Assembly (NCBI RefSeq): GCF_028743515.2 | Contig: NZ_CP117969.2 | Location: 3,009,501-3,073,500, forward strand | From: Imtechella halotolerans | GTDB taxonomy: Bacteria; Bacteroidota; Bacteroidia; Flavobacteriales; Flavobacteriaceae | Direction of reading: 5' to 3' | DNA: 64,000 nt | In this document: positions 1-64,000 of the stretch, one piece after another | Layout of the letters: every line of letters starts with the position of its first letter | Numbering within the stretch: position 1 is the stretch's first letter | The notes under the pieces: generated by a model | What the model was told of the DNA's origin: nothing | Databases searched by the model: none | Seen by the model: only the letters and a program-made list of their open reading frames with translations | Made by a program: the position numbers and the translations under genes

Positions 1-155
1 AGGGACAGACTCTTATGCCTGTTCGTGGATATCTAACACCCGATAAATTAGAAGTTTTTCTTAAGTTTTTCAAAAATGATGATCATAAGAAAATAAGAAC
101 TCAGCAAGATTTTGATGCATATCAGAAGAATTTTAAATATGAGTTTAAAATCTAA
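1..155 (+). CDS. C-terminal fragment of an unidentified protein (possibly thioredoxin-fold)
   Basis: An open frame enters from the left edge (codon phase starting at base 3) and gives 50 residues before a TAA stop. The visible tail contains MPVRGYLTP followed by a basic and aromatic end. A hydrophobic strand, then GY and a helix is reminiscent of the last strand and helix of thioredoxin-like proteins, but this is a weak resemblance and no CxxC is within the fragment. A hairpin terminator follows 24 bp after the stop, which supports this being a genuine gene end. Its start and most of its domains lie outside the window. Confidence 0.5.
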   Translation, partial: GQTLMPVRGYLTPDKLEVFLKFFKNDDHKKIRTQQDFDAYQKNFKYEFKI

Positions 156-178
156 AATTATTTTTTAATCCATTATAC

Positions 179-220
179 AGCTCCCCTTTATGTGAATGCA
201 TTAAGGGGAGCTTTTGTTTT
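179..220 (+). terminator. Rho-independent terminator
   Basis: Perfect 10-bp inverted repeat: AGCTCCCCTT (179-188) pairs with AAGGGGAGCT (203-212). It is followed by a T-rich tract (cttttgtttt). It closes the gene entering from the left edge. The 200 bases from here to 430 hold no gene I can recognise. Confidence 0.85.
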
Positions 221-429
221 GAAGTGCACGTTGGTTTTCAGATTTGTTTTTATCCTTAACGACAAGATATAAAGGAGTGTATGACGGTAGTTTATGTGTC
301 ATAATTGGGTACCCACATGCAAACTATAGTACTCACGGTAAAATGATTTTGTAGCTGTAATGATTATGCTCAAGGAATTTATTCCAAGGGCATCACTAGA
401 GATTAATCAAGTATATAAATTGGTTTATT

Positions 430-1008
430 TTATAATATTCTTTTTGCCTTTACAAAGGCATTACTCCAGTATCCTTCCTTTAGAGAGGATATAATGACAC
501 CTCTTGAGGTTGATGAGTGAATGAATTTAATTTCTTTTCCAGCTTGAACAACCAGACCAACATGGTTGATTCGTTTCCCTCTATTGGTTACAAAAAAAAG
601 TAAATCACCAACACTGACCTGATCCAGTTTTATATCATCTCCTTCACGCGCCATTAGATAAGAGGACCTTTGTAGGGTTATGTCGTGATTAAGAAAAGTT
701 GTGTAGATTAATCCTGAACAATCCATTCCTTGACGTGTAGTTCCACCCATTCTGTACCTTGTTCCTGTATAAGAAAGGGCAGTTTCAATTATGGCGTCGA
801 CCTGAGAATTTGAAGAGGTAGGATTCGCTATTTTAAGATCCGTTGTAACAGATGGGAATGTTGGTTCTGTTATGTTTATGTAATTTGGTTCAGTTTTGAC
901 TATTCTAGTTGGTGAAACTACTTCTATACGTCTTGTGCTTCCACAAGAAGTTAAGACCAATGCGGTAAGGTAGATGAGTATGGAATGAGGAATTTTTTCT
1001 GATAACAT
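430..1008 (-). CDS. NlpC/P60 family lipoprotein (cell-wall endopeptidase)
   Basis: 192 residues. The N-terminal hydrophobic segment ends in a lipobox (LTSC, Cys22), so an outer-membrane or periplasmic lipoprotein is predicted. The C-terminal half is an NlpC/P60 domain: catalytic Cys97 in GMDCSG, the His149 of INHVGL, and a third polar residue, probably His164 of FIHSS. This family of papain-like peptidases cuts peptide cross-links or stem peptides of peptidoglycan. About 50 residues of low-complexity linker separate lipid anchor and domain. The start lies 24 bp after the lpxB stop, so it is probably the last gene of the surE-lpxB run. Substrate specificity cannot be read from the sequence. 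Confidence 0.88.
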   Translation of the reverse strand: MLSEKIPHSILIYLTALVLTSCGSTRRIEVVSPTRIVKTEPNYINITEPTFPSVTTDLKIANPTSSNSQVDAIIETALSYTGTRYRMGGTTRQGMDCSGLIYTTFLNHDITLQRSSYLMAREGDDIKLDQVSVGDLLFFVTNRGKRINHVGLVVQAGKEIKFIHSSTSRGVIISSLKEGYWSNAFVKAKRIL

Positions 1009-1032
1009 AGGGCTGCAAATTAGTAAAAAAAA

Positions 1033-2148
1033 TCAATGTTTATTACTTGAAATAATTAAGTCAGCTGTTTTTTGACTTGCACCGCGTCCACCTAATATCT
1101 GTTCTAATCTGTAATATTCCATAAAAAGGTGTTCCCGGTGGTTTTTATCTAATATTTTGCGAAGTTCTATTTCTAACTTTTTAGAGTTGCATTCACCTTG
1201 GATTAATTCTGTTACTACCTCCCGGTCCATGATTAAGTTGACCAGCGATATATATTTTAATGTAATTATTCTTTTTGCAATTTGATATGATACCCAATTA
1301 CCTTTATAGCATACTACTTCAGGTACTTTAAAAAGTGCAGTTTCTAGAGTGGCAGTACCACTTGTTACTATCGCAGCATGCGCAACACTTAAAAGATCAT
1401 ATGTTTTATTGGCAATATAACTGACGTCTTTAGAACCTATGAAGGGCTTATAAAATTCAAATTCCTGACTTGGAGCTCCAGCAATTACAAATTGATATTC
1501 AGGAAATTTAGGAAGCATTGTAAGCATGACATTTAACAATTTTTTGATTTCTTGCTTCCTGCTTCCAGGCAGTAATGCTATAATTGGTCGGTCGTCCAGG
1601 TTATTTGCCTTTTTGAAATCATCTGGATGGATCTGTTCTCTGTCTGCTATAGCATCAAGCAAGGGATGTCCGACAAAATGCACAGGGAACGAATGCTTTT
1701 TTTCGTAAAAATCCTTCTCAAAAGGAAGGATGACATACATTTTATCTACATCTCGCTTGATTGCTTTAATTCGATTTTCTTTCCAAGCCCATAACTGAGG
1801 AGAAATGTAATAATGTGTTGGAATACCTCTGAGTTTAGCCCAATGTGCTATACGCATATTAAAACCTGGATAATCTATAAAGATTAACACATCTGGTTTA
1901 AAAGCATTTATGTCTTCTTTGCATAAAGTGATGTTTTTTAGTATAGTACGTAGGTTTAGTAGTACTTCTAAAAAACCCATGAAGGCCAGATCTCGATAGT
2001 GTTTTACTAAGGTTCCTCCAACTTGTTGCATGAGATCACCACCCCAAAACCGGAATTCGGCCTGTGTGTCTTTTGCTTTAATAGCTTTCATTAGGTTGGA
2101 AGCATGTAAATCTCCTGAAGCTTCCCCGGCTATGAGGTAATATTTCAT
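1033..2148 (-). CDS. lpxB: Lipid-A-disaccharide synthase
   Basis: 371 residues, the usual length for LpxB. It transfers the 2,3-diacylglucosamine 1-phosphate unit onto UDP-2,3-diacylglucosamine to make the lipid A disaccharide, at the inner face of the cytoplasmic membrane. The family-typical N-terminus YLIAGEASGDLHAS is present, as are LLPGSRKQEIKKLL in the middle and the nucleotide-binding region SGTATLETAL near residue 265. It lies between a small membrane protein gene (27-bp gap) and the NlpC/P60 lipoprotein gene (24-bp gap) on the same strand, so co-transcription is likely. No truncation is seen. Confidence 0.95.
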   Translation of the reverse strand: MKYYLIAGEASGDLHASNLMKAIKAKDTQAEFRFWGGDLMQQVGGTLVKHYRDLAFMGFLEVLLNLRTILKNITLCKEDINAFKPDVLIFIDYPGFNMRIAHWAKLRGIPTHYYISPQLWAWKENRIKAIKRDVDKMYVILPFEKDFYEKKHSFPVHFVGHPLLDAIADREQIHPDDFKKANNLDDRPIIALLPGSRKQEIKKLLNVMLTMLPKFPEYQFVIAGAPSQEFEFYKPFIGSKDVSYIANKTYDLLSVAHAAIVTSGTATLETALFKVPEVVCYKGNWVSYQIAKRIITLKYISLVNLIMDREVVTELIQGECNSKKLEIELRKILDKNHREHLFMEYYRLEQILGGRGASQKTADLIISSNKH

Positions 2149-2175
2149 CTTGTTAAAATTTCGACCTGCTTTTAT

Positions 2176-2457
2176 TTATATGAACTTTTCAATTAGTATG
2201 AAAATTGCAGTTAGCATAGTAGCTAGAAGGACTCCTCTGGCTCGCTGGTCACGTTTTAATTTTAAAAAACCAAAAAAGGCGAAAAGGTTTAAAATGGCAC
2301 CCAATGCTAAAATACTTCCAAGATATCCTTGTTCTTGTGCTATTTGTAAAGTGGTAAGAAGGCTAAGTTTTGAAAATATAAAAACATACGCTATGACACC
2401 GACAATATTCGCAATAAAACCAACTGTCAATCCAATGAAAAGATCTTTTTTAGTCAT
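2176..2457 (-). CDS. Small membrane protein of unknown function
   Basis: 93 residues with three probable membrane helices (about 7-29, 45-65 and 75-92) and a short basic loop KLKRDQRARG before the last one. I do not recognise a characterised family. The start codon overlaps the end of surE by 8 bp, which implies translational coupling, and lpxB follows at 27 bp. Its place between surE and lpxB suggests an accessory envelope role, but this rests on gene order alone. Confidence 0.8.
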   Translation of the reverse strand: MTKKDLFIGLTVGFIANIVGVIAYVFIFSKLSLLTTLQIAQEQGYLGSILALGAILNLFAFFGFLKLKRDQRARGVLLATMLTAIFILIEKFI

Positions 2458-3226
2458 TCAGTTTCCAAGTATTTAATTTTTGAATAGCGTGATGAGCCGT
2501 TAAATCAAATTGGACAGGTACCACGGAAATATATCCGTTTTCAAGTGCCCATTCATCAGTGTCTTGACCCTTGTCTTGATTTACAAATTTACCAGTTAAC
2601 CAGTAATAATTTCTTCCTTGAGGATTTACACGTTTGTCAAATTCTTCAGCCCAAAATGCCTTCGCTTGACGACATACCTTAATTCCTTTTATTTCATTTT
2701 CTTTAAGCTTAGGTATATTGACGTTAAGAACAACATTTTCTGGGATGCCTTCCTCAAGAGCATTTAATGTAATTCGTTTAATGTAATTTCTGGCTGCATC
2801 AAAATCTGCTTCCCAATTATAATCTAGAAGTGAAAAACCAATAGCAGGGATTCCTTCTATTCCTGCTTCTACAGCCGCACTCATAGTTCCTGAGTATATT
2901 ACATTAATGGATGAATTCGAACCATGGTTAATGCCACTAACACATAAATCTGGTTTTCGATTAAGGAGTTCATTGACTGCAAGTTTTACACAATCTACCG
3001 GGGTTCCGCTGCAACTGTATTCTATTTGTTCCCCATCATCTATTGTAATAGGACTGCAGTACAATGTAGAGTTTATAGTTATTGCATGGCCCATTGCACT
3101 TTGAGGGCTGTCTGGAGCAACGACTACCACGTCACCCAATTCATTCATGATTTTTATAAGACATCTAAGACCCGGGGCTGTAATACCATCATCGTTAGTT
3201 ACTAATATTAAAGGCTTTTTTTGCAT
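2450..3226 (-). CDS. surE: 5'/3'-nucleotidase SurE
   Basis: 258 residues. SurE is a metal-dependent nucleoside monophosphate phosphatase of the cytosol. The N-terminal LVTNDDGI motif carries the two adjacent metal-binding aspartates; PDSPQSAMGHAIT and SGINHGSNSS supply the other conserved loops of the family. It heads a leftward run with the small membrane protein, lpxB and the NlpC/P60 lipoprotein. A TATTTTTG element (3249-3256, complementary strand), of the Bacteroidota -7 type, lies 22 bp before the ATG, although no good TTTG partner is seen. Length and motifs are complete. Confidence 0.95.
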   Translation of the reverse strand: MQKKPLILVTNDDGITAPGLRCLIKIMNELGDVVVVAPDSPQSAMGHAITINSTLYCSPITIDDGEQIEYSCSGTPVDCVKLAVNELLNRKPDLCVSGINHGSNSSINVIYSGTMSAAVEAGIEGIPAIGFSLLDYNWEADFDAARNYIKRITLNALEEGIPENVVLNVNIPKLKENEIKGIKVCRQAKAFWAEEFDKRVNPQGRNYYWLTGKFVNQDKGQDTDEWALENGYISVVPVQFDLTAHHAIQKLNTWKLND

Positions 3227-3475
3227 AAGAAAGAAGGATTGTTTGCAACAAAAATAAGCATTTTAAGGGTTATGAAAAGATTACCGGTCGTTTAACAAAA
3301 AATTAGTATCATTGTAAATCAATGGCACAGTTTTTTATATAATTTTAGTGTCAATTCATTTTTCGTAAACTACAGCTGTGTTTAATTGTTGAATGAATAC
3401 AAGGAAGAAAAAAATAGTAGGACGTTTTTTGTGGACTCAACTAATGTCTATACCACCCTCAAAAATGAAAAAGGA

Positions 3476-5584
3476 ATGAAAAGGAATCTAACCTATTTAC
3501 TGTTTGTAGTTCTAATTTCGGCTGCCTCATGTAGCTTTACTACGAAGTCTTTTGATAATCCAGATAAAGACAAAGTATTACTTGAAATTATTAAATATGT
3601 AGTTGAGAGAGGTCATTTTGATCCTAAATCAACAGATGATGAATACTCTAAAGGAGTGTTCAATAGTTTTATAGAAGCTATAGATGGACAAAAACGATAC
3701 TTTTTGCAATCGGATATTGATGACTTTAAGAAGTATGAACTAGAGATAGATGATCAATTGAAAAACAATTCACTTGAGTTTTTTAATGTATCTCACGAAC
3801 GACTTTTAAAGCGTATGGAAGAGTCAAAAGCAATTGTTGAAGAAGTGCTCGTTGATCCTTTTGATTTTTCTACTCAAGAAACTATTAATGTGGATTATGA
3901 AAATTTACCATATGCCACCAATAAGGCTAATTTAAAAGAACGTTGGCGTAAACTTTTAATGTTCTCTACATTGTCGAGTTATCATAGTAAAATGAAAGAG
4001 AATAGTAATTCTGAAAACCCTCGAAGCTCTGCTGAAATTGAAAAAGAAGCTAGAGAGGCAACTCGCAAAACTATTATGGAGTCGTTTGGGTTAATGAATG
4101 ATTTACAGCGTCGTGATTGGTTCTCAATGTATGTTAATAGTCTTGTCGAAGAATTTGATCCACATACTAATTATTTTGCCCCTGAGGATAAGGATCGTTT
4201 TGATGTGAGTATGTCAGGTAAATTTGAAGGTATAGGTGCTCGTTTACAAAAACGTACCGATGGAATAAGAATAGTTGAAGTTATTTCGGGTGGACCTGTA
4301 TGGAAAGAGAAAAGCCTTGAGGTTGGTGATGAAATAATGAAGGTTGCCCAAGAGGGAGAACAGCCCGTTGACATTGCAGGTATGCGTTTGGACGATGCAG
4401 TAAAGTTGATTAAGGGACCTAAAGGGACCAAGGTGTTTCTTACAGTGAAACGAGTAGATGGTACTAATGAGGTTGTGTCGATTGTTCGTGATATTGTTGA
4501 ATTGGAAGAATCTTATGCCAAAACGGCCTTAGTAAGTCATAAAAATCACACTTTTGGAGTCATTAATTTACCTAAGTTTTATATAGATTTTAAAGATTAT
4601 AAGGAGCGAAATGCGGCCTCAGATGTTGCACTTGAAATTGAAAGATTAAAGGCAGAAGGAATGGATGGTCTGGTACTTGATTTACGTGATAATGGTGGAG
4701 GATCTTTGAAAACTGTTGTAGATATGGCAGGTTTCTTTATAAAAGAGGGCCCCGTGGTTCAAGTAAAATCGGCCGGTCAACGTAAGGATGTCTTAAGTGA
4801 TACCGATAAATCGATACTGTGGGATGGTCCTTTGGTGATTCTTGTGAACGAATTATCGGCTTCTGCTTCTGAGATTTTGGCTGCTGCTATGCAGGATTAT
4901 AAACGTGCTATTGTAATTGGAAGCAAACAAACCTATGGGAAGGGAACCGTTCAGAATGTGATTGATTTAAATCAGTTTTTGCAAAACAGTGATTTAGGAG
5001 ATGTAGGAGCTTTGAAAATAACAACTCAAAAGTTTTATCGTATTAATGGTGGGTCTACTCAATTAGAGGGCGTTAAGGGTGATGTAGTGGTTCCTGATCG
5101 TTACAGTTATATTAATATAGGAGAAAAGGATCAGAAAAATCCGTTGTCATGGGATCGTATAGAACCGGCTTCTTATGAAAAGTGGGACGGGATAATGAAT
5201 TATGAAGAAACCGTGAAGAATAGTCAAGAGCGTATGGCTAACAATGACTATTTGAAGCTGGTTGATGAAAATGCAAGATGGGTTAAAAAGCAACAAGACA
5301 ATATGGTCTATCCACTTAATTATGAGGCCTTCAAGCGGGAGTTGGAAAAAGATGAAAGCATGGCGAAGCGTTTCAAAAAACTTTCTGAATACAAAACAAA
5401 TCTAACATTCTTATCATTACCTTATGAGCAAAAAGAGGTGGAGAAGGATGAGGAGCTTAAATTACGTAGAGATCGTTGGCACGAAGCACTTTCGGGGGAT
5501 GTATATGTAGAGGAAGCCATTAATGTGTTAACTGATTTAAAAGAAGCTACAGTTAAACAACGTGTAGCGGCTATAAAAGGATAG
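3476..5584 (+). CDS. prc: Carboxy-terminal processing (tail-specific) protease, S41 family
   Basis: 702 residues from the ATG at 3476. A longer frame opens at a TTG at 3386 but would bury the signal peptide; the chosen start gives a clean lipoprotein signal ending in SAASC (Cys19). Domain order is that of the large Prc/Tsp type: N-terminal helical region, PDZ (about residues 220-310), S41 catalytic domain with SASASE (461-466) and YGKGT (Lys489) forming the Ser/Lys site, then the long C-terminal helical domain. Such proteases trim or degrade envelope proteins by their C-termini. The next gene starts 1 nt after the stop, indicating tight coupling to an ABC permease. Confidence 0.93.
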   Translation: MKRNLTYLLFVVLISAASCSFTTKSFDNPDKDKVLLEIIKYVVERGHFDPKSTDDEYSKGVFNSFIEAIDGQKRYFLQSDIDDFKKYELEIDDQLKNNSLEFFNVSHERLLKRMEESKAIVEEVLVDPFDFSTQETINVDYENLPYATNKANLKERWRKLLMFSTLSSYHSKMKENSNSENPRSSAEIEKEAREATRKTIMESFGLMNDLQRRDWFSMYVNSLVEEFDPHTNYFAPEDKDRFDVSMSGKFEGIGARLQKRTDGIRIVEVISGGPVWKEKSLEVGDEIMKVAQEGEQPVDIAGMRLDDAVKLIKGPKGTKVFLTVKRVDGTNEVVSIVRDIVELEESYAKTALVSHKNHTFGVINLPKFYIDFKDYKERNAASDVALEIERLKAEGMDGLVLDLRDNGGGSLKTVVDMAGFFIKEGPVVQVKSAGQRKDVLSDTDKSILWDGPLVILVNELSASASEILAAAMQDYKRAIVIGSKQTYGKGTVQNVIDLNQFLQNSDLGDVGALKITTQKFYRINGGSTQLEGVKGDVVVPDRYSYINIGEKDQKNPLSWDRIEPASYEKWDGIMNYEETVKNSQERMANNDYLKLVDENARWVKKQQDNMVYPLNYEAFKRELEKDESMAKRFKKLSEYKTNLTFLSLPYEQKEVEKDEELKLRRDRWHEALSGDVYVEEAINVLTDLKEATVKQRVAAIKG

Positions 5585-5585
5585 T

Positions 5586-6692
5586 ATGAATGAACAAGTC
5601 AGTTCATTAACAACACTGGCGCTCCAAAAGTTTAAAAGAAACTTTTGGGGCGTTTTAAGTTTGTGTTTTATTACATGCTGTGGCTTACTTGCCGTATTTG
5701 CGTATGTTTTGGCTCCAGATAATTCGGTTAATGCGAATCATATGCAACTTACCATTCATTCGCAGCCTCCAGGTTTTTCAGTTGATATGCTAAGGATACC
5801 TTCCGAAAATAAAGAAACACAATCTGTTTTGAGTCGTTGGTTTTTTGGAAGTCGGGCAACGGAAACTGAAATTCCAATAGTTTCCTATAAGGTGGTGGAT
5901 TCTTTGTTGTATTATAATGAATATCTACCCGATGGCGTGATGGGGTTGGAAAAGGTGGTTCCTTTATCGAAATGGGGAGCTGATGCCACTTCTGATGTTG
6001 TGGAAAAATGGATTGATACTAGAACATTTTGGCTAGGGACAGATAAGTATGGTCGAGATATGTTAAGCAGAATGCTTGTGGGAACTCGAATTTCTTTTTC
6101 AATTGGGTTTATAGCAGTTTTTATTTCTCTGATTATTGGAATTACGCTGGGGGCTTTGGCAGGTTATTTTGGAGGAAGAATTGATGCTTTAATTATGTGG
6201 TTTATTAATGTAACTTGGTCTATACCTACTTTACTGCTTGTTATTGCCATGACATTGGCACTAGGTAAGGGTTATTGGCAAGTTTTTATTGCAGTAGGAT
6301 TGACTATGTGGGTTGAGGTTGCTAGGGTTGTGAGAGGTCAAGTTTTGAGTGTAAAAGAGACACAGTATGTCACTGCTGCAAAGGCATTGGGATATGGACA
6401 TCTGCGCATTGTCTTCAAGCATATTTTGCCAAATGTTATGGCCCCAGTCATTGTGATTGCGGCTGCTAATTTTGCCTCAGCAATTTTGGTAGAAAGTGGG
6501 TTGAGCTTTTTAGGGATTGGGGCACAGCCTCCCACACCAAGTTGGGGTGCTATGATTAAGGATCATTACAGTTATATTATTTTAGGAAAAGCATATTTAG
6601 CATTGGTGCCTGGGGTTGCCATAATGAGTCTTGTGATGGCATTTATGCTTGTAGGTAACGGGCTTAGAGATGCCTTAGATGTAAAAAATTAA
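5586..6692 (+). CDS. ABC transporter permease, OppC/DppC type, without visible partners
   Basis: 368 residues. The OppC-type signature FWLGTDKYGRDMLSRML precedes a binding-protein-dependent permease domain with about five further membrane helices and the EAA loop (TAAKALGYGHLRIVFKHILPN). Such proteins form one half of an oligopeptide or dipeptide import channel. About 100 residues lie between the first helix and the signature, longer than in typical DppC. No OppB-type partner, ATPase or binding protein lies nearby. The ATG begins 1 nt after the prc stop. The transported substrate cannot be inferred. Confidence 0.87.
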   Translation: MNEQVSSLTTLALQKFKRNFWGVLSLCFITCCGLLAVFAYVLAPDNSVNANHMQLTIHSQPPGFSVDMLRIPSENKETQSVLSRWFFGSRATETEIPIVSYKVVDSLLYYNEYLPDGVMGLEKVVPLSKWGADATSDVVEKWIDTRTFWLGTDKYGRDMLSRMLVGTRISFSIGFIAVFISLIIGITLGALAGYFGGRIDALIMWFINVTWSIPTLLLVIAMTLALGKGYWQVFIAVGLTMWVEVARVVRGQVLSVKETQYVTAAKALGYGHLRIVFKHILPNVMAPVIVIAAANFASAILVESGLSFLGIGAQPPTPSWGAMIKDHYSYIILGKAYLALVPGVAIMSLVMAFMLVGNGLRDALDVKN

Positions 6693-6713
6693 AGTCCGCA
6701 ATTAGCGGACTTT
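6691..6713. terminator. Bidirectional hairpin between convergent genes
   Basis: Perfect 9-bp stem: AAAGTCCGC (6691-6699) with GCGGACTTT (6705-6713), loop AATTA. It overlaps the stop codon of the permease gene and lies just beyond the stop of the facing coiled-coil gene. There is only a short T or A tract on either side, so efficiency is uncertain, but the placement fits termination for both genes. Confidence 0.7.
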
Positions 6714-6725
6714 ATGTATTAGTAA

Positions 6726-7214
6726 TTATTGTTTTCTTCTGGTGAATTCACGTTCTGCTTTCTCTTGTTTGAACTGTAGTTCTTTTAATTTAATTCGCTG
6801 ATTGCCTATTTTATGTTCCCATTTTTGCATTTGTTCAGCTGTTAGTTTACCCTTTAGCCTTTTTTGATTGTAGCTATGTTGATCTCTTGTGATTTTTAAT
6901 TCAGCTTTGCGAACACGATCTTGTGCCTTGATCATCTGTTTTTCTGCTTTTTGAGTTTTAGCTAGTGCACGTTCAGCTTTTTTTTGGGCCTTTTCAGCTC
7001 GTTTGCGCTGTTTTTCTAGGTTTTTAGCAGCTTTGATTTCTTTAGCTTTTTTCTTGTCTTCTTCTTTCTGAATGCGTGCTTGTTCTTTTGCTAGCGATTT
7101 TTCAAGTTTAAGTTGTGTCGCAATTGAATCTTGGATTTTGACATTTTCTTGAGCAGGGGCTTGCCAAGCTATAAGGCTTAGTAATAGAAAAAGTACTGTA
7201 AAATTCGTCTTCAT
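6726..7214 (-). CDS. Secreted Lys/Glu/Ala-rich coiled-coil protein of unknown function
   Basis: 162 residues. A signal peptide (hydrophobic core FTVLFLLLSLIAW, cleavage likely after APA) is followed by an almost unbroken run of K, E, A, Q and R with heptad-like spacing to the C-terminus, indicating one long charged helix or coiled coil. The periplasm is the likely location. No enzymatic motif is visible. It lies 81 bp downstream of rodA on the same strand, so it may be read from the mre cluster, but a separate promoter is possible. Highly charged helical proteins of this sort are common in Flavobacteriia; no function is assigned. Confidence 0.75.
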   Translation of the reverse strand: MKTNFTVLFLLLSLIAWQAPAQENVKIQDSIATQLKLEKSLAKEQARIQKEEDKKKAKEIKAAKNLEKQRKRAEKAQKKAERALAKTQKAEKQMIKAQDRVRKAELKITRDQHSYNQKRLKGKLTAEQMQKWEHKIGNQRIKLKELQFKQEKAEREFTRRKQ

Positions 7215-7295
7215 AGATTATTTTTAGTTTAAAAGATAATATTGCTTAATTACGGAGATGCAAATGTATAGAAAACTAATTGAAAGTAGTTATGC

Positions 7296-8588
7296 CTATC
7301 GCTCCATCCAATCATTAATGCGATTGGCATCGAACTTTAAAAATATAAATAATAGAATAGTGAAGCCCCATAATCCAGAACCACCGTAACTAAAAAAGGG
7401 TAATGGTATACCAATAGTGGGTAATAAGCCAATCACCATACCAATGTTGATCATAAAGTGGAAAAACAATATCGATACCACGCTATATCCATAAATTCTA
7501 CTGAATTGTGATTTTTGTCTTTCAGCAAGATAGAGTAGACGAAGTAATAGGGCGGTAAATAGTAATACAACTAATGATGTACCTATAAATCCCCATTCTT
7601 CCCCTAATGTTGTAAAAATGTAGTCTGTGTCTTGTTCGGGAACAAAGTTTCCTTTGGTACGTGTTCCCTCCATGAAACCTTTGCCAAGTATTCCTCCTGA
7701 TCCAATAGCTGTTTCAGACTGATGGGTGTTGTATCCTACAGTGCGTTTGAGTTGATCATTATTAGTAATTTCATTATCTAAACGCAGCCAAAGACTAAAT
7801 CGGTCTCTGTGGTGTTGTTTAAAGACGTTTTCATAGACCATATTAGTTGAAAAGGATACGAGACCACAAAGTAGTACCATGGCAATAATTGGAAAGATAC
7901 TAACTTTCTTAGCGCGTTTTTTTCTAAGGTAGTAATATAATGCTCCTAAAATAAAAGAGGTTAGGATTGTAAGAACTAAACCGAACTTAAGTGTAGATAT
8001 AAAAATGATGGTTAACAATGTACCTACTACTAGGTAGGCTGCTGGTAATCCTTCACGATACATTACAAAAAAGAAGGATGCATAAACAACCGTACTTCCT
8101 GGGTCAGGTTGCAGTATAATAAGTAAAGCTGGTATAGCAAGAATTGCAAATAGTCTAAGTTGATCTGAAAAAAGTTTTATATTAGTTTGAATGTCACTGA
8201 GATATTTAGAAACTGCCAATGCTGTGGCCACCTTAGCAAATTCTGAGGGTTGTAGGGTGAAGGGACCAATACTGTACCAGGCAGTAGCTCCATTGATATT
8301 TTTTCCAAATAGAAATAATCCTGCTAAAAGTACAATAGATGATAGGTAGAAAATACTAGCAAATCGTTCATAAAATTTAGCCTCAATGGAAAGTACAAAT
8401 ATAATTAACAAAACACTTAGACAAATGAAAATAAGTTGTTTGCCGTATGGTTGGTCTAGGTTAAATAAAGCTGAATTTTCATGAACATGTGTTGTGGAGT
8501 AAATATTTAGCCAACCAATACCAACTAGAGCTAAGTATAGCAATATACTCAACCAATCGATTTTTTGTAATACAACATTTTTGGCCAT
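7296..8588 (-). CDS. rodA: Peptidoglycan glycosyltransferase RodA (SEDS family)
   Basis: 430 residues with about ten membrane helices. SEDS-family signatures include PSEFAKVATALAVSKYL (WHNTLQPSE-like region) and the C-terminal LLPTIGIPLPFFSYGGSG. RodA polymerises glycan strands during side-wall growth, working with the class B transpeptidase PBP2. The start codon overlaps the PBP2 stop (TAATG on the coding strand), so translation is coupled. It is the last gene of the mreB-mreC-mreD-PBP2-rodA cluster. The loop of about 90 residues before the last helices is the expected extracytoplasmic one. Confidence 0.95.
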   Translation of the reverse strand: MAKNVVLQKIDWLSILLYLALVGIGWLNIYSTTHVHENSALFNLDQPYGKQLIFICLSVLLIIFVLSIEAKFYERFASIFYLSSIVLLAGLFLFGKNINGATAWYSIGPFTLQPSEFAKVATALAVSKYLSDIQTNIKLFSDQLRLFAILAIPALLIILQPDPGSTVVYASFFFVMYREGLPAAYLVVGTLLTIIFISTLKFGLVLTILTSFILGALYYYLRKKRAKKVSIFPIIAMVLLCGLVSFSTNMVYENVFKQHHRDRFSLWLRLDNEITNNDQLKRTVGYNTHQSETAIGSGGILGKGFMEGTRTKGNFVPEQDTDYIFTTLGEEWGFIGTSLVVLLFTALLLRLLYLAERQKSQFSRIYGYSVVSILFFHFMINIGMVIGLLPTIGIPLPFFSYGGSGLWGFTILLFIFLKFDANRINDWMER

Positions 8589-10450
8589 TAGCGGTTAATT
8601 GTAAATGGTTTGCCACTATAGGGTTTGGCATATTCTTCTTCTAAACTTTTTTCGAGCATTCGCTTTTCAAGGTGAGTTCGAGTAATTTCCCCTTTCAAAT
8701 ATTTTTCAATCATTAAAGAAGCTATAGGTCCTGCCACTCTCGCTCCGTAATATCCATTTTCTACAAAAACCGCAATGGCTATTTTAGGATCTTCAATAGG
8801 AGCAAAGGCCACAAATATGGAATGATCGGTAAGCTGCATTCGAACTCCATTTACACGAACGTAGTTCTCCGCAGTTCCTGTTTTGGCTCCTATATTAATT
8901 CCTTCCATTTGAGCACCTCTCGCAGTACCATCAGTATAGGCTTTATGCATTCCCTGGATGATTGGTTCAAAGTGTTTCGAATCAATAGTGGTGTATTTTG
9001 GTTTTACGTATTCTTCAAATTTAATGGGTTCATTGTTAATTTTTTTTATAATGTGTGGAGTGTAAAAAAATCCTCGGTTAGCCACAGCTGCAAATACATT
9101 CGCCAATTGAATGGGGGTGGTTACTGATTCTCCTTGACCGATGGCATTGGAAATATTAAAGGTAGGTCCCCATCTGTTCTTTCCATATAATCGATCATAT
9201 AAATCGCTATTAGGTATTTTACCTGGACGGCCGGCTGGAAGATCATACCCAAGAAAATCTCCAAGTCCAAAACTTTTAACATGTGAATGCCAAACATCCA
9301 TTCCTTCCTTAGAGGATGGGAATTTTTCAATTGTTTTACGATAGGTATTAGCAAAGTATGAATTACAAGATTTAGCAATACCGTAGTCTAATTGATTGCT
9401 AGCACGTCCACAATGACATCTCATAATGCGACTTCCATAGCGATAGCCTCCGTTGCATGAAAAACTAGTGTGTTCGTCAATGATTCCTTCTTGAAGTCCT
9501 ATTAATGCTGTAATGATTTTAAAAGGAGAACCAGGTGGATACTCTGCTAATAGTCCGCGATCATACAAAGGTTTTGCTATTGAATCATTATATAAAGCCG
9601 TATAATTTTTGGAACGTTTTCGACCTACAAGTAAATTAGGATCGTAGGTGGGTGCAGATACCAAAGCAAGGATCTCTCCTGTCTTGGGTTCTATAGCAAC
9701 AATTCCACCATGTTTTTTTTGCATCAATAATTCACCATAAGCTTGTAAGTCCTCATCTATGGTGAGGTGAACGTCTTTACCTGGAACTGGTAGGGTATCG
9801 TAGAGACCATCTTTGTACCTTCCAATTTGTCTGTTGAATCGATCTTTTTGAAGGTATTTTACTCCTTTTTTACCACGTAAATATTCTTCATATTGCATTT
9901 CTACCCCTTGTCTTCCTATGAGTTCTCCAGATTGATAGTAGGGATTACGAGCCATATCACGTTCGTTTACCTCGCTAATATAACCAAGAATGTTACCTCC
10001 GACATGCGTTAGATAATGACGTAAAGAACGTTTTTGAATATAAAACCCGTTGTATTTACGCATTTTTTCTTGAAGAATTGCGTATTCTTCTTTAGACAAT
10101 TGAGGAATAAAAACCGAAGGTTTGATGGGAGAATAGGTCCGTGCTTTATGAAAGCGTTGAGTGAAATCCTCCTTTGTGATATTTAGAAGCGAGCAAAATT
10201 CTAGGGTATCTATGTCTTTAACCTCCCTAGGGATGATCATAATATCATACGCTGGTTGATTTGCAACCAATAGATTTCCATTTCTATCATAAATATAGCC
10301 TCTCTCCGGATAATCATAAACGGCTTCAATGGCAACATCCTGCTCGATATTTTTATCTGAGATGTCAGATACTACCTGTAGGTAGTATAATCGAGCTAGA
10401 AGCGCTATGGCTGTTAGAATAATTAAGGATGCTAAGAGTAGCTTTCTCAT
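8588..10450 (-). CDS. mrdA: Penicillin-binding protein 2 (elongasome transpeptidase)
   Basis: 620 residues with one N-terminal membrane anchor, a dimerisation/pedestal region containing YPERGYIYDRNGNLL, and a transpeptidase domain. The catalytic triad motifs are visible: SPFK (SxxK) after EYPPG, SCN in AKSCNSYFAN, and KTGT in GAKTGTAEN. PBP2 cross-links new peptidoglycan during elongation, paired with RodA. It overlaps mreD by 4 bp (ATGA) and rodA at TAATG, so the three genes form one translationally coupled unit. A Cys-rich stretch (SCNGGYRYG, MRCHCGR) lies between SxxK and SxN, as is often seen in Bacteroidota PBP2. Confidence 0.95.
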   Translation of the reverse strand: MRKLLLASLIILTAIALLARLYYLQVVSDISDKNIEQDVAIEAVYDYPERGYIYDRNGNLLVANQPAYDIMIIPREVKDIDTLEFCSLLNITKEDFTQRFHKARTYSPIKPSVFIPQLSKEEYAILQEKMRKYNGFYIQKRSLRHYLTHVGGNILGYISEVNERDMARNPYYQSGELIGRQGVEMQYEEYLRGKKGVKYLQKDRFNRQIGRYKDGLYDTLPVPGKDVHLTIDEDLQAYGELLMQKKHGGIVAIEPKTGEILALVSAPTYDPNLLVGRKRSKNYTALYNDSIAKPLYDRGLLAEYPPGSPFKIITALIGLQEGIIDEHTSFSCNGGYRYGSRIMRCHCGRASNQLDYGIAKSCNSYFANTYRKTIEKFPSSKEGMDVWHSHVKSFGLGDFLGYDLPAGRPGKIPNSDLYDRLYGKNRWGPTFNISNAIGQGESVTTPIQLANVFAAVANRGFFYTPHIIKKINNEPIKFEEYVKPKYTTIDSKHFEPIIQGMHKAYTDGTARGAQMEGINIGAKTGTAENYVRVNGVRMQLTDHSIFVAFAPIEDPKIAIAVFVENGYYGARVAGPIASLMIEKYLKGEITRTHLEKRMLEKSLEEEYAKPYSGKPFTINR

Positions 10451-10953
10451 GATTTTTTAGGACTAAATAGCGTAATAACCAACATGCTTATTAATAAGGT
10501 AAAGAATCCAGTGACTCCAGTTTTAATTAAAATTGAAGGAAGGTGGTTAAAGCTAAAAATCTCTAAGGAATATAATACCAAATGATGTGTTAAAATTAGT
10601 AGAGAGACATAGGTGAATCGTGGGGCAAATAGCGTATTACCTAATTTTATGGTTTGAAATTCATAACTAGTACCAAAAGACAATCGCAATAATAAAGGTC
10701 TTAAATAGGCAGCAAAGACGCTTGCACCAGCATGTATTCCTCCGGTGTCTCCAAACATGTCAATAGTTAGGCCTAACAAGAAAGAAAGACCTATAAAGAG
10801 TATGCGTTGCTCTTTAAAAGGGTACCAAATAATAAATAAAACGTAAAGCATTGGATTGGAGAAACCGAATAAATTAATATTATTCAGCAGTACTACTTGA
10901 AGTAGTACCAATACGATGAAACGTGTGCTATTTGTTAGTATATCGTTATTCAT
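10447..10953 (-). CDS. mreD: Rod shape-determining protein MreD
   Basis: 168 residues, hydrophobic, with about five membrane helices. Sequence conservation in MreD is low. The call rests on its size, its topology and its place between mreC (4-bp gap) and the PBP2 gene (4-bp overlap). A helix with LLLGLTIDMFGDTGGIHAGASVFAA resembles the one in MreD containing the Gly/Asp-rich segment. MreD is an inner-membrane part of the elongasome that couples MreC and the PBP2-RodA synthase to MreB. Confidence 0.9.
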   Translation of the reverse strand: MNNDILTNSTRFIVLVLLQVVLLNNINLFGFSNPMLYVLFIIWYPFKEQRILFIGLSFLLGLTIDMFGDTGGIHAGASVFAAYLRPLLLRLSFGTSYEFQTIKLGNTLFAPRFTYVSLLILTHHLVLYSLEIFSFNHLPSILIKTGVTGFFTLLISMLVITLFSPKKS

Positions 10954-10957
10954 TACA

Positions 10958-11779
10958 TTAATTGGTATCCTGCTGCAGCTGCTGTTGTTCTTCCCGCCAA
11001 CGATTTTTTATGATATAAACATGTCCAATATTTGACATATCATTGAATAAGGTAACTTCAATAACGAATGAGTTGTCGTTTGCGTTTAATTCAAAAGATG
11101 AAATTTTTCCAATTGGTATGCCCTTTGGGAAAATGGTTGACATTCCTCCTGTTACAATAGTATCCCCTTTTTTAACATTGGCTTGTCTAGGTATATCGAC
11201 TAGTTGCACTTGGTTCAATTCTCTTGTGTCCCATTTTAAGGTTCCAAAGTGATTTGAATTTTTAAGTTGAGCATTGGTTAAAGATAGCTCGTTGAGAAGG
11301 GTTTGTACGGTGGCAAAATTTTTGGATGTGTTTTCTACAATTCCAACAACACCATTAGACGTTATGACCCCCATGTCTTGTACTAGACCATCCTTTGTGC
11401 CTTTGTCAATAGTGAGGTAGTTTTTGGCATGCTGTATACTATTTTTAATAACAGATGCCGATATAACATGGTATTGATTTAGCACACTGGTAGAATCCAT
11501 CGTTAACTCAGGTTCAGTCGAGAATCCTTTGTTTATGGTTACTTCTCTAAGTCTTCTATTTTCTTCAATAAGAAGTTCGTTTTGGCTTTTTAAAGAAAAA
11601 TAATCTGACCAATTATTGAAGGTCTTGAACACCCCTCCAGTTAGCCAATTGGCAGAATTTATAAACTTACTGCGTTGATATGAATTGGCCTGGACCGTAA
11701 ATAATAGTGAAAGCGTAAAGAGCAACAAGAAGACAATGAAATTTTTATGTCTTATGAAAAAGTTGATAATCTGATGCAT
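10958..11779 (-). CDS. mreC: Rod shape-determining protein MreC
   Basis: 273 residues: short cytoplasmic N-terminus, one membrane helix (about 12-30), a coiled coil (about 60-85, ENRRLRE) and the beta-rich periplasmic core. Family motifs include YLTIDKGTKDGLVQDMGVI, GVVGIVENTSKNFATVQTL and KKGDTIVTGGMSTIFPKGIPIG. MreC scaffolds the periplasmic side of the elongation machinery and activates PBP2. It is encoded 22 bp after mreB and 4 bp before mreD. The tail is Gln-rich (EEQQQLQQD). Confidence 0.95.
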   Translation of the reverse strand: MHQIINFFIRHKNFIVFLLLFTLSLLFTVQANSYQRSKFINSANWLTGGVFKTFNNWSDYFSLKSQNELLIEENRRLREVTINKGFSTEPELTMDSTSVLNQYHVISASVIKNSIQHAKNYLTIDKGTKDGLVQDMGVITSNGVVGIVENTSKNFATVQTLLNELSLTNAQLKNSNHFGTLKWDTRELNQVQLVDIPRQANVKKGDTIVTGGMSTIFPKGIPIGKISSFELNANDNSFVIEVTLFNDMSNIGHVYIIKNRWREEQQQLQQDTN

Positions 11780-11801
11780 TCACTTAAGGGATGTTTTTGG
11801 T

Positions 11802-12830
11802 TTATTTTATAAGTATACTTTTAAAGCGTTCTAGATTTTTCAATGAAATCCCTGTGCCTCTTACTACAGCACGTAGTGGGTCTTCTGCTATGTAAACAGG
11901 TAAATCAGTTTTCATGGAAAGCCTTTTGTCGAGACCTCTTAGCATAGAACCTCCTCCTGCAAGATAAATTCCAGTATTATAAATATCTGCTGCAAGTTCT
12001 GGAGGTGTTTGGGATAATGTTTCCATGACAGCATCCTCAATGCGTAAAATTGATTTGTCTAGAGCCTTAGCAATTTCGCGATAAGAAACTTGAACTTGTT
12101 TAGGTTTTCCAGTTAAAAGATCACGTCCTTGAACCGACATTTCATCTGGAGGGATGTCTAAATCTTCTGTGGCAGCTCCAATGGATATTTTGATATTCTC
12201 TGCGGTACTTTCTCCAACATATAAGTTGTGTTGAGTTCGCATGTAGTAAATAATATCATTGGTAAATACATCACCAGCAATTTTGACAGATTTATCACAT
12301 ACAATTCCACCAAGTGCAATTACGGCAATTTCAGTAGTACCACCTCCAATGTCAACAATCATATTACCTTTAGGTTGCATGATATCTAAACCTATACCAA
12401 TGGCTGCAGCCATTGGTTCATGAATAAGATATACCTCTTTACCATTAACACGTTCACAAGATTCTTTTACTGCACGCATTTCTACTTCGGTTATTCCAGA
12501 AGGAATACAAACCACCATACGCAAAGACGGAGGAAAAAGTTTTTTCTTTAATGCTGGAATATTTTTAATGAATTGATTTATCATTTGTTCCGAAGCATCA
12601 AAATCTGCAATAACTCCGTCTTTGAGTGGGCGAATGGTTTTTATATTTTCATGAGTTTTTCCCTGCATGAGATTTGCTTCTTTACCAACGGCTATAATTT
12701 TTCCGCTGATTCGATCACGAGCCACGATTGAAGGGCTGTCTACTACCACTTTGTCATTGTGGATGATTAGAGTGTTGGCTGTACCTAAGTCTATAGCAAT
12801 TTCCTCTGTTAAGAAGTCAAAAAATCCCAT
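11802..12830 (-). CDS. mreB: Rod shape-determining protein MreB (actin-like)
   Basis: 342 residues, full length. Actin-fold ATP-binding motifs are present: phosphate 1 (IDLGTANTLI), phosphate 2 (IVDIGGGTTEIAVI) and the adenosine-binding GIYLAGGGSML. MreB filaments under the inner membrane direct side-wall synthesis. It is the first gene of the mre cluster, 54 bp after purH. A TACCTTTG element (12871-12878, complementary strand) 40 bp before the ATG matches the Bacteroidota -7 box, so the mre genes may have their own promoter as well as read-through from purH. Confidence 0.97.
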   Translation of the reverse strand: MGFFDFLTEEIAIDLGTANTLIIHNDKVVVDSPSIVARDRISGKIIAVGKEANLMQGKTHENIKTIRPLKDGVIADFDASEQMINQFIKNIPALKKKLFPPSLRMVVCIPSGITEVEMRAVKESCERVNGKEVYLIHEPMAAAIGIGLDIMQPKGNMIVDIGGGTTEIAVIALGGIVCDKSVKIAGDVFTNDIIYYMRTQHNLYVGESTAENIKISIGAATEDLDIPPDEMSVQGRDLLTGKPKQVQVSYREIAKALDKSILRIEDAVMETLSQTPPELAADIYNTGIYLAGGGSMLRGLDKRLSMKTDLPVYIAEDPLRAVVRGTGISLKNLERFKSILIK

Positions 12831-12884
12831 GTGTAATTTAGCGTATGTATTATGTGTGTATGTTAACTTTCAAAGGTAACAAAA

Positions 12885-14417
12885 TTAATGTTTAAAATGG
12901 CGGGTCCCAGTAAATACCATTGAAATATTGTGCTCATTACAATAGTCAATACTCAATTGATCTTTAATAGATCCCCCTGGTTGAATTACGCTTGTTATTC
13001 CTGCATTGTCAGCAATTTCCACGCAATCTGGGAAAGGGAAAAATGCGTCACTAGCCATAACAGCTCCTTGTAAATCGAATTCAAAAGAAGTAGCTTTTTC
13101 AATAGCCTGTCGAAGTGCATCAACACGGCTGGTTTGACCCGTGCCACTAGCACATAATTGCTTGTTTTTAGCTAAAACTATAGTGTTCGATTTTGTGTGT
13201 TTGCAAATTTTTGCAGCAAACAACAAGTCTTCTAACTCACTTTCAGATGGATTATTGTTAGTCATATATGTTAAATCCTCAATAACATCTGTTTTTGAAT
13301 CTTTGTCTTGAACAAGTACTCCGTTTAAACATGTGCGAATAGTGGATTCAGGTAACTGAACATCATTTTGTACCAAAATGATTCTGTTTTTCTTTTCTTT
13401 AAGGATTTCAATTGCATCTTCTTCAAAGATTGGTGCGATCACAACTTCACAGAAAAGATTGTTTATTTCTTCGGCTGTTTCTTTGTCAATAGTATTATTG
13501 GCAATTAGAATTCCTCCAAAGGCAGAAGTAGGGTCACACGCAAGGGCGTCTAGATAGGCTTCCTTGATAGTGGCTCTTGTGGCTATCCCGCAGGCATTGT
13601 TGTGTTTTAATATGGCAAAAGTAGGTGCGTCATTTTTAAATTCACTCATTAAATTTACTGCGGCATCAACGTCTAAAAGGTTGTTGTAAGAAAGCTCTTT
13701 TCCATGAAGCTTATCGAACATGGCCTCAAGGTCTCCATAGAAATACCCTTTTTGATGAGGATTTTCTCCGTAACGTAATTCCTGACCTTTTTGCTCACTT
13801 ACCTTATGTACTGGAAGCTGCTCTGTTTGATTAAAATAATTGAAGATGGCCGTGTCGTAATGGGATGAAACATTAAAAGCTTTAGCGGCAAAACGTTTTC
13901 TTTGATCTAAAGAAGTAGCTCCATCATTTGATTGAAGAACTTCAAGAACTTCCGCATAGTCTTCCATTGAAGCTACACATAATACATCCCTGAAATTTTT
14001 TGCTGCGGCCCTAATTAATGAAATTCCACCAATGTCGATTTTTTCAATAATATCTTGCTCAGATGCTCCACTGGCGACTGTTTTTTCAAATGGATATAAG
14101 TCTACAATAACTAGATCAATCTGTGGGATTTCGTATTGGGCCAATTCGGCAACGTCACTTGGATTATCTTGGCGATTTAAGATTCCTCCAAAAACTTTAG
14201 GATGCAATGTTTTAACTCGCCCTCCTAAAATTGAAGGGTAACTTGTAACATTTTCTACTGGAACTACACTAATACCTAAATCTCTAATGAAAGTCTCGGT
14301 GCCGCCTGTGGAATATATGGTTACGCCCAATGCGTCCAATTGTTTTACTATAGGTTCGAGCCCTTCTTTACTAAATACTGAAATTAACGCGGATTGTACT
14401 GTTTTTGTAGTGTTCAT
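12885..14417 (-). CDS. purH: Bifunctional AICAR formyltransferase / IMP cyclohydrolase
   Basis: 510 residues, the usual length. The N-terminal MGS-like IMP cyclohydrolase domain (SALISVFSKEGLEPIV, YSTGGTETFI, GGRVKTLHPKVFGGIL) is followed by the AICARFT domain with the conserved KHNNACG and SDAFFPFPDCVE motifs. It carries out the last two steps of purine synthesis to IMP. It is the upstream neighbour of mreB on the same strand. A TACTTTTG element (14441-14448, complementary strand) lies 23 bp before the ATG and could be the -7 box. No riboswitch-like structure is visible in the 124-bp upstream gap. Confidence 0.97.
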   Translation of the reverse strand: MNTTKTVQSALISVFSKEGLEPIVKQLDALGVTIYSTGGTETFIRDLGISVVPVENVTSYPSILGGRVKTLHPKVFGGILNRQDNPSDVAELAQYEIPQIDLVIVDLYPFEKTVASGASEQDIIEKIDIGGISLIRAAAKNFRDVLCVASMEDYAEVLEVLQSNDGATSLDQRKRFAAKAFNVSSHYDTAIFNYFNQTEQLPVHKVSEQKGQELRYGENPHQKGYFYGDLEAMFDKLHGKELSYNNLLDVDAAVNLMSEFKNDAPTFAILKHNNACGIATRATIKEAYLDALACDPTSAFGGILIANNTIDKETAEEINNLFCEVVIAPIFEEDAIEILKEKKNRIILVQNDVQLPESTIRTCLNGVLVQDKDSKTDVIEDLTYMTNNNPSESELEDLLFAAKICKHTKSNTIVLAKNKQLCASGTGQTSRVDALRQAIEKATSFEFDLQGAVMASDAFFPFPDCVEIADNAGITSVIQPGGSIKDQLSIDYCNEHNISMVFTGTRHFKH

Positions 14418-14541
14418 TTTTGATGTGTTGTATTTGAGTGCAAAAGTAGTTTTTTGAAGTTATTTTTTAGGGATAAAAGCTTGAAAAATTTATATTTTTT
14501 TAGTAGATTTTAATGCTTAATCACAGATACAATATTCAACT

Positions 14542-15792
14542 ATGTTAGTGTATTTACGCGTTTTTAAGGAAAGTTTCAATTTTGCTATCAATGCACTAAG
14601 AAACAATAAGTTGAGGACCTTTCTCTCTCTGTTAGGAGTTACGATCGGTATTTTCTCTATTATTGCTGTATTGGCAGCTGTTGATTCTTTGGATAGGAAT
14701 ATCAAGGAAAACCTGTCAGGACTTGATATGAATACCATGTATATTAGTAAATATTCCTTTGGTCCAACGGATGTTCCTAGATGGCAGAGAGATAATTTTC
14801 CGCAAACTAGCTATCAAGAATATGAGTTTATACAACGTAATGTAGCGGATGTAGAGGAAGTTGCCTATGTTATTTTTGGTGCTCGGGAAACTGTCAAGTC
14901 GGAAGGTGTAACCTTAACAAATATAGAAGTGGTTCCTGTGACAAGTGAGATTTATGATATTGAGGAGTTTAAAGTTGAACAAGGTCGGTTTTACACTCAG
15001 GCCGAATCCTATTCTGGCGCAGCAGTGGTAGTTTTGGGATACGGAGTTGCAGAGAAATTATTTGAAAATGCGAATGCTATAGGTAAGCAGGTGAGAATAT
15101 ATGGTAGAAGGCTTACTGTAATTGGGGTATTGAAGAAGTTTGGTGCGCAATTGTTTGATTCTCCGGATGAAAAAGTGTACGTACCAGCTAATTTTGTTCG
15201 TAGGTTTATGAATAGTGGACCACAAGGAGTTCCTGGAGCAATTATTTTAAAACCTAAGAAGGATGTGGATATAGCAGCTTTTGAGGAAGTATTAGTTCAG
15301 AAACTTAGAAATTATAGAGGAATGAAATATGAAGATCCTACTAATTTTTTTGTCAATAAGATGTCTGGGCTTCGTGACGCTGTAGATAACATTATTGGAA
15401 TGATGAATATGGTTGGATGGGTAATTGGAGGTTTTTCTATATTAGTAGGAGGGTTTGGAATAGCTAATATCATGTTTGTTAGTGTGAAAGAGCGTACTAG
15501 CCTTATAGGTATTCAAAAATCATTGGGCGCTAAGAATAAATTTATTCTTTTCCAATTTTTGTTTGAGGCAGTTATTTTAGCATTTATTGGAGGTTTAATT
15601 GGGTTATTTTTGGTTTGGGTCGTATCTATTATTGCATCTTCTATGACAGGTGATTTCAAATTTGTACTTTCTTTGGGCAATATGGTTTTAGGATCTGCAG
15701 TTGCAGTAACTATAGGGTTGATTTCTGGGATTGTCCCAGCATGGAGCGCATCAAGGCTTGACCCTGTAGAGGCAATACGTACAGGAATGTAA
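14542..15792 (+). CDS. MacB/FtsX-type ABC transporter permease
   Basis: 416 residues. Topology is that of MacB-like permeases: one N-terminal helix (about 20-42), a large extracytoplasmic MacB_PCD domain (about 50-270), then three helices in the FtsX domain. The FtsX-type motif VSVKERTSLIGIQKSLGAKNKFILFQFLFEA and the C-terminal PAWSASRLDPVEAIR are diagnostic. Such proteins are mechanotransmission pumps acting on lipoproteins, peptides or antibiotics. No ATPase or membrane-fusion partner lies adjacent, so the partner must be elsewhere. It diverges from purH (124 bp apart) and converges on the GAF gene across a strong hairpin. Confidence 0.9.
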   Translation: MLVYLRVFKESFNFAINALRNNKLRTFLSLLGVTIGIFSIIAVLAAVDSLDRNIKENLSGLDMNTMYISKYSFGPTDVPRWQRDNFPQTSYQEYEFIQRNVADVEEVAYVIFGARETVKSEGVTLTNIEVVPVTSEIYDIEEFKVEQGRFYTQAESYSGAAVVVLGYGVAEKLFENANAIGKQVRIYGRRLTVIGVLKKFGAQLFDSPDEKVYVPANFVRRFMNSGPQGVPGAIILKPKKDVDIAAFEEVLVQKLRNYRGMKYEDPTNFFVNKMSGLRDAVDNIIGMMNMVGWVIGGFSILVGGFGIANIMFVSVKERTSLIGIQKSLGAKNKFILFQFLFEAVILAFIGGLIGLFLVWVVSIIASSMTGDFKFVLSLGNMVLGSAVAVTIGLISGIVPAWSASRLDPVEAIRTGM

Positions 15793-15807
15793 TACACATA
15801 GGTATTT

Positions 15808-15847
15808 AAAAAGAATAAAGCTCCAATTTTGGAGCTTTATTCTTTTT
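15808..15847. terminator. Bidirectional terminator hairpin
   Basis: Perfect 19-bp inverted repeat: the left arm 15808-15826 contains AATAAAGCTCC and the right arm 15829-15847 contains GGAGCTTTATT, with a 2-nt spacer. A-rich and T-rich ends give U tracts in both directions. It sits between the stop codons of two convergent genes (15792 and 15863). Confidence 0.9.
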
Positions 15848-15862
15848 AAGGTATACATGGCA

Positions 15863-16321
15863 TTATTTCATTATTTCAGCCACTTTTTTATTCACAAATT
15901 CTAAAAACGTAACATCTTCTTCTGAAAAAGGGTCGGCAGTATGTGAATCAATATCAATTTGACCTACGTTAACACCATCTACGAAGAGAGGAATTACAAT
16001 TTCAGCCTTAACATATATACTGCAAGCAATGTAGTTGTCTTGTGCTTTTACATCAGGAACTACAAAGTTCTGGTTGGAGACTGCTACTTGTCCGCAAATA
16101 CCCTTACCAAAAGGTATTATAGTGTGATCTGTAGGTTCTCCAGCAAATGCCTTTAGCTTCAGTTCTTCTTTATCTCCATTCCTAAAATAAAACCCAACCC
16201 AATCGTAATATGGCACTGTGCTTTGTAAAAGTTCGCATACGGTTGTTAATTTGTCATCAATATTGAGCTGAGCCTCCAAAAGGATGTTTTCCACATGTGG
16301 TTTAAGAGATGATAGATTCAT
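15863..16321 (-). CDS. GAF-domain protein, free methionine-(R)-sulfoxide reductase-like
   Basis: 152 residues from the ATG at 16321 (MNLSSLK). The frame stays open upstream to 16474, but that extension carries no GAF sequence and contains a hairpin (16342-16361), so I take the shorter start. The GAF domain matches the fRMsr type: WVGFYF, GKGICGQVA with one conserved Cys, DNYIACS with the second, and GQIDIDS. Members reduce free methionine-R-sulfoxide in the cytosol. A third family cysteine (Cys94 in the E. coli enzyme) has no clear counterpart; the GICG and IACS cysteines are the ones retained. A non-catalytic sensor GAF is the alternative. Confidence 0.82.
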   Translation of the reverse strand: MNLSSLKPHVENILLEAQLNIDDKLTTVCELLQSTVPYYDWVGFYFRNGDKEELKLKAFAGEPTDHTIIPFGKGICGQVAVSNQNFVVPDVKAQDNYIACSIYVKAEIVIPLFVDGVNVGQIDIDSHTADPFSEEDVTFLEFVNKKVAEIMK

Positions 16322-16341
16322 ATTACAATTTTTTTGTAAAA

Positions 16342-16361
16342 GTATCATAAAACCATGATAC
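16342..16361. promoter_or_regulatory. Short inverted repeat upstream of the GAF gene
   Basis: GTATCAT (16342-16348) and ATGATAC (16355-16361) form a perfect 7-bp inverted repeat around a 6-nt spacer, 20 bp upstream of the chosen ATG at 16321. It may be an operator or an RNA hairpin in the leader. No protein family is implied. Confidence 0.35.
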
Positions 16362-16644
16362 CTAAAAAAGTAATATTTGTATAAAATTGTTAAAAACTCA
16401 ATGTACGCGACAGTATATATTGAATCCTTTCCATCTGCATTAATTATTTGTTCGTTTTTTACTTCTATTTCCATTGTTTTTTTTGCCTTTAAAGAGTCCC
16501 TTTTTTGAGCGCCCAGATTTCAAATTCACCTTTTCTTTTATAATCAATGTTATGTGCATTTTGGAATCATTTTAAAGTTTTAAAAGGGTTAAGGGATTCA
16601 TAAAATTGTAATTCAATTGAAAAATTTTGTAATTTTGTTTCCAA

Positions 16645-17058
16645 ATGAAATCCTATTTTTCTAAAATAACATCCTTATTACTAGCATTTTTGGTGCTTTT
16701 TTCAACGGTCTCATGGGCAATTGATCAGCATTTTTGTGGAGATATGCTTGTGGATACTGCCTTGTTTTCTAAGGCGGAAGGATGTGGTATGGAACTAGCT
16801 CCTGTTTCCAATGAAGGGGTGTCGATTTCACAAGAGACATGTTGTTCAGACGAAGCCACAATAGTTCAAGGGCAGGATGTGCTTGATATTCAGACATTCA
16901 AATTAAAATGGGAACAACAAGTATTTGTTGAGGCTTTTGTCTACAGTTATCTCGATTTGTTTGAAAACCTAGACAAAAATGTTATTCCTTTTAAAGATTA
17001 TATTCCACCCTTACTGGTCCAGGATATTCAGGTTTTAAACGACACTTTCATTATTTAA
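16645..17058 (+). CDS. HYC_CC_PP family small secreted protein
   Basis: 137 residues with a signal peptide (LLLAFLVLFSTVSWA). The three short motifs that define this Bacteroidota family can be read in order: an H-aromatic-C motif (HFCGD), a CC pair (ETCCSDE) and a PP pair (YIPPLL). The conserved His and Cys suggest metal binding in the periplasm. It leads the copper/silver-type efflux cluster, 87 bp before cusA. A TTG (16606-16608) and TAATTTTG (16630-16637) spaced by 21 bp resemble a promoter, but they lie so close to the ATG that transcripts would be almost leaderless. The exact role in efflux is unknown. Confidence 0.85.
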   Translation: MKSYFSKITSLLLAFLVLFSTVSWAIDQHFCGDMLVDTALFSKAEGCGMELAPVSNEGVSISQETCCSDEATIVQGQDVLDIQTFKLKWEQQVFVEAFVYSYLDLFENLDKNVIPFKDYIPPLLVQDIQVLNDTFII

Positions 17059-17143
17059 TTTATCTAAACGGTTGATTAGACTATGCGTGCATTGTATGGT
17101 CTTTAATTTTATTGGCTTTAATCAATAATCGTTTTAGATAAAA
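17059..17143 (+). promoter_or_regulatory. Structured intergenic leader before cusA
   Basis: Almost the whole 87-bp gap folds on itself. TTTATCTAAACG (17059-17070) pairs with CGTTTTAGATAAA (17130-17142) with a one-base bulge. GTTGATT (17071-17077) can extend this against AATCAA (17120-17125) with a bulge. Inside, AGACTAT (17078-17084) pairs with ATGGTCT (17096-17102) with one G-U pair. The right outer arm ends 3 nt before the cusA ATG, so the structure could control cusA translation. There is no U tract, so it is not a standard terminator. Confidence 0.45.
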
Positions 17144-17145
17144 TT

Positions 17146-20100
17146 ATGTTTCAGAAAATTATACACTATTTTTTGCATAACCGATTAGTAACAATGTTGT
17201 TGCTTATTGGTTTTGTAGGCTGGGGATTGTCCACAGCACCTTTTAATTGGGATACCGGGTTTCTTCCTAAGAATCCTGTTCCTGTAGATGCCATTCCTGA
17301 TATAGGAGAAAATCAACAAATTGTTTTTACTGATTGGCCGGGAAGATCTCCCCAAGATGTGGAAGATCAGATTACGTATCCTTTGACGACTTCATTATTA
17401 GGGATTTCAGGAGTGAAGTCTATTCGCAGTACTTCAATGTTTGGTTTTTCAAGCATTTATATCATTTTTAATGAAGATGTTGAGTTTTATTGGTCTCGTT
17501 CTAGAGTACTTGAAAAATTGAATTCGCTACCATCAGGGTTGTTGCCTCAAGGCGTTCAGCCTACTTTAGGACCTGATGCTACGGCACTTGGTCAGGTGTT
17601 TTGGTACACCTTGGAAGGGAGAGATTCTTTAGGTAATGTTACTGGGGGATGGGATTTGCATGAATTACGTACTACACAAGATTACTTTGTAAAGTATGGA
17701 TTGAATGCGGTTGAAGGAGTTTCTGAAGTAGCCTCAGTTGGGGGGTATGTAAGAGAATACCAAATTGATGTTAATCCGGAGGCTTTAAAGGCCTACAATA
17801 TTGGGATTGATAAGGTGATGATGGCCGTTAAAAATTCAAATCGTGATGTAGGGGCCCAAACCGTTGAAATTAATAATGCCGAGTACCTTATTCGTGGTTT
17901 AGGATATATAAAGTCTTTAAAAGATATTGAGCAAACAGTGGTAGCTGTTAATCAAAACAAGCCTGTTTTAATAAAGGACATAGCTGTTGTCTCATTAGGG
18001 CCTCAAACGGTTAGAGGTGCCCTTGATAAAGGAGGTGCTGAAGTTGTTGGTGGTGTCGTTGTAGCCCGATATGGTTCCAATCCGTTGGCAGTTATAAACA
18101 ATGTAAAGGATAAAATAGAAGAGATTGCACCAGGTCTTCCTCGAAAAACACTAAGTGATGGGACAGTTAGTCAACTTACAATAGTTCCTTTTTATGATCG
18201 GACTCATCTGATAACTGAGACCATAAGTACCCTTGAACATGCTTTGACTGATGAAATTTTAATTACCATATTGGTGGTAATTGTGTTGGTTTTAAACCTT
18301 AGAGCTTCTGTTCTTATCTCAATTTTGCTTCCTGTGGCGGTATTAATGACTTTCATTGTAATGCGTTATGCTGGGGTAGATGCAAATGTGGTTGCTCTCT
18401 CGGGAATTGCCATTGCAATTGGGGTTATGGTTGATGTAGGTATCGTATTTGTAGAGAATATGCTGCGACATTTTGAAATGCAAGATCAAGAAAAAATGTC
18501 AAAGTCCGAAGTGCTAAGCCTTATATATAAATCTACCATAGAAGTGGCTCCTGCTGTTTCTACGGCGTTAGCCACTACTATTGTGAGCTTTCTGCCTGTT
18601 TTTTTTATGGAACATGCCGAAGGGAAGTTGTTTAAGCCTCTTGCTTTTACAAAAACATTTGCACTTGGGGCAGCCTTTGTTATAGGAATGGTGATACTTC
18701 CAGCGCTTTCATATTATATGTTTTCTTTTAGATTACATAGAGAAAAAATTGCTAAAGCATGGAATATTTCGTTAATGGTAGCTGGGATTATTTTGGCTAT
18801 TGTATTTAAAATGTGGTTGCCATTAGTTTTAGTCTTACTCGGGTCATTGTATTTTTTACAACCGAAAATTAATTTTATAGGTAAGTATTCTAAAGAATTA
18901 ATTTTAGCCATTATCCTTTTGGTGACAATTGGTATTTTGAGTGATTCGTGGAGTCCTTTGGGATTGCAATCCGGAATTGTGTCCAATTATATTTTTGTAA
19001 TAGTACTGTTGAGTCTGATTCTACTGGCACTCTGGTCAGTGGTTAAGTATTATGAGACCATTTTAAGGTGGTGTCTACAAAACAAAGGAACTTTTTTGAT
19101 GCTTCCTGTAATCACTATTATGCTAGGGCTGGTCATTTGGCTAGGGTTTCCTAAAATCTTTGGGTTTGTGCCTAAGACCTTTGATAAAATAGGCTGGAAT
19201 GTACGCACAACTTCTGTATGGTCCGGATTGGCTCATACCTTTCCAGGAGTAGGAAAGGAATTTATGCCATCTCTTAACGAAGGTAGTTTTTTATTAATGC
19301 CTACAGCTATGCCCCATGTCGGGGTAGCAGAGAGTAAACGTATTCTTCAACAATTGGATATGGTAATTACTCAAATACCAGAAGTGGAAGTTTCTGTTGG
19401 GAAATTGGGAAGAGTAGAAAGTGCGCTTGATCCAGCACCAATATCTATGTATGAGAATGTGATAAATTATAAGTCAGAATTTTATACAGATCCATCAGGA
19501 GAGATGCATAAGTATAAGGTTGATTCAGAAGGCCGTTTTATACTGGATAATGGAAGTGTGTTAAGTAATGATGACATAATTTTACAAGGAATATCACCAG
19601 AACGATTGCAATATGATAAACGAGGACGTTATCTACGAAATTGGAGAAGTCATGTTAAAAGCCCTGATGATATCTGGAATGAAATTGTAAAAGCATCTCA
19701 GTTGCCTGGAGTAACTTCTGCACCTAAACTTCAACCCATAGAGACTAGACTGGTAATGCTGCAAACCGGTATGCGTGCGCCAATGGGTATTAAGGTTTAT
19801 GGGCCTAACCTAGAAACAATCCAGGCTTTTGGATTGGAGCTAGAGTCAATTTTAAAAGAAGTTCCTTCGGTAAAGCATGAGGCAGTTTTTGCCGACAGGA
19901 TTGTGGGGAAACCTTATTTGCAATTAGATATTGATAGGGACGCCATTGCTAGATTTGGTCTTAGCATTGAAGAAACGCAACAACTTATTGAAACAGCAAT
20001 TGGAGGAATGCCAGTTTCTACTACGGTTGAAGGTAGAGAGCGTTATCCAATACGCGTTCGATACCCGAGAGAGTTAAGAGACGATCCTGAAAAAATCAAA

Positions 20101-20964
20101 AAAATATTAGTTCCAACACCTACAGGTGCTCAAATACCATTGGGGGACTTGATAACCGTAAATTATCTTAAAGGACCTCAAATGATAAAAAGTGAAGACA
20201 CCTTTTTAGTCGGATATGTTCTTTTTGATAAAAAGGAGGCTTTTGCCGAGGTGGATGTTGTCGATGAGGCACAGGAATTAATTCAACAGAAAATATCACA
20301 AGGGTTATTAGAAGTTCCAGCGGGAGTAAGTTATAAGTTTTCTGGTAACTATGAGAATCAAGTGAGGGCGGTGAAGCGTTTGGCTTTGGTAATTCCTATT
20401 TGTTTGCTCATTATTTTCTTACTGCTTTATTTTCAGTTTAAAACAATTATTGCGTCTACCATTCACTTCTCAGGTGTTTTTGTTGCATTTGCTGGTGGAT
20501 TCATAATGATTTGGTTATATGGACAGGAATGGTTTATGAATTTTGCTATTGGAGAAACTCATATGAGAGATCTTTTCCAAATGCAAACAGTCAATTTGAG
20601 TGTCGCTGTTTGGGTTGGGTTTATAGCATTATTTGGTATAGCCACAGATGATGGCGTTCTTATGGGTACTTATATTCACCAAGTGTTTGAGGAGAAAAAT
20701 CCTCAGACTGTTCCTGCAGTTCGAGCAGCAGTTTTAGAAGCTGGGCTAAAACGTGTACGACCTGCAATGATGACTACCGCGGTAACTATTATCGCACTTC
20801 TTCCTGTACTAACCTCTACAGGTAAAGGATCTGATATTATGGTGCCTATGGCCATTCCAACAGTAGGAGGAATGCTTATACAGATCATGACCATTTTTGT
20901 AGTGCCAGTATTACAGGCGTATTGGAGAGAAACAGTTGTAAAAAAGAATAGCAATGAAGCTTAA
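17146..20964 (+). CDS. cusA: Heavy-metal efflux RND transporter, CusA-like
   Basis: 1272 residues; typical CusA is about 1050. It is the inner-membrane proton antiporter of a tripartite pump that exports Cu(I)/Ag(I)-type ions. TM4 reads GVMVDVGIVFVENMLRH, closer to CusA (MVDAAIVMIEN) than to CzcA (DFGIIVDGAVV). VDAIPDIGENQQIV at the N-terminus and GKEFMPSLNEGSF in the second half are family hallmarks. Extra length comes from about 100-150 residues with about four added hydrophobic segments (about 530-680) and a second insertion (about 775-850). It overlaps the following TolC-like gene by 11 bp. Confidence 0.93.
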   Translation: MFQKIIHYFLHNRLVTMLLLIGFVGWGLSTAPFNWDTGFLPKNPVPVDAIPDIGENQQIVFTDWPGRSPQDVEDQITYPLTTSLLGISGVKSIRSTSMFGFSSIYIIFNEDVEFYWSRSRVLEKLNSLPSGLLPQGVQPTLGPDATALGQVFWYTLEGRDSLGNVTGGWDLHELRTTQDYFVKYGLNAVEGVSEVASVGGYVREYQIDVNPEALKAYNIGIDKVMMAVKNSNRDVGAQTVEINNAEYLIRGLGYIKSLKDIEQTVVAVNQNKPVLIKDIAVVSLGPQTVRGALDKGGAEVVGGVVVARYGSNPLAVINNVKDKIEEIAPGLPRKTLSDGTVSQLTIVPFYDRTHLITETISTLEHALTDEILITILVVIVLVLNLRASVLISILLPVAVLMTFIVMRYAGVDANVVALSGIAIAIGVMVDVGIVFVENMLRHFEMQDQEKMSKSEVLSLIYKSTIEVAPAVSTALATTIVSFLPVFFMEHAEGKLFKPLAFTKTFALGAAFVIGMVILPALSYYMFSFRLHREKIAKAWNISLMVAGIILAIVFKMWLPLVLVLLGSLYFLQPKINFIGKYSKELILAIILLVTIGILSDSWSPLGLQSGIVSNYIFVIVLLSLILLALWSVVKYYETILRWCLQNKGTFLMLPVITIMLGLVIWLGFPKIFGFVPKTFDKIGWNVRTTSVWSGLAHTFPGVGKEFMPSLNEGSFLLMPTAMPHVGVAESKRILQQLDMVITQIPEVEVSVGKLGRVESALDPAPISMYENVINYKSEFYTDPSGEMHKYKVDSEGRFILDNGSVLSNDDIILQGISPERLQYDKRGRYLRNWRSHVKSPDDIWNEIVKASQLPGVTSAPKLQPIETRLVMLQTGMRAPMGIKVYGPNLETIQAFGLELESILKEVPSVKHEAVFADRIVGKPYLQLDIDRDAIARFGLSIEETQQLIETAIGGMPVSTTVEGRERYPIRVRYPRELRDDPEKIKKILVPTPTGAQIPLGDLITVNYLKGPQMIKSEDTFLVGYVLFDKKEAFAEVDVVDEAQELIQQKISQGLLEVPAGVSYKFSGNYENQVRAVKRLALVIPICLLIIFLLLYFQFKTIIASTIHFSGVFVAFAGGFIMIWLYGQEWFMNFAIGETHMRDLFQMQTVNLSVAVWVGFIALFGIATDDGVLMGTYIHQVFEEKNPQTVPAVRAAVLEAGLKRVRPAMMTTAVTIIALLPVLTSTGKGSDIMVPMAIPTVGGMLIQIMTIFVVPVLQAYWRETVVKKNSNEA

Positions 20965-22222
20965 AATGAATTTAAAATATATTGTTAGTTTAGTTTGCTG
21001 GGTTATGGCAACAATAACAATTCAGTCACAGGAACTTGATACTTATCTTAAGATAGCTATACAAAACAGTCCTCAAGTAAAGGCTGCTTACAGTACATTT
21101 GAGGCAGCTCTTCAAAGAACACCTCAAGCTAATGCATTACCAGACCCTATGCTTACTGCAAGTGCATTTGGGAAAATGATGGAAACCAGATTAGGGGCAC
21201 AAGAGGCACGTTTTACTCTTATGCAAACCTTTCCTTGGTTTGGAACATTGGGGGCTAAAAAAGAGGTGAGTCAACAACAAGCTGAGGCTGCTTTTCAAAA
21301 CTATTTAGAAGTACGTAATGAGGTACTTTTAAATGTCAAAAAACTGTATGCTGAATTATATCTTGTTGATCAGACCGTTCTTCTCGAGGAAAAAAATGTG
21401 AACGTATTGGAACAATATCGTTCCCTTGCCCTTAATGCTTTTGAAAATGGAAAAGGTTCAATGGCTGATGTTTTGAGGGTTGATATTACTATTAATAAGG
21501 CAAAGACTAATTTGGCTCTTTTGCAAAGTCGAATAGCTCCAATGAAGGCTGGTTTCAATGCCATGTTAAATAGGTCCATTAAAGAGGAAGTGGTTATTTC
21601 AAGTATGCTCCCCTTAAAACCACTTCAAGAGCGTCGTTATGATGAGAATCTTTTTTCGAATAATCCTAGAATGAGTGCCTTACAACGTCAGTTAGCCTCA
21701 CTAGAGGCCCAGCAACAAGTTGTGCAAAAAGAAGGACTTCCGGTGGTGGGATTAGGAGTTGACTATTCAATTCTTAGTAAGTATGATACAATGACTATGG
21801 CTAATAATGGGCAAGATGCTGTTATGCCTATGTTGTCAATTTCACTTCCTATTTTTCGTTCGAAATATAAAGCGAAACAAAAGGAGGTGACCTTTCAAGT
21901 GGAATCAAAAATTCATGAACAAGAGGCTCTGGCTAATAGTTTGATGGCAACCTATCATATGGCAAGTTTCGAAGAGGAACAAGCACACAAGTTAATAGCC
22001 CTATATAATAAACAAATTCAAATTGCGCAGCAGAATCTTCAATTGTTGTTGTCAGCTTATAGTAACTCTACGGAAGAGTTTAATGAAGTTTTGGCCGTTC
22101 AGCAAGAACTATTAACCTATCAAATAGAGCTGATCTCACAATTAAAAATTGCTTTTGTGTCACAGGCAACAATTGAGTTTTTATTGTTTGATAATACATC
22201 AGAAAATACCGATGAAAATTAA
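20954..22222 (+). CDS. TolC-family outer-membrane efflux protein of the metal pump
   Basis: 422 residues with a signal peptide (cleavage near IQSQ) and two OEP repeats of long amphipathic helices. TolC-family proteins form outer-membrane beta-barrels with periplasmic helical tunnels. The start codon lies inside the end of cusA (11-bp overlap) and the adaptor gene follows 15 bp later, so it is the outer-membrane part of the Cus-like pump. There is no lipobox, so it is probably not lipidated. A Met-rich patch (MTASAFGKMMETRLG) lies near the N-terminus. Confidence 0.9.
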   Translation: MKLKMNLKYIVSLVCWVMATITIQSQELDTYLKIAIQNSPQVKAAYSTFEAALQRTPQANALPDPMLTASAFGKMMETRLGAQEARFTLMQTFPWFGTLGAKKEVSQQQAEAAFQNYLEVRNEVLLNVKKLYAELYLVDQTVLLEEKNVNVLEQYRSLALNAFENGKGSMADVLRVDITINKAKTNLALLQSRIAPMKAGFNAMLNRSIKEEVVISSMLPLKPLQERRYDENLFSNNPRMSALQRQLASLEAQQQVVQKEGLPVVGLGVDYSILSKYDTMTMANNGQDAVMPMLSISLPIFRSKYKAKQKEVTFQVESKIHEQEALANSLMATYHMASFEEEQAHKLIALYNKQIQIAQQNLQLLLSAYSNSTEEFNEVLAVQQELLTYQIELISQLKIAFVSQATIEFLLFDNTSENTDEN

Positions 22223-22237
22223 AAAACACCTAAGAAA

Positions 22238-23950
22238 ATGAGAACTAAAAGAACAATAGGATATAGCATACTGATTTTAATAATCGGAATATTTTTAGGT
22301 TGGGCTATTTTTGGTAGCAGTAACCACAATGGTCATGCACATGAGGAAGGGGTAAATGAAGCTCAAATTTGGACTTGTTCAATGGACCCCCAGGTTAGAC
22401 AAAACGAACCAGGAAAATGCCCCCTTTGTGGAATGGATTTAATTCCATTGGAAAATATGGATACAGGCGGAAGTCCCAATACGGTTGTTATGGGCAAGGA
22501 CGCTGTTAGGTTGGCTAATATATCAACCATAACAATAGGATTTCAGGATGCTAAGAAAGAGCTGAGGCTTAATGGAAAAGTCCAGGTAGATGAACGAAAG
22601 GTGTATGCGCAAACAACACATATCCCTGGTCGAATAGAACAGCTTACCATTAATTTTACAGGTGAAACAGTGTCAAGGGGGCAGCAACTCGCTCAGGTAT
22701 ATTCACCTGATCTTATGACGGCTCAAGAAGAATTACTTCAAGCCTTCCGGATAAAAGAATCGCAACCAGAACTTTATGAAGCAGCTAAACAGAAACTTCG
22801 AAATTGGCGGATTTCAGAAAGTAGTATTCAAAAGATCATAAGTACTCAAAAGCCGATTCAACGCTTTTCAATTACAGCCGATGTTTCGGGTGTAGTGACA
22901 GAAAAGAAGGCTAATCTAGGAGATTATGTTGATCGTGGTATAGCCTTGTATGAAATTGCAGATTTGTCAAGTGTTTGGGTGTTGTTTGATGTGTATGAGG
23001 CTGATATGGCTTGGGTTAAAAAGGGTGATAAAGTAAATTATACGATAGCATCGTTGCCTGGAGAAAGTTTTGAAGGAGTGGTGTCTTTTGTAGATCCATT
23101 TATAAATCCGGAAACTAGAGTTGCTACCGCTCGTGTTGAAGTGAAAAATACGAATGGGATGTTGAAGCCAGAAATGTTCGCTACAGGTCTGGTGATTCCT
23201 AAACAGGCTTACATTCAAGAATCTCAGGTTATTGTACCAAAGTCTGCCGTACTTTGGACAGGTGAACGTTCAGTAATCTATGTGAAAAAGGAAGTGGATG
23301 AGATGATGCATTTTGAACTTCGTGAAGTTACTTTAGGAGCTTCACTTGGAGAAAACTATGTGGTGAAAAACGGGTTGCAATTAGGAGAAGAGGTTGTTGT
23401 TAATGGAACATTTACTGTGGACGCAGCTGCTCAATTGGCAGGTAAGCCTAGCATGATGAATCACGAACAGTTGCCACTTCCTGTAAATGCGGAAGACGTA
23501 TCATTTGTTGAAGTCAGTAAAGATGCCAAGAAGGCAATGCAGCAGGTAATAACTGATTATTTAATTTTAAAAGATGCGTTGGTGTCAGCAGATAAATTAG
23601 TAGCTCAAAAGCAACTAGGTTTATTGATGAATGATTTTGAAAAGGTTGGAATGCAATTGCCTGGTTCGGTTTGGGAACCCTATAAAATTGCATTTACCGA
23701 AGTGTTAAAAAGTATGGGGAGCAAAGATTTGGAGGCAATACGAAAGCTTTTTAAACCGTTATCTCAATCCATGATCGCCATGGTTCAACAGTTTAAGCCT
23801 CATAGTGATGCTCTTTATGTCCAATATTGTCCTATGTTTGAGGGAGATAAGGGGGGAAGTTGGTTAAGTATTTCTAAAGATATAAAAAATCCATATTTTG
23901 GTGATATGATGCTTAGCTGTGGAGAAGTAAAGAAGGAAATAAAACCATAA
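22238..23950 (+). CDS. cusB: RND periplasmic adaptor, CusB-like, with extra metal-binding domains
   Basis: 570 residues, longer than a plain adaptor because of flanking domains. After a membrane anchor (about 8-26) and a His-rich stretch (NHNGHAHEE) comes a heavy-metal binding domain with TCSMDP and KCPLCGMDLIP (about 47-70). The lipoyl/barrel-sandwich and beta-barrel core follows (about 110-400). The C-terminal part (about 430-570) is a DUF3347-like domain ending in YCPMFEGDKGGSWLS and LSCGE, whose Cys and Met may also bind metal. It bridges CusA and the TolC-like channel. The HMA-membrane fusion gene starts 1 nt after its stop. Confidence 0.92.
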   Translation: MRTKRTIGYSILILIIGIFLGWAIFGSSNHNGHAHEEGVNEAQIWTCSMDPQVRQNEPGKCPLCGMDLIPLENMDTGGSPNTVVMGKDAVRLANISTITIGFQDAKKELRLNGKVQVDERKVYAQTTHIPGRIEQLTINFTGETVSRGQQLAQVYSPDLMTAQEELLQAFRIKESQPELYEAAKQKLRNWRISESSIQKIISTQKPIQRFSITADVSGVVTEKKANLGDYVDRGIALYEIADLSSVWVLFDVYEADMAWVKKGDKVNYTIASLPGESFEGVVSFVDPFINPETRVATARVEVKNTNGMLKPEMFATGLVIPKQAYIQESQVIVPKSAVLWTGERSVIYVKKEVDEMMHFELREVTLGASLGENYVVKNGLQLGEEVVVNGTFTVDAAAQLAGKPSMMNHEQLPLPVNAEDVSFVEVSKDAKKAMQQVITDYLILKDALVSADKLVAQKQLGLLMNDFEKVGMQLPGSVWEPYKIAFTEVLKSMGSKDLEAIRKLFKPLSQSMIAMVQQFKPHSDALYVQYCPMFEGDKGGSWLSISKDIKNPYFGDMMLSCGEVKKEIKP

Positions 23951-23951
23951 A

Positions 23952-24680
23952 ATGACACACACCTATACGATAACGGGAATGACAGGAAAGGGATGCCAAT
24001 CTTCAGTTGAAGAGTCCCTTAAAAAAGTGGATGGGGTTTTACAAGCCAAGGTTGATTTAAAGAGAGAAGAAGTTCAAATAACCATGGAAAGTCATATTCC
24101 GTTAGAGTATTTTCAGAAAATTTTAGCCCCTAATTATGGAATAACCATTAAGGATTCGGGTAATGTTTTTGCTAAAGCAACTGTACTTCCTCCTGGATTA
24201 CAGAAAAGCGAATGGCAACAACTGTTTCCCATGTTTTTAATCTTAGGCTATATCAGTGTGGTATCTGTACTTATGAATATTAATTCCCTTGTGGTGAGCA
24301 ATATTATACTTCAATTTCTGGGACTTTATTACGTCGTGTTTAGTTTCTTTAAATTACTCGACCTAAATGGATTTTCTATTAGCTTCGCTATGTATGACGC
24401 GATAGCGAAGTACGTGCCTATATATGGTAAAATTTATCCTTTTTTGGAAGTTGCTATTGGAGTACTGTTATTGTTGAAGTATCAATTGATATTGGCTTTA
24501 GTGACGGCAATTTTTACTTTAGGTGCAACAACAATTGGTGTGATTCGTGTATTAATGGAAAAGAAGCAGCTGCGATGTGTTAGTTTGGGAACAACATTAA
24601 ATATACCTCTTACTAAAGCAATCCTAATAGAAAAAATGGTAATACTATTTATGGCTTGTTGGATGTTAATTAATTTGTAA
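23952..24680 (+). CDS. HMA domain fused to a MauE/DoxX-like membrane domain
   Basis: 242 residues. Residues 1-65 resemble a heavy-metal-associated (HMA) ferredoxin-like fold, but the metal loop reads GMTGKGC (9-15): the first Cys of the usual GMTCxxC is Gly12 and only Cys15 remains. Residues about 90-242 form four membrane helices of the MauE/DoxX type, with the family-like stretch KQLRCVSLGTTLNIP near the end. Such membrane domains are linked to redox or metal handling. It sits 1 nt after the adaptor gene and 3 nt before the PepSY gene. Whether the N-terminal domain still binds metal is doubtful. Confidence 0.82.
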   Translation: MTHTYTITGMTGKGCQSSVEESLKKVDGVLQAKVDLKREEVQITMESHIPLEYFQKILAPNYGITIKDSGNVFAKATVLPPGLQKSEWQQLFPMFLILGYISVVSVLMNINSLVVSNIILQFLGLYYVVFSFFKLLDLNGFSISFAMYDAIAKYVPIYGKIYPFLEVAIGVLLLLKYQLILALVTAIFTLGATTIGVIRVLMEKKQLRCVSLGTTLNIPLTKAILIEKMVILFMACWMLINL

Positions 24681-24683
24681 TAT

Positions 24684-25400
24684 ATGGTAAATAGAAAAGT
24701 TTCCATGCGCATAAGAAAGGTACATAGGTATTTGGGTGTGTTTTTAGGTATTCAGTTTTTGTTTTGGACTATTAGTGGGTTGTATTTTAGTTGGACTGAT
24801 ATTGATGAAATTCATGGTGATCATTTAATGAAACCAATGGGTGAAAAACACCAAATGCAATTTGAAAATTTGAGCTCGCCGTCAGAATTAGTTAATAAGC
24901 CTATCTATAGTATCGGCATTAAAGAAATTAATCATCAGCCTTATTATTGGATAAATGAATCTGAATTAATACATGCTCGAACCGGTATTGAAAAAGAGAA
25001 TATTACTCAAGAAGAGGCCAAAGAGATTGCTAATAGTCAAATGGTGTCAGGGTTAGTTGTCAAGGAAATCAAATTGCTTACTGAAGTTGGTAAACACCAT
25101 GAATATAGAGGGAAACCATTGCCTGTTTGGGAAATTACCTATGATCATCTTGATCACATTAAAGCTTATGTAAGTGCTGCAGATGGTACCTTTCAGAAGG
25201 TGCGATTTCGTGCATGGAGATGGTTTGATTTTTTATGGATGACACATACTATGGATTACGAGGGTAGAGATGATTTTAATAATATAGTCCTCAGAGCATT
25301 TTCGCTATTAGGTCTAATTACAGTGCTAAGTGGTTTTGTATTGTGGTTTGTATCCTCAGCTACAGTACGTCGCTTATTTAATAAAAGTAAACAACAATAA
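24684..25400 (+). CDS. PepSY domain membrane protein
   Basis: 238 residues. A first membrane helix (about 16-35, HRYLGVFLGIQFLFWTISGLYFSW) carries the PepSY_TM-like pattern. An extracytoplasmic region with a PepSY domain follows (ITQEEAKEIANSQ to VSAADGTFQKV, about 110-170), then WRWFDFLWMTHTMDY and a second helix (about 205-228). PepSY-TM proteins are often associated with metal reduction or iron and copper metabolism. It lies in the metal-efflux operon, with gaps of 3 and 17 bp. Its substrate is unknown; conserved His residues (HRYLG, THTMDY) could bind haem or metal. Confidence 0.85.
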   Translation: MVNRKVSMRIRKVHRYLGVFLGIQFLFWTISGLYFSWTDIDEIHGDHLMKPMGEKHQMQFENLSSPSELVNKPIYSIGIKEINHQPYYWINESELIHARTGIEKENITQEEAKEIANSQMVSGLVVKEIKLLTEVGKHHEYRGKPLPVWEITYDHLDHIKAYVSAADGTFQKVRFRAWRWFDFLWMTHTMDYEGRDDFNNIVLRAFSLLGLITVLSGFVLWFVSSATVRRLFNKSKQQ

Positions 25401-25417
25401 TTTTTAAAAACAACAAA

Positions 25418-25843
25418 ATGAGAAAATTGATGTTCGGTGCGGCTATCATGTCGCTAATGTTCCTAGGAGCATGTAAAAATGAAGGTAAAAAAGACGAAGC
25501 AGCTACAGTTTCGACAGAATTAGCTATGGGAGATATGGCTACCTTTGGTGTACGCGGTAATTGTGGCATGTGTAAGGCTACTATAGAAAAAGCGGCTACA
25601 GCTCTAGAAGGAGTATCCAAAGCTGATTGGAGTGTTGCTAAAAAACAGATAGCTGTTACGTATGATGCATCAAAAACAAACATTGAAGCTATTCATCAAG
25701 CAATTGCGGCAGCGGGGTATGATACAGAAAAAGCTACTGGAAATTTAGGTGCTTACGAGAATTTGCCTGCTTGTTGTAAATATGACCATAGCATGGAAAT
25801 GAATCAATCTGGTGATGGTCCAGCAGAAGGAGCACATCATTAA
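25418..25843 (+). CDS. Periplasmic heavy-metal-associated (HMA) lipoprotein
   Basis: 141 residues. The signal peptide ends in a lipobox (FLGAC, Cys19). The HMA domain (about 42-110) has the complete metal loop GNCGMC. The C-terminus adds ACCKYDHSMEM and a terminal His pair, giving further Cys, His and Met ligands. It is likely a metal-binding lipoprotein facing the periplasm that hands copper or a similar ion to the Cus-like pump. It is the last gene of the cluster and is followed by a strong hairpin. In contrast to the HMA-membrane fusion two genes upstream, this one keeps both metal cysteines. Confidence 0.88.
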   Translation: MRKLMFGAAIMSLMFLGACKNEGKKDEAATVSTELAMGDMATFGVRGNCGMCKATIEKAATALEGVSKADWSVAKKQIAVTYDASKTNIEAIHQAIAAAGYDTEKATGNLGAYENLPACCKYDHSMEMNQSGDGPAEGAHH

Positions 25844-25858
25844 GATATGATTGACAAT

Positions 25859-25891
25859 AAAAAAATCCGAAGCAAAACTTCGGATTTTTTT
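25859..25891. terminator. Bidirectional terminator between the metal cluster and groEL
   Basis: Perfect 14-bp stem: AAAAAAATCCGAAG (25859-25872) with CTTCGGATTTTTTT (25878-25891), loop CAAAA. The T and A runs serve both strands. It separates the rightward metal operon from the leftward groEL. Confidence 0.92.
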
Positions 25892-25908
25892 ATTATTCAT
25901 GATTTCTA

Positions 25909-27540
<1,632 letters not shown>

Positions 27541-27619
27541 TCAATTTTTTCAAAAATTAGTAATAATCTAAAGTCTGTATTTTTATTATTTCTATAGTGT
27601 CAAGAAATAATTTACGTGA

Positions 27620-27898
27620 TTATACAATAGCGAATATGTCGCTTTCACGCATGATTAGGTAATCTTTGCCTTCAAGTTTTAGCTCAGTTCCGGCGTATTT
27701 TCCATAAAGTACTGTATCGCCTACTTTTACTGTTACAGGCTCGTCTTTTGTGCCTGGTCCTACGGCTACAACGGTGCCACGTTGCGGTTTTTCTTTTGCA
27801 GTGTCTGGAATAATAATTCCTGATGCTGTAGTCGTTTCAGCAGCAGCAGGTTCAATAAGAACTCTGTCTGCAAGTGGTTTGATGTTTACTTTAGCCAT
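27620..27898 (-). CDS. groES: Co-chaperonin GroES
   Basis: 92 residues. [12 protein letters not shown] at the N-terminus, the mobile loop ([16 protein letters not shown]) and [18 protein letters not shown] are typical of GroES, the heptameric lid of the GroEL cage. It precedes groEL in a two-gene operon. No CIRCE element is seen upstream. Instead an inverted repeat TTGGCA-N7-TGCCAA lies 46-64 bp before the ATG and has sigma-54-like spacing. A hairpin terminator for secG separates this promoter region from the secG operon. Confidence 0.98.
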
Positions 27899-27943
27899 TT
27901 TTGTATGATTTTATAAATATGGTTGTTTTTTCTTTTACTCTTT

Positions 27944-27962
27944 TTGGCAGAAACTATGCCAA
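27944..27962 (-). promoter_or_regulatory. Inverted repeat with sigma-54-like -24/-12 spacing upstream of groES
   Basis: On the coding strand of groES the sequence is TTGGCA, seven bases, TGCCAA. GG and GC are 10 bases apart, as in the sigma-54 consensus (TGGCAC-N5-TTGC). A start would fall about 35-40 nt upstream of the GroES ATG. Because the element is palindromic it could equally be a repressor operator. No TAnnTTTG box is seen in this gap. Confidence 0.35.
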
Positions 27963-27983
27963 TTGATTTTTATGTCAGCTTGT

Positions 27984-28021
27984 GAAATAAAAAATGCCAG
28001 CTTGTCAGCAAGCCGGCATTT
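27984..28021 (-). terminator. Terminator of the secG operon
   Basis: Stem of AAATGCC and GCTTG (27992-28004) against CAAGC and GGCATTT (28009-28021) with one A-C mismatch and loop TCAG (28005-28008). On the complementary strand it is followed by a T run (27984-27991). It lies 23 bp beyond the secG stop codon. Confidence 0.88.
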
Positions 28022-28043
28022 AAATATCGATCATGTTCTTGTA

Positions 28044-28382
28044 TTATTCTTGCGAAGTAGAATCTGGAGTTGTGTTTACAGGAGTGTCAGGTAATACATT
28101 GTCTACTTTTTGACCTTCAAGCAATTTTGAATCAGAGCTTCCAGAGCCAGTTTTGATTGCAGTATTAGACAAAAGAATTAAGACAATAAGTAATGTAGCC
28201 AATGTCCAAGTACTTTTATCAAGAAAGTCTCCAGTTTTTTGCACACCTCCAACTACTTGGTTGCTACCTCCACCAAATGATGAGGACAATCCTCCTCCTT
28301 TTGGATTTTGTACCATAATGGCTAATACTAAAAGGAAGGCAACAATAAGAATGAGGAATAAAAAGATTGAAAAAGTGCTCAT
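28044..28382 (-). CDS. secG: Preprotein translocase subunit SecG
   Basis: 112 residues with two membrane helices (about 3-24 and 57-75) separated by the SecG loop MVQNPKGGGLSSSFGGGSNQ, which is diagnostic. SecG assists SecYEG in protein export through the inner membrane. The acidic, Ser/Thr-rich tail is longer than in E. coli, as is usual in Bacteroidota. It follows the TPR-like gene by 9 bp and is the last gene before a terminator, so it belongs to the lptE-TPR-secG run. Confidence 0.95.
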   Translation of the reverse strand: MSTFSIFLFLILIVAFLLVLAIMVQNPKGGGLSSSFGGGSNQVVGGVQKTGDFLDKSTWTLATLLIVLILLSNTAIKTGSGSSDSKLLEGQKVDNVLPDTPVNTTPDSTSQE

Positions 28383-28391
28383 TTGAATTTA

Positions 28392-29300
28392 CTAATTATT
28401 TTGTTGTATTTTTTTTATCGCTTTAATTTGGTCTGCAAAGAAACCACTTTTTTCCGGATATTTCAAAATTAAAATTTGATAGGCCTGTATTGCTTTTTTA
28501 TATTTTTTTTGCTCAAGGTAAACTTTAGCCAAAGTTTCAGTCATTAATTGAGATTTTTCGACTAAAAATTCTTTAGCGAGATTTATTGTAGGACTATTGT
28601 CAACTTTAGGTTCTATCTTGGGATTGGTTTTTAAAAATTTGTCAATCAACCCAAATTTTTTCTCTTTCTCGTCAGATCCTGACTGTACATTGTTAGTAGT
28701 GGTTTCCGTTTCTCTTTCGATAGGTTGGATACGAGTGAGTTGTAGCCATTCTGTGAATGAATGTCTTTCCTCTGAAGTGAAAGTAAGAGGTTTTCCTAGT
28801 TGTAAAATGGATTCAGGTGTAGACCCTATGTTATTTTCTGACGAAGCTACACCCATGTTTTCTTCATCCTTCAAATTTTGTAATTCTTCCGTGGCCTTAG
28901 AAAGTACAGGTTGAAAAATGTCTGGATCTAGAATTGCTTCAGCTTCTTTGATTCGATCTTCGGAAGTGTCAAAATGAATAGCTCGTATTTCTTCAGAATC
29001 TACCTCGATTTCTTTCAATTGTAGTTGTTGTTCCGCTATTTTCTTGGAGATTTCATGTTGCTCAAAGTTTTTGGAGGTAATAAAGTCAAACAAAACACTT
29101 CTATCAGAAGTATAGGCAGCTGTAGTTTTGAGCGTTTGATTGTATTGAAAACTATCTTGTAGACGAAGACCTTTTAGTTGAAGAGCTCTTGCGGCTTGAA
29201 AATAGGGGTATTCCCTAATTATGATTTCCAATTCACGGGTTTGTTCTGCCGATATAGTCTCGGGTTTTTGAAGAAGGTATGTGAATTGGGAAACATTCAT
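28392..29300 (-). CDS. TPR-like protein of unknown function
   Basis: 302 residues, no signal peptide. The C-terminal 60 residues (MTETLAKVYLEQKKYKKAIQAYQILILKYP region) make at least one clear tetratricopeptide repeat, so protein-protein binding is likely. The N-terminal part (about 1-85, with REYPYFQAARAL) looks like another helical repeat. The middle is acidic and low in complexity. It is encoded between lptE (24-bp gap) and secG (9-bp gap). It may be a cytosolic factor tied to envelope biogenesis, but this is inferred from position only. Confidence 0.82.
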   Translation of the reverse strand: MNVSQFTYLLQKPETISAEQTRELEIIIREYPYFQAARALQLKGLRLQDSFQYNQTLKTTAAYTSDRSVLFDFITSKNFEQHEISKKIAEQQLQLKEIEVDSEEIRAIHFDTSEDRIKEAEAILDPDIFQPVLSKATEELQNLKDEENMGVASSENNIGSTPESILQLGKPLTFTSEERHSFTEWLQLTRIQPIERETETTTNNVQSGSDEKEKKFGLIDKFLKTNPKIEPKVDNSPTINLAKEFLVEKSQLMTETLAKVYLEQKKYKKAIQAYQILILKYPEKSGFFADQIKAIKKIQQNN

Positions 29301-29324
29301 AGTTGTTTATTTTGAATTTTAATA

Positions 29325-29828
29325 TTACCAGTTAGACAAAGAAGCGCTGAAAATATCTTGGGTTATACGATCAAAAATTTCTTTGAAGGCTACTGTTTGT
29401 ACCGAACGAAGCTGTTCAGTGGCTCCATAGTCGTAAAAATGCGAAAATGTCTGCTCAAAGTCCTTTCCTTCTGCTGTGTTGTTTGTAAATCGAACACGAA
29501 TTCTTATGGTTAGTCTGTTTTGTGCAGCTGTTTGTTGTGCAGTAGCAGTCATTGGAGAAATATAGTAGTCCGTAATTTCACCTTCATATACCAAATCCCC
29601 ATTACTGGTAACCATTTGTAGGTTAGTTTGGTTATTAATAAGATCCTGAAGTGCTATTGTGAAATCACGATCTAGGTTAGGTTCCACAAGCGGGGCGTTG
29701 TTTTGGAAAAAATTTACTTGGAATGTTTTTGCATCACCAGTGCTACCTCCTGTGAAGTTGTAATATTTACAGCCTTGTAACAAAAAGAGTAGAGAAAGGG
29801 CGAAAATGAGATAATACTTGAATTTCAT
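29325..29828 (-). CDS. lptE: LptE-like LPS-assembly lipoprotein
   Basis: 167 residues. The signal peptide ends in a lipobox (LLQGC, Cys20). The mature part starts with YYNFTGGSTG and continues with a beta-alpha fold containing FTIALQDLINNQTNL and VYEGEITDYYISPM, a pattern seen in the LptE/RlpB family of Bacteroidota. LptE plugs the LptD barrel that inserts LPS into the outer membrane. It follows the sigma-54 activator by 67 bp and precedes the TPR-like gene. Sequence conservation in this family is weak, so the assignment relies on size, lipobox and order. Confidence 0.85.
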   Translation of the reverse strand: MKFKYYLIFALSLLFLLQGCKYYNFTGGSTGDAKTFQVNFFQNNAPLVEPNLDRDFTIALQDLINNQTNLQMVTSNGDLVYEGEITDYYISPMTATAQQTAAQNRLTIRIRVRFTNNTAEGKDFEQTFSHFYDYGATEQLRSVQTVAFKEIFDRITQDIFSASLSNW

Positions 29829-29895
29829 TTTAATATTTTTTTAATTCTACCTGAATTCATAGAATTGTTATGTCCTTGACTAATTCAAAGGTCGT

Positions 29896-31167
29896 TTATA
29901 AATCGTATTGTTTTATTTTTCGATATAAAGTACGCTCTGAAATACCTAGTTCAGTAGCTGCTGCTTTTCTTTTACCTTTATTCCTCTCCAATGCTTTAGT
30001 GATGAGTTCCAGTTCTTTGTCTTGTAAAGACAAGGTTTCTTCTTCTTGAATTTCCTCTGCAAAATGATATTTGTCTTCAGGAAGGGTTGTAAGTCCTTTA
30101 GGGGTCTGTGGTATGTGTACCACTTCAATAGGGTCTTCGTCTACTATATCACTTTCAAAGTCGACTTCATCTTCGTCGACATCACCGTATATTTTTTTGA
30201 TAAGCGATTGGTTTTCATCTTGAACTTTTTGAGAATTTCCATGTTGCATAAGTTCAAGAGTGAGTTTTTTAAGATCATTGAGATCACCCTTCATGTCAAA
30301 AAGTACTTTATAAAGAATTTCTCTTTCATTACTGAAATCACTTTCGGCTCTGTTATTGCCTACCACAGCAGGGAGGTTGTTCTGTATATCAGGAAGATAA
30401 CTTCGTAAGGTTTCGGCTGAAATTTCACGCTGTTGCTCTAATACAGAGATCTGTTCTGCCACATTTCGTAATTGTCGGATATTACCAGCCCATCTATATT
30501 TATTTAAGAGCTGTACAGCTGCCTCGTTAAGACGAATAGAAGGCATTTTATATTTTTGGGCAAAATCCGCCGCAAACTTTCTAAATAAAAGGTGGATGTC
30601 CTCCTGTCGGTCACGTAGTGGAGGGAGGTGAATTTCAACGGTACTAAGTCGATAATATAGGTCCTCTCTAAAGCGTTCTTTTTTAATGGCATCAAACATG
30701 TTGACATTAGTCGCCGCTACAATCCGGACATTGGTTTTTTGTACTTTGGATGATCCCACTTTTATAAACTCCCCGTTCTCCAATACCCTTAGTAATCGAA
30801 CCTGTGTAGTTAAGGGTAACTCTCCAACTTCATCAAGAAAAATGGTACCTCCATCAGCCTCTTCAAAGTAACCGCTACGTGTTGCTGTTGCTCCTGTAAA
30901 TGATCCTTTTTCGTGACCGAAAAGTTCAGAGTCAATTGTTCCCTCGGGAATTGCACCGCAGTTTACGGCGATGAATTTTCCATGTTTGCGATGTGAAAGT
31001 GAATGAATTATTTTCGGTATTGCTTCTTTACCTACTCCGCTTTCTCCAGTAACCAATACTGAAATGTCAGTCGGGGCTACCTGTATGGCTTTTTCAATAG
31101 CACGGTTTAGTTTTACATCGTTACCAATGATGCCAAAACGTTGTTTTATTGCTTGAATAGATTCCAT
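29896..31167 (-). CDS. Sigma-54 interaction AAA+ transcriptional activator without receiver domain
   Basis: 423 residues. The AAA+ domain starts almost at the N-terminus: Walker A GESGVGKE (41-48), the sigma-54 contact loop as GSFTGA (88-93; the usual form is GAFTGA), Walker B GGTIFLDE (106-113). An acidic, poorly structured stretch (about 255-375) separates it from a Fis-type HTH (GKRKAAATELGISERTLYRKIK). There is no receiver, GAF or PAS domain, so activity is probably set by a partner protein or by expression. Such activators drive RpoN promoters. It lies 59 bp after miaB and 67 bp before lptE. Confidence 0.92.
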   Translation of the reverse strand: MESIQAIKQRFGIIGNDVKLNRAIEKAIQVAPTDISVLVTGESGVGKEAIPKIIHSLSHRKHGKFIAVNCGAIPEGTIDSELFGHEKGSFTGATATRSGYFEEADGGTIFLDEVGELPLTTQVRLLRVLENGEFIKVGSSKVQKTNVRIVAATNVNMFDAIKKERFREDLYYRLSTVEIHLPPLRDRQEDIHLLFRKFAADFAQKYKMPSIRLNEAAVQLLNKYRWAGNIRQLRNVAEQISVLEQQREISAETLRSYLPDIQNNLPAVVGNNRAESDFSNEREILYKVLFDMKGDLNDLKKLTLELMQHGNSQKVQDENQSLIKKIYGDVDEDEVDFESDIVDEDPIEVVHIPQTPKGLTTLPEDKYHFAEEIQEEETLSLQDKELELITKALERNKGKRKAAATELGISERTLYRKIKQYDL

Positions 31168-31226
31168 ATACCTAAATGGGTTACATAAAATTTATTTAAA
31201 GGTTTTCGTAGCCTTTTACGATACAA

Positions 31227-32672
31227 TTAGTTGTTTTCTGAATATCCGATCGGTTCACCTATAAGCGTGGTTGAAGTACAATGGGTTATTGTTACGTTTA
31301 CAAACTCACCTATTTTGTAATGCTCCTTGGGGAATACGACGACCGTATTTTGAGTATTACGACCCATCCAATGTGCATCTGATTTTTTTGAGTTTCCTTC
31401 TATTAAAACTTCCACGGTTCTTCCTACTTGTTGTTGAGTGCGAAATAAACTGTGTTCTTGTTGAAGGTTAATAATCTCGGTGAGACGACGTTTTTTTGTT
31501 TCTTCTGGGATATCATCTTCCATTTTTCGTTCAGCTAGAGTACCAGGTCTTTCTGAATATGCAAACATAAATCCGAAATCATACTTCACATACTCCATAA
31601 GACTTAGGGTATCTTGATGGTCTTCCTCTGTTTCAGTTGGAAACCCAGTTATCATATCTTGTGAGATAGCGCAATCTGGTAAAATACGTCGAATGTTATC
31701 TATAAGTTCAAAATATTCCTGTCTGGTATGAAGACGATTCATTAAGTTAAGTATTCGGTCACTTCCACTTTGAACAGGTAAATGAATGTATTTGCAGATA
31801 TTGGAGTATTTGGCCATTTCTTCAATTACATCCAATGTCATATCTTGAGGGTTGGAGGTAGAAAATCGAATACGTAGCTTTGGAAAAGCTTCTGCTGTCA
31901 TGCTCAATAGTTTTGCAAAATTTACCGAAGTAGCCTTTTGAATTTCTGTAGCCTTGTCAAAATCTTTTTTAAGCCCACCACCATACCAAAGGTAGCTGTC
32001 TACGTTTTGTCCTAAAAGAGTAACTTCTTTGAAACCTCTTGAAACTAAATCACCAATTTCTTCAAGAATAGACTGCGGGTCTCTACTTCGTTCACGTCCT
32101 CGGGTGAATGGAACTACGCAGAAAGTACACATATTATCACAGCCACGAGTAATGGATACAAATGCAGTTACACCATTACTGTTCAGTCTCACAGGAGCAA
32201 TATCTCCATAGGTTTCATCTTTGGAGAGGATAACATTTACTGCATTTCTACCTTCATCGATTTCTTGAATAAGGTTGGGAAGGTCTTTATAAGCATCCGG
32301 ACCTACCACCATATCAACAATTTTTTCTTCTTCTAAAAATTTACTTTTAAGTCGTTCCGCCATACATCCTAGAACGCCTACTTTCATTCCGGGATTGATT
32401 CTTTTTACAGCATTAAACTTCTCCAGTCTTTTACGAATAGTTTGTTCGGCTTTGTCTCTAATAGAACAGGTGTTTACCAATACCAAATCAGCCTCTTCCA
32501 TAATTTGGGTTGTATTAAAACCTTCTTTGGATAGTATAGAGGCCACAATTTCACTGTCAGAAAAATTCATTTGACAGCCATAGCTTTCTATGTATAGTTT
32601 GCGTTGGTTTTCTGTTTTCTGCTCCATAACAAGGCTGTTACCTTGCTGTTTTTCGTCAATAATCTTCTCCAT
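31227..32672 (-). CDS. miaB: tRNA-2-methylthio-N6-dimethylallyladenosine synthase MiaB
   Basis: 481 residues. Three domains are visible: UPF0004 ([13 protein letters not shown], with cysteines also in [11 protein letters not shown] and GCMAERL for the auxiliary cluster), radical SAM with [13 protein letters not shown] (CxxxCxxC), and a C-terminal TRAM domain ([11 protein letters not shown]). MiaB adds the methylthio group to i6A37 of tRNAs reading UNN codons. It heads the leftward run miaB - sigma-54 activator - lptE - TPR - secG. A good Bacteroidota promoter (TTTG-N21-TATCTTTG) lies 39-71 bp before the ATG. Confidence 0.97.
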
Positions 32673-32710
32673 GAACCGAATTTATTTGTATGAAACTTAC
32701 AATAAGGATG

Positions 32711-32743
32711 CAAAGATAAAATATAAAGTGATGTAGTGACAAA
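32711..32743 (-). promoter_or_regulatory. Predicted promoter of miaB
   Basis: On the complementary strand, TTTG (32740-32743) and TATCTTTG (32711-32718) are spaced by 21 bp, matching the Bacteroidota -33/-7 consensus TTTG-N19-21-TAnnTTTG. The expected start is about 30 nt upstream of the miaB ATG. Confidence 0.6.
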
Positions 32744-32881
32744 TTGACAGCTCAATTTAACGCAACTTTTTAGTGTTGTAATTCTAATCGTAAACAGGCG
32801 TTACAGGTAAGGTGTTGAGTATTTTTGCATACTATTACAAATTAATACTATTTTTAGACTGAAAAATAAAACAACCAATCC

Positions 32882-33658
32882 ATGAAAAGTGTAGCCGAAG
32901 TGCAAGCCATTATCAATGCCAACAAACCGTTGGATTTTAGTAATTTATTAAGCAGATCTATAGATTTATATATGAAAATATGGGTACAAGGTGTATTGCA
33001 TGTGTTATTGGGTATTGCCTTAATAATACCTCTTTTTATAGTATTTTACCTTCCATTTTTCATGGTTATTGGTTTTGAAAATGTATTAAATGAGTCATAT
33101 AATTCTTATGAAGAGATTAGTCTGTACGGAGGTTTAGTTTTAGGATTTTCTTATCTAATTCTAATTGTAGGAATATCTGCTATTTCTACTGGGTTAATGG
33201 CGAGTTTTTTTAAGGTATGTTCACAAGCTGATAGTGGTGAGTCTATTTCGTCGAATTACTTCGCTTATTTAAAAGGACCATACTTGGTTAAGTCAATAGT
33301 GTTGGGATTGCTTACAGTTGGTATTTCGATTGTTGCTGTATTACTATGTGTATTGCCGATATTTTATGTAATGGTTCCGCTGAGTTTTATAAATGTTGTT
33401 TATGCATTAAATCCACATTGGGGTGTGTCGGATATTTTAAAAATTAGCTTTTCTATTGGAAATAAGAAATGGCTTCTCGCTTTTGGATTGATTATTCTTG
33501 CCTCTATAATGTCTAGTCTAGGTTACCTGTTATGCTTTGTTGGGATTATTGCAACAGCATACTTTGGTTATATGCCACAGTATGTTATGTATGTAGATTT
33601 GATGAAAAATTCTGAAGCTCAAAAATCCTCTCAATTTTTGGAAAATACCCAAGAGTAG
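32882..33658 (+). CDS. Integral membrane protein of unknown function
   Basis: 258 residues. About 30 soluble residues at the N-terminus (VAEVQAIINANKPLDFSNLLSRSIDLYMKIW region) precede five or six long hydrophobic helices. The arrangement resembles multi-pass proteins of Bacteroidota that are often called only hypothetical. I see no catalytic or transport motif. It is divergent from miaB (209 bp apart) and 70 bp upstream of topA on the same strand. A TATTTTTG element (32820-32827) lies 54 bp before the ATG, with no clear TTTG partner. Confidence 0.8.
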   Translation: MKSVAEVQAIINANKPLDFSNLLSRSIDLYMKIWVQGVLHVLLGIALIIPLFIVFYLPFFMVIGFENVLNESYNSYEEISLYGGLVLGFSYLILIVGISAISTGLMASFFKVCSQADSGESISSNYFAYLKGPYLVKSIVLGLLTVGISIVAVLLCVLPIFYVMVPLSFINVVYALNPHWGVSDILKISFSIGNKKWLLAFGLIILASIMSSLGYLLCFVGIIATAYFGYMPQYVMYVDLMKNSEAQKSSQFLENTQE

Positions 33659-33728
33659 GCTCTCTTAAATTGAAAAAGCCACCGATAATAAAAAAATCGC
33701 ATACTTTTGTAACCTAAAATTGGTGTTG

Positions 33729-36257
33729 ATGGCAAAGAATTTAGTAATAGTGGAGTCGCCTGCGAAGGCAAAAACAATTGAAAAATTTTTAGGCAAAGAT
33801 TTTAAAGTTGCTTCCAGTTATGGACATATAGCTGATTTACCTTCTAAAGAATTAGGCGTAGATGTTGAGGGAGATTTTAAACCTAAATATCGAGTGTCTA
33901 AAGACAAGAAGGAGTTGGTTAAGAATTTAAAAGACTTAGCAATAAAAGCAGAAATGGTTTGGTTGGCTAGTGATGAGGATCGGGAGGGAGAAGCTATTGC
34001 ATGGCATTTAGCTGAAGAGCTTGAGTTAGATCCTTCAAAAACCAAACGTATTGTATTTAACTCCATTACTAAGAATGCTATCGATAAAGCAATTCAAAAT
34101 CCAAGAGGGATTGATTATAATCTTGTGAATGCACAGCAAGCAAGACGAGTACTCGATAGATTAGTAGGATATGAACTTTCTCCGGTTTTATGGAAAAAGG
34201 TAAAAAGTGGTCTATCGGCTGGGCGAGTTCAATCAGTATCAGTAAGGCTTATAGTAGAACGCGAACGTGAAATTCAAGATTTTACACCTTTGGCTTCGTT
34301 TAAAATAACTGCCGAATTCGTCACTTCCGAAGGGAAATTAGTAAAAGCCAGACTTCCTAAGGCTTTTGACACCAAAGAAGAAGCCGAAGCATTTTTGAAT
34401 AAACACATCAATGCAGAATTTACGGTGGCTGATTTGGATACTAAGCCCGCTAAAAAGTCTCCAACTGCACCATTTACAACCTCTACATTACAACAAGAAG
34501 CAGCGCGTAAACTGTATTTTTCAGTAAGTAAAACCATGAGTACTGCTCAACGTTTATATGAGTCTGGGTATATCACCTATATGCGAACTGATAGTGTTAA
34601 CCTTTCTCCAGAAGCAATAGAGGCAGCCAAGACAGAAATAATAAGTACTTACGGGGAGTTATACTCTAGACCCCGGAATTATGCCTCTAAAAGTAAAGGC
34701 GCTCAGGAAGCCCATGAGGCAATACGTCCAACGGATATGTCAGTGCATTCTTTGACACTTGATAGGGATCAAGCACGTTTGTATGATTTAATATGGAAGC
34801 GAACTTTAGCATCGCAAATGAGCGATGCAGAATTGGAGCGAACAAATGTGAAGATTGATGCTTCTACTCATAAAGAGCAGTTTGTCGCTCAAGGAGAAGT
34901 GTTGATTTTTGATGGGTTTTTAAAAGTATATTTAGAGAGTCATGACGATGAAGAGGAAGAGCAAGAGGGAATGTTACCTGCCATGCGTGTAGGGGAGAAT
35001 CTTGAGAATAAGAATATTACAGCTACAGAAAGATATAGCAGGCCTCCTGCTAGATATACAGAAGCATCTTTGGTAAAAAAATTAGAAGAGTTAGGTATTG
35101 GAAGACCTTCTACATACGCACCTACCATTTCGACTATTCAAAACAGAGGGTATGTTGAGAGGGGTACTGCAGAAGGTGATAAGCGTTCTTATGTACAGCT
35201 AACATTTGCTAATAATGATTTGAAAGAGAAGGTTCTTTCTGAAGTTGTTGGTGCTGATAAAGGAAAGTTAATGCCTACTGATATCGGAATGATTGTTAAT
35301 GATTTTTTGGTTAACCATTTTGAAAATATACTCGACTATCATTTTACGGCTAAGGTTGAAGAGGATTTTGATAATATAGCCTCAGGGACAACTGATTGGA
35401 CCGAGATGATGAAAGCCTTCTATAGCGATTTTCATCCTCAAGTAGCTCATGTTGAGGAAACCGCTGAAAGAGAGACTGGAGAGCGAGTGTTGGGAGTAGA
35501 TCCTAAAAGTGGCAAACCTCTCAGTGTTCGTTTAGGTCGTTTCGGACCAATGGCGCAGATAGGAACTGTCGAGGATGAAGAAAAGCCACAATTCGCTAGT
35601 TTACTGCCAGGACAAAGTATTGATTCAATTACTTTTGAGGAAGCGTTAGAATTGTTTCAGCTTCCAAGAAAATTGGGAAGTTATGAAGGAGAAGAAGTTG
35701 AAGTGAACTCTGGACGTTTCGGACCTTATGTTCGCTTTGGGAAATCCTTTGTTTCACTAGAGAAAAGGGAAGATATTTTTGACGTTACTTTAGACAGGGC
35801 TATTGAGTTAATAAAGGGTAAACAAAAGGCGGATGCTCCTATTGCCAACTATCAAGGATTGGAAGTTACCAAGGGTGTTGGACGTTTTGGCCCATTTATT
35901 AAATGGAACGGAATGTTTATAAATGTCAATAAAAAGTATGATTTTGACCATCTCTCTTCAGGTGATATACAGGAGTTGATAGAAGATAAGTTAAAAAAGG
36001 AATCAGAGAAGGTTGTTCATGACTGGGCTGATGCAGGGATCCGAATCGAGAAAGCGCGTTGGGGACGTCACACATTGCTAAAAGGTAAAACTAAAATTGA
36101 GCTGTCAAAGGATGTGGATGCAGTTGCTATGACATTGGAACAAGCCCAGGCTCTAATCGAAAAACAAAAACCTGCTAAGGCAAAAACAAAAACCACTACA
36201 AAAAGTAAGACCACTACTAAAACCAAAGCTGCTTCTAAACCAAAAACTAAAAAATAA
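33729..36257 (+). CDS. topA: DNA topoisomerase I
   Basis: 842 residues from the ATG at 33729; the frame could begin at a TTG nine bases earlier, but MAKNLVIVESPAKAKTIEKFLG is the standard start. The Toprim domain (VESPAKAK, ASDEDREGEAIAWHL), the active-site segment YITYMRTDS with the catalytic Tyr, and the C-terminal repeats with GRFGPY/GRFGPF motifs are all present. The tail is Lys/Thr-rich (about 30 residues), probably binding DNA. It relaxes negative supercoils. The ureohydrolase-like gene follows 2 nt after its stop. TACTTTTG (33702-33709) lies 19 bp upstream of the ATG. Confidence 0.98.
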   Translation: MAKNLVIVESPAKAKTIEKFLGKDFKVASSYGHIADLPSKELGVDVEGDFKPKYRVSKDKKELVKNLKDLAIKAEMVWLASDEDREGEAIAWHLAEELELDPSKTKRIVFNSITKNAIDKAIQNPRGIDYNLVNAQQARRVLDRLVGYELSPVLWKKVKSGLSAGRVQSVSVRLIVEREREIQDFTPLASFKITAEFVTSEGKLVKARLPKAFDTKEEAEAFLNKHINAEFTVADLDTKPAKKSPTAPFTTSTLQQEAARKLYFSVSKTMSTAQRLYESGYITYMRTDSVNLSPEAIEAAKTEIISTYGELYSRPRNYASKSKGAQEAHEAIRPTDMSVHSLTLDRDQARLYDLIWKRTLASQMSDAELERTNVKIDASTHKEQFVAQGEVLIFDGFLKVYLESHDDEEEEQEGMLPAMRVGENLENKNITATERYSRPPARYTEASLVKKLEELGIGRPSTYAPTISTIQNRGYVERGTAEGDKRSYVQLTFANNDLKEKVLSEVVGADKGKLMPTDIGMIVNDFLVNHFENILDYHFTAKVEEDFDNIASGTTDWTEMMKAFYSDFHPQVAHVEETAERETGERVLGVDPKSGKPLSVRLGRFGPMAQIGTVEDEEKPQFASLLPGQSIDSITFEEALELFQLPRKLGSYEGEEVEVNSGRFGPYVRFGKSFVSLEKREDIFDVTLDRAIELIKGKQKADAPIANYQGLEVTKGVGRFGPFIKWNGMFINVNKKYDFDHLSSGDIQELIEDKLKKESEKVVHDWADAGIRIEKARWGRHTLLKGKTKIELSKDVDAVAMTLEQAQALIEKQKPAKAKTKTTTKSKTTTKTKAASKPKTKK

Positions 36258-36259
36258 TA

Positions 36260-37417
36260 ATGGAGTTTGATTTTTTAAAGCCTGTTGATGATTATATCTT
36301 AGCCTTAAATCAATTACTTCCTAAACAGTCGTTAGGTCGTTCTATTAAAATACATACCCTTCAATTAGGACTGCCGTCGCTTGAAGGTGTTCGCTTGGTT
36401 CTTTTCGGAGTTTCTGAGTTTAGAGGAGGCACAGTTAAAAGTAAGGACAAAGAGGTGCTCCAAAGTTTTAGAGAAGAGTTCTATAAATTGTATCCCGGTA
36501 ATTGGCATGCGCAAATTGCCGATTTGGGAGATATTATTCCTGGAGAATCTTTGGAAGACACCTATTACGCCATAAAAACTCTTGTAGCATATCTTATAAA
36601 ACAGCGAGTTGTTCCTATTGTAATTGGCGGAAGCCAGGATTTAACCTTTGCAGTTTATCGGGCATTTGATCAGTTGGAACAAATGGTGAATTTGGTTTCA
36701 GTAGATAGCCGATTTGATTTTGGAATGGATGATGAACTGATCTCTACAGATTCGTATATGAGTAAAATCGTCATGGAACAACCTACAAATCTTTTTAATT
36801 ATAGTAATATCGGGTATCAAACTTATTTCAATGCGCAGGAAGAATTAGATTTAATGGAACGATTGTTTTTTGAAACCTATCGTTTAGGGAATGTTATTTC
36901 GGATGTGAGTATGGTTGAGCCTATTTTGCGTGATGCGGATTTGGTTAGTGTTGATATGACCTCTGTGCAAGGGTCAACTTTGGGAGGTGGCTCTCATGTG
37001 AACCCTAATGGTTTTAACGGAAGAGAGATTTGTGCAATTTCCAGGTATGCGGGCATAAGTGATAAAGTTGCTGTGTTTGGGCTTTTTGAAACTCAATCGG
37101 GCGAATTGTTTTCTCAATTAGAAGCGCAAATAATTTGGTATTTTATTGAAGGTTTTAATTTTCGGGCTAATGAGTATCCGTTTACTTCTAAAGAGGACTA
37201 TACCAAGTATATAGTGCCAACGGAGGAGGTGGAATTGCAATTTTTTAGGAGTAATAAAACGGATCGTTGGTGGATTGAAATTCCGATGACAATAAATTTA
37301 GATAATAAATTACACAGACTTGCGTTATTACCTTGCACACACCAAGATTATTTGGATGCATGTAATGATATTGTGCCAGAAAGATGGTGGAGGGCATATA
37401 AGAAAAATAATAACTAA
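36260..37417 (+). CDS. Ureohydrolase-fold (arginase/formimidoylglutamase) protein with degenerate metal site
   Basis: 385 residues. The fold of the arginase/agmatinase/formimidoylglutamase family can be followed, but the metal ligands are partly lost. The GGxH motif reads GGSQD (123-127), DAHxD reads DSRFD (149-153), and SxDxD reads SVDMT (230-234). Thus three of six usual Mn ligands (two His, one Asp) are replaced by Gln, Arg and Thr. Homologues are usually annotated as formimidoylglutamase; I expect this one to be catalytically inactive or altered. It begins 2 nt after topA and lies 152 bp before gldK. A link to gliding is only suggested by position. Confidence 0.8.
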   Translation: MEFDFLKPVDDYILALNQLLPKQSLGRSIKIHTLQLGLPSLEGVRLVLFGVSEFRGGTVKSKDKEVLQSFREEFYKLYPGNWHAQIADLGDIIPGESLEDTYYAIKTLVAYLIKQRVVPIVIGGSQDLTFAVYRAFDQLEQMVNLVSVDSRFDFGMDDELISTDSYMSKIVMEQPTNLFNYSNIGYQTYFNAQEELDLMERLFFETYRLGNVISDVSMVEPILRDADLVSVDMTSVQGSTLGGGSHVNPNGFNGREICAISRYAGISDKVAVFGLFETQSGELFSQLEAQIIWYFIEGFNFRANEYPFTSKEDYTKYIVPTEEVELQFFRSNKTDRWWIEIPMTINLDNKLHRLALLPCTHQDYLDACNDIVPERWWRAYKKNNN

Positions 37418-37569
37418 ATAACAATATTTTAATGACAAAAAGCCGGTTATCTATTGAAAATACAAGTGATTGTAGTTTTTAGAATTTTTAATTTACTATT
37501 GTTTATTTGAAAATAAATAGATAGGTTTACGTCCTTAAATCTAAGCAAACCAATTTAACCTCAAAATTT

Positions 37570-38952
37570 ATGAAGAAGCTATTATTGTGTATAGCAGTAC
37601 TTACATTTCTCTACAGCTGTGGTAAAAAAGATCGAGGTGAATTAGTAGGTGCTCCAGGTAAAAAGTGGCATCCAGAAAAGCCCTACGGGATGACATTAGT
37701 GCCAGGAGGTTCATTTATTATGGGTAAACCTGATGACGATGTTGCCCAGTTATACAATGCTCCTACCAAAACAGCTACCGTACGATCTTTTTACATGGAT
37801 GAGACCGAAATTACAAACAGTCAGTACAGGCAATTTGTGGAGTGGGTAAAAGACTCCGTTGTACGCACGAGATTGGCAATTTTGGCAGACGAAATGCAGC
37901 TTACCCCGGATGACGGTGGGATAGGTGAATATGCATTTTTAGATGCTGATACAACTAACATGACCGAGTACGAGAAGTACATGTTTAATAATTATGTAGG
38001 TTTAGGTCCTACCGGTTATGAAGGAAGAAAGTTGAACAAAAAAATAAAAATTGAGTGGAGTACATCAAAGTATCCTGATCAGTATTATGCAGAGGTAATG
38101 GACTCTATGTACATTCCTGTTGATCAGACATACAATGGTAGACGTACTATTGATGTTAATAAACTGGTGTTTAAATATCAGTGGAGAGATATCAATGCTG
38201 CCGTTCAGTCAAAGACACGTAAAGATAAAAATTTCTTACGTGATGAAGAGTTAAAAATTTATCCTGATACTACAGTTTGGATAAGAGACTTTGAGTATTC
38301 GTACAATGAGCCAATGCATAATGATTATTTTTGGCATCAAGCCTATGGAGAATATCCGGTGGTTGGTGTTACATGGAATCAAGCAAGAGCATTTTGTGAA
38401 TGGCGTACACTACTTAAAAACGGATATCAAAAATCTCGTGGACTTCAGCCGGTTAATAATTTTCGATTGCCAACTGAGGCAGAGTGGGAATATGCCGCAC
38501 GTGGTGGTTTAGAGTCTGCTACTTATCCATGGGGAGGTCCCTATATCCTAAATGACAGAGGATGTTTCATGGCTAACTTTAAGCCGCTTCGTGGTGATTA
38601 TGCAGCGGATGAGGCTTTGTATACTGTAGAAGCAAAATCGTATGATCCAAACGACTACAACTTGTATAATATGGCAGGTAATGTGGCTGAATGGACTAAT
38701 TCATCGTATGACCCCAATTCCTACGAATATGTTTCAACTATGAACCCAAATGCTTATGATACCGACAATAAACGGAAGGTAATTCGCGGTGGGTCATGGA
38801 AAGATGTGGCTTACTTTCTCCAAGTGAGCACACGAGCTTTTGAGTACCAAGACACTGCCCGAAGCTATATTGGTTTTAGAACTGTACAAGATTACATGGG
38901 TACAGAAGCTACCAGTGGAAAGCAGAGTGTATTTAAGAAACAAAGAAAATAA
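37570..38952 (+). CDS. gldK: Gliding motility / T9SS lipoprotein GldK
   Basis: 460 residues. The lipobox is at the end of the signal peptide (LYSC, Cys17). The body is a sulfatase-modifying-factor (FGE-sulfatase) fold: MTLVPGGSFIMGKPDDD, FYMDETEITNSQYRQFVEWV, GEYPVVGVTWNQARAFCEWR, FRLPTEAEWEYAARGG, NMAGNVAEWTNSSY and VIRGGSWKD. An insertion of about 140 residues (about 95-235) splits the fold. GldK forms, with GldN, the periplasmic ring under the outer membrane of the T9SS. It is the first gene of gldKLMN; gldL follows after 31 bp. Confidence 0.97.
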   Translation: MKKLLLCIAVLTFLYSCGKKDRGELVGAPGKKWHPEKPYGMTLVPGGSFIMGKPDDDVAQLYNAPTKTATVRSFYMDETEITNSQYRQFVEWVKDSVVRTRLAILADEMQLTPDDGGIGEYAFLDADTTNMTEYEKYMFNNYVGLGPTGYEGRKLNKKIKIEWSTSKYPDQYYAEVMDSMYIPVDQTYNGRRTIDVNKLVFKYQWRDINAAVQSKTRKDKNFLRDEELKIYPDTTVWIRDFEYSYNEPMHNDYFWHQAYGEYPVVGVTWNQARAFCEWRTLLKNGYQKSRGLQPVNNFRLPTEAEWEYAARGGLESATYPWGGPYILNDRGCFMANFKPLRGDYAADEALYTVEAKSYDPNDYNLYNMAGNVAEWTNSSYDPNSYEYVSTMNPNAYDTDNKRKVIRGGSWKDVAYFLQVSTRAFEYQDTARSYIGFRTVQDYMGTEATSGKQSVFKKQRK

Positions 38953-38983
38953 TTTTAACCAACTTACATTAACTTAATTTATT

Positions 38984-39646
38984 ATGGCACAATCAAAATC
39001 AACTAAGAAACTATTTAACATGGCTTATGGCCTTGGGGCTTCTATTGTAATCTTAGGGGCGCTTTTTAAAATTCTTCACTGGGAACTAAACCTAGGAGCA
39101 TTTACGTTAGGGGGAGGAACCTTATTAGCCATAGGACTTATTACAGAAGCTATCATTTTTGCTATCTCTGCCTTTGAGCCTGTTGATGACGATTTGGACT
39201 GGGCGTTAGTATATCCAGAATTAAAAGGAGGTGAGGCTACTGCTCGTAAAGCAAAAAATGTATCAAATGAGGATGTCGAAGGTTTGTTGTCTAAAAAATT
39301 AGACGATATTTTGAAGGAAGCTAAAATTGATTCAGCATTGATGAGTTCTCTAGGCGAAAGCATTGAGAATTTTGCTGGAGCCGCTAAAGGAATTGCTCCA
39401 ACCGCTGATGCTATGAATTCTACAAAAAGATATAGTGAGGAACTTTCGTTGGCTGCTGCACAAATGGAATCTCTAAATAGCTTGTATAAGGTACAATTAG
39501 AAAGTGCTAATCGTCAAGCATCCATACAGGAGGAAGTAGCAAATAATGCAGGTAAGCTAAAAGAGCAAATGGAATCTTTAACCAGTAATTTGTCTTCATT
39601 GAATAGTGTTTATGGTGGCATGTTGTCTGCGATGAACCGTAATTAA
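38984..39646 (+). CDS. gldL: T9SS inner-membrane motor protein GldL
   Basis: 220 residues. Two membrane helices (about 12-32 and 37-60) are followed by a cytoplasmic domain with an extended coiled coil (about 150-218). A conserved Glu lies in the second helix (ITEAIIFAISAFEP), as expected of the proton-driven GldLM motor. GldL surrounds the GldM dimer in the inner membrane and uses the proton motive force to power secretion and gliding. It is encoded between gldK (31 bp) and gldM (36 bp). Confidence 0.96.
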   Translation: MAQSKSTKKLFNMAYGLGASIVILGALFKILHWELNLGAFTLGGGTLLAIGLITEAIIFAISAFEPVDDDLDWALVYPELKGGEATARKAKNVSNEDVEGLLSKKLDDILKEAKIDSALMSSLGESIENFAGAAKGIAPTADAMNSTKRYSEELSLAAAQMESLNSLYKVQLESANRQASIQEEVANNAGKLKEQMESLTSNLSSLNSVYGGMLSAMNRN

Positions 39647-39682
39647 GTCTTGCAACAATAACCAACTTAAAAACAATTTACT

Positions 39683-41242
39683 ATGGCAGGAGGAAATTTA
39701 TCGCCGCGTCAGAAGATGATCAACTTGATGTATCTTGTGTTCATCGCTATGTTGGCGCTTAATATGAGTAAAGAAGTATTATCGGCCTTTGGATTGATGA
39801 ATGAAAAGATTGAGTCATCAAATACTAAAGCCAACACAAATAATGCTAATATTTTTGCAGCACTTGAGCTAAAGGCTTCAGAGCAGCCAGACAAATTTGG
39901 TGAGCCACTTAATAAAGCTAAAGCTGTAAAGCAGCTTTCAGATGATTATTATAGTTATTTGGAAACACTAAAGAATAGAATGACCGAAAAGTTAAGTGAT
40001 AAGTCTGACTATGAGGTTATGGATAAAGCTGATTTTCTTGATCAAACCTTTTTTAAGGGAGGAAATTATTCTACCGAAGGAAAAGAATTTGTTGATAAAA
40101 TCAATGCGTATAGAGAGGGTGTTTTAACCATCCTTGGTGAAGGTAATCCTGAAGTTAAAGAAGCTGTTAAAACTAGGTTTAATACTGGAGATAATGGTAA
40201 GGTTAAAAACAGAGATGGTCGCCCGGTAGATTGGTTAAATTATCATTTTGAAGGATTTCCTTTGATTGCATCTTTAACTAAGATTACGCAAATGCAAGCG
40301 GAGGTGAAGTCAACAGAAGAGGATGTATTCAATGCCATGTTCCAAGGGCAATTGAAGTCTGAAATTTCCATGACTAACTATACCACCTTATTGGAGCAAA
40401 CTAAAGGAGCTTATTATCAAGGTGAAAGATTCGATGGATCAATAGTTTTAGGAAGAAAGGATAACTCAACTAAGCCTAATGAAGTAGAACTTTTCCTTGA
40501 TGGACGTAAATTATCGGCCAGTGAATATGAAATAACCGAAGGAAAAGTTAAATTGAATGTGGGTGCAGGGAATGCAGGTGATCACAAAATTACAGGTAAT
40601 CTATATTTTGATCAGGATGGCGAACGTCTTCCTGTTGAAGTAAGCCAAACATTCTCAACTATACCTAAGCCAAACGCTGCTGTAATTTCAGCAGATAAAA
40701 TGAATGTGGTGTACCGAGGTGTTGCCAACCCAATTACTATCTCAATGCCTGGTGTTCCGGATAATAAAGTAAATGCGTCAGCTCCAGGATTATCAAGATC
40801 TGGAGGAAGTAAGTACGTTATGAATCCAGGTACCGGAAGAGAAGTAACTATTAATGTAACAGGGGAAATAGATGGTAAAAAGTATCCATCTAGTCAGACC
40901 TTCCGTATTAAAGATATTCCACGTCCAACTGGTACAGTTAGTAGCCAATCTGGAGAGGTTCGTTTACCACGTGCTAACTTAGAGATTGCAACTATTAGTG
41001 CAATGCTTGAGGATTTTGATTTTGATTTGAAATTGAGTGTTCGTTCTTTTAAAATTTCTGTACCTGGTCAACCTAGTGTTCAGGTGACTGGAAGTAAGAT
41101 GAATTCAAGCGCCATTAATGCTATTAAACGTGCTAAACGTGGCGATATAGTGCAAATTTTTGATATTGAAGCTTCTATTATAGGAAACACTTCATATAGA
41201 TTGAAGAAGGTTGCCCCTGTAGTGGTAGAAATAACAAACTAA
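39683..41242 (+). CDS. gldM: T9SS motor/stalk protein GldM
   Basis: 519 residues. The N-terminus GGNLSPRQKMINLMYLVFIAMLALNMSKEVLSAF contains the single membrane helix that sits inside the GldL ring and is diagnostic of GldM. The long periplasmic part holds a helical domain (about 40-220) and several beta-rich domains (D2-D4) reaching GldKN. Together with GldL it converts proton flow into motion that drives T9SS export and gliding. It lies 36 bp after gldL and 10 bp before gldN. Confidence 0.97.
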   Translation: MAGGNLSPRQKMINLMYLVFIAMLALNMSKEVLSAFGLMNEKIESSNTKANTNNANIFAALELKASEQPDKFGEPLNKAKAVKQLSDDYYSYLETLKNRMTEKLSDKSDYEVMDKADFLDQTFFKGGNYSTEGKEFVDKINAYREGVLTILGEGNPEVKEAVKTRFNTGDNGKVKNRDGRPVDWLNYHFEGFPLIASLTKITQMQAEVKSTEEDVFNAMFQGQLKSEISMTNYTTLLEQTKGAYYQGERFDGSIVLGRKDNSTKPNEVELFLDGRKLSASEYEITEGKVKLNVGAGNAGDHKITGNLYFDQDGERLPVEVSQTFSTIPKPNAAVISADKMNVVYRGVANPITISMPGVPDNKVNASAPGLSRSGGSKYVMNPGTGREVTINVTGEIDGKKYPSSQTFRIKDIPRPTGTVSSQSGEVRLPRANLEIATISAMLEDFDFDLKLSVRSFKISVPGQPSVQVTGSKMNSSAINAIKRAKRGDIVQIFDIEASIIGNTSYRLKKVAPVVVEITN

Positions 41243-41252
41243 ACGATTATAC

Positions 41253-42152
41253 ATGCGTATTATGAACTGGAGAGTAGTAATAGTAGCCGTTGTTTCCGCT
41301 TTTGTTTCTCAAGAAATCGCGGCCCAGGCCAACATTCTCAATGCAAAAAAGCCGGAAGAAATAGGGTTGCGTACCGAAGCACAAAAAGCTGCTGATAATG
41401 ATAAACCGCTACCTTATGGCTATGTAGATGACAGAGACATCCTCTGGTCCAAAACTGTTTGGGAAGTGATTGATCTTAATGAGCGTATTAATTTTCCACT
41501 CTTGTATCCAATCGATACGATTGATATGAGTTCAGACCGTCGTTCTTTATACGATGTGCTTCTTAAGAACTTTAAAGATGGAACGCTTAAAGACGTATAT
41601 GTAGATTCTTATTTTACTGAAAGACGCAGTTTTGATGACTTGAGAGCTACACTTTCAAAAATAGATACGCTTGATGCTGGATACGATCAAATTAATGCAG
41701 GTGAAGAAGTTTCTCCCGAATTTATTGTTCGTAGGGATTTGACTGCAGCTGACATTGCACAGTATCGAATCAAAGGAATTTGGTATTTTGACATTCGTCA
41801 AGGCGAACTAAAGTACCGTCTTCTAGGAATTGCTCCAGTGGCACCTGATGTTAATTTCATAGACAATGATGAACCTGCCTTGGTTGAATTGTTTTGGGTT
41901 TGGTTCCCAGGAGCTAGAGATATTCTTCATGAGGCTAAAGCGTTTAATAATCGCAATTCCGCTATGCCTATATCCTTTGATCATTTGTTAAATTCACGTC
42001 GTTTTAATGCAATGATTTATAAAGAGGATAATGTGTATGGTGATAGAATGGTAGAAGATTATGTTCATGATAATGCATTATTTCTTCTCCTAGAATCTAA
42101 TCGTATACGCGAAAGTATTCGTGATAGAGAACAGGATATGTGGAGTTATTAA
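41253..42152 (+). CDS. gldN: T9SS periplasmic ring protein GldN
   Basis: 299 residues with a signal peptide (cleavage likely after IAAQ). The family features are VDDRDILWSKTVWEVIDLNERINFPLLYP near the N-terminus, VRRDLTAADIAQYRIKG in the middle, and PALVELFWVWFPGARDIL in the C-terminal half. GldN binds GldK in the periplasmic ring of the T9SS (PorN in Porphyromonas). It is the last gene of gldKLMN and is followed 19 bp later by a strong hairpin terminator. Confidence 0.96.
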   Translation: MRIMNWRVVIVAVVSAFVSQEIAAQANILNAKKPEEIGLRTEAQKAADNDKPLPYGYVDDRDILWSKTVWEVIDLNERINFPLLYPIDTIDMSSDRRSLYDVLLKNFKDGTLKDVYVDSYFTERRSFDDLRATLSKIDTLDAGYDQINAGEEVSPEFIVRRDLTAADIAQYRIKGIWYFDIRQGELKYRLLGIAPVAPDVNFIDNDEPALVELFWVWFPGARDILHEAKAFNNRNSAMPISFDHLLNSRRFNAMIYKEDNVYGDRMVEDYVHDNALFLLLESNRIRESIRDREQDMWSY

Positions 42153-42171
42153 TAATAATATACTCATTATA

Positions 42172-42206
42172 AAAAAACGCTTCGGGAAACCGAAGCGTTT
42201 TTTACT
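42172..42206 (+). terminator. Terminator of the gldKLMN cluster
   Basis: Perfect 14-bp stem: AAAAAACGCTTCGG (42172-42185) with CCGAAGCGTTTTTT (42190-42203), capped by a GAAA (GNRA) tetraloop, with a U tract in the right arm. It lies 19 bp after gldN and 9 bp before the next gene, so it should isolate the motility genes from it. Confidence 0.93.
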
Positions 42207-42214
42207 TTTGCATT

Positions 42215-43264
42215 ATGGTAGATTATCTCATTGTAGGAGCCGGATTGGCAGGTATAGGATTAGCACATACGCTACGGTCTAAAGGACGATCATTTGTGGT
42301 CATTGATGATGGTTCACAAAAATCTTCATCTGTGGCAGGTGGAATGTATAACCCAGTTATTTTGAAGAGGTTTACGCCGGTGTGGCAAGCTGATGCTCAG
42401 TTGGCCAAGCTAGCACCTTTTTATGCCGATATGGAGGATTTTTTAGGTTGTTCACTTAATTTTCCATTGCCAGTTTATCGCATATTTTCTTCAGTGGAGG
42501 AACAGAATAATTGGTTTTCAGCTACTGATAATCCGTTACTTCAACCGTATATGTCCTCTAATATTAGGAAGAACTCTTATACAACCATTAATGCTCCCTA
42601 TGGATTTGGTGAAGTACTTCATGCTGGTAGAGTAGATTTTGGGAAGGCACAACAAGATTATAAACGGAGACTAAAGGAAGAGGGGTTGTTCTATGAGGAG
42701 ACTTTTGATTATACGGCGATAACGTCTGATGTTGATGGAGTAACATATAAAAACATTCGTGCAAAGCATTTAGTGTTTTGTGAGGGTTATGGGCTAAAAA
42801 ATAATCCCTTTTTTAATTATTTGCCATTACGAGGTACAAAAGGGCAGGTGCTTATTATTCGATCGGAAGAATTGAATGTAAATGAAGTGATTAAATCGGG
42901 AGCTTTTATCATTCCTTTGGGGGATAACATGTATAAGATAGGTGCTACCTATGAACAGGATGATAAAACTCAAAATGTTACTGAAGAGGCTAAAAATGAG
43001 TTGTTGAGGAAATTAAAGAATTTTATGAATTGTTCATTTGAATTGATATCTCAGGAAGCCGGAATTCGACCTACTGTAAGTGATAGAAGGCCATTAGTAG
43101 GTGCGCACCCTGAGTATAATAATATTTATATCATTAACGGTTTAGGCTCAAGAGGTGTAATGATAGCTCCTTATGTAGCGGAACAACTTTACCAATTCAT
43201 TGAAGCGAAAGAGCCCTTAGAGGCCGCAATTTCTATTGATCGATTTAAGCGTTATTATTCTTAA
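42215..43264 (+). CDS. FAD-dependent oxidoreductase (DAO type)
   Basis: 349 residues. An N-terminal dinucleotide-binding motif VGAGLAGIGLAH (GxGxxG) and the glycine-oxidase-like C-terminal GIRPTVSDRRPLVGAHP and NGLGSRGVMIAPY place it in the DAO family, which contains amino-acid oxidases, glycine oxidase and the MnmC oxidase domain. The flavin-linked substrate cannot be read. It begins just after the gldN terminator and its stop overlaps the stop of the facing DUF983 gene (20-bp convergent overlap). Confidence 0.88.
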   Translation: MVDYLIVGAGLAGIGLAHTLRSKGRSFVVIDDGSQKSSSVAGGMYNPVILKRFTPVWQADAQLAKLAPFYADMEDFLGCSLNFPLPVYRIFSSVEEQNNWFSATDNPLLQPYMSSNIRKNSYTTINAPYGFGEVLHAGRVDFGKAQQDYKRRLKEEGLFYEETFDYTAITSDVDGVTYKNIRAKHLVFCEGYGLKNNPFFNYLPLRGTKGQVLIIRSEELNVNEVIKSGAFIIPLGDNMYKIGATYEQDDKTQNVTEEAKNELLRKLKNFMNCSFELISQEAGIRPTVSDRRPLVGAHPEYNNIYIINGLGSRGVMIAPYVAEQLYQFIEAKEPLEAAISIDRFKRYYS

Positions 43265-43643
43265 GGTTGGGCCAATTTGGATTGTATTTAATGAAAAAGT
43301 TGATCCAAATATTACGGCTTAATCTCATGATGACAGGCATAAATATAACTAGGGTAGCAACTATGACTATAAAGGATGTTGATAAGGTTGTTCCTAGAAA
43401 TAAGAAAGAAATGATAAATGCTGCGACTGCAAATGCAACCCCTACAGCGTAGCTTACGTACATTGCACCATAAAAGAATGATGGTTCCATTCTGTATTTA
43501 AGACCACAATGTGAACAATTTTCATTTACTTCAAGTGTTTTTGAAAATTGGTAGGCATTAGTTGAGGTATACATTGATTCCTGGTGACATCTAGGGCAAG
43601 TTCCTGTTAAAATACTGTAGAGTTTGGTTCCTTTTTTTAACAT
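43245..43643 (-). CDS. DUF983 membrane protein with zinc-ribbon motif
   Basis: 132 residues from the ATG at 43643 (MLKKGTKLYS); the frame opens 36 bp earlier, but this start matches the family. Residues 18-50 hold a treble-clef or zinc-ribbon pattern: CPRCH and CSHCGL. Two membrane helices follow (about 58-80 and 87-107), with the family-like stretch RMEPSFFYGAMYVSY between. DUF983 proteins have no established function. It faces the FAD oxidoreductase and diverges from the ABC-F gene. Confidence 0.88.
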   Translation of the reverse strand: MLKKGTKLYSILTGTCPRCHQESMYTSTNAYQFSKTLEVNENCSHCGLKYRMEPSFFYGAMYVSYAVGVAFAVAAFIISFLFLGTTLSTSFIVIVATLVIFMPVIMRLSRNIWINFFIKYNPNWPNLKNNNA

Positions 43644-43709
43644 TTGTAAATTCTTTTTACAAAAATACAAGTTTAGCACTGAGAAGTGCGTAACCTAAGT
43701 AACAAAAAC

Positions 43710-45620
43710 ATGTTGAACATACATAATTTATCGGTTTCATTTGGAGGTACTTTTTTATTTGAGGAAGTAACTTTTAGACTTAATGCAGGAGACCGTGTTG
43801 GTTTGGTAGGAAAAAATGGAGCTGGGAAATCTACCATGCTTAAATTGCTATCAAAAGAAGTGGAGCCTGATACGGGAGTAATAGCTTCTGATAAAGAAGT
43901 TCGTATTGGATTTTTAAAACAAGATATTGATTTTGTTCAAGGAAGGACTGTTTTAGAAGAGGCCTATGAAGCATTTGAAGAAATAAGAATATTAGAGCGG
44001 AACATTAACGAGATTAATCATCAATTGGCATCACGAACGGACTATGAGAGTGAGGGCTATCATGATCTTATGGTTTCTCTAAATGATATAACTCATAGGT
44101 ATGAAATATTAGGAGGTTATAACTATCAAGGAAATACAGAACGTGTACTGCAAGGATTAGGGTTTCAACGTGAAGATTTTCAAAAGCTTACAGACACCTT
44201 TTCTGGTGGATGGCGTATGAGGATTGAGCTGGCTAAGTTATTACTTCAAGATAATGATGTGCTATTGCTTGATGAGCCTACCAACCACCTAGATATTGAA
44301 TCTATTATTTGGCTTGAACAATTTTTAAAAAATTATTCGGGTGTGGTAGTCATTGTGTCCCACGATAAAATGTTTTTAGATAATGTAACTAATCGCACCA
44401 TTGAGATTTCGTTAGGGAAGATTTATGACTATAATAAACCATATTCGCAATACTTATTATTGAGAGAGGAATTGAGAGGACAACAATTGGCTGCTCAAAA
44501 GAACCAAGAAAAACAGATTCAGCAAACAGAGAGACTCATTGAAAAGTTTAGAGCCAAAGCCTCTAAAGCTTCAATGGCTCAATCCCTGATTAAAAAACTT
44601 GATAAGATTGATCGCATTGAGGTAGATGAGGATGATAACAGCGTAATGAGTATTCAGTTTCCTGTATCAATTCAACCTGGTAAGGTGGTAGTAGAAATTG
44701 AGAAGGCTTCAAAGAATTATGGAAGTAAACATGTACTTGAACATATTGATCTATTGATAGAAAGAGGCACTAAAACGGCTTTTGTTGGTCAAAATGGACA
44801 AGGGAAAACAACTCTTGCCAAAATGATTGTAGGAGAAATTCCCTTTGAGGGGCAAATTAAATTGGGACATAACGTCCAATTAGGATATTTTGCTCAAAAT
44901 CAAGCGGATTATCTGGATGGAGAAATTAGTATTTTAGAAACCATGGTTAATGCTGCTAATGAGCGCAATAGGTCTAAAGTGCGAGATATTTTGGGATCAT
45001 TTCTATTTAGAGGTGATGATGTAGAAAAAAAAGTTAAAGTTCTTTCGGGAGGTGAGCGGAATAGATTGGCATTGGCTAAATTGTTATTACAGCCCTTTAA
45101 TGTGTTAGTAATGGATGAGCCTACGAACCATTTAGATATCAAATCTAAAAATGTTCTTAAACAGGCCTTACATAATTTTGAAGGGACCTTAATTCTGGTC
45201 TCCCACGATCGTGATTTTCTTCAAGGCCTTACCAATAAGGTGTATGAATTTAAGAATAAACAGATCAAGGAATATTTAGGGGATATTAATTTCTATCTTG
45301 AGGAACGGAATGTTCAGCATATGCGTGAAATTGAGATGAAGGATGAAATTTCTGTGGTCAAGGAGAAAACTGTTGGGAAAGACCAGCTCTCCTATGAACA
45401 ACAGAAAAAACAAAAATCTTTACAGAATAAACTTAGTAAGGTAGAGTCACAAATAGCGACCCTTGAAAAGGAAATTGCGGAGATTGATGTAGAAATGGCT
45501 ATTAATTACGAAGCCGTAATAGCTCAACCTAATTTCTTTGACACCTATCAAAAGAAAAAGGATACGTTAGAAGCTCTAATGTTTGATTGGGAATCGATAC
45601 ATGAGGAATTGGAAGGGTAG
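43710..45620 (+). CDS. ABC-F family ATPase (Uup/YheS-like)
   Basis: 636 residues from the ATG at 43710; a GTG 24 bp upstream extends the frame but adds no family sequence. There are two ABC domains without membrane helices: Walker A GKNGAGKST and GQNGQGKTT, signatures SGGWRMRIELAKLLL and SGGERNRLALAKLLL, Walker B LLLDEPTNHLD and VMDEPTNHLD. A linker with a charged helical region lies between them and a C-terminal coiled coil (about 555-635) matches Uup-like members. ABC-F proteins act on the ribosome. Its stop codon abuts that of the facing TolC-like gene, with no terminator between. Confidence 0.93.
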   Translation: MLNIHNLSVSFGGTFLFEEVTFRLNAGDRVGLVGKNGAGKSTMLKLLSKEVEPDTGVIASDKEVRIGFLKQDIDFVQGRTVLEEAYEAFEEIRILERNINEINHQLASRTDYESEGYHDLMVSLNDITHRYEILGGYNYQGNTERVLQGLGFQREDFQKLTDTFSGGWRMRIELAKLLLQDNDVLLLDEPTNHLDIESIIWLEQFLKNYSGVVVIVSHDKMFLDNVTNRTIEISLGKIYDYNKPYSQYLLLREELRGQQLAAQKNQEKQIQQTERLIEKFRAKASKASMAQSLIKKLDKIDRIEVDEDDNSVMSIQFPVSIQPGKVVVEIEKASKNYGSKHVLEHIDLLIERGTKTAFVGQNGQGKTTLAKMIVGEIPFEGQIKLGHNVQLGYFAQNQADYLDGEISILETMVNAANERNRSKVRDILGSFLFRGDDVEKKVKVLSGGERNRLALAKLLLQPFNVLVMDEPTNHLDIKSKNVLKQALHNFEGTLILVSHDRDFLQGLTNKVYEFKNKQIKEYLGDINFYLEERNVQHMREIEMKDEISVVKEKTVGKDQLSYEQQKKQKSLQNKLSKVESQIATLEKEIAEIDVEMAINYEAVIAQPNFFDTYQKKKDTLEALMFDWESIHEELEG

Positions 45621-46949
45621 TTACTCAAGAGAGAGACTTCCTGCCAATTCCTTTAATGCGATTTCTGATAATTTAGCTAAGTATTGTGCATTGCTATAGC
45701 GTACTTTGGCATTGACATAGTTGAGTTGAGCAGCTCTAAATTCAATGGTTGTAATGGTTCCGATTCTGAATTTTTCTAGTGTAATGTCCAGATTCTCCTT
45801 GGCAATAGTTTCATTTTTAGCTTCTAAAGTAATTAACTCGAGGTTGGTTAAATAGGTTTGGTAGGCACTCGCTAACTGTGCTTGTAAAAGCTGTGTTAAT
45901 TGAGCCACTTCTAGCTCACTTTTTTCAACTTCTAAGGAAGCAATCTTTTCATTTTTGTTTTGTAAAAAACCATTGAAAATTGGCAGGGATGCTGAAAACC
46001 CATAGTTGTATCCTTGTGATTCACTTTGAGTGGCAAAACCAAAGGGAGATTTAGAATTACTAAAATTGTAACCTGTATTGACTTGAACAAGCGGAAGTCT
46101 ATTGGCCTTGACTTGTTTTAATTGAAGTTCTTGTATACGTTTTTGAATGAGTTGTGATTGTAATTGCGGATTTTGAGTTGCTGCAAGTGTCTGTAAATTT
46201 TTTAAGTTCAAGTTTTGGGCTACCGTTATAATTGTATAAACATCAAAGTCAGTGGTAACCTCACGCGCAAGGAGTTCGTTTAATTGTACTTTAGTATTGT
46301 TGTAAATTTCTAATTGTCTAAGATGCGATGTAATGTCAGTATTTAGGTCTACTTCAGCATTTAAAACTTCCAATTTAGAAGCCTTCCCTATAGTATATCT
46401 ATTTTTGGCTGTTTCAAGACGTTGTTTAGAAATTTCAATAGTACTATCAAGTGCAGTAAGTTGTTGTTTTTGTTGTACTAAATCATAATACACAGAAAAG
46501 ACACTACTTACTTTGGTAAGTATAGTTCTTTTTAATTCCGTCTGGCTAAGATTCTCTAATTCTTTTAGTTGATCATGCCGAGCAAACATTCTTAGGCCAT
46601 CAAATATAGTCCAGTTTAAACTTATCCCATAACTTAAGTTAGAGTTCCTAGCACCGTCAAGTTTTCGTTCATCTCCGTTTGCTTGGGTTTGAACAATGTC
46701 TACAACAGTATTATTATTAGTCATGGTTCCATTTATTGAGGGGAGTATTCCGGCGTTAGCTAGGCTATTGTTTTTCTCACTGATTGCAACAGAATTGGAG
46801 GCAATTTTAATGTCAAAATTGTTTTCCATGGCAATAGTAACCGCTTCTTGAATTGTCAATAATTCTTGGCCATGATGTTCATTACTATACAATAAGGCAA
46901 TAATTAAAAGAGCGATATGGTATAAAGTGTGTTTCATTAATTTTTTCAT
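45621..46949 (-). CDS. TolC-family outer-membrane efflux protein (drug-type RND)
   Basis: 442 residues with a signal peptide and two OEP helical repeats (LSYGISLNWTIFDGLRMFARHDQLKELE and YNYGFSASLPIFNGFLQNKNEKIAS mark the two beta-strand entries). It forms the outer-membrane channel of a tripartite pump. It is the third gene of the leftward adaptor - permease - channel operon; the permease gene ends 3 bp before its start. Its stop codon is immediately adjacent to that of the ABC-F gene on the other strand. Confidence 0.92.
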   Translation of the reverse strand: MKKLMKHTLYHIALLIIALLYSNEHHGQELLTIQEAVTIAMENNFDIKIASNSVAISEKNNSLANAGILPSINGTMTNNNTVVDIVQTQANGDERKLDGARNSNLSYGISLNWTIFDGLRMFARHDQLKELENLSQTELKRTILTKVSSVFSVYYDLVQQKQQLTALDSTIEISKQRLETAKNRYTIGKASKLEVLNAEVDLNTDITSHLRQLEIYNNTKVQLNELLAREVTTDFDVYTIITVAQNLNLKNLQTLAATQNPQLQSQLIQKRIQELQLKQVKANRLPLVQVNTGYNFSNSKSPFGFATQSESQGYNYGFSASLPIFNGFLQNKNEKIASLEVEKSELEVAQLTQLLQAQLASAYQTYLTNLELITLEAKNETIAKENLDITLEKFRIGTITTIEFRAAQLNYVNAKVRYSNAQYLAKLSEIALKELAGSLSLE

Positions 46950-46952
46950 TTT

Positions 46953-49900
46953 CTAGGCGGTTTCACGTTCAAAGGACTCAATTTCTTTTAGTTGTTCTTG
47001 TGTACGTCGTTTTCTAGACCACATTTGATAAATGGCAGGTATAATATACAGGGTAAGAATTAGTGAAAAAACTGTTCCTCCTACAATGACAATACCCATC
47101 CCCATACGACTTTTGGAAGCAGCGCCCAGTGATACCGCAATTGGCATTGCACCTAAGGCAAGCGTTAAACTTGTCATTAAAATTGGACGTAGTCGGGACT
47201 CCGAAGCTTTAATGATGGCTTCATATTTTGAAAGACCTTGTTCTCTAAGTTGATTGGCAAATTCAACAATTAGAATTCCATTTTTGGTAACTAAACCTAT
47301 AAGCATTACAGTTCCTATTTGACTAAAAATATTCCAAGTTTGACCAAATAACCAAAGGGAGAATAGTGCACCCGCTACTGCCATTGGTACTGTAAGAATA
47401 ATTATAAAGGGATCTACAAAACTTTCGAATTGTGCTGCTAAAATCAAAAAGACCAACAGTAAGGCAAGTCCGAATGCGAACATGGTATTTGAACTACTTT
47501 CCGCAAAATCTCTTGATTCTCCGCCAAGGTCAGTAGTGAAAGTTTCGTCAAGCACTTTTTCACGAATACGTTCCATGGCTTCAATTCCATCTCCAATGCT
47601 TTTTCCAGGAGCTAATCCTGCTGAAATGGTAGCTGCCATATAACGGTTATTGTGATAAAGCTGTGGTGGACTACTTTTTTCTTCAATGGTAACTACATTA
47701 TCAAGCTGTATGAGTCTACCTTCGGTATTCTTAACAAAAATAGAAGTTAAGTCCATTGGTTTGTTTCTATCTTTTTTGTCGAATTGACCTATAACTTGAT
47801 ATTGCTTTCCATTCATCATAAAATACCCGAATCGTTGTCCACTTAAGGACAGCTGTAGAGTTTGGGCAATATCAATGACTGAAACTCCCATACTTTGAGC
47901 TTTATCTCGATCAATGGTAACATAAATTTCTGGTTTGTTGAATTTGAGGTTTACATCAGAAATAGAAAAAGTAGGGTCCTGAGATACTTCATCCATGAAT
48001 AAAGGGATTTTTTCCTCTAACTTTTCAAAATTTTGAGCTTGAATGATGTATTGAACAGGAAGTCCGCCTCGACGATTCATAGATATAGTTGGCTGTTCTG
48101 ATACAGATGTTCGTGCTGCTGTATAACCTCGGGTCCACTTACTTAGATCAGCAGCAATATCCGCTTGCGAGCGTTCACGGTCCGCAGGGTCTACTAAAGA
48201 AATTCTAGCAAAACCCCTATTCACTGAGGAGGCACCAAAACCTGGTGAAGTAACAATAAGACTCACCTTTTTTTCAGGTATGGAATCAGAAATTAACTGA
48301 GAAAGCTCCTGCATAAAACTATCCATATAATCATAGGTGGCGCCTTCTGGACCATTTACGTTAACCATAACCATACTACGGTCATCATAGGGTGCGGTCT
48401 CTTTTGGTAATATTTTATAGAAAAGGACAATAATACCTATACAAGCTATTAGGATTGGGAAACTAACCCATTTATGTTTCATGAACTTTTCCAATGAATT
48501 GGCATACCCTTTATTTAATCCTTCAAAAAACGGTTCAGTGAGTTGGTAAAAACGGGAGCGTTTTTGCTTGCCAGAACGCATTAAGTACGCATTGAGCATT
48601 GGGGTAAGTGTAAGGGAGACAAATGCTGAAATAAGCACTGCAGCGCCAATCACAACACCAAATTCCCTAAATAATTGACCTACAAAACCATCTAAGAATA
48701 TGATTGGAAGAAAAACAGCTGCTAGCGTGACTGAGATAGAAATAATAGCAAAGAAAATTTCATTAGTACCTTTTATTGCTGCCTCTATTGGGGACATACC
48801 TTCTTCTACTTTTTTATAAATATTTTCTGTTACCACAATACCATCATCAACCACAAGTCCCGTAGCTAGTACGATGGCAAGTAGGGTAAGAACATTGATT
48901 GAAAAGCCAAAAAGGTACATTATAAAAAATGTCGCTATTAAGGAAACAGGAATATCTATTAATGGACGGAAAGCTATAGCCCAATTTCTAAAAAAGAAAT
49001 AAATTACTAGTGTAACCAGAATAAGGGCAATCACAAGTGTTTCGGCTACTTCTAAGATAGCTTTTTTAACAAATTGAGTGCTGTCGATTACCACATTTAG
49101 GGTGAAATCTTCAGGAAGATCTTTTTTTAGCTTTTCAAATTGATCATAAAAAGAATCTGCAATATCAAGGTAATTAGAACCGGGTTGAGGAATAACAGCC
49201 ATGGCTATCATCGTTTGTCCACTATCGCTTAAACGTGTCTCTAGATTTTCTGCTTCTAAACTAGCGCTCCCAACATCGGTGAAGCGAATAATTTTATCAC
49301 CTTCCGCTTTAATAATAATTTGATTAAACTCCTCTTCAGTAGAGAGGTTACCTAAAGTTTTAACGGTAAGTTCTGTGTTTGATCCCGTAAGTTTCCCAGA
49401 GGGTAATTCTACATTTTGCCTGTTTAAAGCTGTACGGACATCTGCTACAGTAAGGCCATAAGCGGCTAATTTAACAGGATCAATCCAGAGGCGCATGGCG
49501 TATTTACGTTGTCCCCAAATTTGCACACTGCTTACTCCTGGAATACTTTGCAAACGCTGAGCCAAAACGTTATCTGCATAGTCGGTAAGCTCCATAACAT
49601 TTTTGTTGTCACTTTGTACGGTCATGGAAATGATAGGAGAGGAGTCCGCATCTGCTTTTGAAACTACTGGGGGGGCATCGATATCTTGAGGTAAACTTCG
49701 AACCGCTTGTGATACCTTATCACGAACATCATTGGCGGCTTCTTCCAAGTTTTTATCTAAATTAAATTCGATAGAGATTGAACTTCGCCCTTGCGCACTA
49801 GTTGATGAAATATTTCTAATACCATCAATGGAATTAATAGCTTTTTCAAGAGGTTCTGTTATTTGGGATTCTATAATATCTGCATTGGCACCGGCATAGT

Positions 49901-50048
49901 TCGTTTGAACAGAAATTACGGCTGGATCAATAGAAGGAAACTCACGCACACCTAAATAGGTATATCCGATTATTCCAAAAAGGATAATTATAAGGTTCAT
50001 CACAATGGTGAGTACCGGACGTTTTATACTTATGGTAGATAAACTCAT
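46953..50048 (-). CDS. RND efflux permease, HAE1 (AcrB-like) type
   Basis: 1031 residues, the normal RND length, with two repeats of a 1+5 helix pattern and large periplasmic porter loops. It begins LSTISIKRPVLTIVMNL, as HAE1 proteins do. TM4 carries the proton-relay pair of aspartates in TGLVVDDGIVVTENIY. The C-terminus is typical (TLYIIPAIYQMW). It exports hydrophobic drugs, bile acids or metabolites from the periplasm with proton uptake. Adaptor and channel genes flank it with gaps of 11 and 3 bp. It is unrelated to the CusA-like pump in metal motifs. Confidence 0.95.
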   Translation of the reverse strand: MSLSTISIKRPVLTIVMNLIIILFGIIGYTYLGVREFPSIDPAVISVQTNYAGANADIIESQITEPLEKAINSIDGIRNISSTSAQGRSSISIEFNLDKNLEEAANDVRDKVSQAVRSLPQDIDAPPVVSKADADSSPIISMTVQSDNKNVMELTDYADNVLAQRLQSIPGVSSVQIWGQRKYAMRLWIDPVKLAAYGLTVADVRTALNRQNVELPSGKLTGSNTELTVKTLGNLSTEEEFNQIIIKAEGDKIIRFTDVGSASLEAENLETRLSDSGQTMIAMAVIPQPGSNYLDIADSFYDQFEKLKKDLPEDFTLNVVIDSTQFVKKAILEVAETLVIALILVTLVIYFFFRNWAIAFRPLIDIPVSLIATFFIMYLFGFSINVLTLLAIVLATGLVVDDGIVVTENIYKKVEEGMSPIEAAIKGTNEIFFAIISISVTLAAVFLPIIFLDGFVGQLFREFGVVIGAAVLISAFVSLTLTPMLNAYLMRSGKQKRSRFYQLTEPFFEGLNKGYANSLEKFMKHKWVSFPILIACIGIIVLFYKILPKETAPYDDRSMVMVNVNGPEGATYDYMDSFMQELSQLISDSIPEKKVSLIVTSPGFGASSVNRGFARISLVDPADRERSQADIAADLSKWTRGYTAARTSVSEQPTISMNRRGGLPVQYIIQAQNFEKLEEKIPLFMDEVSQDPTFSISDVNLKFNKPEIYVTIDRDKAQSMGVSVIDIAQTLQLSLSGQRFGYFMMNGKQYQVIGQFDKKDRNKPMDLTSIFVKNTEGRLIQLDNVVTIEEKSSPPQLYHNNRYMAATISAGLAPGKSIGDGIEAMERIREKVLDETFTTDLGGESRDFAESSSNTMFAFGLALLLVFLILAAQFESFVDPFIIILTVPMAVAGALFSLWLFGQTWNIFSQIGTVMLIGLVTKNGILIVEFANQLREQGLSKYEAIIKASESRLRPILMTSLTLALGAMPIAVSLGAASKSRMGMGIVIVGGTVFSLILTLYIIPAIYQMWSRKRRTQEQLKEIESFERETA

Positions 50049-50059
50049 TAGGTGATTTG

Positions 50060-51121
50060 TTAATTTGTGATTGATACTTTTACCGGCATCCCATCTTTAA
50101 GTGACATCATGCCAGATGTGATGACAGTATCGCCAGGCTTAAGACCTGAAGTAACTAAAATTTCAGCATCGGTTCGTGTACCTGTTTCTATAACAAGTTC
50201 TTTGGCAATGTTGTTTTCTACAATAAAAATCTTTTTACCATTTTGTATGGGTATAATAGCTTCAGTTGGAATGAAAATAGCATCGTTAAGATCCTCTAAT
50301 TCCAAGGATATATTGGCAAAAGTACCAGGGATAAGTTTTCCTTCAAGATTTTGGGCTAGTGCTCTTAACTGCAAAGTACGCGTTGCTGCAGCTATTTCTG
50401 GTTCAATAGCATATACGCTAGCTGAAAAAATTTCAGATGATCCTGCAATCGTGAATTTTAAATCAGCATCAACCTTCATTTGATTTGCATATTTTTCAGG
50501 TATTGAAAATGTCAGCTTTACTTGTTTGCTATTCACTAATTTTGCAATAAGAGTTGCTGGAGTTATGTAGGCTCCAACCGAGATAGAGCGTAATCCAATT
50601 TTTCCTGAAAACGGAGCTACTATTTGAGTTTTTGAAATTTGAGCTTGTATTAGTTGAGTTTGCGCCTGTGCTGATTTATAATCAGCTAGAGCCATATCAT
50701 ATTCCTCTTGACTTATGGCTTCTTTTTGTAATAATAGTTGGGCGCGACGTTCGTTTTCTTTAGCTAGATTTTCCCGAGTTTTGGCCTGTATAAGTTGAGC
50801 TTTTAGCTCAATGTCATTAACTTTAACCAAAACTTGTCCTTTAGAAACAAGGCTTCCTTCTCGAAAGGAAATAGCTTGTACTACTCCGGAAACTTCACTT
50901 CGCAATTCCACTTGTTCGTTGGCTTCAATTGAACCCGATAGCGAAAGTTGGTTTGCAAAGGTTCGAGGTTTAGTTATGATCGCACTAACCGAAGCCAATG
51001 GGCGATTAGTAGGAACTTTTTCTGTAGCGGAATTACTTTCTAAGTTATTTATAACGCGGTAGGTGATAAGGGAAATTAACCCTAAAACCAATAGGGAAAT
51101 AATTAGATGTTTCAGTCTCAT
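50060..51121 (-). CDS. RND periplasmic adaptor (membrane fusion protein)
   Basis: 353 residues from the ATG at 51121. The frame opens at 51163, but a TAGATTTG -7-like box (51166-51173, complementary strand) would place the transcript start inside that extension. The N-terminal anchor (LIISLLVLGLISLITY) is followed by a barrel-sandwich hybrid with LRSEVSGVVQAISFREGSLVSKGQVL, a helical hairpin, the return strand TQIVAPFSGKIGLRSISVGAYI and a beta-barrel domain. It links the HAE1 permease to the TolC-like channel. It is the first gene of the operon. Confidence 0.93.
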   Translation of the reverse strand: MRLKHLIISLLVLGLISLITYRVINNLESNSATEKVPTNRPLASVSAIITKPRTFANQLSLSGSIEANEQVELRSEVSGVVQAISFREGSLVSKGQVLVKVNDIELKAQLIQAKTRENLAKENERRAQLLLQKEAISQEEYDMALADYKSAQAQTQLIQAQISKTQIVAPFSGKIGLRSISVGAYITPATLIAKLVNSKQVKLTFSIPEKYANQMKVDADLKFTIAGSSEIFSASVYAIEPEIAAATRTLQLRALAQNLEGKLIPGTFANISLELEDLNDAIFIPTEAIIPIQNGKKIFIVENNIAKELVIETGTRTDAEILVTSGLKPGDTVITSGMMSLKDGMPVKVSITN

Positions 51122-51336
51122 GGTAAATTGGTTAGCAAATGTGTGTTCAAGCCTATGGGCCATAACAAATCTACTTTTTCTAATTAGAATTGTACTTTGT
51201 GTTAATGGTATTTTAACATTTTTTTATAGAAAAAGGGTGTTTAAAAACCTCATTTTTTAAATTTCAAAAGATAGAGAAGGTATTCAATAAATTTAGTAGT
51301 TTTAACTCCCCTAGCAATCTATTTGGAATTGAGCCG

Positions 51337-52791
51337 ATGAACCCAAAAAAAATAAGTGTATTTGTATTCTTGGTATTAGCTGCTTTATTGGCACTCACCC
51401 TAGTAAGTCAATCAATAAATCAGCCCGGTGGTAAGACCGAGGAGGGATTTTCATTGGGATTTTCGATATTGAAATATCCTAAGTTGAGCAGTTTTATGCA
51501 GTCAAGTGATAAGGTTGAGCATAAAAAAGAAATAGATAGCATAGTTCAGAATATTCAAACTGCAGTAGTTGAAGAAATCCCAGAGAAGCCTGAAACTCCT
51601 AATTTTTCGGTAATTGATACTTCTAAGATTGTCCGAATAGATTATCCTGAAAATAAAGTAGCGTTTTTAGAGACATTAAGATCACAGTTTACGAGTGGTA
51701 ATTGTCGAATTGTACATTATGGAGATTCTCAATTGGAGGGAGATCGTATATCTGCTTATGTGCGAAATCGTTTGCAAGGCCTCTATGGGGGGACAGGACC
51801 AGGATTTATCCCTGTAGAGCAAGTATATGAACACATAAGTGCAATTGTCACTCCTTCAGCCAATTGGTTACGATATGCAGCTTTCGACCCTACTCAAAGA
51901 AGGTTAGAACATCGAAAATATGGAATTTATACTTCCTTATCTCGCTTTACTCCACATCGTTATGAAAAAGACTCTTTAGTTCCACCCAACTTGGAGGTAC
52001 AAAAGGCTACTATACGGATTGAACCATCTTCGCGTCTATATGGGAGACTTGCCAAGTATACCAGGGTTGGGCTACATTATGGAGAGTGTCTGTCACCTAC
52101 ACGTATTAACGTATATCAAGATGGTGCTTTAATCAAATCAGATTCTTTAATAACAGATGGACGTTATCATCAATATTTAATGCGTTTTTCAACCACTCCC
52201 AATGAGATAGTTATTGAATTGGAAGGGAAAGTTAGTCCTGATTTTTATGGCATAACGTTAGATGGTGATGGAGGAGTTTCTCTGGATAATGTTGCAATGA
52301 GAGGAGCTTCAGGAACAATTTTTGTCAGTCAAAATAGTCAGGTTTTTTCTCAAATGTCTTCTGTGTTGAATCCTGACATATTTATTTTTCAATATGGAGG
52401 GAATACAGTACCCTATTTAAAGGATAAAAAAGGAGTTGAAAATTATACTCGATATATGTTGTCGAATATTAATTGGGTTCGTAGACACAATCCTAAGGCT
52501 ACTATACTTTTTATAGGTCCTGCAGATATGTCTACCTCAATGAATGGTGCAATGGTCACATATCCACTGTTGCCTTATCTCAATGAAAAACTTCGAGAGA
52601 TGTGTTTAAAAAATAATATTGCTTATTGGAGTATGTATGAGGCAATGGGAGGAGAAAATTCGATGCCTTATTGGGTTGACCAAAAATTAGCCAGCACGGA
52701 TTACACACACTTTAGTTCTGGCGGAACACGTATCATATCAGAGTTGTTTTTTACAGCTCTTCAACTTGATTTAAAAGATAATTTGAACTAA
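51337..52791 (+). CDS. SGNH/GDSL hydrolase, membrane-anchored, first of a pair
   Basis: 484 residues. One N-terminal membrane helix (about 6-26) is followed by an extended linker and an SGNH domain. Block I is YGDSQLEGDR (Ser131 the likely nucleophile), a Gly-Gly-Asn (QYGGNT) can serve as block III, and DYTH (Asp455-His458) is block V. The periplasmic face is expected. Between blocks I and III lies a beta-rich insertion of about 200 residues. It is followed 4 bp later by a second SGNH gene and then an MBOAT gene, so an O-acylation or deacylation system acting on an envelope polymer is likely. The substrate is unknown. Confidence 0.85.
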   Translation: MNPKKISVFVFLVLAALLALTLVSQSINQPGGKTEEGFSLGFSILKYPKLSSFMQSSDKVEHKKEIDSIVQNIQTAVVEEIPEKPETPNFSVIDTSKIVRIDYPENKVAFLETLRSQFTSGNCRIVHYGDSQLEGDRISAYVRNRLQGLYGGTGPGFIPVEQVYEHISAIVTPSANWLRYAAFDPTQRRLEHRKYGIYTSLSRFTPHRYEKDSLVPPNLEVQKATIRIEPSSRLYGRLAKYTRVGLHYGECLSPTRINVYQDGALIKSDSLITDGRYHQYLMRFSTTPNEIVIELEGKVSPDFYGITLDGDGGVSLDNVAMRGASGTIFVSQNSQVFSQMSSVLNPDIFIFQYGGNTVPYLKDKKGVENYTRYMLSNINWVRRHNPKATILFIGPADMSTSMNGAMVTYPLLPYLNEKLREMCLKNNIAYWSMYEAMGGENSMPYWVDQKLASTDYTHFSSGGTRIISELFFTALQLDLKDNLN

Positions 52792-52795
52792 TTCT

Positions 52796-54094
52796 ATGAG
52801 AAAGCCCCCAATCTTGTTAGTCTTATGTTTCTTATTTGCCCTGCCTGTTGCGGCTCAACGCTTTGTTTTGGACAGTGTGTTAAAGGTGCATCCTGATTTG
52901 GTAAATATGGAAGCTAATGTTTTTAAATATGCTGATTCTTCCTATTATTTTAAACACTTTTTTAGAGCCCTTGACAGTGTGTATGAAGGAAAAAAAGAAA
53001 AAGTACATATATTTCATATCGGGGGTTCTCATGTGCAGGCCGATATTTACCCCAATCGTTTACGTACATACTTGCAAAGTAGTAGTGAGTTTACAATGAG
53101 TCAAAGAGGATTTGTTTTTCCATTTTTATTGGCAAATACAAATAATCCGGCCAATTATAAAGTGACTTCTAAGACTCGTTGGAAAGGAATGAGAAGTTCT
53201 CAAAAACGAGATAGTATTGCATGGGGTTTAGCAGGAATCTCGGCTGTTTTTAAAGACAGTATTGATACAATTAGGGTTGTGGCAAATCATAAAAGTTATA
53301 CTAAGAAACCCTACTATTTCAATAAGCTTAGGATATTTTACAATACCTGGAACACCGGATATTCGATTGTTCCATTAGATAGTTCAACAATTGTAAATAG
53401 CCGACTTGATAATGAATTTCATTATTTGGAATATGTTTTTAATGATTCTAAGGAGGAATTTGAATTTCAAGTTATAAAAACAGACTCCACAACAACGGAA
53501 CCTTTTCTTATGATGGGGATGGAGCTTCTAAATGACGAACCTGGAATTGAATATACTAGTATAGGAGTAAATGGAGCTGATTTCCCATCCTATTTTCGAA
53601 GCGCCTTTTTTGAAAAACAGCTTAGATTGTATAAGCCTGACATGTTTATTGTTTCTATGGGGACAAATGATACCTATATGCCAGAATCTCATTTTGATGT
53701 AGAAAAATTTAAAAATAATTATGAATCCTTTATACAGATGATTCAACGAGTAAATCCAGAATGCGCTATATTGTTGGCCGTTCCAAATGACTCTTATTAT
53801 TTACGCAAGCAACCGAATCCAAACACCGTAAAAGCGGAAGGAGTGATTTTGGAATTAGCCGAAAAATATGGAATGGCTGTTTGGGATTTTTACGAAATTA
53901 TGGGAGGATTTCGTTCTTCACAAAAATGGTATCAAAAAAGAATTATGCCTCGTGATAGAATCCATTTTACTCAGAGAGGTTATCATATTAAATCTGATTT
54001 ATTACTCAAAGCATTTGTAGGTGCTTGGGAAAAGGCTTCTAATAGAGAACCTGGTAGTTTATTAAAAATAATTCTTGAAAACGCCCATGAATAG
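52796..54094 (+). CDS. SGNH hydrolase-like protein, second of a pair
   Basis: 432 residues with a cleavable signal peptide (LCFLFALPVAAQ). The SGNH motifs are modified: block I reads HIGGSHVQAD (Ser78; the usual Asp of GDS is Gly), block III MGTND, block V DRIH (Asp387-His390). An inserted beta domain (about 110-260) splits the fold. It resembles the periplasmic acyl-handling partners found next to MBOAT proteins in alginate and other exopolysaccharide O-acetylation. It lies 4 bp after the first SGNH gene, and the MBOAT start codon is inside its last codons (8-bp overlap). Confidence 0.84.
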   Translation: MRKPPILLVLCFLFALPVAAQRFVLDSVLKVHPDLVNMEANVFKYADSSYYFKHFFRALDSVYEGKKEKVHIFHIGGSHVQADIYPNRLRTYLQSSSEFTMSQRGFVFPFLLANTNNPANYKVTSKTRWKGMRSSQKRDSIAWGLAGISAVFKDSIDTIRVVANHKSYTKKPYYFNKLRIFYNTWNTGYSIVPLDSSTIVNSRLDNEFHYLEYVFNDSKEEFEFQVIKTDSTTTEPFLMMGMELLNDEPGIEYTSIGVNGADFPSYFRSAFFEKQLRLYKPDMFIVSMGTNDTYMPESHFDVEKFKNNYESFIQMIQRVNPECAILLAVPNDSYYLRKQPNPNTVKAEGVILELAEKYGMAVWDFYEIMGGFRSSQKWYQKRIMPRDRIHFTQRGYHIKSDLLLKAFVGAWEKASNREPGSLLKIILENAHE

Positions 54095-55745
54095 GCTGAA
54101 AGACATATTTACCTTTTCGGAAGAATTTCCGTTGATTTTTACTCAGATTAACTTCTGGATATTTTTTGCTGTTGCTTATTTTATATTTGCTTTGTTGTAC
54201 AAGCGGATACATTTACGAAATGCGTATTTACTCCTTATTAGCTTGTTTTTCTATTATAAGACTAGTGGTCTTTTTGTTGGTATATTATTGTTTAGTACCG
54301 TTTCTGATTTTTTTATTGGAAAATTCATTTACAATTCCACTCATGAGTTGAAACGCAAAATACTTGTTACATTAAGTGTGTGTATCAACTTGCTCACGCT
54401 TAGCTATTTTAAGTATGCGTATTTTTTTACAGATTCATTTAATGCTCTTTTTCATACAGATTATGAGGTGGTTAACTGGTTGGCGTTATGGGCTAATGGT
54501 TTTACAGATCTTTCTTATTTTACCGTTGATGCCATCATTTTACCAGTAGGGATATCGTTCTATACTTTTCAAACAATTAGCTACAGTGTAGATATATATC
54601 GTAGTAAAATTACTCCGTTAAATTCCATTGTAGATTTTGGGTTTTATGTAAGCTTCTTTCCCCAATTAGTAGCAGGGCCAATAGTCCGTGCGGAGCACTT
54701 TGTGCCACAAATAACACGACCTACTATTGTTTCCAAGGAGGATTTCAATAAGGGGACCTTTATGATTCTAAAGGGCCTAATTAAGAAAATGATTTTTGCT
54801 GATTATATCGCGATGCACTTTATGGATCGTGTTTTTGATACCCCGGATATGTATTCCGGCTTCACTAATATTATGGCACTTATCGGATATTCATTGCAGA
54901 TATATGGCGATTTTTCAGGATATACCGATATAGCTATTGGATTAGCTTTGCTCATGGGCTTTCAGCTTCCTGTGAACTTTAATTCTCCATATAAGGCTAT
55001 AAACTGTGGTGATTTTTGGAAGCGTTGGCATATTTCACTATCAACATGGTTGCGTGATTATCTTTATATCCCCTTAGGAGGTAACCGTAAAGGAACTATT
55101 GCTTCTTTTATAATACTTAGTGTGTTGTTAATTGGAGTCGTATTTGCTTTAGGGGATCCCATTGTAACGGCAGTAGTGGCTTTTGTGGTACTGGTATTAG
55201 GTGTTTTGGCAATACGATACAAAGCTGTAGGTAAACATATTAATGCGAATATAAATTTGATGTTGACAATGTTGATTGGTGGTCTATGGCATGGTGCATC
55301 ATGGAAATTTGTTCTTTGGGGTGGTCTTAATGGGTTAGGAATTGTCGTATACAAGTACTGGCGGAAGGTAAGTCCATATGAGAATTCTACAAAGTGGTTC
55401 TCCCATTTTTGGAAAATTTTTATCACCTTCTCTTTTATCACCTATGTCCGAATATATTTTAGAGGTGAAAGTATGGACCATATTAGCAAGTGGTACCATC
55501 AGATAGTCACTAATATGGATTTTGAAAATGCGTTGGCAGTTTTAGTTCATTATAAAATCGTGTTTATAATTATGATTATTGGCTATGTGTCGCATTGGTT
55601 ACCTCAAAAATTTAAAGATAACTTAGAATCAAAATATGCCACAAGCCCAATTTATGTGAAAGGTATTGTAGCAACACTGGTTAGTGTATTGTGTTATCAA
55701 GCATTTTCGTCAGATTTTCAGCCGTTTATATATTTTCAGTTTTAA
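54087..55745 (+). CDS. MBOAT family O-acyltransferase (AlgI/DltB-like)
   Basis: 552 residues from the ATG at 54087, which overlaps the previous stop by 8 bp. A longer frame would start at TTG 54075. About eleven or more membrane helices are present. Family motifs include YSVDIYRSK, FFPQLVAGPIVRAEHFVPQ, YGDFSGYTDIAIGLALLMGF, FWKRWHISLSTWLRDYLYIPLGG and the catalytic GLWHGASW (His402). AlgI-like MBOATs carry acyl, mostly acetyl, groups across the membrane to partner SGNH proteins. With the two SGNH genes it forms a three-gene operon; the accepting polymer is not encoded nearby. Confidence 0.92.
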   Translation: MNRLKDIFTFSEEFPLIFTQINFWIFFAVAYFIFALLYKRIHLRNAYLLLISLFFYYKTSGLFVGILLFSTVSDFFIGKFIYNSTHELKRKILVTLSVCINLLTLSYFKYAYFFTDSFNALFHTDYEVVNWLALWANGFTDLSYFTVDAIILPVGISFYTFQTISYSVDIYRSKITPLNSIVDFGFYVSFFPQLVAGPIVRAEHFVPQITRPTIVSKEDFNKGTFMILKGLIKKMIFADYIAMHFMDRVFDTPDMYSGFTNIMALIGYSLQIYGDFSGYTDIAIGLALLMGFQLPVNFNSPYKAINCGDFWKRWHISLSTWLRDYLYIPLGGNRKGTIASFIILSVLLIGVVFALGDPIVTAVVAFVVLVLGVLAIRYKAVGKHINANINLMLTMLIGGLWHGASWKFVLWGGLNGLGIVVYKYWRKVSPYENSTKWFSHFWKIFITFSFITYVRIYFRGESMDHISKWYHQIVTNMDFENALAVLVHYKIVFIIMIIGYVSHWLPQKFKDNLESKYATSPIYVKGIVATLVSVLCYQAFSSDFQPFIYFQF

Positions 55746-56055
55746 ACAAAGTGTGAGTGATTTTTCAACGGCCCTATTGTTCCGAAGAAAATTAATATGT
55801 ATTAGAATCATGCCTTATCCAGCGTTCTAAATATTAAAGATTGTGGAGTTTACTATATGTCTATAGAATTCACTGTAGGTTGTAATTTGGGAAATTTAAC
55901 TTCATTTAGTGCAGAAGGTGCAGATTTTTAAGTGCTTTTTCTTGTTAATTCTGTACTAATAGGTTGAAGTAGTTTATGCATTTCATCGATTTTTTTTGTA
56001 CTTTGACGAATTATAACTATCTTAGTATCAATATTTAGCCTAAAATCTTAAAATC
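55746..56055. other. Gene-free interval (310 bp)
   Basis: This is an AT-rich gap between the MBOAT stop and the LRR gene. I see no plausible gene in any frame, no strong hairpin and no repeat. Near 56000 a T run followed by GTACTTTGACG resembles a degenerate -7 region for the LRR gene, but I do not claim a promoter. Confidence 0.6.
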
Positions 56056-56880
56056 ATGAAAACATTTATGTCACTTTTGGCTTGTTTTCTTGTCTCTGTC
56101 TCATTGATGGCGCAAGTTTCTGATACTGAAAAAACTGCACTTTTAGCACTGTATAATGCTACGCAAGGTGAGCAATGGACTCATACTTGGGATGTGTCTA
56201 CACCAGTTGACCAATGGTATGGTGTAACTGTCGAAAACGGTACTGTTGTTCGTTTGGAGTTAAGTCAGAATAACCTTAAGGGAATACTTCCTGAAAGTAT
56301 TTCAGGATTACAAAACCTTCAAGTTCTGAATCTTGGATTTAATTCCTTGAAAGGTTCTTTGCCTACTTCTATTGGGAATATGAAGTCCTTAAAGCAAATT
56401 GAACTATTTATGAATCGCTTTAGTGGTTCTATACCGTCTGAAATAGGAAAGTTATCCCAATTAGAAACTCTTTCTCTTTATAGTAACCAATTGTCTGGGG
56501 AACTTCCGAAGGAATTATATCAATTACTGTCTTTAAAAGAGTTGCATTTAAATAGTAATATGTTAACCGGATCACTGAGCAACAAGGTTGGTGATATGGT
56601 TAATTTATCAACTCTAAGTTTGTTTGATAATCAGTTAAGTGGCTATGTGCCATTTGAATTAGGAACTTTACCACAATTAAAGGAATTAAATGTGTCCTAT
56701 AATAAGTTCACAGGTACTGTAACTTCAAATATTGCAATGTTGGATGCCATGCACATGATGATGATTTCTAATGATGGTATGGCAACGCAGTTAGCTATAG
56801 ATGATAAACCTAAAACAAAAATAAAAGCAAAAACCATAGAACCGGTGGAAGCTAAAAAAGCCATGGTGTCATTTGATTAA
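56056..56880 (+). CDS. Secreted leucine-rich-repeat protein of plant type
   Basis: 274 residues. A signal peptide (cleavage after SLMAQ) is followed by a capping region like the plant LRRNT domain (TEKTALLALYNAT ... DQWYGVTVENGTVVRLELS). Then come about seven repeats of 24 residues, from about 66 to 232, matching LxxLxLxxNxLxGxxPxxIGxL (for example LNLGFNSLKGSLPTSIG). The C-terminus (about 245-274) is Lys-rich and shows no T9SS sorting domain. It is probably a periplasmic or surface protein-binding scaffold. It stands alone with its own terminator; function is unknown. Confidence 0.9.
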   Translation: MKTFMSLLACFLVSVSLMAQVSDTEKTALLALYNATQGEQWTHTWDVSTPVDQWYGVTVENGTVVRLELSQNNLKGILPESISGLQNLQVLNLGFNSLKGSLPTSIGNMKSLKQIELFMNRFSGSIPSEIGKLSQLETLSLYSNQLSGELPKELYQLLSLKELHLNSNMLTGSLSNKVGDMVNLSTLSLFDNQLSGYVPFELGTLPQLKELNVSYNKFTGTVTSNIAMLDAMHMMMISNDGMATQLAIDDKPKTKIKAKTIEPVEAKKAMVSFD

Positions 56881-56911
56881 CCGATGATGCCACTTCACTA
56901 CGAGAAGATTG

Positions 56912-56940
56912 AAACAGCCTTTTTTATTAGGCTGTTTTTT
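56912..56940 (+). terminator. Terminator of the LRR gene
   Basis: 8-bp stem: AAACAGCC (56912-56919) with GGCTGTTT (56930-56937), loop of ten bases, followed by a T tract. It lies 32 bp after the LRR stop. The opposite strand has an A-rich loop but no U tract, so it acts mainly rightward. Confidence 0.82.
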
Positions 56941-56952
56941 TATTGAATCTTT

Positions 56953-57060
56953 TTAAGAATTTTTATTGAAAGCTATGTCCAATCCATTCTCTGTATTTTG
57001 GGTGAAATTATATTTGATAACACCATCTGATGTGATAATAGAGGGATTTGGAATTGAATA
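56953..57060 (-). pseudogene. Possible remnant of the 3' end of a lost gene
   Basis: A stop-to-stop frame of 35 codons on the complementary strand has a protein-like composition with low complexity absent (IPNPSIITSDGVIKY, then NFTQNTENGLDIAF) and ends in TAA, 15 bp before the LRR terminator hairpin. It has no start codon and is preceded by a stop. It may be the decayed tail of a gene removed when this accessory region was rearranged, or it may be chance. Confidence 0.2.
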
Positions 57061-57093
57061 TTAGTGGGGTAAACTTTTGGATATATTATAAAA

Positions 57094-57125
57094 AAAAAGA
57101 GAACCATTTTAGTGATTCTCTTTTT
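57094..57125. terminator. Hairpin upstream of the AbiEii-like gene
   Basis: AAAAAGAGAA and CA (57094-57106) pair with TG and TTCTCTTTTT (57113-57125) with one C-A mismatch and loop TTTTAG. A and T runs on both sides would allow termination in either direction. It lies 101 bp before the toxin-like gene and would insulate it from upstream transcription. Confidence 0.6.
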
Positions 57126-57225
57126 GTGAAGTATCAATACATAGGAAGTAGCACCAAATGAATTAATGGAATACTTCTTATTTTTTTAATGTTAATTTTA
57201 CAAATTCACCCTTAACATTTCTTCT

Positions 57226-58068
57226 ATGATAGAAACCATTAAAATGTTAACACTTCGCGCTCTTGTCAGTGACGAAAGCCTTATGTACGGGCTAGTTCTA
57301 AAAGGAGGTAATGCTTTGCAATTGGCCTATGGAATGACGGATCGTGCGTCAATGGATATTGACTTCTCGATATCAGGTGATTTTACTGCGTATGAAATTG
57401 GAAGGATAGAGGGTATTCTAAATGGTCTTCTCAATAGTGAGTTTGAAAAACATAATCTAATGGTATTCGATATCAAATTTTATGAAAAACCAAAACAAGG
57501 GGATGTAAAGGAATGGAAGGGGTATAAGTTAGAGTTTAAGGTTGTTGGAGCAGATGAGTTTGATCCAAATGATATGGATAAATCCAGAAGAAATGCATAC
57601 GTAATTTATGATAATAGCTCTACGAAATTTCAAGTGGAAATAAGCAGTTATGAATATACGGATCCTAAAAAGTTAGTGGAAGTGGAAGGAACTGTATTTT
57701 ATGTTTACACCCCTGAAATGATAGTGCTCGAAAAAGTCAGGGCGCTTTGCCAATCAATGCCTGACTATAAAAATATAATCCCCACCGCCAAAGTAAAAGG
57801 TAGGGCTAGGGACTTTTATGATATTTGGAACATCTGTCAAAACTATAACATAGATTTTGAAGCGGAGGAAAATAAAAATATGCTAAAACACATATTTGAT
57901 GCAAAACGTGTCCCTCTGGAGTATTTAAATTATTTCGAAAAGTATAAAGATTTACAGAAAGAAGATTGGAACAACGTAGTTGACACTTTGACCATTGAAA
58001 GTAAAGAAGGGTTCGATTTCTACTATGACTTTGTATTACAGAGGATAGCAGAGCTTAAAATCCCATAG
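57226..58068 (+). CDS. AbiEii/AbiGii-type nucleotidyltransferase (putative toxin)
   Basis: 280 residues. The nucleotidyltransferase signature is complete: LKGGNAL (Gly27-Gly28) and SMDIDFS (Asp44, Asp46), then PEMIVLEKVRAL with Lys170, and RARDFYDIW (193-201). These are the motifs of AbiEii, the toxin of type IV AbiE systems, which adds nucleotides to RNA and halts growth; homologues act on tRNA acceptor ends. The N-terminus before GG is short. The gene converges on an AbiEi-like gene with a 14-bp 3' overlap, unlike the usual abiEi-abiEii operon. No consensus promoter is seen. Confidence 0.88.
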   Translation: MIETIKMLTLRALVSDESLMYGLVLKGGNALQLAYGMTDRASMDIDFSISGDFTAYEIGRIEGILNGLLNSEFEKHNLMVFDIKFYEKPKQGDVKEWKGYKLEFKVVGADEFDPNDMDKSRRNAYVIYDNSSTKFQVEISSYEYTDPKKLVEVEGTVFYVYTPEMIVLEKVRALCQSMPDYKNIIPTAKVKGRARDFYDIWNICQNYNIDFEAEENKNMLKHIFDAKRVPLEYLNYFEKYKDLQKEDWNNVVDTLTIESKEGFDFYYDFVLQRIAELKIP

Positions 58069-58930
58069 GAAAATAGATTCCCCATTTTTCATTTAATTTC
58101 GTTTTGGACATATTATAAGTGAGATAAAAGTTGATGTCCGTTTTTTTATCCAGAAATAAGGATAGTAGCTTGTTATTGCACCCTGCCTTTTCAAGATAAA
58201 AACCTATAAGTTGGTGGTATGGGTAGATGTAATCAAGTTGATTTAAATAGTGATCAAGAATATTTAAATCAACATCTTTTAGTGCATTTTTAAAAGCCTC
58301 TAATACTTCAAATACGCCACCGGAGTATGCCGGTCTAACAGCAATATCAATTAACGTTCGTTCCAAATCGGTAACTCTAATTTTCTTTATCGTTTTTACC
58401 CCAACATCGATTGAATTAGTTTTCTTTTGTAAAAAAGTATAACGATAGCTATCTTCTTCCGACTTGTAGATTTCAGTTGTCATTCGTTGCGGCTTGGAAA
58501 ATGCTTTATCCACGGCAGCTTGTTCCAAATGAATTGTGTCAGTATTATAAGAACCATACTGATCGAAACTAACAAAAATGGTTTTTGGAATCTGTAAAGT
58601 AATTTGATGAATCTGCATTGCAGAAAAATTACTAAGATACCCGTCCTTTTTAATTGTTAGCCCCTTTTGAAAATGCGTTGCGTGGGATTTATTCCAAAGC
58701 TGTTTAACAGAGCCACTAGACTGATGTATCAACTTTTCCTTGTGTAGGATATCATTTGCTTCGAGAAATGAGAGAAAATGTTTGTAGTTCCGATAAGCTG
58801 CAATATTCCACTCCAAACGATAACGATCAAAGATATCTATAAGATCGTTCCGAGTGTAAGATAAATGTGGGGCTTGCTCAAATAAAGTTTTAATATCATC
58901 TTTAGCCCGCAAAAAGGACTCTATTTTCAT
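58055..58930 (-). CDS. AbiEi-like winged-helix regulator (putative antitoxin)
   Basis: 291 residues. The N-terminal 70 residues look like a winged-helix DNA-binding domain. The middle has FSAMQIHQITLQIPKTIFVSF, and the segment RVTDLERTLIDIAVRP (185-200) is typical of AbiEi antitoxin C-terminal domains. AbiEi proteins neutralise AbiEii and repress their own promoter by binding inverted repeats. Here two perfect palindromes and a good promoter lie directly upstream, fitting autoregulation. It is transcribed towards the AbiEii-like gene and overlaps its 3' end. Assignment as antitoxin is by family resemblance and pairing. Confidence 0.78.
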   Translation of the reverse strand: MKIESFLRAKDDIKTLFEQAPHLSYTRNDLIDIFDRYRLEWNIAAYRNYKHFLSFLEANDILHKEKLIHQSSGSVKQLWNKSHATHFQKGLTIKKDGYLSNFSAMQIHQITLQIPKTIFVSFDQYGSYNTDTIHLEQAAVDKAFSKPQRMTTEIYKSEEDSYRYTFLQKKTNSIDVGVKTIKKIRVTDLERTLIDIAVRPAYSGGVFEVLEAFKNALKDVDLNILDHYLNQLDYIYPYHQLIGFYLEKAGCNNKLLSLFLDKKTDINFYLTYNMSKTKLNEKWGIYFPMGF

Positions 58931-58941
58931 AACTCAGTATA

Positions 58942-58965
58942 CATAGTATTATATATAATACTATG
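58942..58965. promoter_or_regulatory. Perfect 24-bp palindrome, candidate AbiEi operator 1
   Basis: CATAGTATTATA (58942-58953) is followed immediately by its exact reverse complement (58954-58965). It lies 12-35 bp upstream of the AbiEi-like ATG and covers the start site predicted from the promoter at 58969-59000, where a bound repressor would block initiation. Confidence 0.65.
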
Positions 58966-58968
58966 ATG

Positions 58969-59000
58969 CAAATCTATACATTTTTTTTGAGAAAAGCAAA
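58969..59000 (-). promoter_or_regulatory. Predicted promoter of the AbiEi-like gene
   Basis: On the complementary strand, TTTG (58997-59000) and TAGATTTG (58969-58976) are spaced by 20 bp, the Bacteroidota -33/-7 arrangement. The start should fall near 58962, inside the 24-bp palindrome. Confidence 0.6.
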
Positions 59001-59043
59001 TAAACGTTCCTCTTATAAAAATATCTATAATCCATAAAGGAAA

Positions 59044-59073
59044 TATAATAATATCATATATGATATTATTATA
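59044..59073. promoter_or_regulatory. Perfect 30-bp palindrome, candidate operator 2
   Basis: TATAATAATATCATA (59044-59058) is followed by its exact reverse complement (59059-59073). The sequence differs from the first palindrome, and the centres are 105 bp apart (about ten helical turns). It may be a second regulator site allowing looping. A cruciform or a terminator for something now lost are alternatives. Confidence 0.5.
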
Positions 59074-59209
59074 CGAAGTTATAAGAAATAAAATTAAAAA
59101 TCAAGCTATAGATAAAATTATTTCGAAGAAGTAGAAATAATAGGATTTGATTACAATTAGCCCAAATTTATATGCCTAGTTAAGGAAACCCCATATTCTT
59201 TCTTGATCC

Positions 59210-59231
59210 GTACTATGTACTGTACTATGTA
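59210..59231. repeat. Short tandem repeat
   Basis: GTACTATGTA occurs twice (59210-59219 and 59222-59231), 12 bp apart, just beyond the tRNA terminator. It may be a replication-slippage product; no function is apparent. Confidence 0.5.
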
Positions 59232-59233
59232 AA

Positions 59234-59266
59234 ATAAAAAAAGGCTCTCGATTTCTCGAAAGCCTT
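59234..59266 (-). terminator. Terminator of the tRNA-fMet gene
   Basis: AAGGCT, C, TCGA (59241-59251) pairs with TCGA, A, AGCCTT (59256-59266) with one mismatch and loop TTTC. On the complementary strand it is followed by a T run (59234-59240). It lies 12 bp beyond the 3' end of the tRNA. Confidence 0.85.
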
Positions 59267-59277
59267 GTCTTTACTAG

Positions 59278-59350
<73 letters not shown>

Positions 59351-59361
59351 ATATTGGACTG

Positions 59362-59392
59362 CAAATATACAGCCATTTTTACATTTGCCAAA
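59362..59392 (-). promoter_or_regulatory. Promoter of the tRNA-fMet gene
   Basis: On the complementary strand, TTTG (59389-59392), 19 bp, TATATTTG (59362-59369): an exact match to the Bacteroidota consensus. The -7 box ends 11 bp before the first tRNA base. Confidence 0.8.
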
Positions 59393-59472
59393 CATTTATC
59401 AATAAAAATTAAAAAATATATTCTCATCCTGTTTTTACTGCCTGAAATAGTTACATTTGGAAAAATATCAAT

Positions 59473-60825
59473 ATGGAAAAAATTACCCAAATCATAGGAG
59501 GACTTACTGGAATTACTGAATGGATTATGTTATTTCTTATAATTGGAGGAGGTCTTTTTTTGGTTGTGAGCTCCAAATTACTACCGTATAGATTTATTAA
59601 GCATGCTATAGAGGTTGTCGCTGGAAAGTATGATAAAGCTTCTGACAGTGGAGAGGTAAGTCATTTTCAAGCATTGGCTTCAGTTGTTGCTGCTACTGTT
59701 GGTTTAGGGAATATTTCAGGTGTGGCTATCGCTATATATTATGGAGGGCCTGGAGTCGTATTTTGGATGTGGCTTACTGCAATAATAGGAGGGTGTATTA
59801 AGTTCTATTCTGCAGGGCTTTCTATTCTTTTTCGAAGTAAGGACGCAGAAGGTAATGTGCAGGGTGGACCAATGTATTATATGGTTAATGGATTAGGAAA
59901 ATATGGTAAGCCCTTAGCAGTATTCTTTTCACTGGCTGGTTTAGTAGCAGTTTTGCCAGCTTTTACGGTAAATCAATTTACTCAATCTGTGATTACCGTT
60001 GTTAATCCAAATGCGTATTTAGATATTGGGGAGTTTAATTGGAAACTCATTATTGGGATAGTCTTGGTGATAGCAACCTCAATGGTTATTTATGGGGGGT
60101 TAAAAAAAATTGTCCGCGTAGCTTCTGCATTGGTTCCCTTTATGGTAGCTCTATATATATTGGCGGCCCTAGTAATAATGTTTACTAATGTCGATCAAAT
60201 ATTACCTTCATTTCAACAAATTTTTGCGGAAGCATTTAATTTTAATACGGCAGTTCAAGGAGGATTCTGGGGATTGGTTATATTAGGAGTCCGCAGAGCT
60301 GTGTTTTCAAATGAAAGTGGAATAGGTACGGCTCCTATGTATCACGGACAATCTAAAACTAATGAGCCAATTCAAGAAGGATTGGTAGCCATGCTAGGAC
60401 CTTTTATTGATACTTTGATTGTATGCACAATTACTGCGCTAATAATTATTATCAGTGGCACCTATCTTGAAGCAGAGCATAATGGGATTGTAATGACATT
60501 GCATGCTTTTGATAAATTATTGTTTGGTTTTGGTGACGAATTACTTTTACTACTAGTAGTTGTGTTTGCCATTTCAACCCTATTTACCTACTCTTACTAC
60601 GGGACAAAGTGTCTCACTTTTTTAGCAGGACGTAAAATTGGTAGTTATTACAACACTATTTATATTTTCAGCATTATCTTTGCAGCGATTGCTTCACTAG
60701 AATTGGTAATAGGGTTAATCGATTTGTCATTTGCATTAATGGCTATTCCCAATATGATTGCGGTACTTTGGTTGTCACCACATATAAACAAAGCTATGAA
60801 AGCTTACTTTTCTAAAGTTAAATAG
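59473..60825 (+). CDS. Alanine/glycine:cation (sodium) symporter, AGCS family
   Basis: 450 residues with about ten to eleven membrane helices. Family motifs: HFQALASVVAATVGLGNISGVAIAIYYGGPG near residue 65, QGGPMYYMVNGLGKYG, and GVRRAVFSNESGIGTAPMYHGQS in the middle. AGCS carriers import alanine or glycine with sodium. A TACATTTG element (59452-59459) 13 bp before the ATG may be its -7 box, divergent from the tRNA promoter. It precedes era by 53 bp on the same strand. Confidence 0.94.
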   Translation: MEKITQIIGGLTGITEWIMLFLIIGGGLFLVVSSKLLPYRFIKHAIEVVAGKYDKASDSGEVSHFQALASVVAATVGLGNISGVAIAIYYGGPGVVFWMWLTAIIGGCIKFYSAGLSILFRSKDAEGNVQGGPMYYMVNGLGKYGKPLAVFFSLAGLVAVLPAFTVNQFTQSVITVVNPNAYLDIGEFNWKLIIGIVLVIATSMVIYGGLKKIVRVASALVPFMVALYILAALVIMFTNVDQILPSFQQIFAEAFNFNTAVQGGFWGLVILGVRRAVFSNESGIGTAPMYHGQSKTNEPIQEGLVAMLGPFIDTLIVCTITALIIIISGTYLEAEHNGIVMTLHAFDKLLFGFGDELLLLLVVVFAISTLFTYSYYGTKCLTFLAGRKIGSYYNTIYIFSIIFAAIASLELVIGLIDLSFALMAIPNMIAVLWLSPHINKAMKAYFSKVK

Positions 60826-60878
60826 TCAATAAGTCTGTTAAACAGTTAGCAGTATAAAATAAATATCATATCGTAAAA

Positions 60879-63240
<2,362 letters not shown>

Positions 63241-63277
63241 AAACCACTGTAATTTTGTCTCAATTATTGCCAGTACT

Positions 63278-63307
63278 TTTGTAAGAGCATAGGAAATATT
63301 ACCTTTG
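63278..63307 (+). promoter_or_regulatory. Predicted promoter of der
   Basis: TTTG (63278-63281), 18 bp, TACCTTTG (63300-63307). The -7 box ends 18 bp before the der ATG, so the gene is likely to have its own promoter despite following era and the choice-of-anchor I gene. Confidence 0.6.
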
Positions 63308-63325
63308 CCCCATAAAATCACATAT

Positions 63326-64000
63326 ATGAGTGCAATTGTTGCCATAGTAGGAAGACCTAATGTTGGAAAATCTACCTTATTCAATAGGTTGATCAAACGT
63401 CGCGAGGCCATTGTAGATGCAGTTAGCGGTGTTACCCGTGATCGTCATTATGGAAAAACCGATTGGAATGGAAAGGAGTTTTCTATAATTGATACAGGAG
63501 GTTATGTAGTAGGTAGTGATGATGTCTTTGAACAGGAAATTGATAAGCAGGTTGAGCTAGCCATAGAGGAGGCCGATGCTATCATCTTTATGGTTGATGT
63601 TGAGGCAGGTATTACTGGGATGGATGAGGCAGTAGCACACTTACTTAGAAAGTCTAAAAAACCCGTCTTTCTTACTGTAAACAAGGTCGATAATGCCATG
63701 AGAGAAGCTGACGCTGTTGAGTTTTATGGATTAGGTTTTCAGGAGTATTATACGTTATCGGGAATAAATGGTAGTGGGACTGGAGAGCTTTTAGATGCCA
63801 TAGTAGAGGTGTTGCCAGAACGCGAAACTATTGAAGAAGATTCATTACCGAGATTTGCGGTGGTTGGTAGACCAAATGCTGGAAAGTCGTCATTTATAAA
63901 TGCTTTAATAGGAGAGGATCGGTACATTGTGACAGATATTGCAGGCACCACTCGTGATGCAATTGATACGCGTTATAATAGGTTTGGATTTGAGTTTAAT
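63326..64000 (+). CDS. der: Ribosome-associated GTPase Der (EngA), 5' part
   Basis: 225 residues are visible before the window ends, about half of a normal Der. The first GTPase domain has [15 protein letters not shown] and NKVD; the second begins with [11 protein letters not shown] and [11 protein letters not shown]. Two tandem G domains are unique to Der, which acts in 50S subunit assembly. The second domain and the KH-like C-terminus lie outside the window. The start is the ATG at 63326 ([11 protein letters not shown]). Confidence 0.97.

Follow-up and report, generated by a model that had tools for sequence, protein, structure and literature searches.

Why does a single antitoxin gene carry two long, mirror-perfect palindromes in front of it? 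The 64-kb stretch of DNA analysed here (hereafter the window, in its full length) contains an AbiEi-like antitoxin gene with a 24-bp and a 30-bp perfect palindrome upstream, and the original prediction took these for operators whose spacing would suit looping or cooperative binding. We find that both palindromes are most likely on/off switches of the antitoxin gene. More specifically, the comparison of related sequences leads us to favour, with a probability of about 60%, a reading in which they would be dedicated operators for autorepression by the AbiEi-like protein, belonging to a diverged AbiE family, with a core that is read as sequence and arms in which only symmetry counts. The features concerned are:

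59102-59104, minus strand: TTG, -33-like box of the distal promoter, N20 from its -7 box
59074-59081, minus strand: TAACTTCG, -7-like box of the distal promoter (5/6 consensus letters), ending 1 nt before the distal unit
59044-59073, minus strand: distal palindrome, 30 bp, perfect; 28-bp unit 59045-59072, dyad 59058/59059
58997-59000, minus strand: TTTG, -33 box of the proximal promoter, N20 from the -7 box
58969-58976, minus strand: TAGATTTG, -7 box of the proximal promoter (6/6 consensus letters), ending 1 nt before the 28-bp frame
58942-58965, minus strand: proximal palindrome, 24 bp, perfect; 28-bp frame 58940-58967, dyad 58953/58954
58055-58930, minus strand: AbiEi-like gene, 291 aa, with the motif DYIYPYHQ
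58055-58068: overlap of the 3' ends of both genes, 14 bp
57226-58068, plus strand: AbiEii-like nucleotidyltransferase toxin gene, 280 aa, without a palindrome in front

Two palindromes before a tail-to-tail gene pair

Recomputation bore out the coordinates and lengths predicted for the two palindromes, together with the distance of 105 bp between their centres. The proximal centre is located 23 bp upstream of the AbiEi-like start codon, and pairs 13-14 of the proximal 28-bp frame are unpaired. No perfect palindrome in the 64-kb window is longer than the 30-bp distal and the 24-bp proximal one, and besides these two there is one further perfect palindrome of at least 20 bp. When the AT-rich local sequence (348 bp) was simulated 3000 times with an order-1 model, a single palindrome of at least 24 bp arose in 3 runs, and neither one of 30 bp nor two of 24 bp ever did; 3000 order-2 runs of the same 348 bp did not yield even one palindrome of at least 24 bp. 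Together, these simulations rule out a chance origin of both palindromes. The AbiEii-like gene was predicted to lack such a palindrome in front, and a whole-window scan and inspection of the sequence agree with this.

The two genes lie tail-to-tail and do not form an operon. By its sequence, the toxin-like protein is a clear AbiEii, matching PF08843 (E 3.7e-22, 79.9 bits, cut-off 22.5) and the PADLOC AbiEii model (E 1.8e-16). The AbiEi-like protein, which has a winged-helix-like N-terminal part and a nucleotidyltransferase-like antitoxin domain at its C-terminus, matches the PADLOC AbiEi model (E 4e-18) and reaches 17.6 bits against PF09407, under the cut-off of 22.2. NCBIfam gave no match for any of four proteins tried, and a sequence search of solved structures returned just two matches at E 0.15, S. 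agalactiae AbiEi (6y8q) and an AbiGI protein. As modelled by AlphaFold (pLDDT 92.3), the antitoxin has the AbiEi fold of a winged helix plus a nucleotidyltransferase-like domain: the model aligns with M. tuberculosis Rv2827c (1zel; Z 14.3, 242 residues aligned, 4.7 A) and with 6y8q (Z 11.8, 185 aligned, 4.5 A), the next family in the structure comparison being MenT1 (Z 7.6).

Several other elements of the same genome were observed. A second AbiE-like pair, which is co-directional, lies near position 1342136 (L002; G000:C1); no core-bearing palindrome precedes its antitoxin gene, and the sole mirror-symmetric site, found about 530 nt before the antitoxin start within another reading frame, has no core. 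A tRNA-Met gene at window positions 59277-59350 adjoins the locus with its 3' end towards the abiE pair; the 3' side of tRNA genes is a common place for inserted islands, and among the ORFs listed for 54000-64000 none looked like an integrase on inspection. Between the distal promoter and the tRNA gene lies a tandem-like repeat, GTACTATGTACTGTACTATGTA (59210-59231), that is 77% complementary to the proximal palindrome stretch 58940-58961. An almost perfect 44-bp inverted repeat with A/T tails at 15806-15849 is probably a two-way terminator.

The palindromes accompany a subfamily of AbiEi-like genes

We compared 46 loci, comprising the window, 18 loci from genomes, 24 from among 38 plasmid records and 3 from one Bacteroidota genus. 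They come from groups including Bacteroidota, Bacillota, Pseudomonadota, Campylobacterota, Planctomycetota, Acidobacteria, Desulfomonilaceae and Zixibacteria. The motif DYIYPYHQ is common to all 19 sequences of the first alignment, and because this string was a search pattern, the set of loci leans towards it. At E 1e-10, no further relative was found among 397 genomes of the host's family or in the genus, which was represented by the window's own genome; viral contigs gave no relative, and phage records gave none to the L012 protein, the single query used there.

The genes are tail-to-tail in 34 of the 46 loci (the window included, and L015 with a mere AbiEii stub) and head-to-head in 9, with an AbiEii partner in 7 of these and a HipA partner in 2 (L043, L044). 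None of the 43 loci with an assigned layout (all except L011, L019 and L048) is co-directional. AbiEii is split in L029 and L042, both head-to-head. Since the bicistronic, antitoxin-first arrangement is absent, we file these loci as a diverged sister family and not as classical abiE operons.

Of the 46 loci, 45 have mirror-symmetric sites upstream of the AbiEi-like gene; 6 of them have a single site, 24 have two, 10 have three and 5 have four or five. Sites scoring at least 9 numbered 106, as compared with about 1.6 expected per order-1 simulated set. The sole exception is L042 (Streptococcus suis), in which both sites are now without symmetry, the AbiEi-like gene is annotated as two pieces and AbiEii is split across two frames. 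A broken AbiEii alone does not remove the sites, because L029 and L040 have AbiEii in two pieces and yet keep theirs intact.

As a control, we fetched 34 other AbiEi loci of the same phylum by their match to PF09407, mostly from one genus (g282) and without regard to gene layout, and dropped five (L049, L052, L058 and L076 for want of a start codon, L065 for a frame problem). None of the remaining 29 has a site scoring at least 10.5, and no control protein contains DYIYPYHQ. It should be noted that PF09407 does not cleanly separate these controls from the family studied here, since 8 of 19 family members match it weakly at E 0.01. Comparison thus shows a 28-bp palindromic unit tied to this AbiEi subfamily in several phyla and located at predicted transcription starts.

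A decaying locus is probably represented by L015, where the AbiEi frame (2974-3960) is without the usual C-terminus, the nearby AbiEii match covers the first 50-60 residues only, and one of the two cores is short-armed. In L008, a stray promoter and palindrome unit without an AbiEi gene (4801-4829) lies past abiEii and is directed away from it, perhaps as a remnant or a decoy.

A 28-bp unit with a conserved core and symmetric arms

We profiled 95 sites in 44 loci, counting pairs from the dyad; this set excludes six weak sites (L016 -275, L024 -303, L023 -330, L039 -353, and L030 -251 and -75), as well as L040, a near-duplicate, and L042, which has no site. Complementarity among the sites is 96-100% at pairs 2-12 and falls through 87% at pair 13 and 81% at pair 14 to 47% at pair 15 and 36-49% beyond; as pairing drops to background at pair 15, the unit is about 28 bp long, although the arms are longer in some loci and reach 32 pairs in L016. 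Sequence information follows a different course, with 1.1-1.6 bits at pairs 1-5, about 0.6 at pairs 6-7 and 0.04-0.31 at pairs 8-14. The centre pair is paired in 82 of the 95 sites, and pair 2 is always paired and is conserved. A hairpin loop would not need a paired and conserved pair 2, which argues that the core at least is used as duplex.

Because the sites were first found by their symmetry, which biases detection, we repeated the profile on cores picked by sequence alone, taking every GTATATATAC or CATATATG that lies upstream of the genes (again without L040 and L042). The 71 occurrences, from 36 of the 44 loci, are complementary at pairs 6-12 in 93-97% and at pair 15 in 48%, and 62 of them have perfect arms of at least 12. 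The perfect arm is shorter than 11 in eight, of which five (L010 twice, L011 -144, L032 and L038) still pair at 4-5 of positions 8-12; the other three, L011 -29, L015 -33 and L024 -444, have 3, 1 and 1 of these positions paired. In L032 and L038, two mismatched pairs stand beside the core and perfect pairing then resumes, which argues that the outer arms are maintained for their own sake.

The core is mostly GTATATATAC, in flavobacteria and their relatives TCATATATGA, and in the window's proximal site TTATATATAA; further variants are GTACGCGTAC, GTATGCATAC and GCGTTAACGC. Inspection by eye of the recognition-helix residues against the core sequence revealed no simple link independent of descent. 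At several sites of L046-L048, which come from one Bacteroidota genus, the near-perfect arms enclose a central AA or TT that is not palindromic (GTATAAATAC, GTACAAGTAC). Within the window, the distal and proximal sites differ at pairs 4, 8 and 12, each on both sides. The distal core, allowing 0-1 mismatches, occurs nowhere else in the window's own genome, so the sites look dedicated. A wider regulon is not supported: with up to two mismatches, one other imperfect place appears in the genome, and a reversed control pattern finds no fewer. The window sites fold as single-stranded DNA with modest energies of -7.4 and -5.4 kcal/mol, to which we attach little weight because every palindrome can fold.

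Each palindrome lies at a predicted promoter

The promoter predicted between the palindromes, TTTG-N20-TAGATTTG, was located on the minus strand as claimed, and directly before the distal palindrome there is another, previously overlooked pair of promoter-like boxes with the same geometry, TTG-N20-TAACTTCG. Thus, not only the first palindrome, as originally predicted, but both sit at predicted start points. In eight flavobacterial loci (the window, L003-L008 and L021), a TAnnTTTG box with 5-6 of its 6 letters ends exactly 1 nt before the 28-bp unit at all 15 sites. Given a -7 box in this position before each unit, the window has two predicted promoters in tandem.

Outside these eight loci, the register is looser and many loci have no promoter box in a fixed position. 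The remaining 13 Bacteroidota sites scanned (L009 was left out) are less regular, with a perfect box 4-5 nt away in three. Among the 17 loci of Bacillota and Campylobacterota scanned, 10 sites in 8 loci have a good -35/-10 pair with the -10 hexamer in the 5' arm, beginning 11-15 bp before the dyad. The best start predicted for L017, L029 and L034 is 27-30 bp upstream of the proximal dyad.

The presence of two sites is explained more simply by each sitting at the start of its own promoter than by a DNA loop. Looping, which had been proposed from the spacing of the palindromes, is unsupported, since the spacing in relatives varies between 57 and 191 bp and takes many different helical phases. 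The other part of that proposal, that the palindromes are operators of the AbiEi-like gene, very probably holds: on comparative grounds it is supported by the sites in 45 of 46 loci, by their register with the promoters and by their loss in L042.

The arms change on both sides

Compensatory change between relatives had been suggested as a check, and the outcome is strongly positive. We formed nine non-overlapping pairs of related loci, whose proteins are 61-95% identical, and matched their sites by order from the gene. At positions 2-13, 35 differences are two-sided and 3 one-sided, where independence predicts 5.8 two-sided, and all 35 two-sided differences preserve pairing. At positions 15-20, by contrast, 29 are two-sided and 57 one-sided, and independence predicts 29.0 two-sided. 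The matching of sites is doubtful for L011/L016 and L026/L031; on the seven safest pairs, the counts are 17 two-sided and 1 one-sided inside the unit (1.8 two-sided expected) and 16 and 44 outside it (17.2 two-sided expected). Two-sided changes are already present among L003, L006 and L007, whose proteins are 92-96% identical.

Neighbouring sites within one locus show the same pattern. Over outer positions 8-13, 130 of 306 comparisons differ on both sides and 6 on one side. The arms are identical between the sites of a locus in the head-to-head Lactobacillales (L029, L034, L035, L036, L041), and may for this reason be read as sequence there; without these, the 32 loci with at least two sites give 129 two-sided differences of 264 and 6 one-sided. 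As neighbouring sites face the same protein, reading of the outer arms as sequence fails to explain these changes. The comparison shows that the outer arms keep their symmetry without keeping their sequence, which is more than the suggested check asked for.

Proposed mechanism and alternative explanations

We propose that the AbiEi-like antitoxin represses its own gene through both palindromes. A symmetric pair of AbiEi-like molecules would sit on each unit with one winged helix per half, read the inner 5-7 pairs and shut out RNA polymerase. The AbiEii-like gene is transcribed from the other side and lies outside the reach of these proposed operators, so its control must rest with the antitoxin protein or with converging transcription. 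In the outer pairs 8-14, symmetry as such would be selected or enforced, because these pairs stay complementary but do not stay the same in sequence. The reason we would prefer is that the unit folds back as DNA, in a cruciform or hairpin, at some step. It is possible, and we suggest it tentatively, that the operator is partly read as a shape, with the arms forming such a structure at the promoter, which may be recognised by AbiEi or another factor or may itself gate transcription. Integron attC sites provide an analogy, as their palindromic arms stay paired while the sequence varies, the folded strand being what is recognised. They are no more than an analogy, however, since attC sites are recombination sites with defined extrahelical bases and not operators.

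The main rival to folded DNA is that an ordinary core operator is flanked by useless arms, with template-switch correction at replication keeping their hairpin perfect. Near-palindromes are known to undergo hairpin-templated correction, two-sided changes already separate relatives as close as L003, L006 and L007, so that unpaired intermediates must be short-lived, and some loci, such as L016, do have longer arms. We nevertheless consider it rather unlikely: pairing stops rather sharply past pair 14, where correction should leave drifting ends, the pattern is found in none of the 29 control loci, and the window holds just the one other perfect palindrome of at least 20 bp, though also the 44-bp near-perfect repeat. 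That these are ordinary operators, in which every one of the 14 pairs per half is read as sequence by an AbiEi-like dimer and symmetry is a mere need of the dimer, is unlikely. Such a dimer would not tolerate many changes and yet demand each of them on both sides, as the same-locus comparison of 129 against 6 outer differences would have it do; on the other hand, the core is conserved across phyla, the arms are identical within head-to-head Lactobacillales loci and common to L035 and L041 (proteins 63% identical), and inverted repeats are bound by related AbiEi proteins (PMC3985639, PMC7319586).

A hairpin formed by the antitoxin mRNA at its 5' end is suggested by the flavobacterial unit, which begins at about +1 so that the transcript would open with the hairpin, and by L017, L029 and L034, where the upstream predicted starts would have the proximal site transcribed whole. 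It is nonetheless very improbable. At 10 sites in 8 loci, the predicted -10 box is the 5' arm itself, which puts the expected start of transcription near the dyad and leaves the transcript without the hairpin; this objection does not apply to L017, L029 and L034. RNA stems are usually rich in G-U pairs; the 13 arm mismatches in the 95 sites include, in small numbers, just 5 G-T and 3 A-C, and the paucity of G-T pairs makes selection on RNA unlikely. Recombination or resolution sites, or remnants of mobile elements, unrelated to AbiEi are brought to mind by the location of 24 of the 46 loci on plasmids, by recombinase genes near some of them, and by the fact that serine resolvase sites are also inverted repeats of about 28 bp in sets of two or three. 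We give this explanation hardly any credence, since the palindromes accompany the AbiEi-like gene regardless of its neighbours, keep a fixed register with promoter boxes in many loci, and, elsewhere in the fetched flanks, recur as core-bearing sites in L008 only.

The usual account of an operator is one of sequence recognition, whereas here symmetry itself seems to be the trait, in several phyla; mirror-perfect upkeep despite changing letters is no requirement of ordinary protein-binding sites. If the operator is partly read as a shape, the switch would be sensitive to DNA supercoiling, to single-stranded DNA or to cruciform-cutting enzymes, each of which may vary when a phage infects or a plasmid is transferred. 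Should the arms work in folded form, a phage-defence-type module would contain a sensor of DNA topology or of single-stranded DNA that can be put to the test, and this would offer a way into the triggering of AbiE. Otherwise, the arms would be an unusually clean bacterial example of biased palindrome correction.

Relation to known AbiE systems

Classical AbiE is described as a bicistronic operon with 23-bp inverted repeats (PMC3985639, PMC7319586), and for both antitoxins matched here by fold, Rv2827c and S. agalactiae AbiEi, binding to the promoter of their own gene is reported there. Inverted repeats over that promoter, a mark of AbiE, are found in the window also, in a form unlike the classical 23-bp repeats. 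The type IV AbiE of S. agalactiae shares with the window the AbiEii nucleotidyltransferase partner, the AbiEi fold and inverted repeats at the antitoxin promoter. It is an operon, however, and its site consists of two 23-bp repeats 3 bp apart with 4 mismatches (PMC3985639), whereas the window has tail-to-tail genes and one continuous 28-bp palindrome whose near-perfect arms are free in sequence. Similar repeats at other abiE loci are mentioned in the same paper, with reference to a supplementary figure.

The closest solved fold, that of M. tuberculosis Rv2827c-Rv2826c, also comes with several operator repeats across the promoter and reported autorepression; its genes form an operon with four 23-bp repeats of differing affinity, arranged in two pairs with 13-bp gaps, and perfect dyads are not described in the accessible sections (PMC7319586). 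In the AbiE of ICESsuHN105 from Streptococcus suis, AbiEi binds the palindromic IR1 and IR2 in its own promoter and the oriT of the element too (PMC11062541), whereas the distal core of the window is single in its own genome at 0-1 mismatches. Within the literature searched, which left preprints and most subscription papers outside, we found no tail-to-tail AbiE and no sequence-free palindromic operator.

The loci described here add tail-to-tail and head-to-head layouts to AbiE, as well as two loci with HipA in place of AbiEii. In these two Campylobacterota plasmids (L043:249-2582 and L044:241-2588), the AbiEi-like gene and its palindromes lie head-to-head with an annotated HipA-family toxin gene, a possible partner swap. 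On the Lysinibacillus plasmid NZ_CP106866.1 (hit H27), the AbiEi-like protein matches at six separate places.
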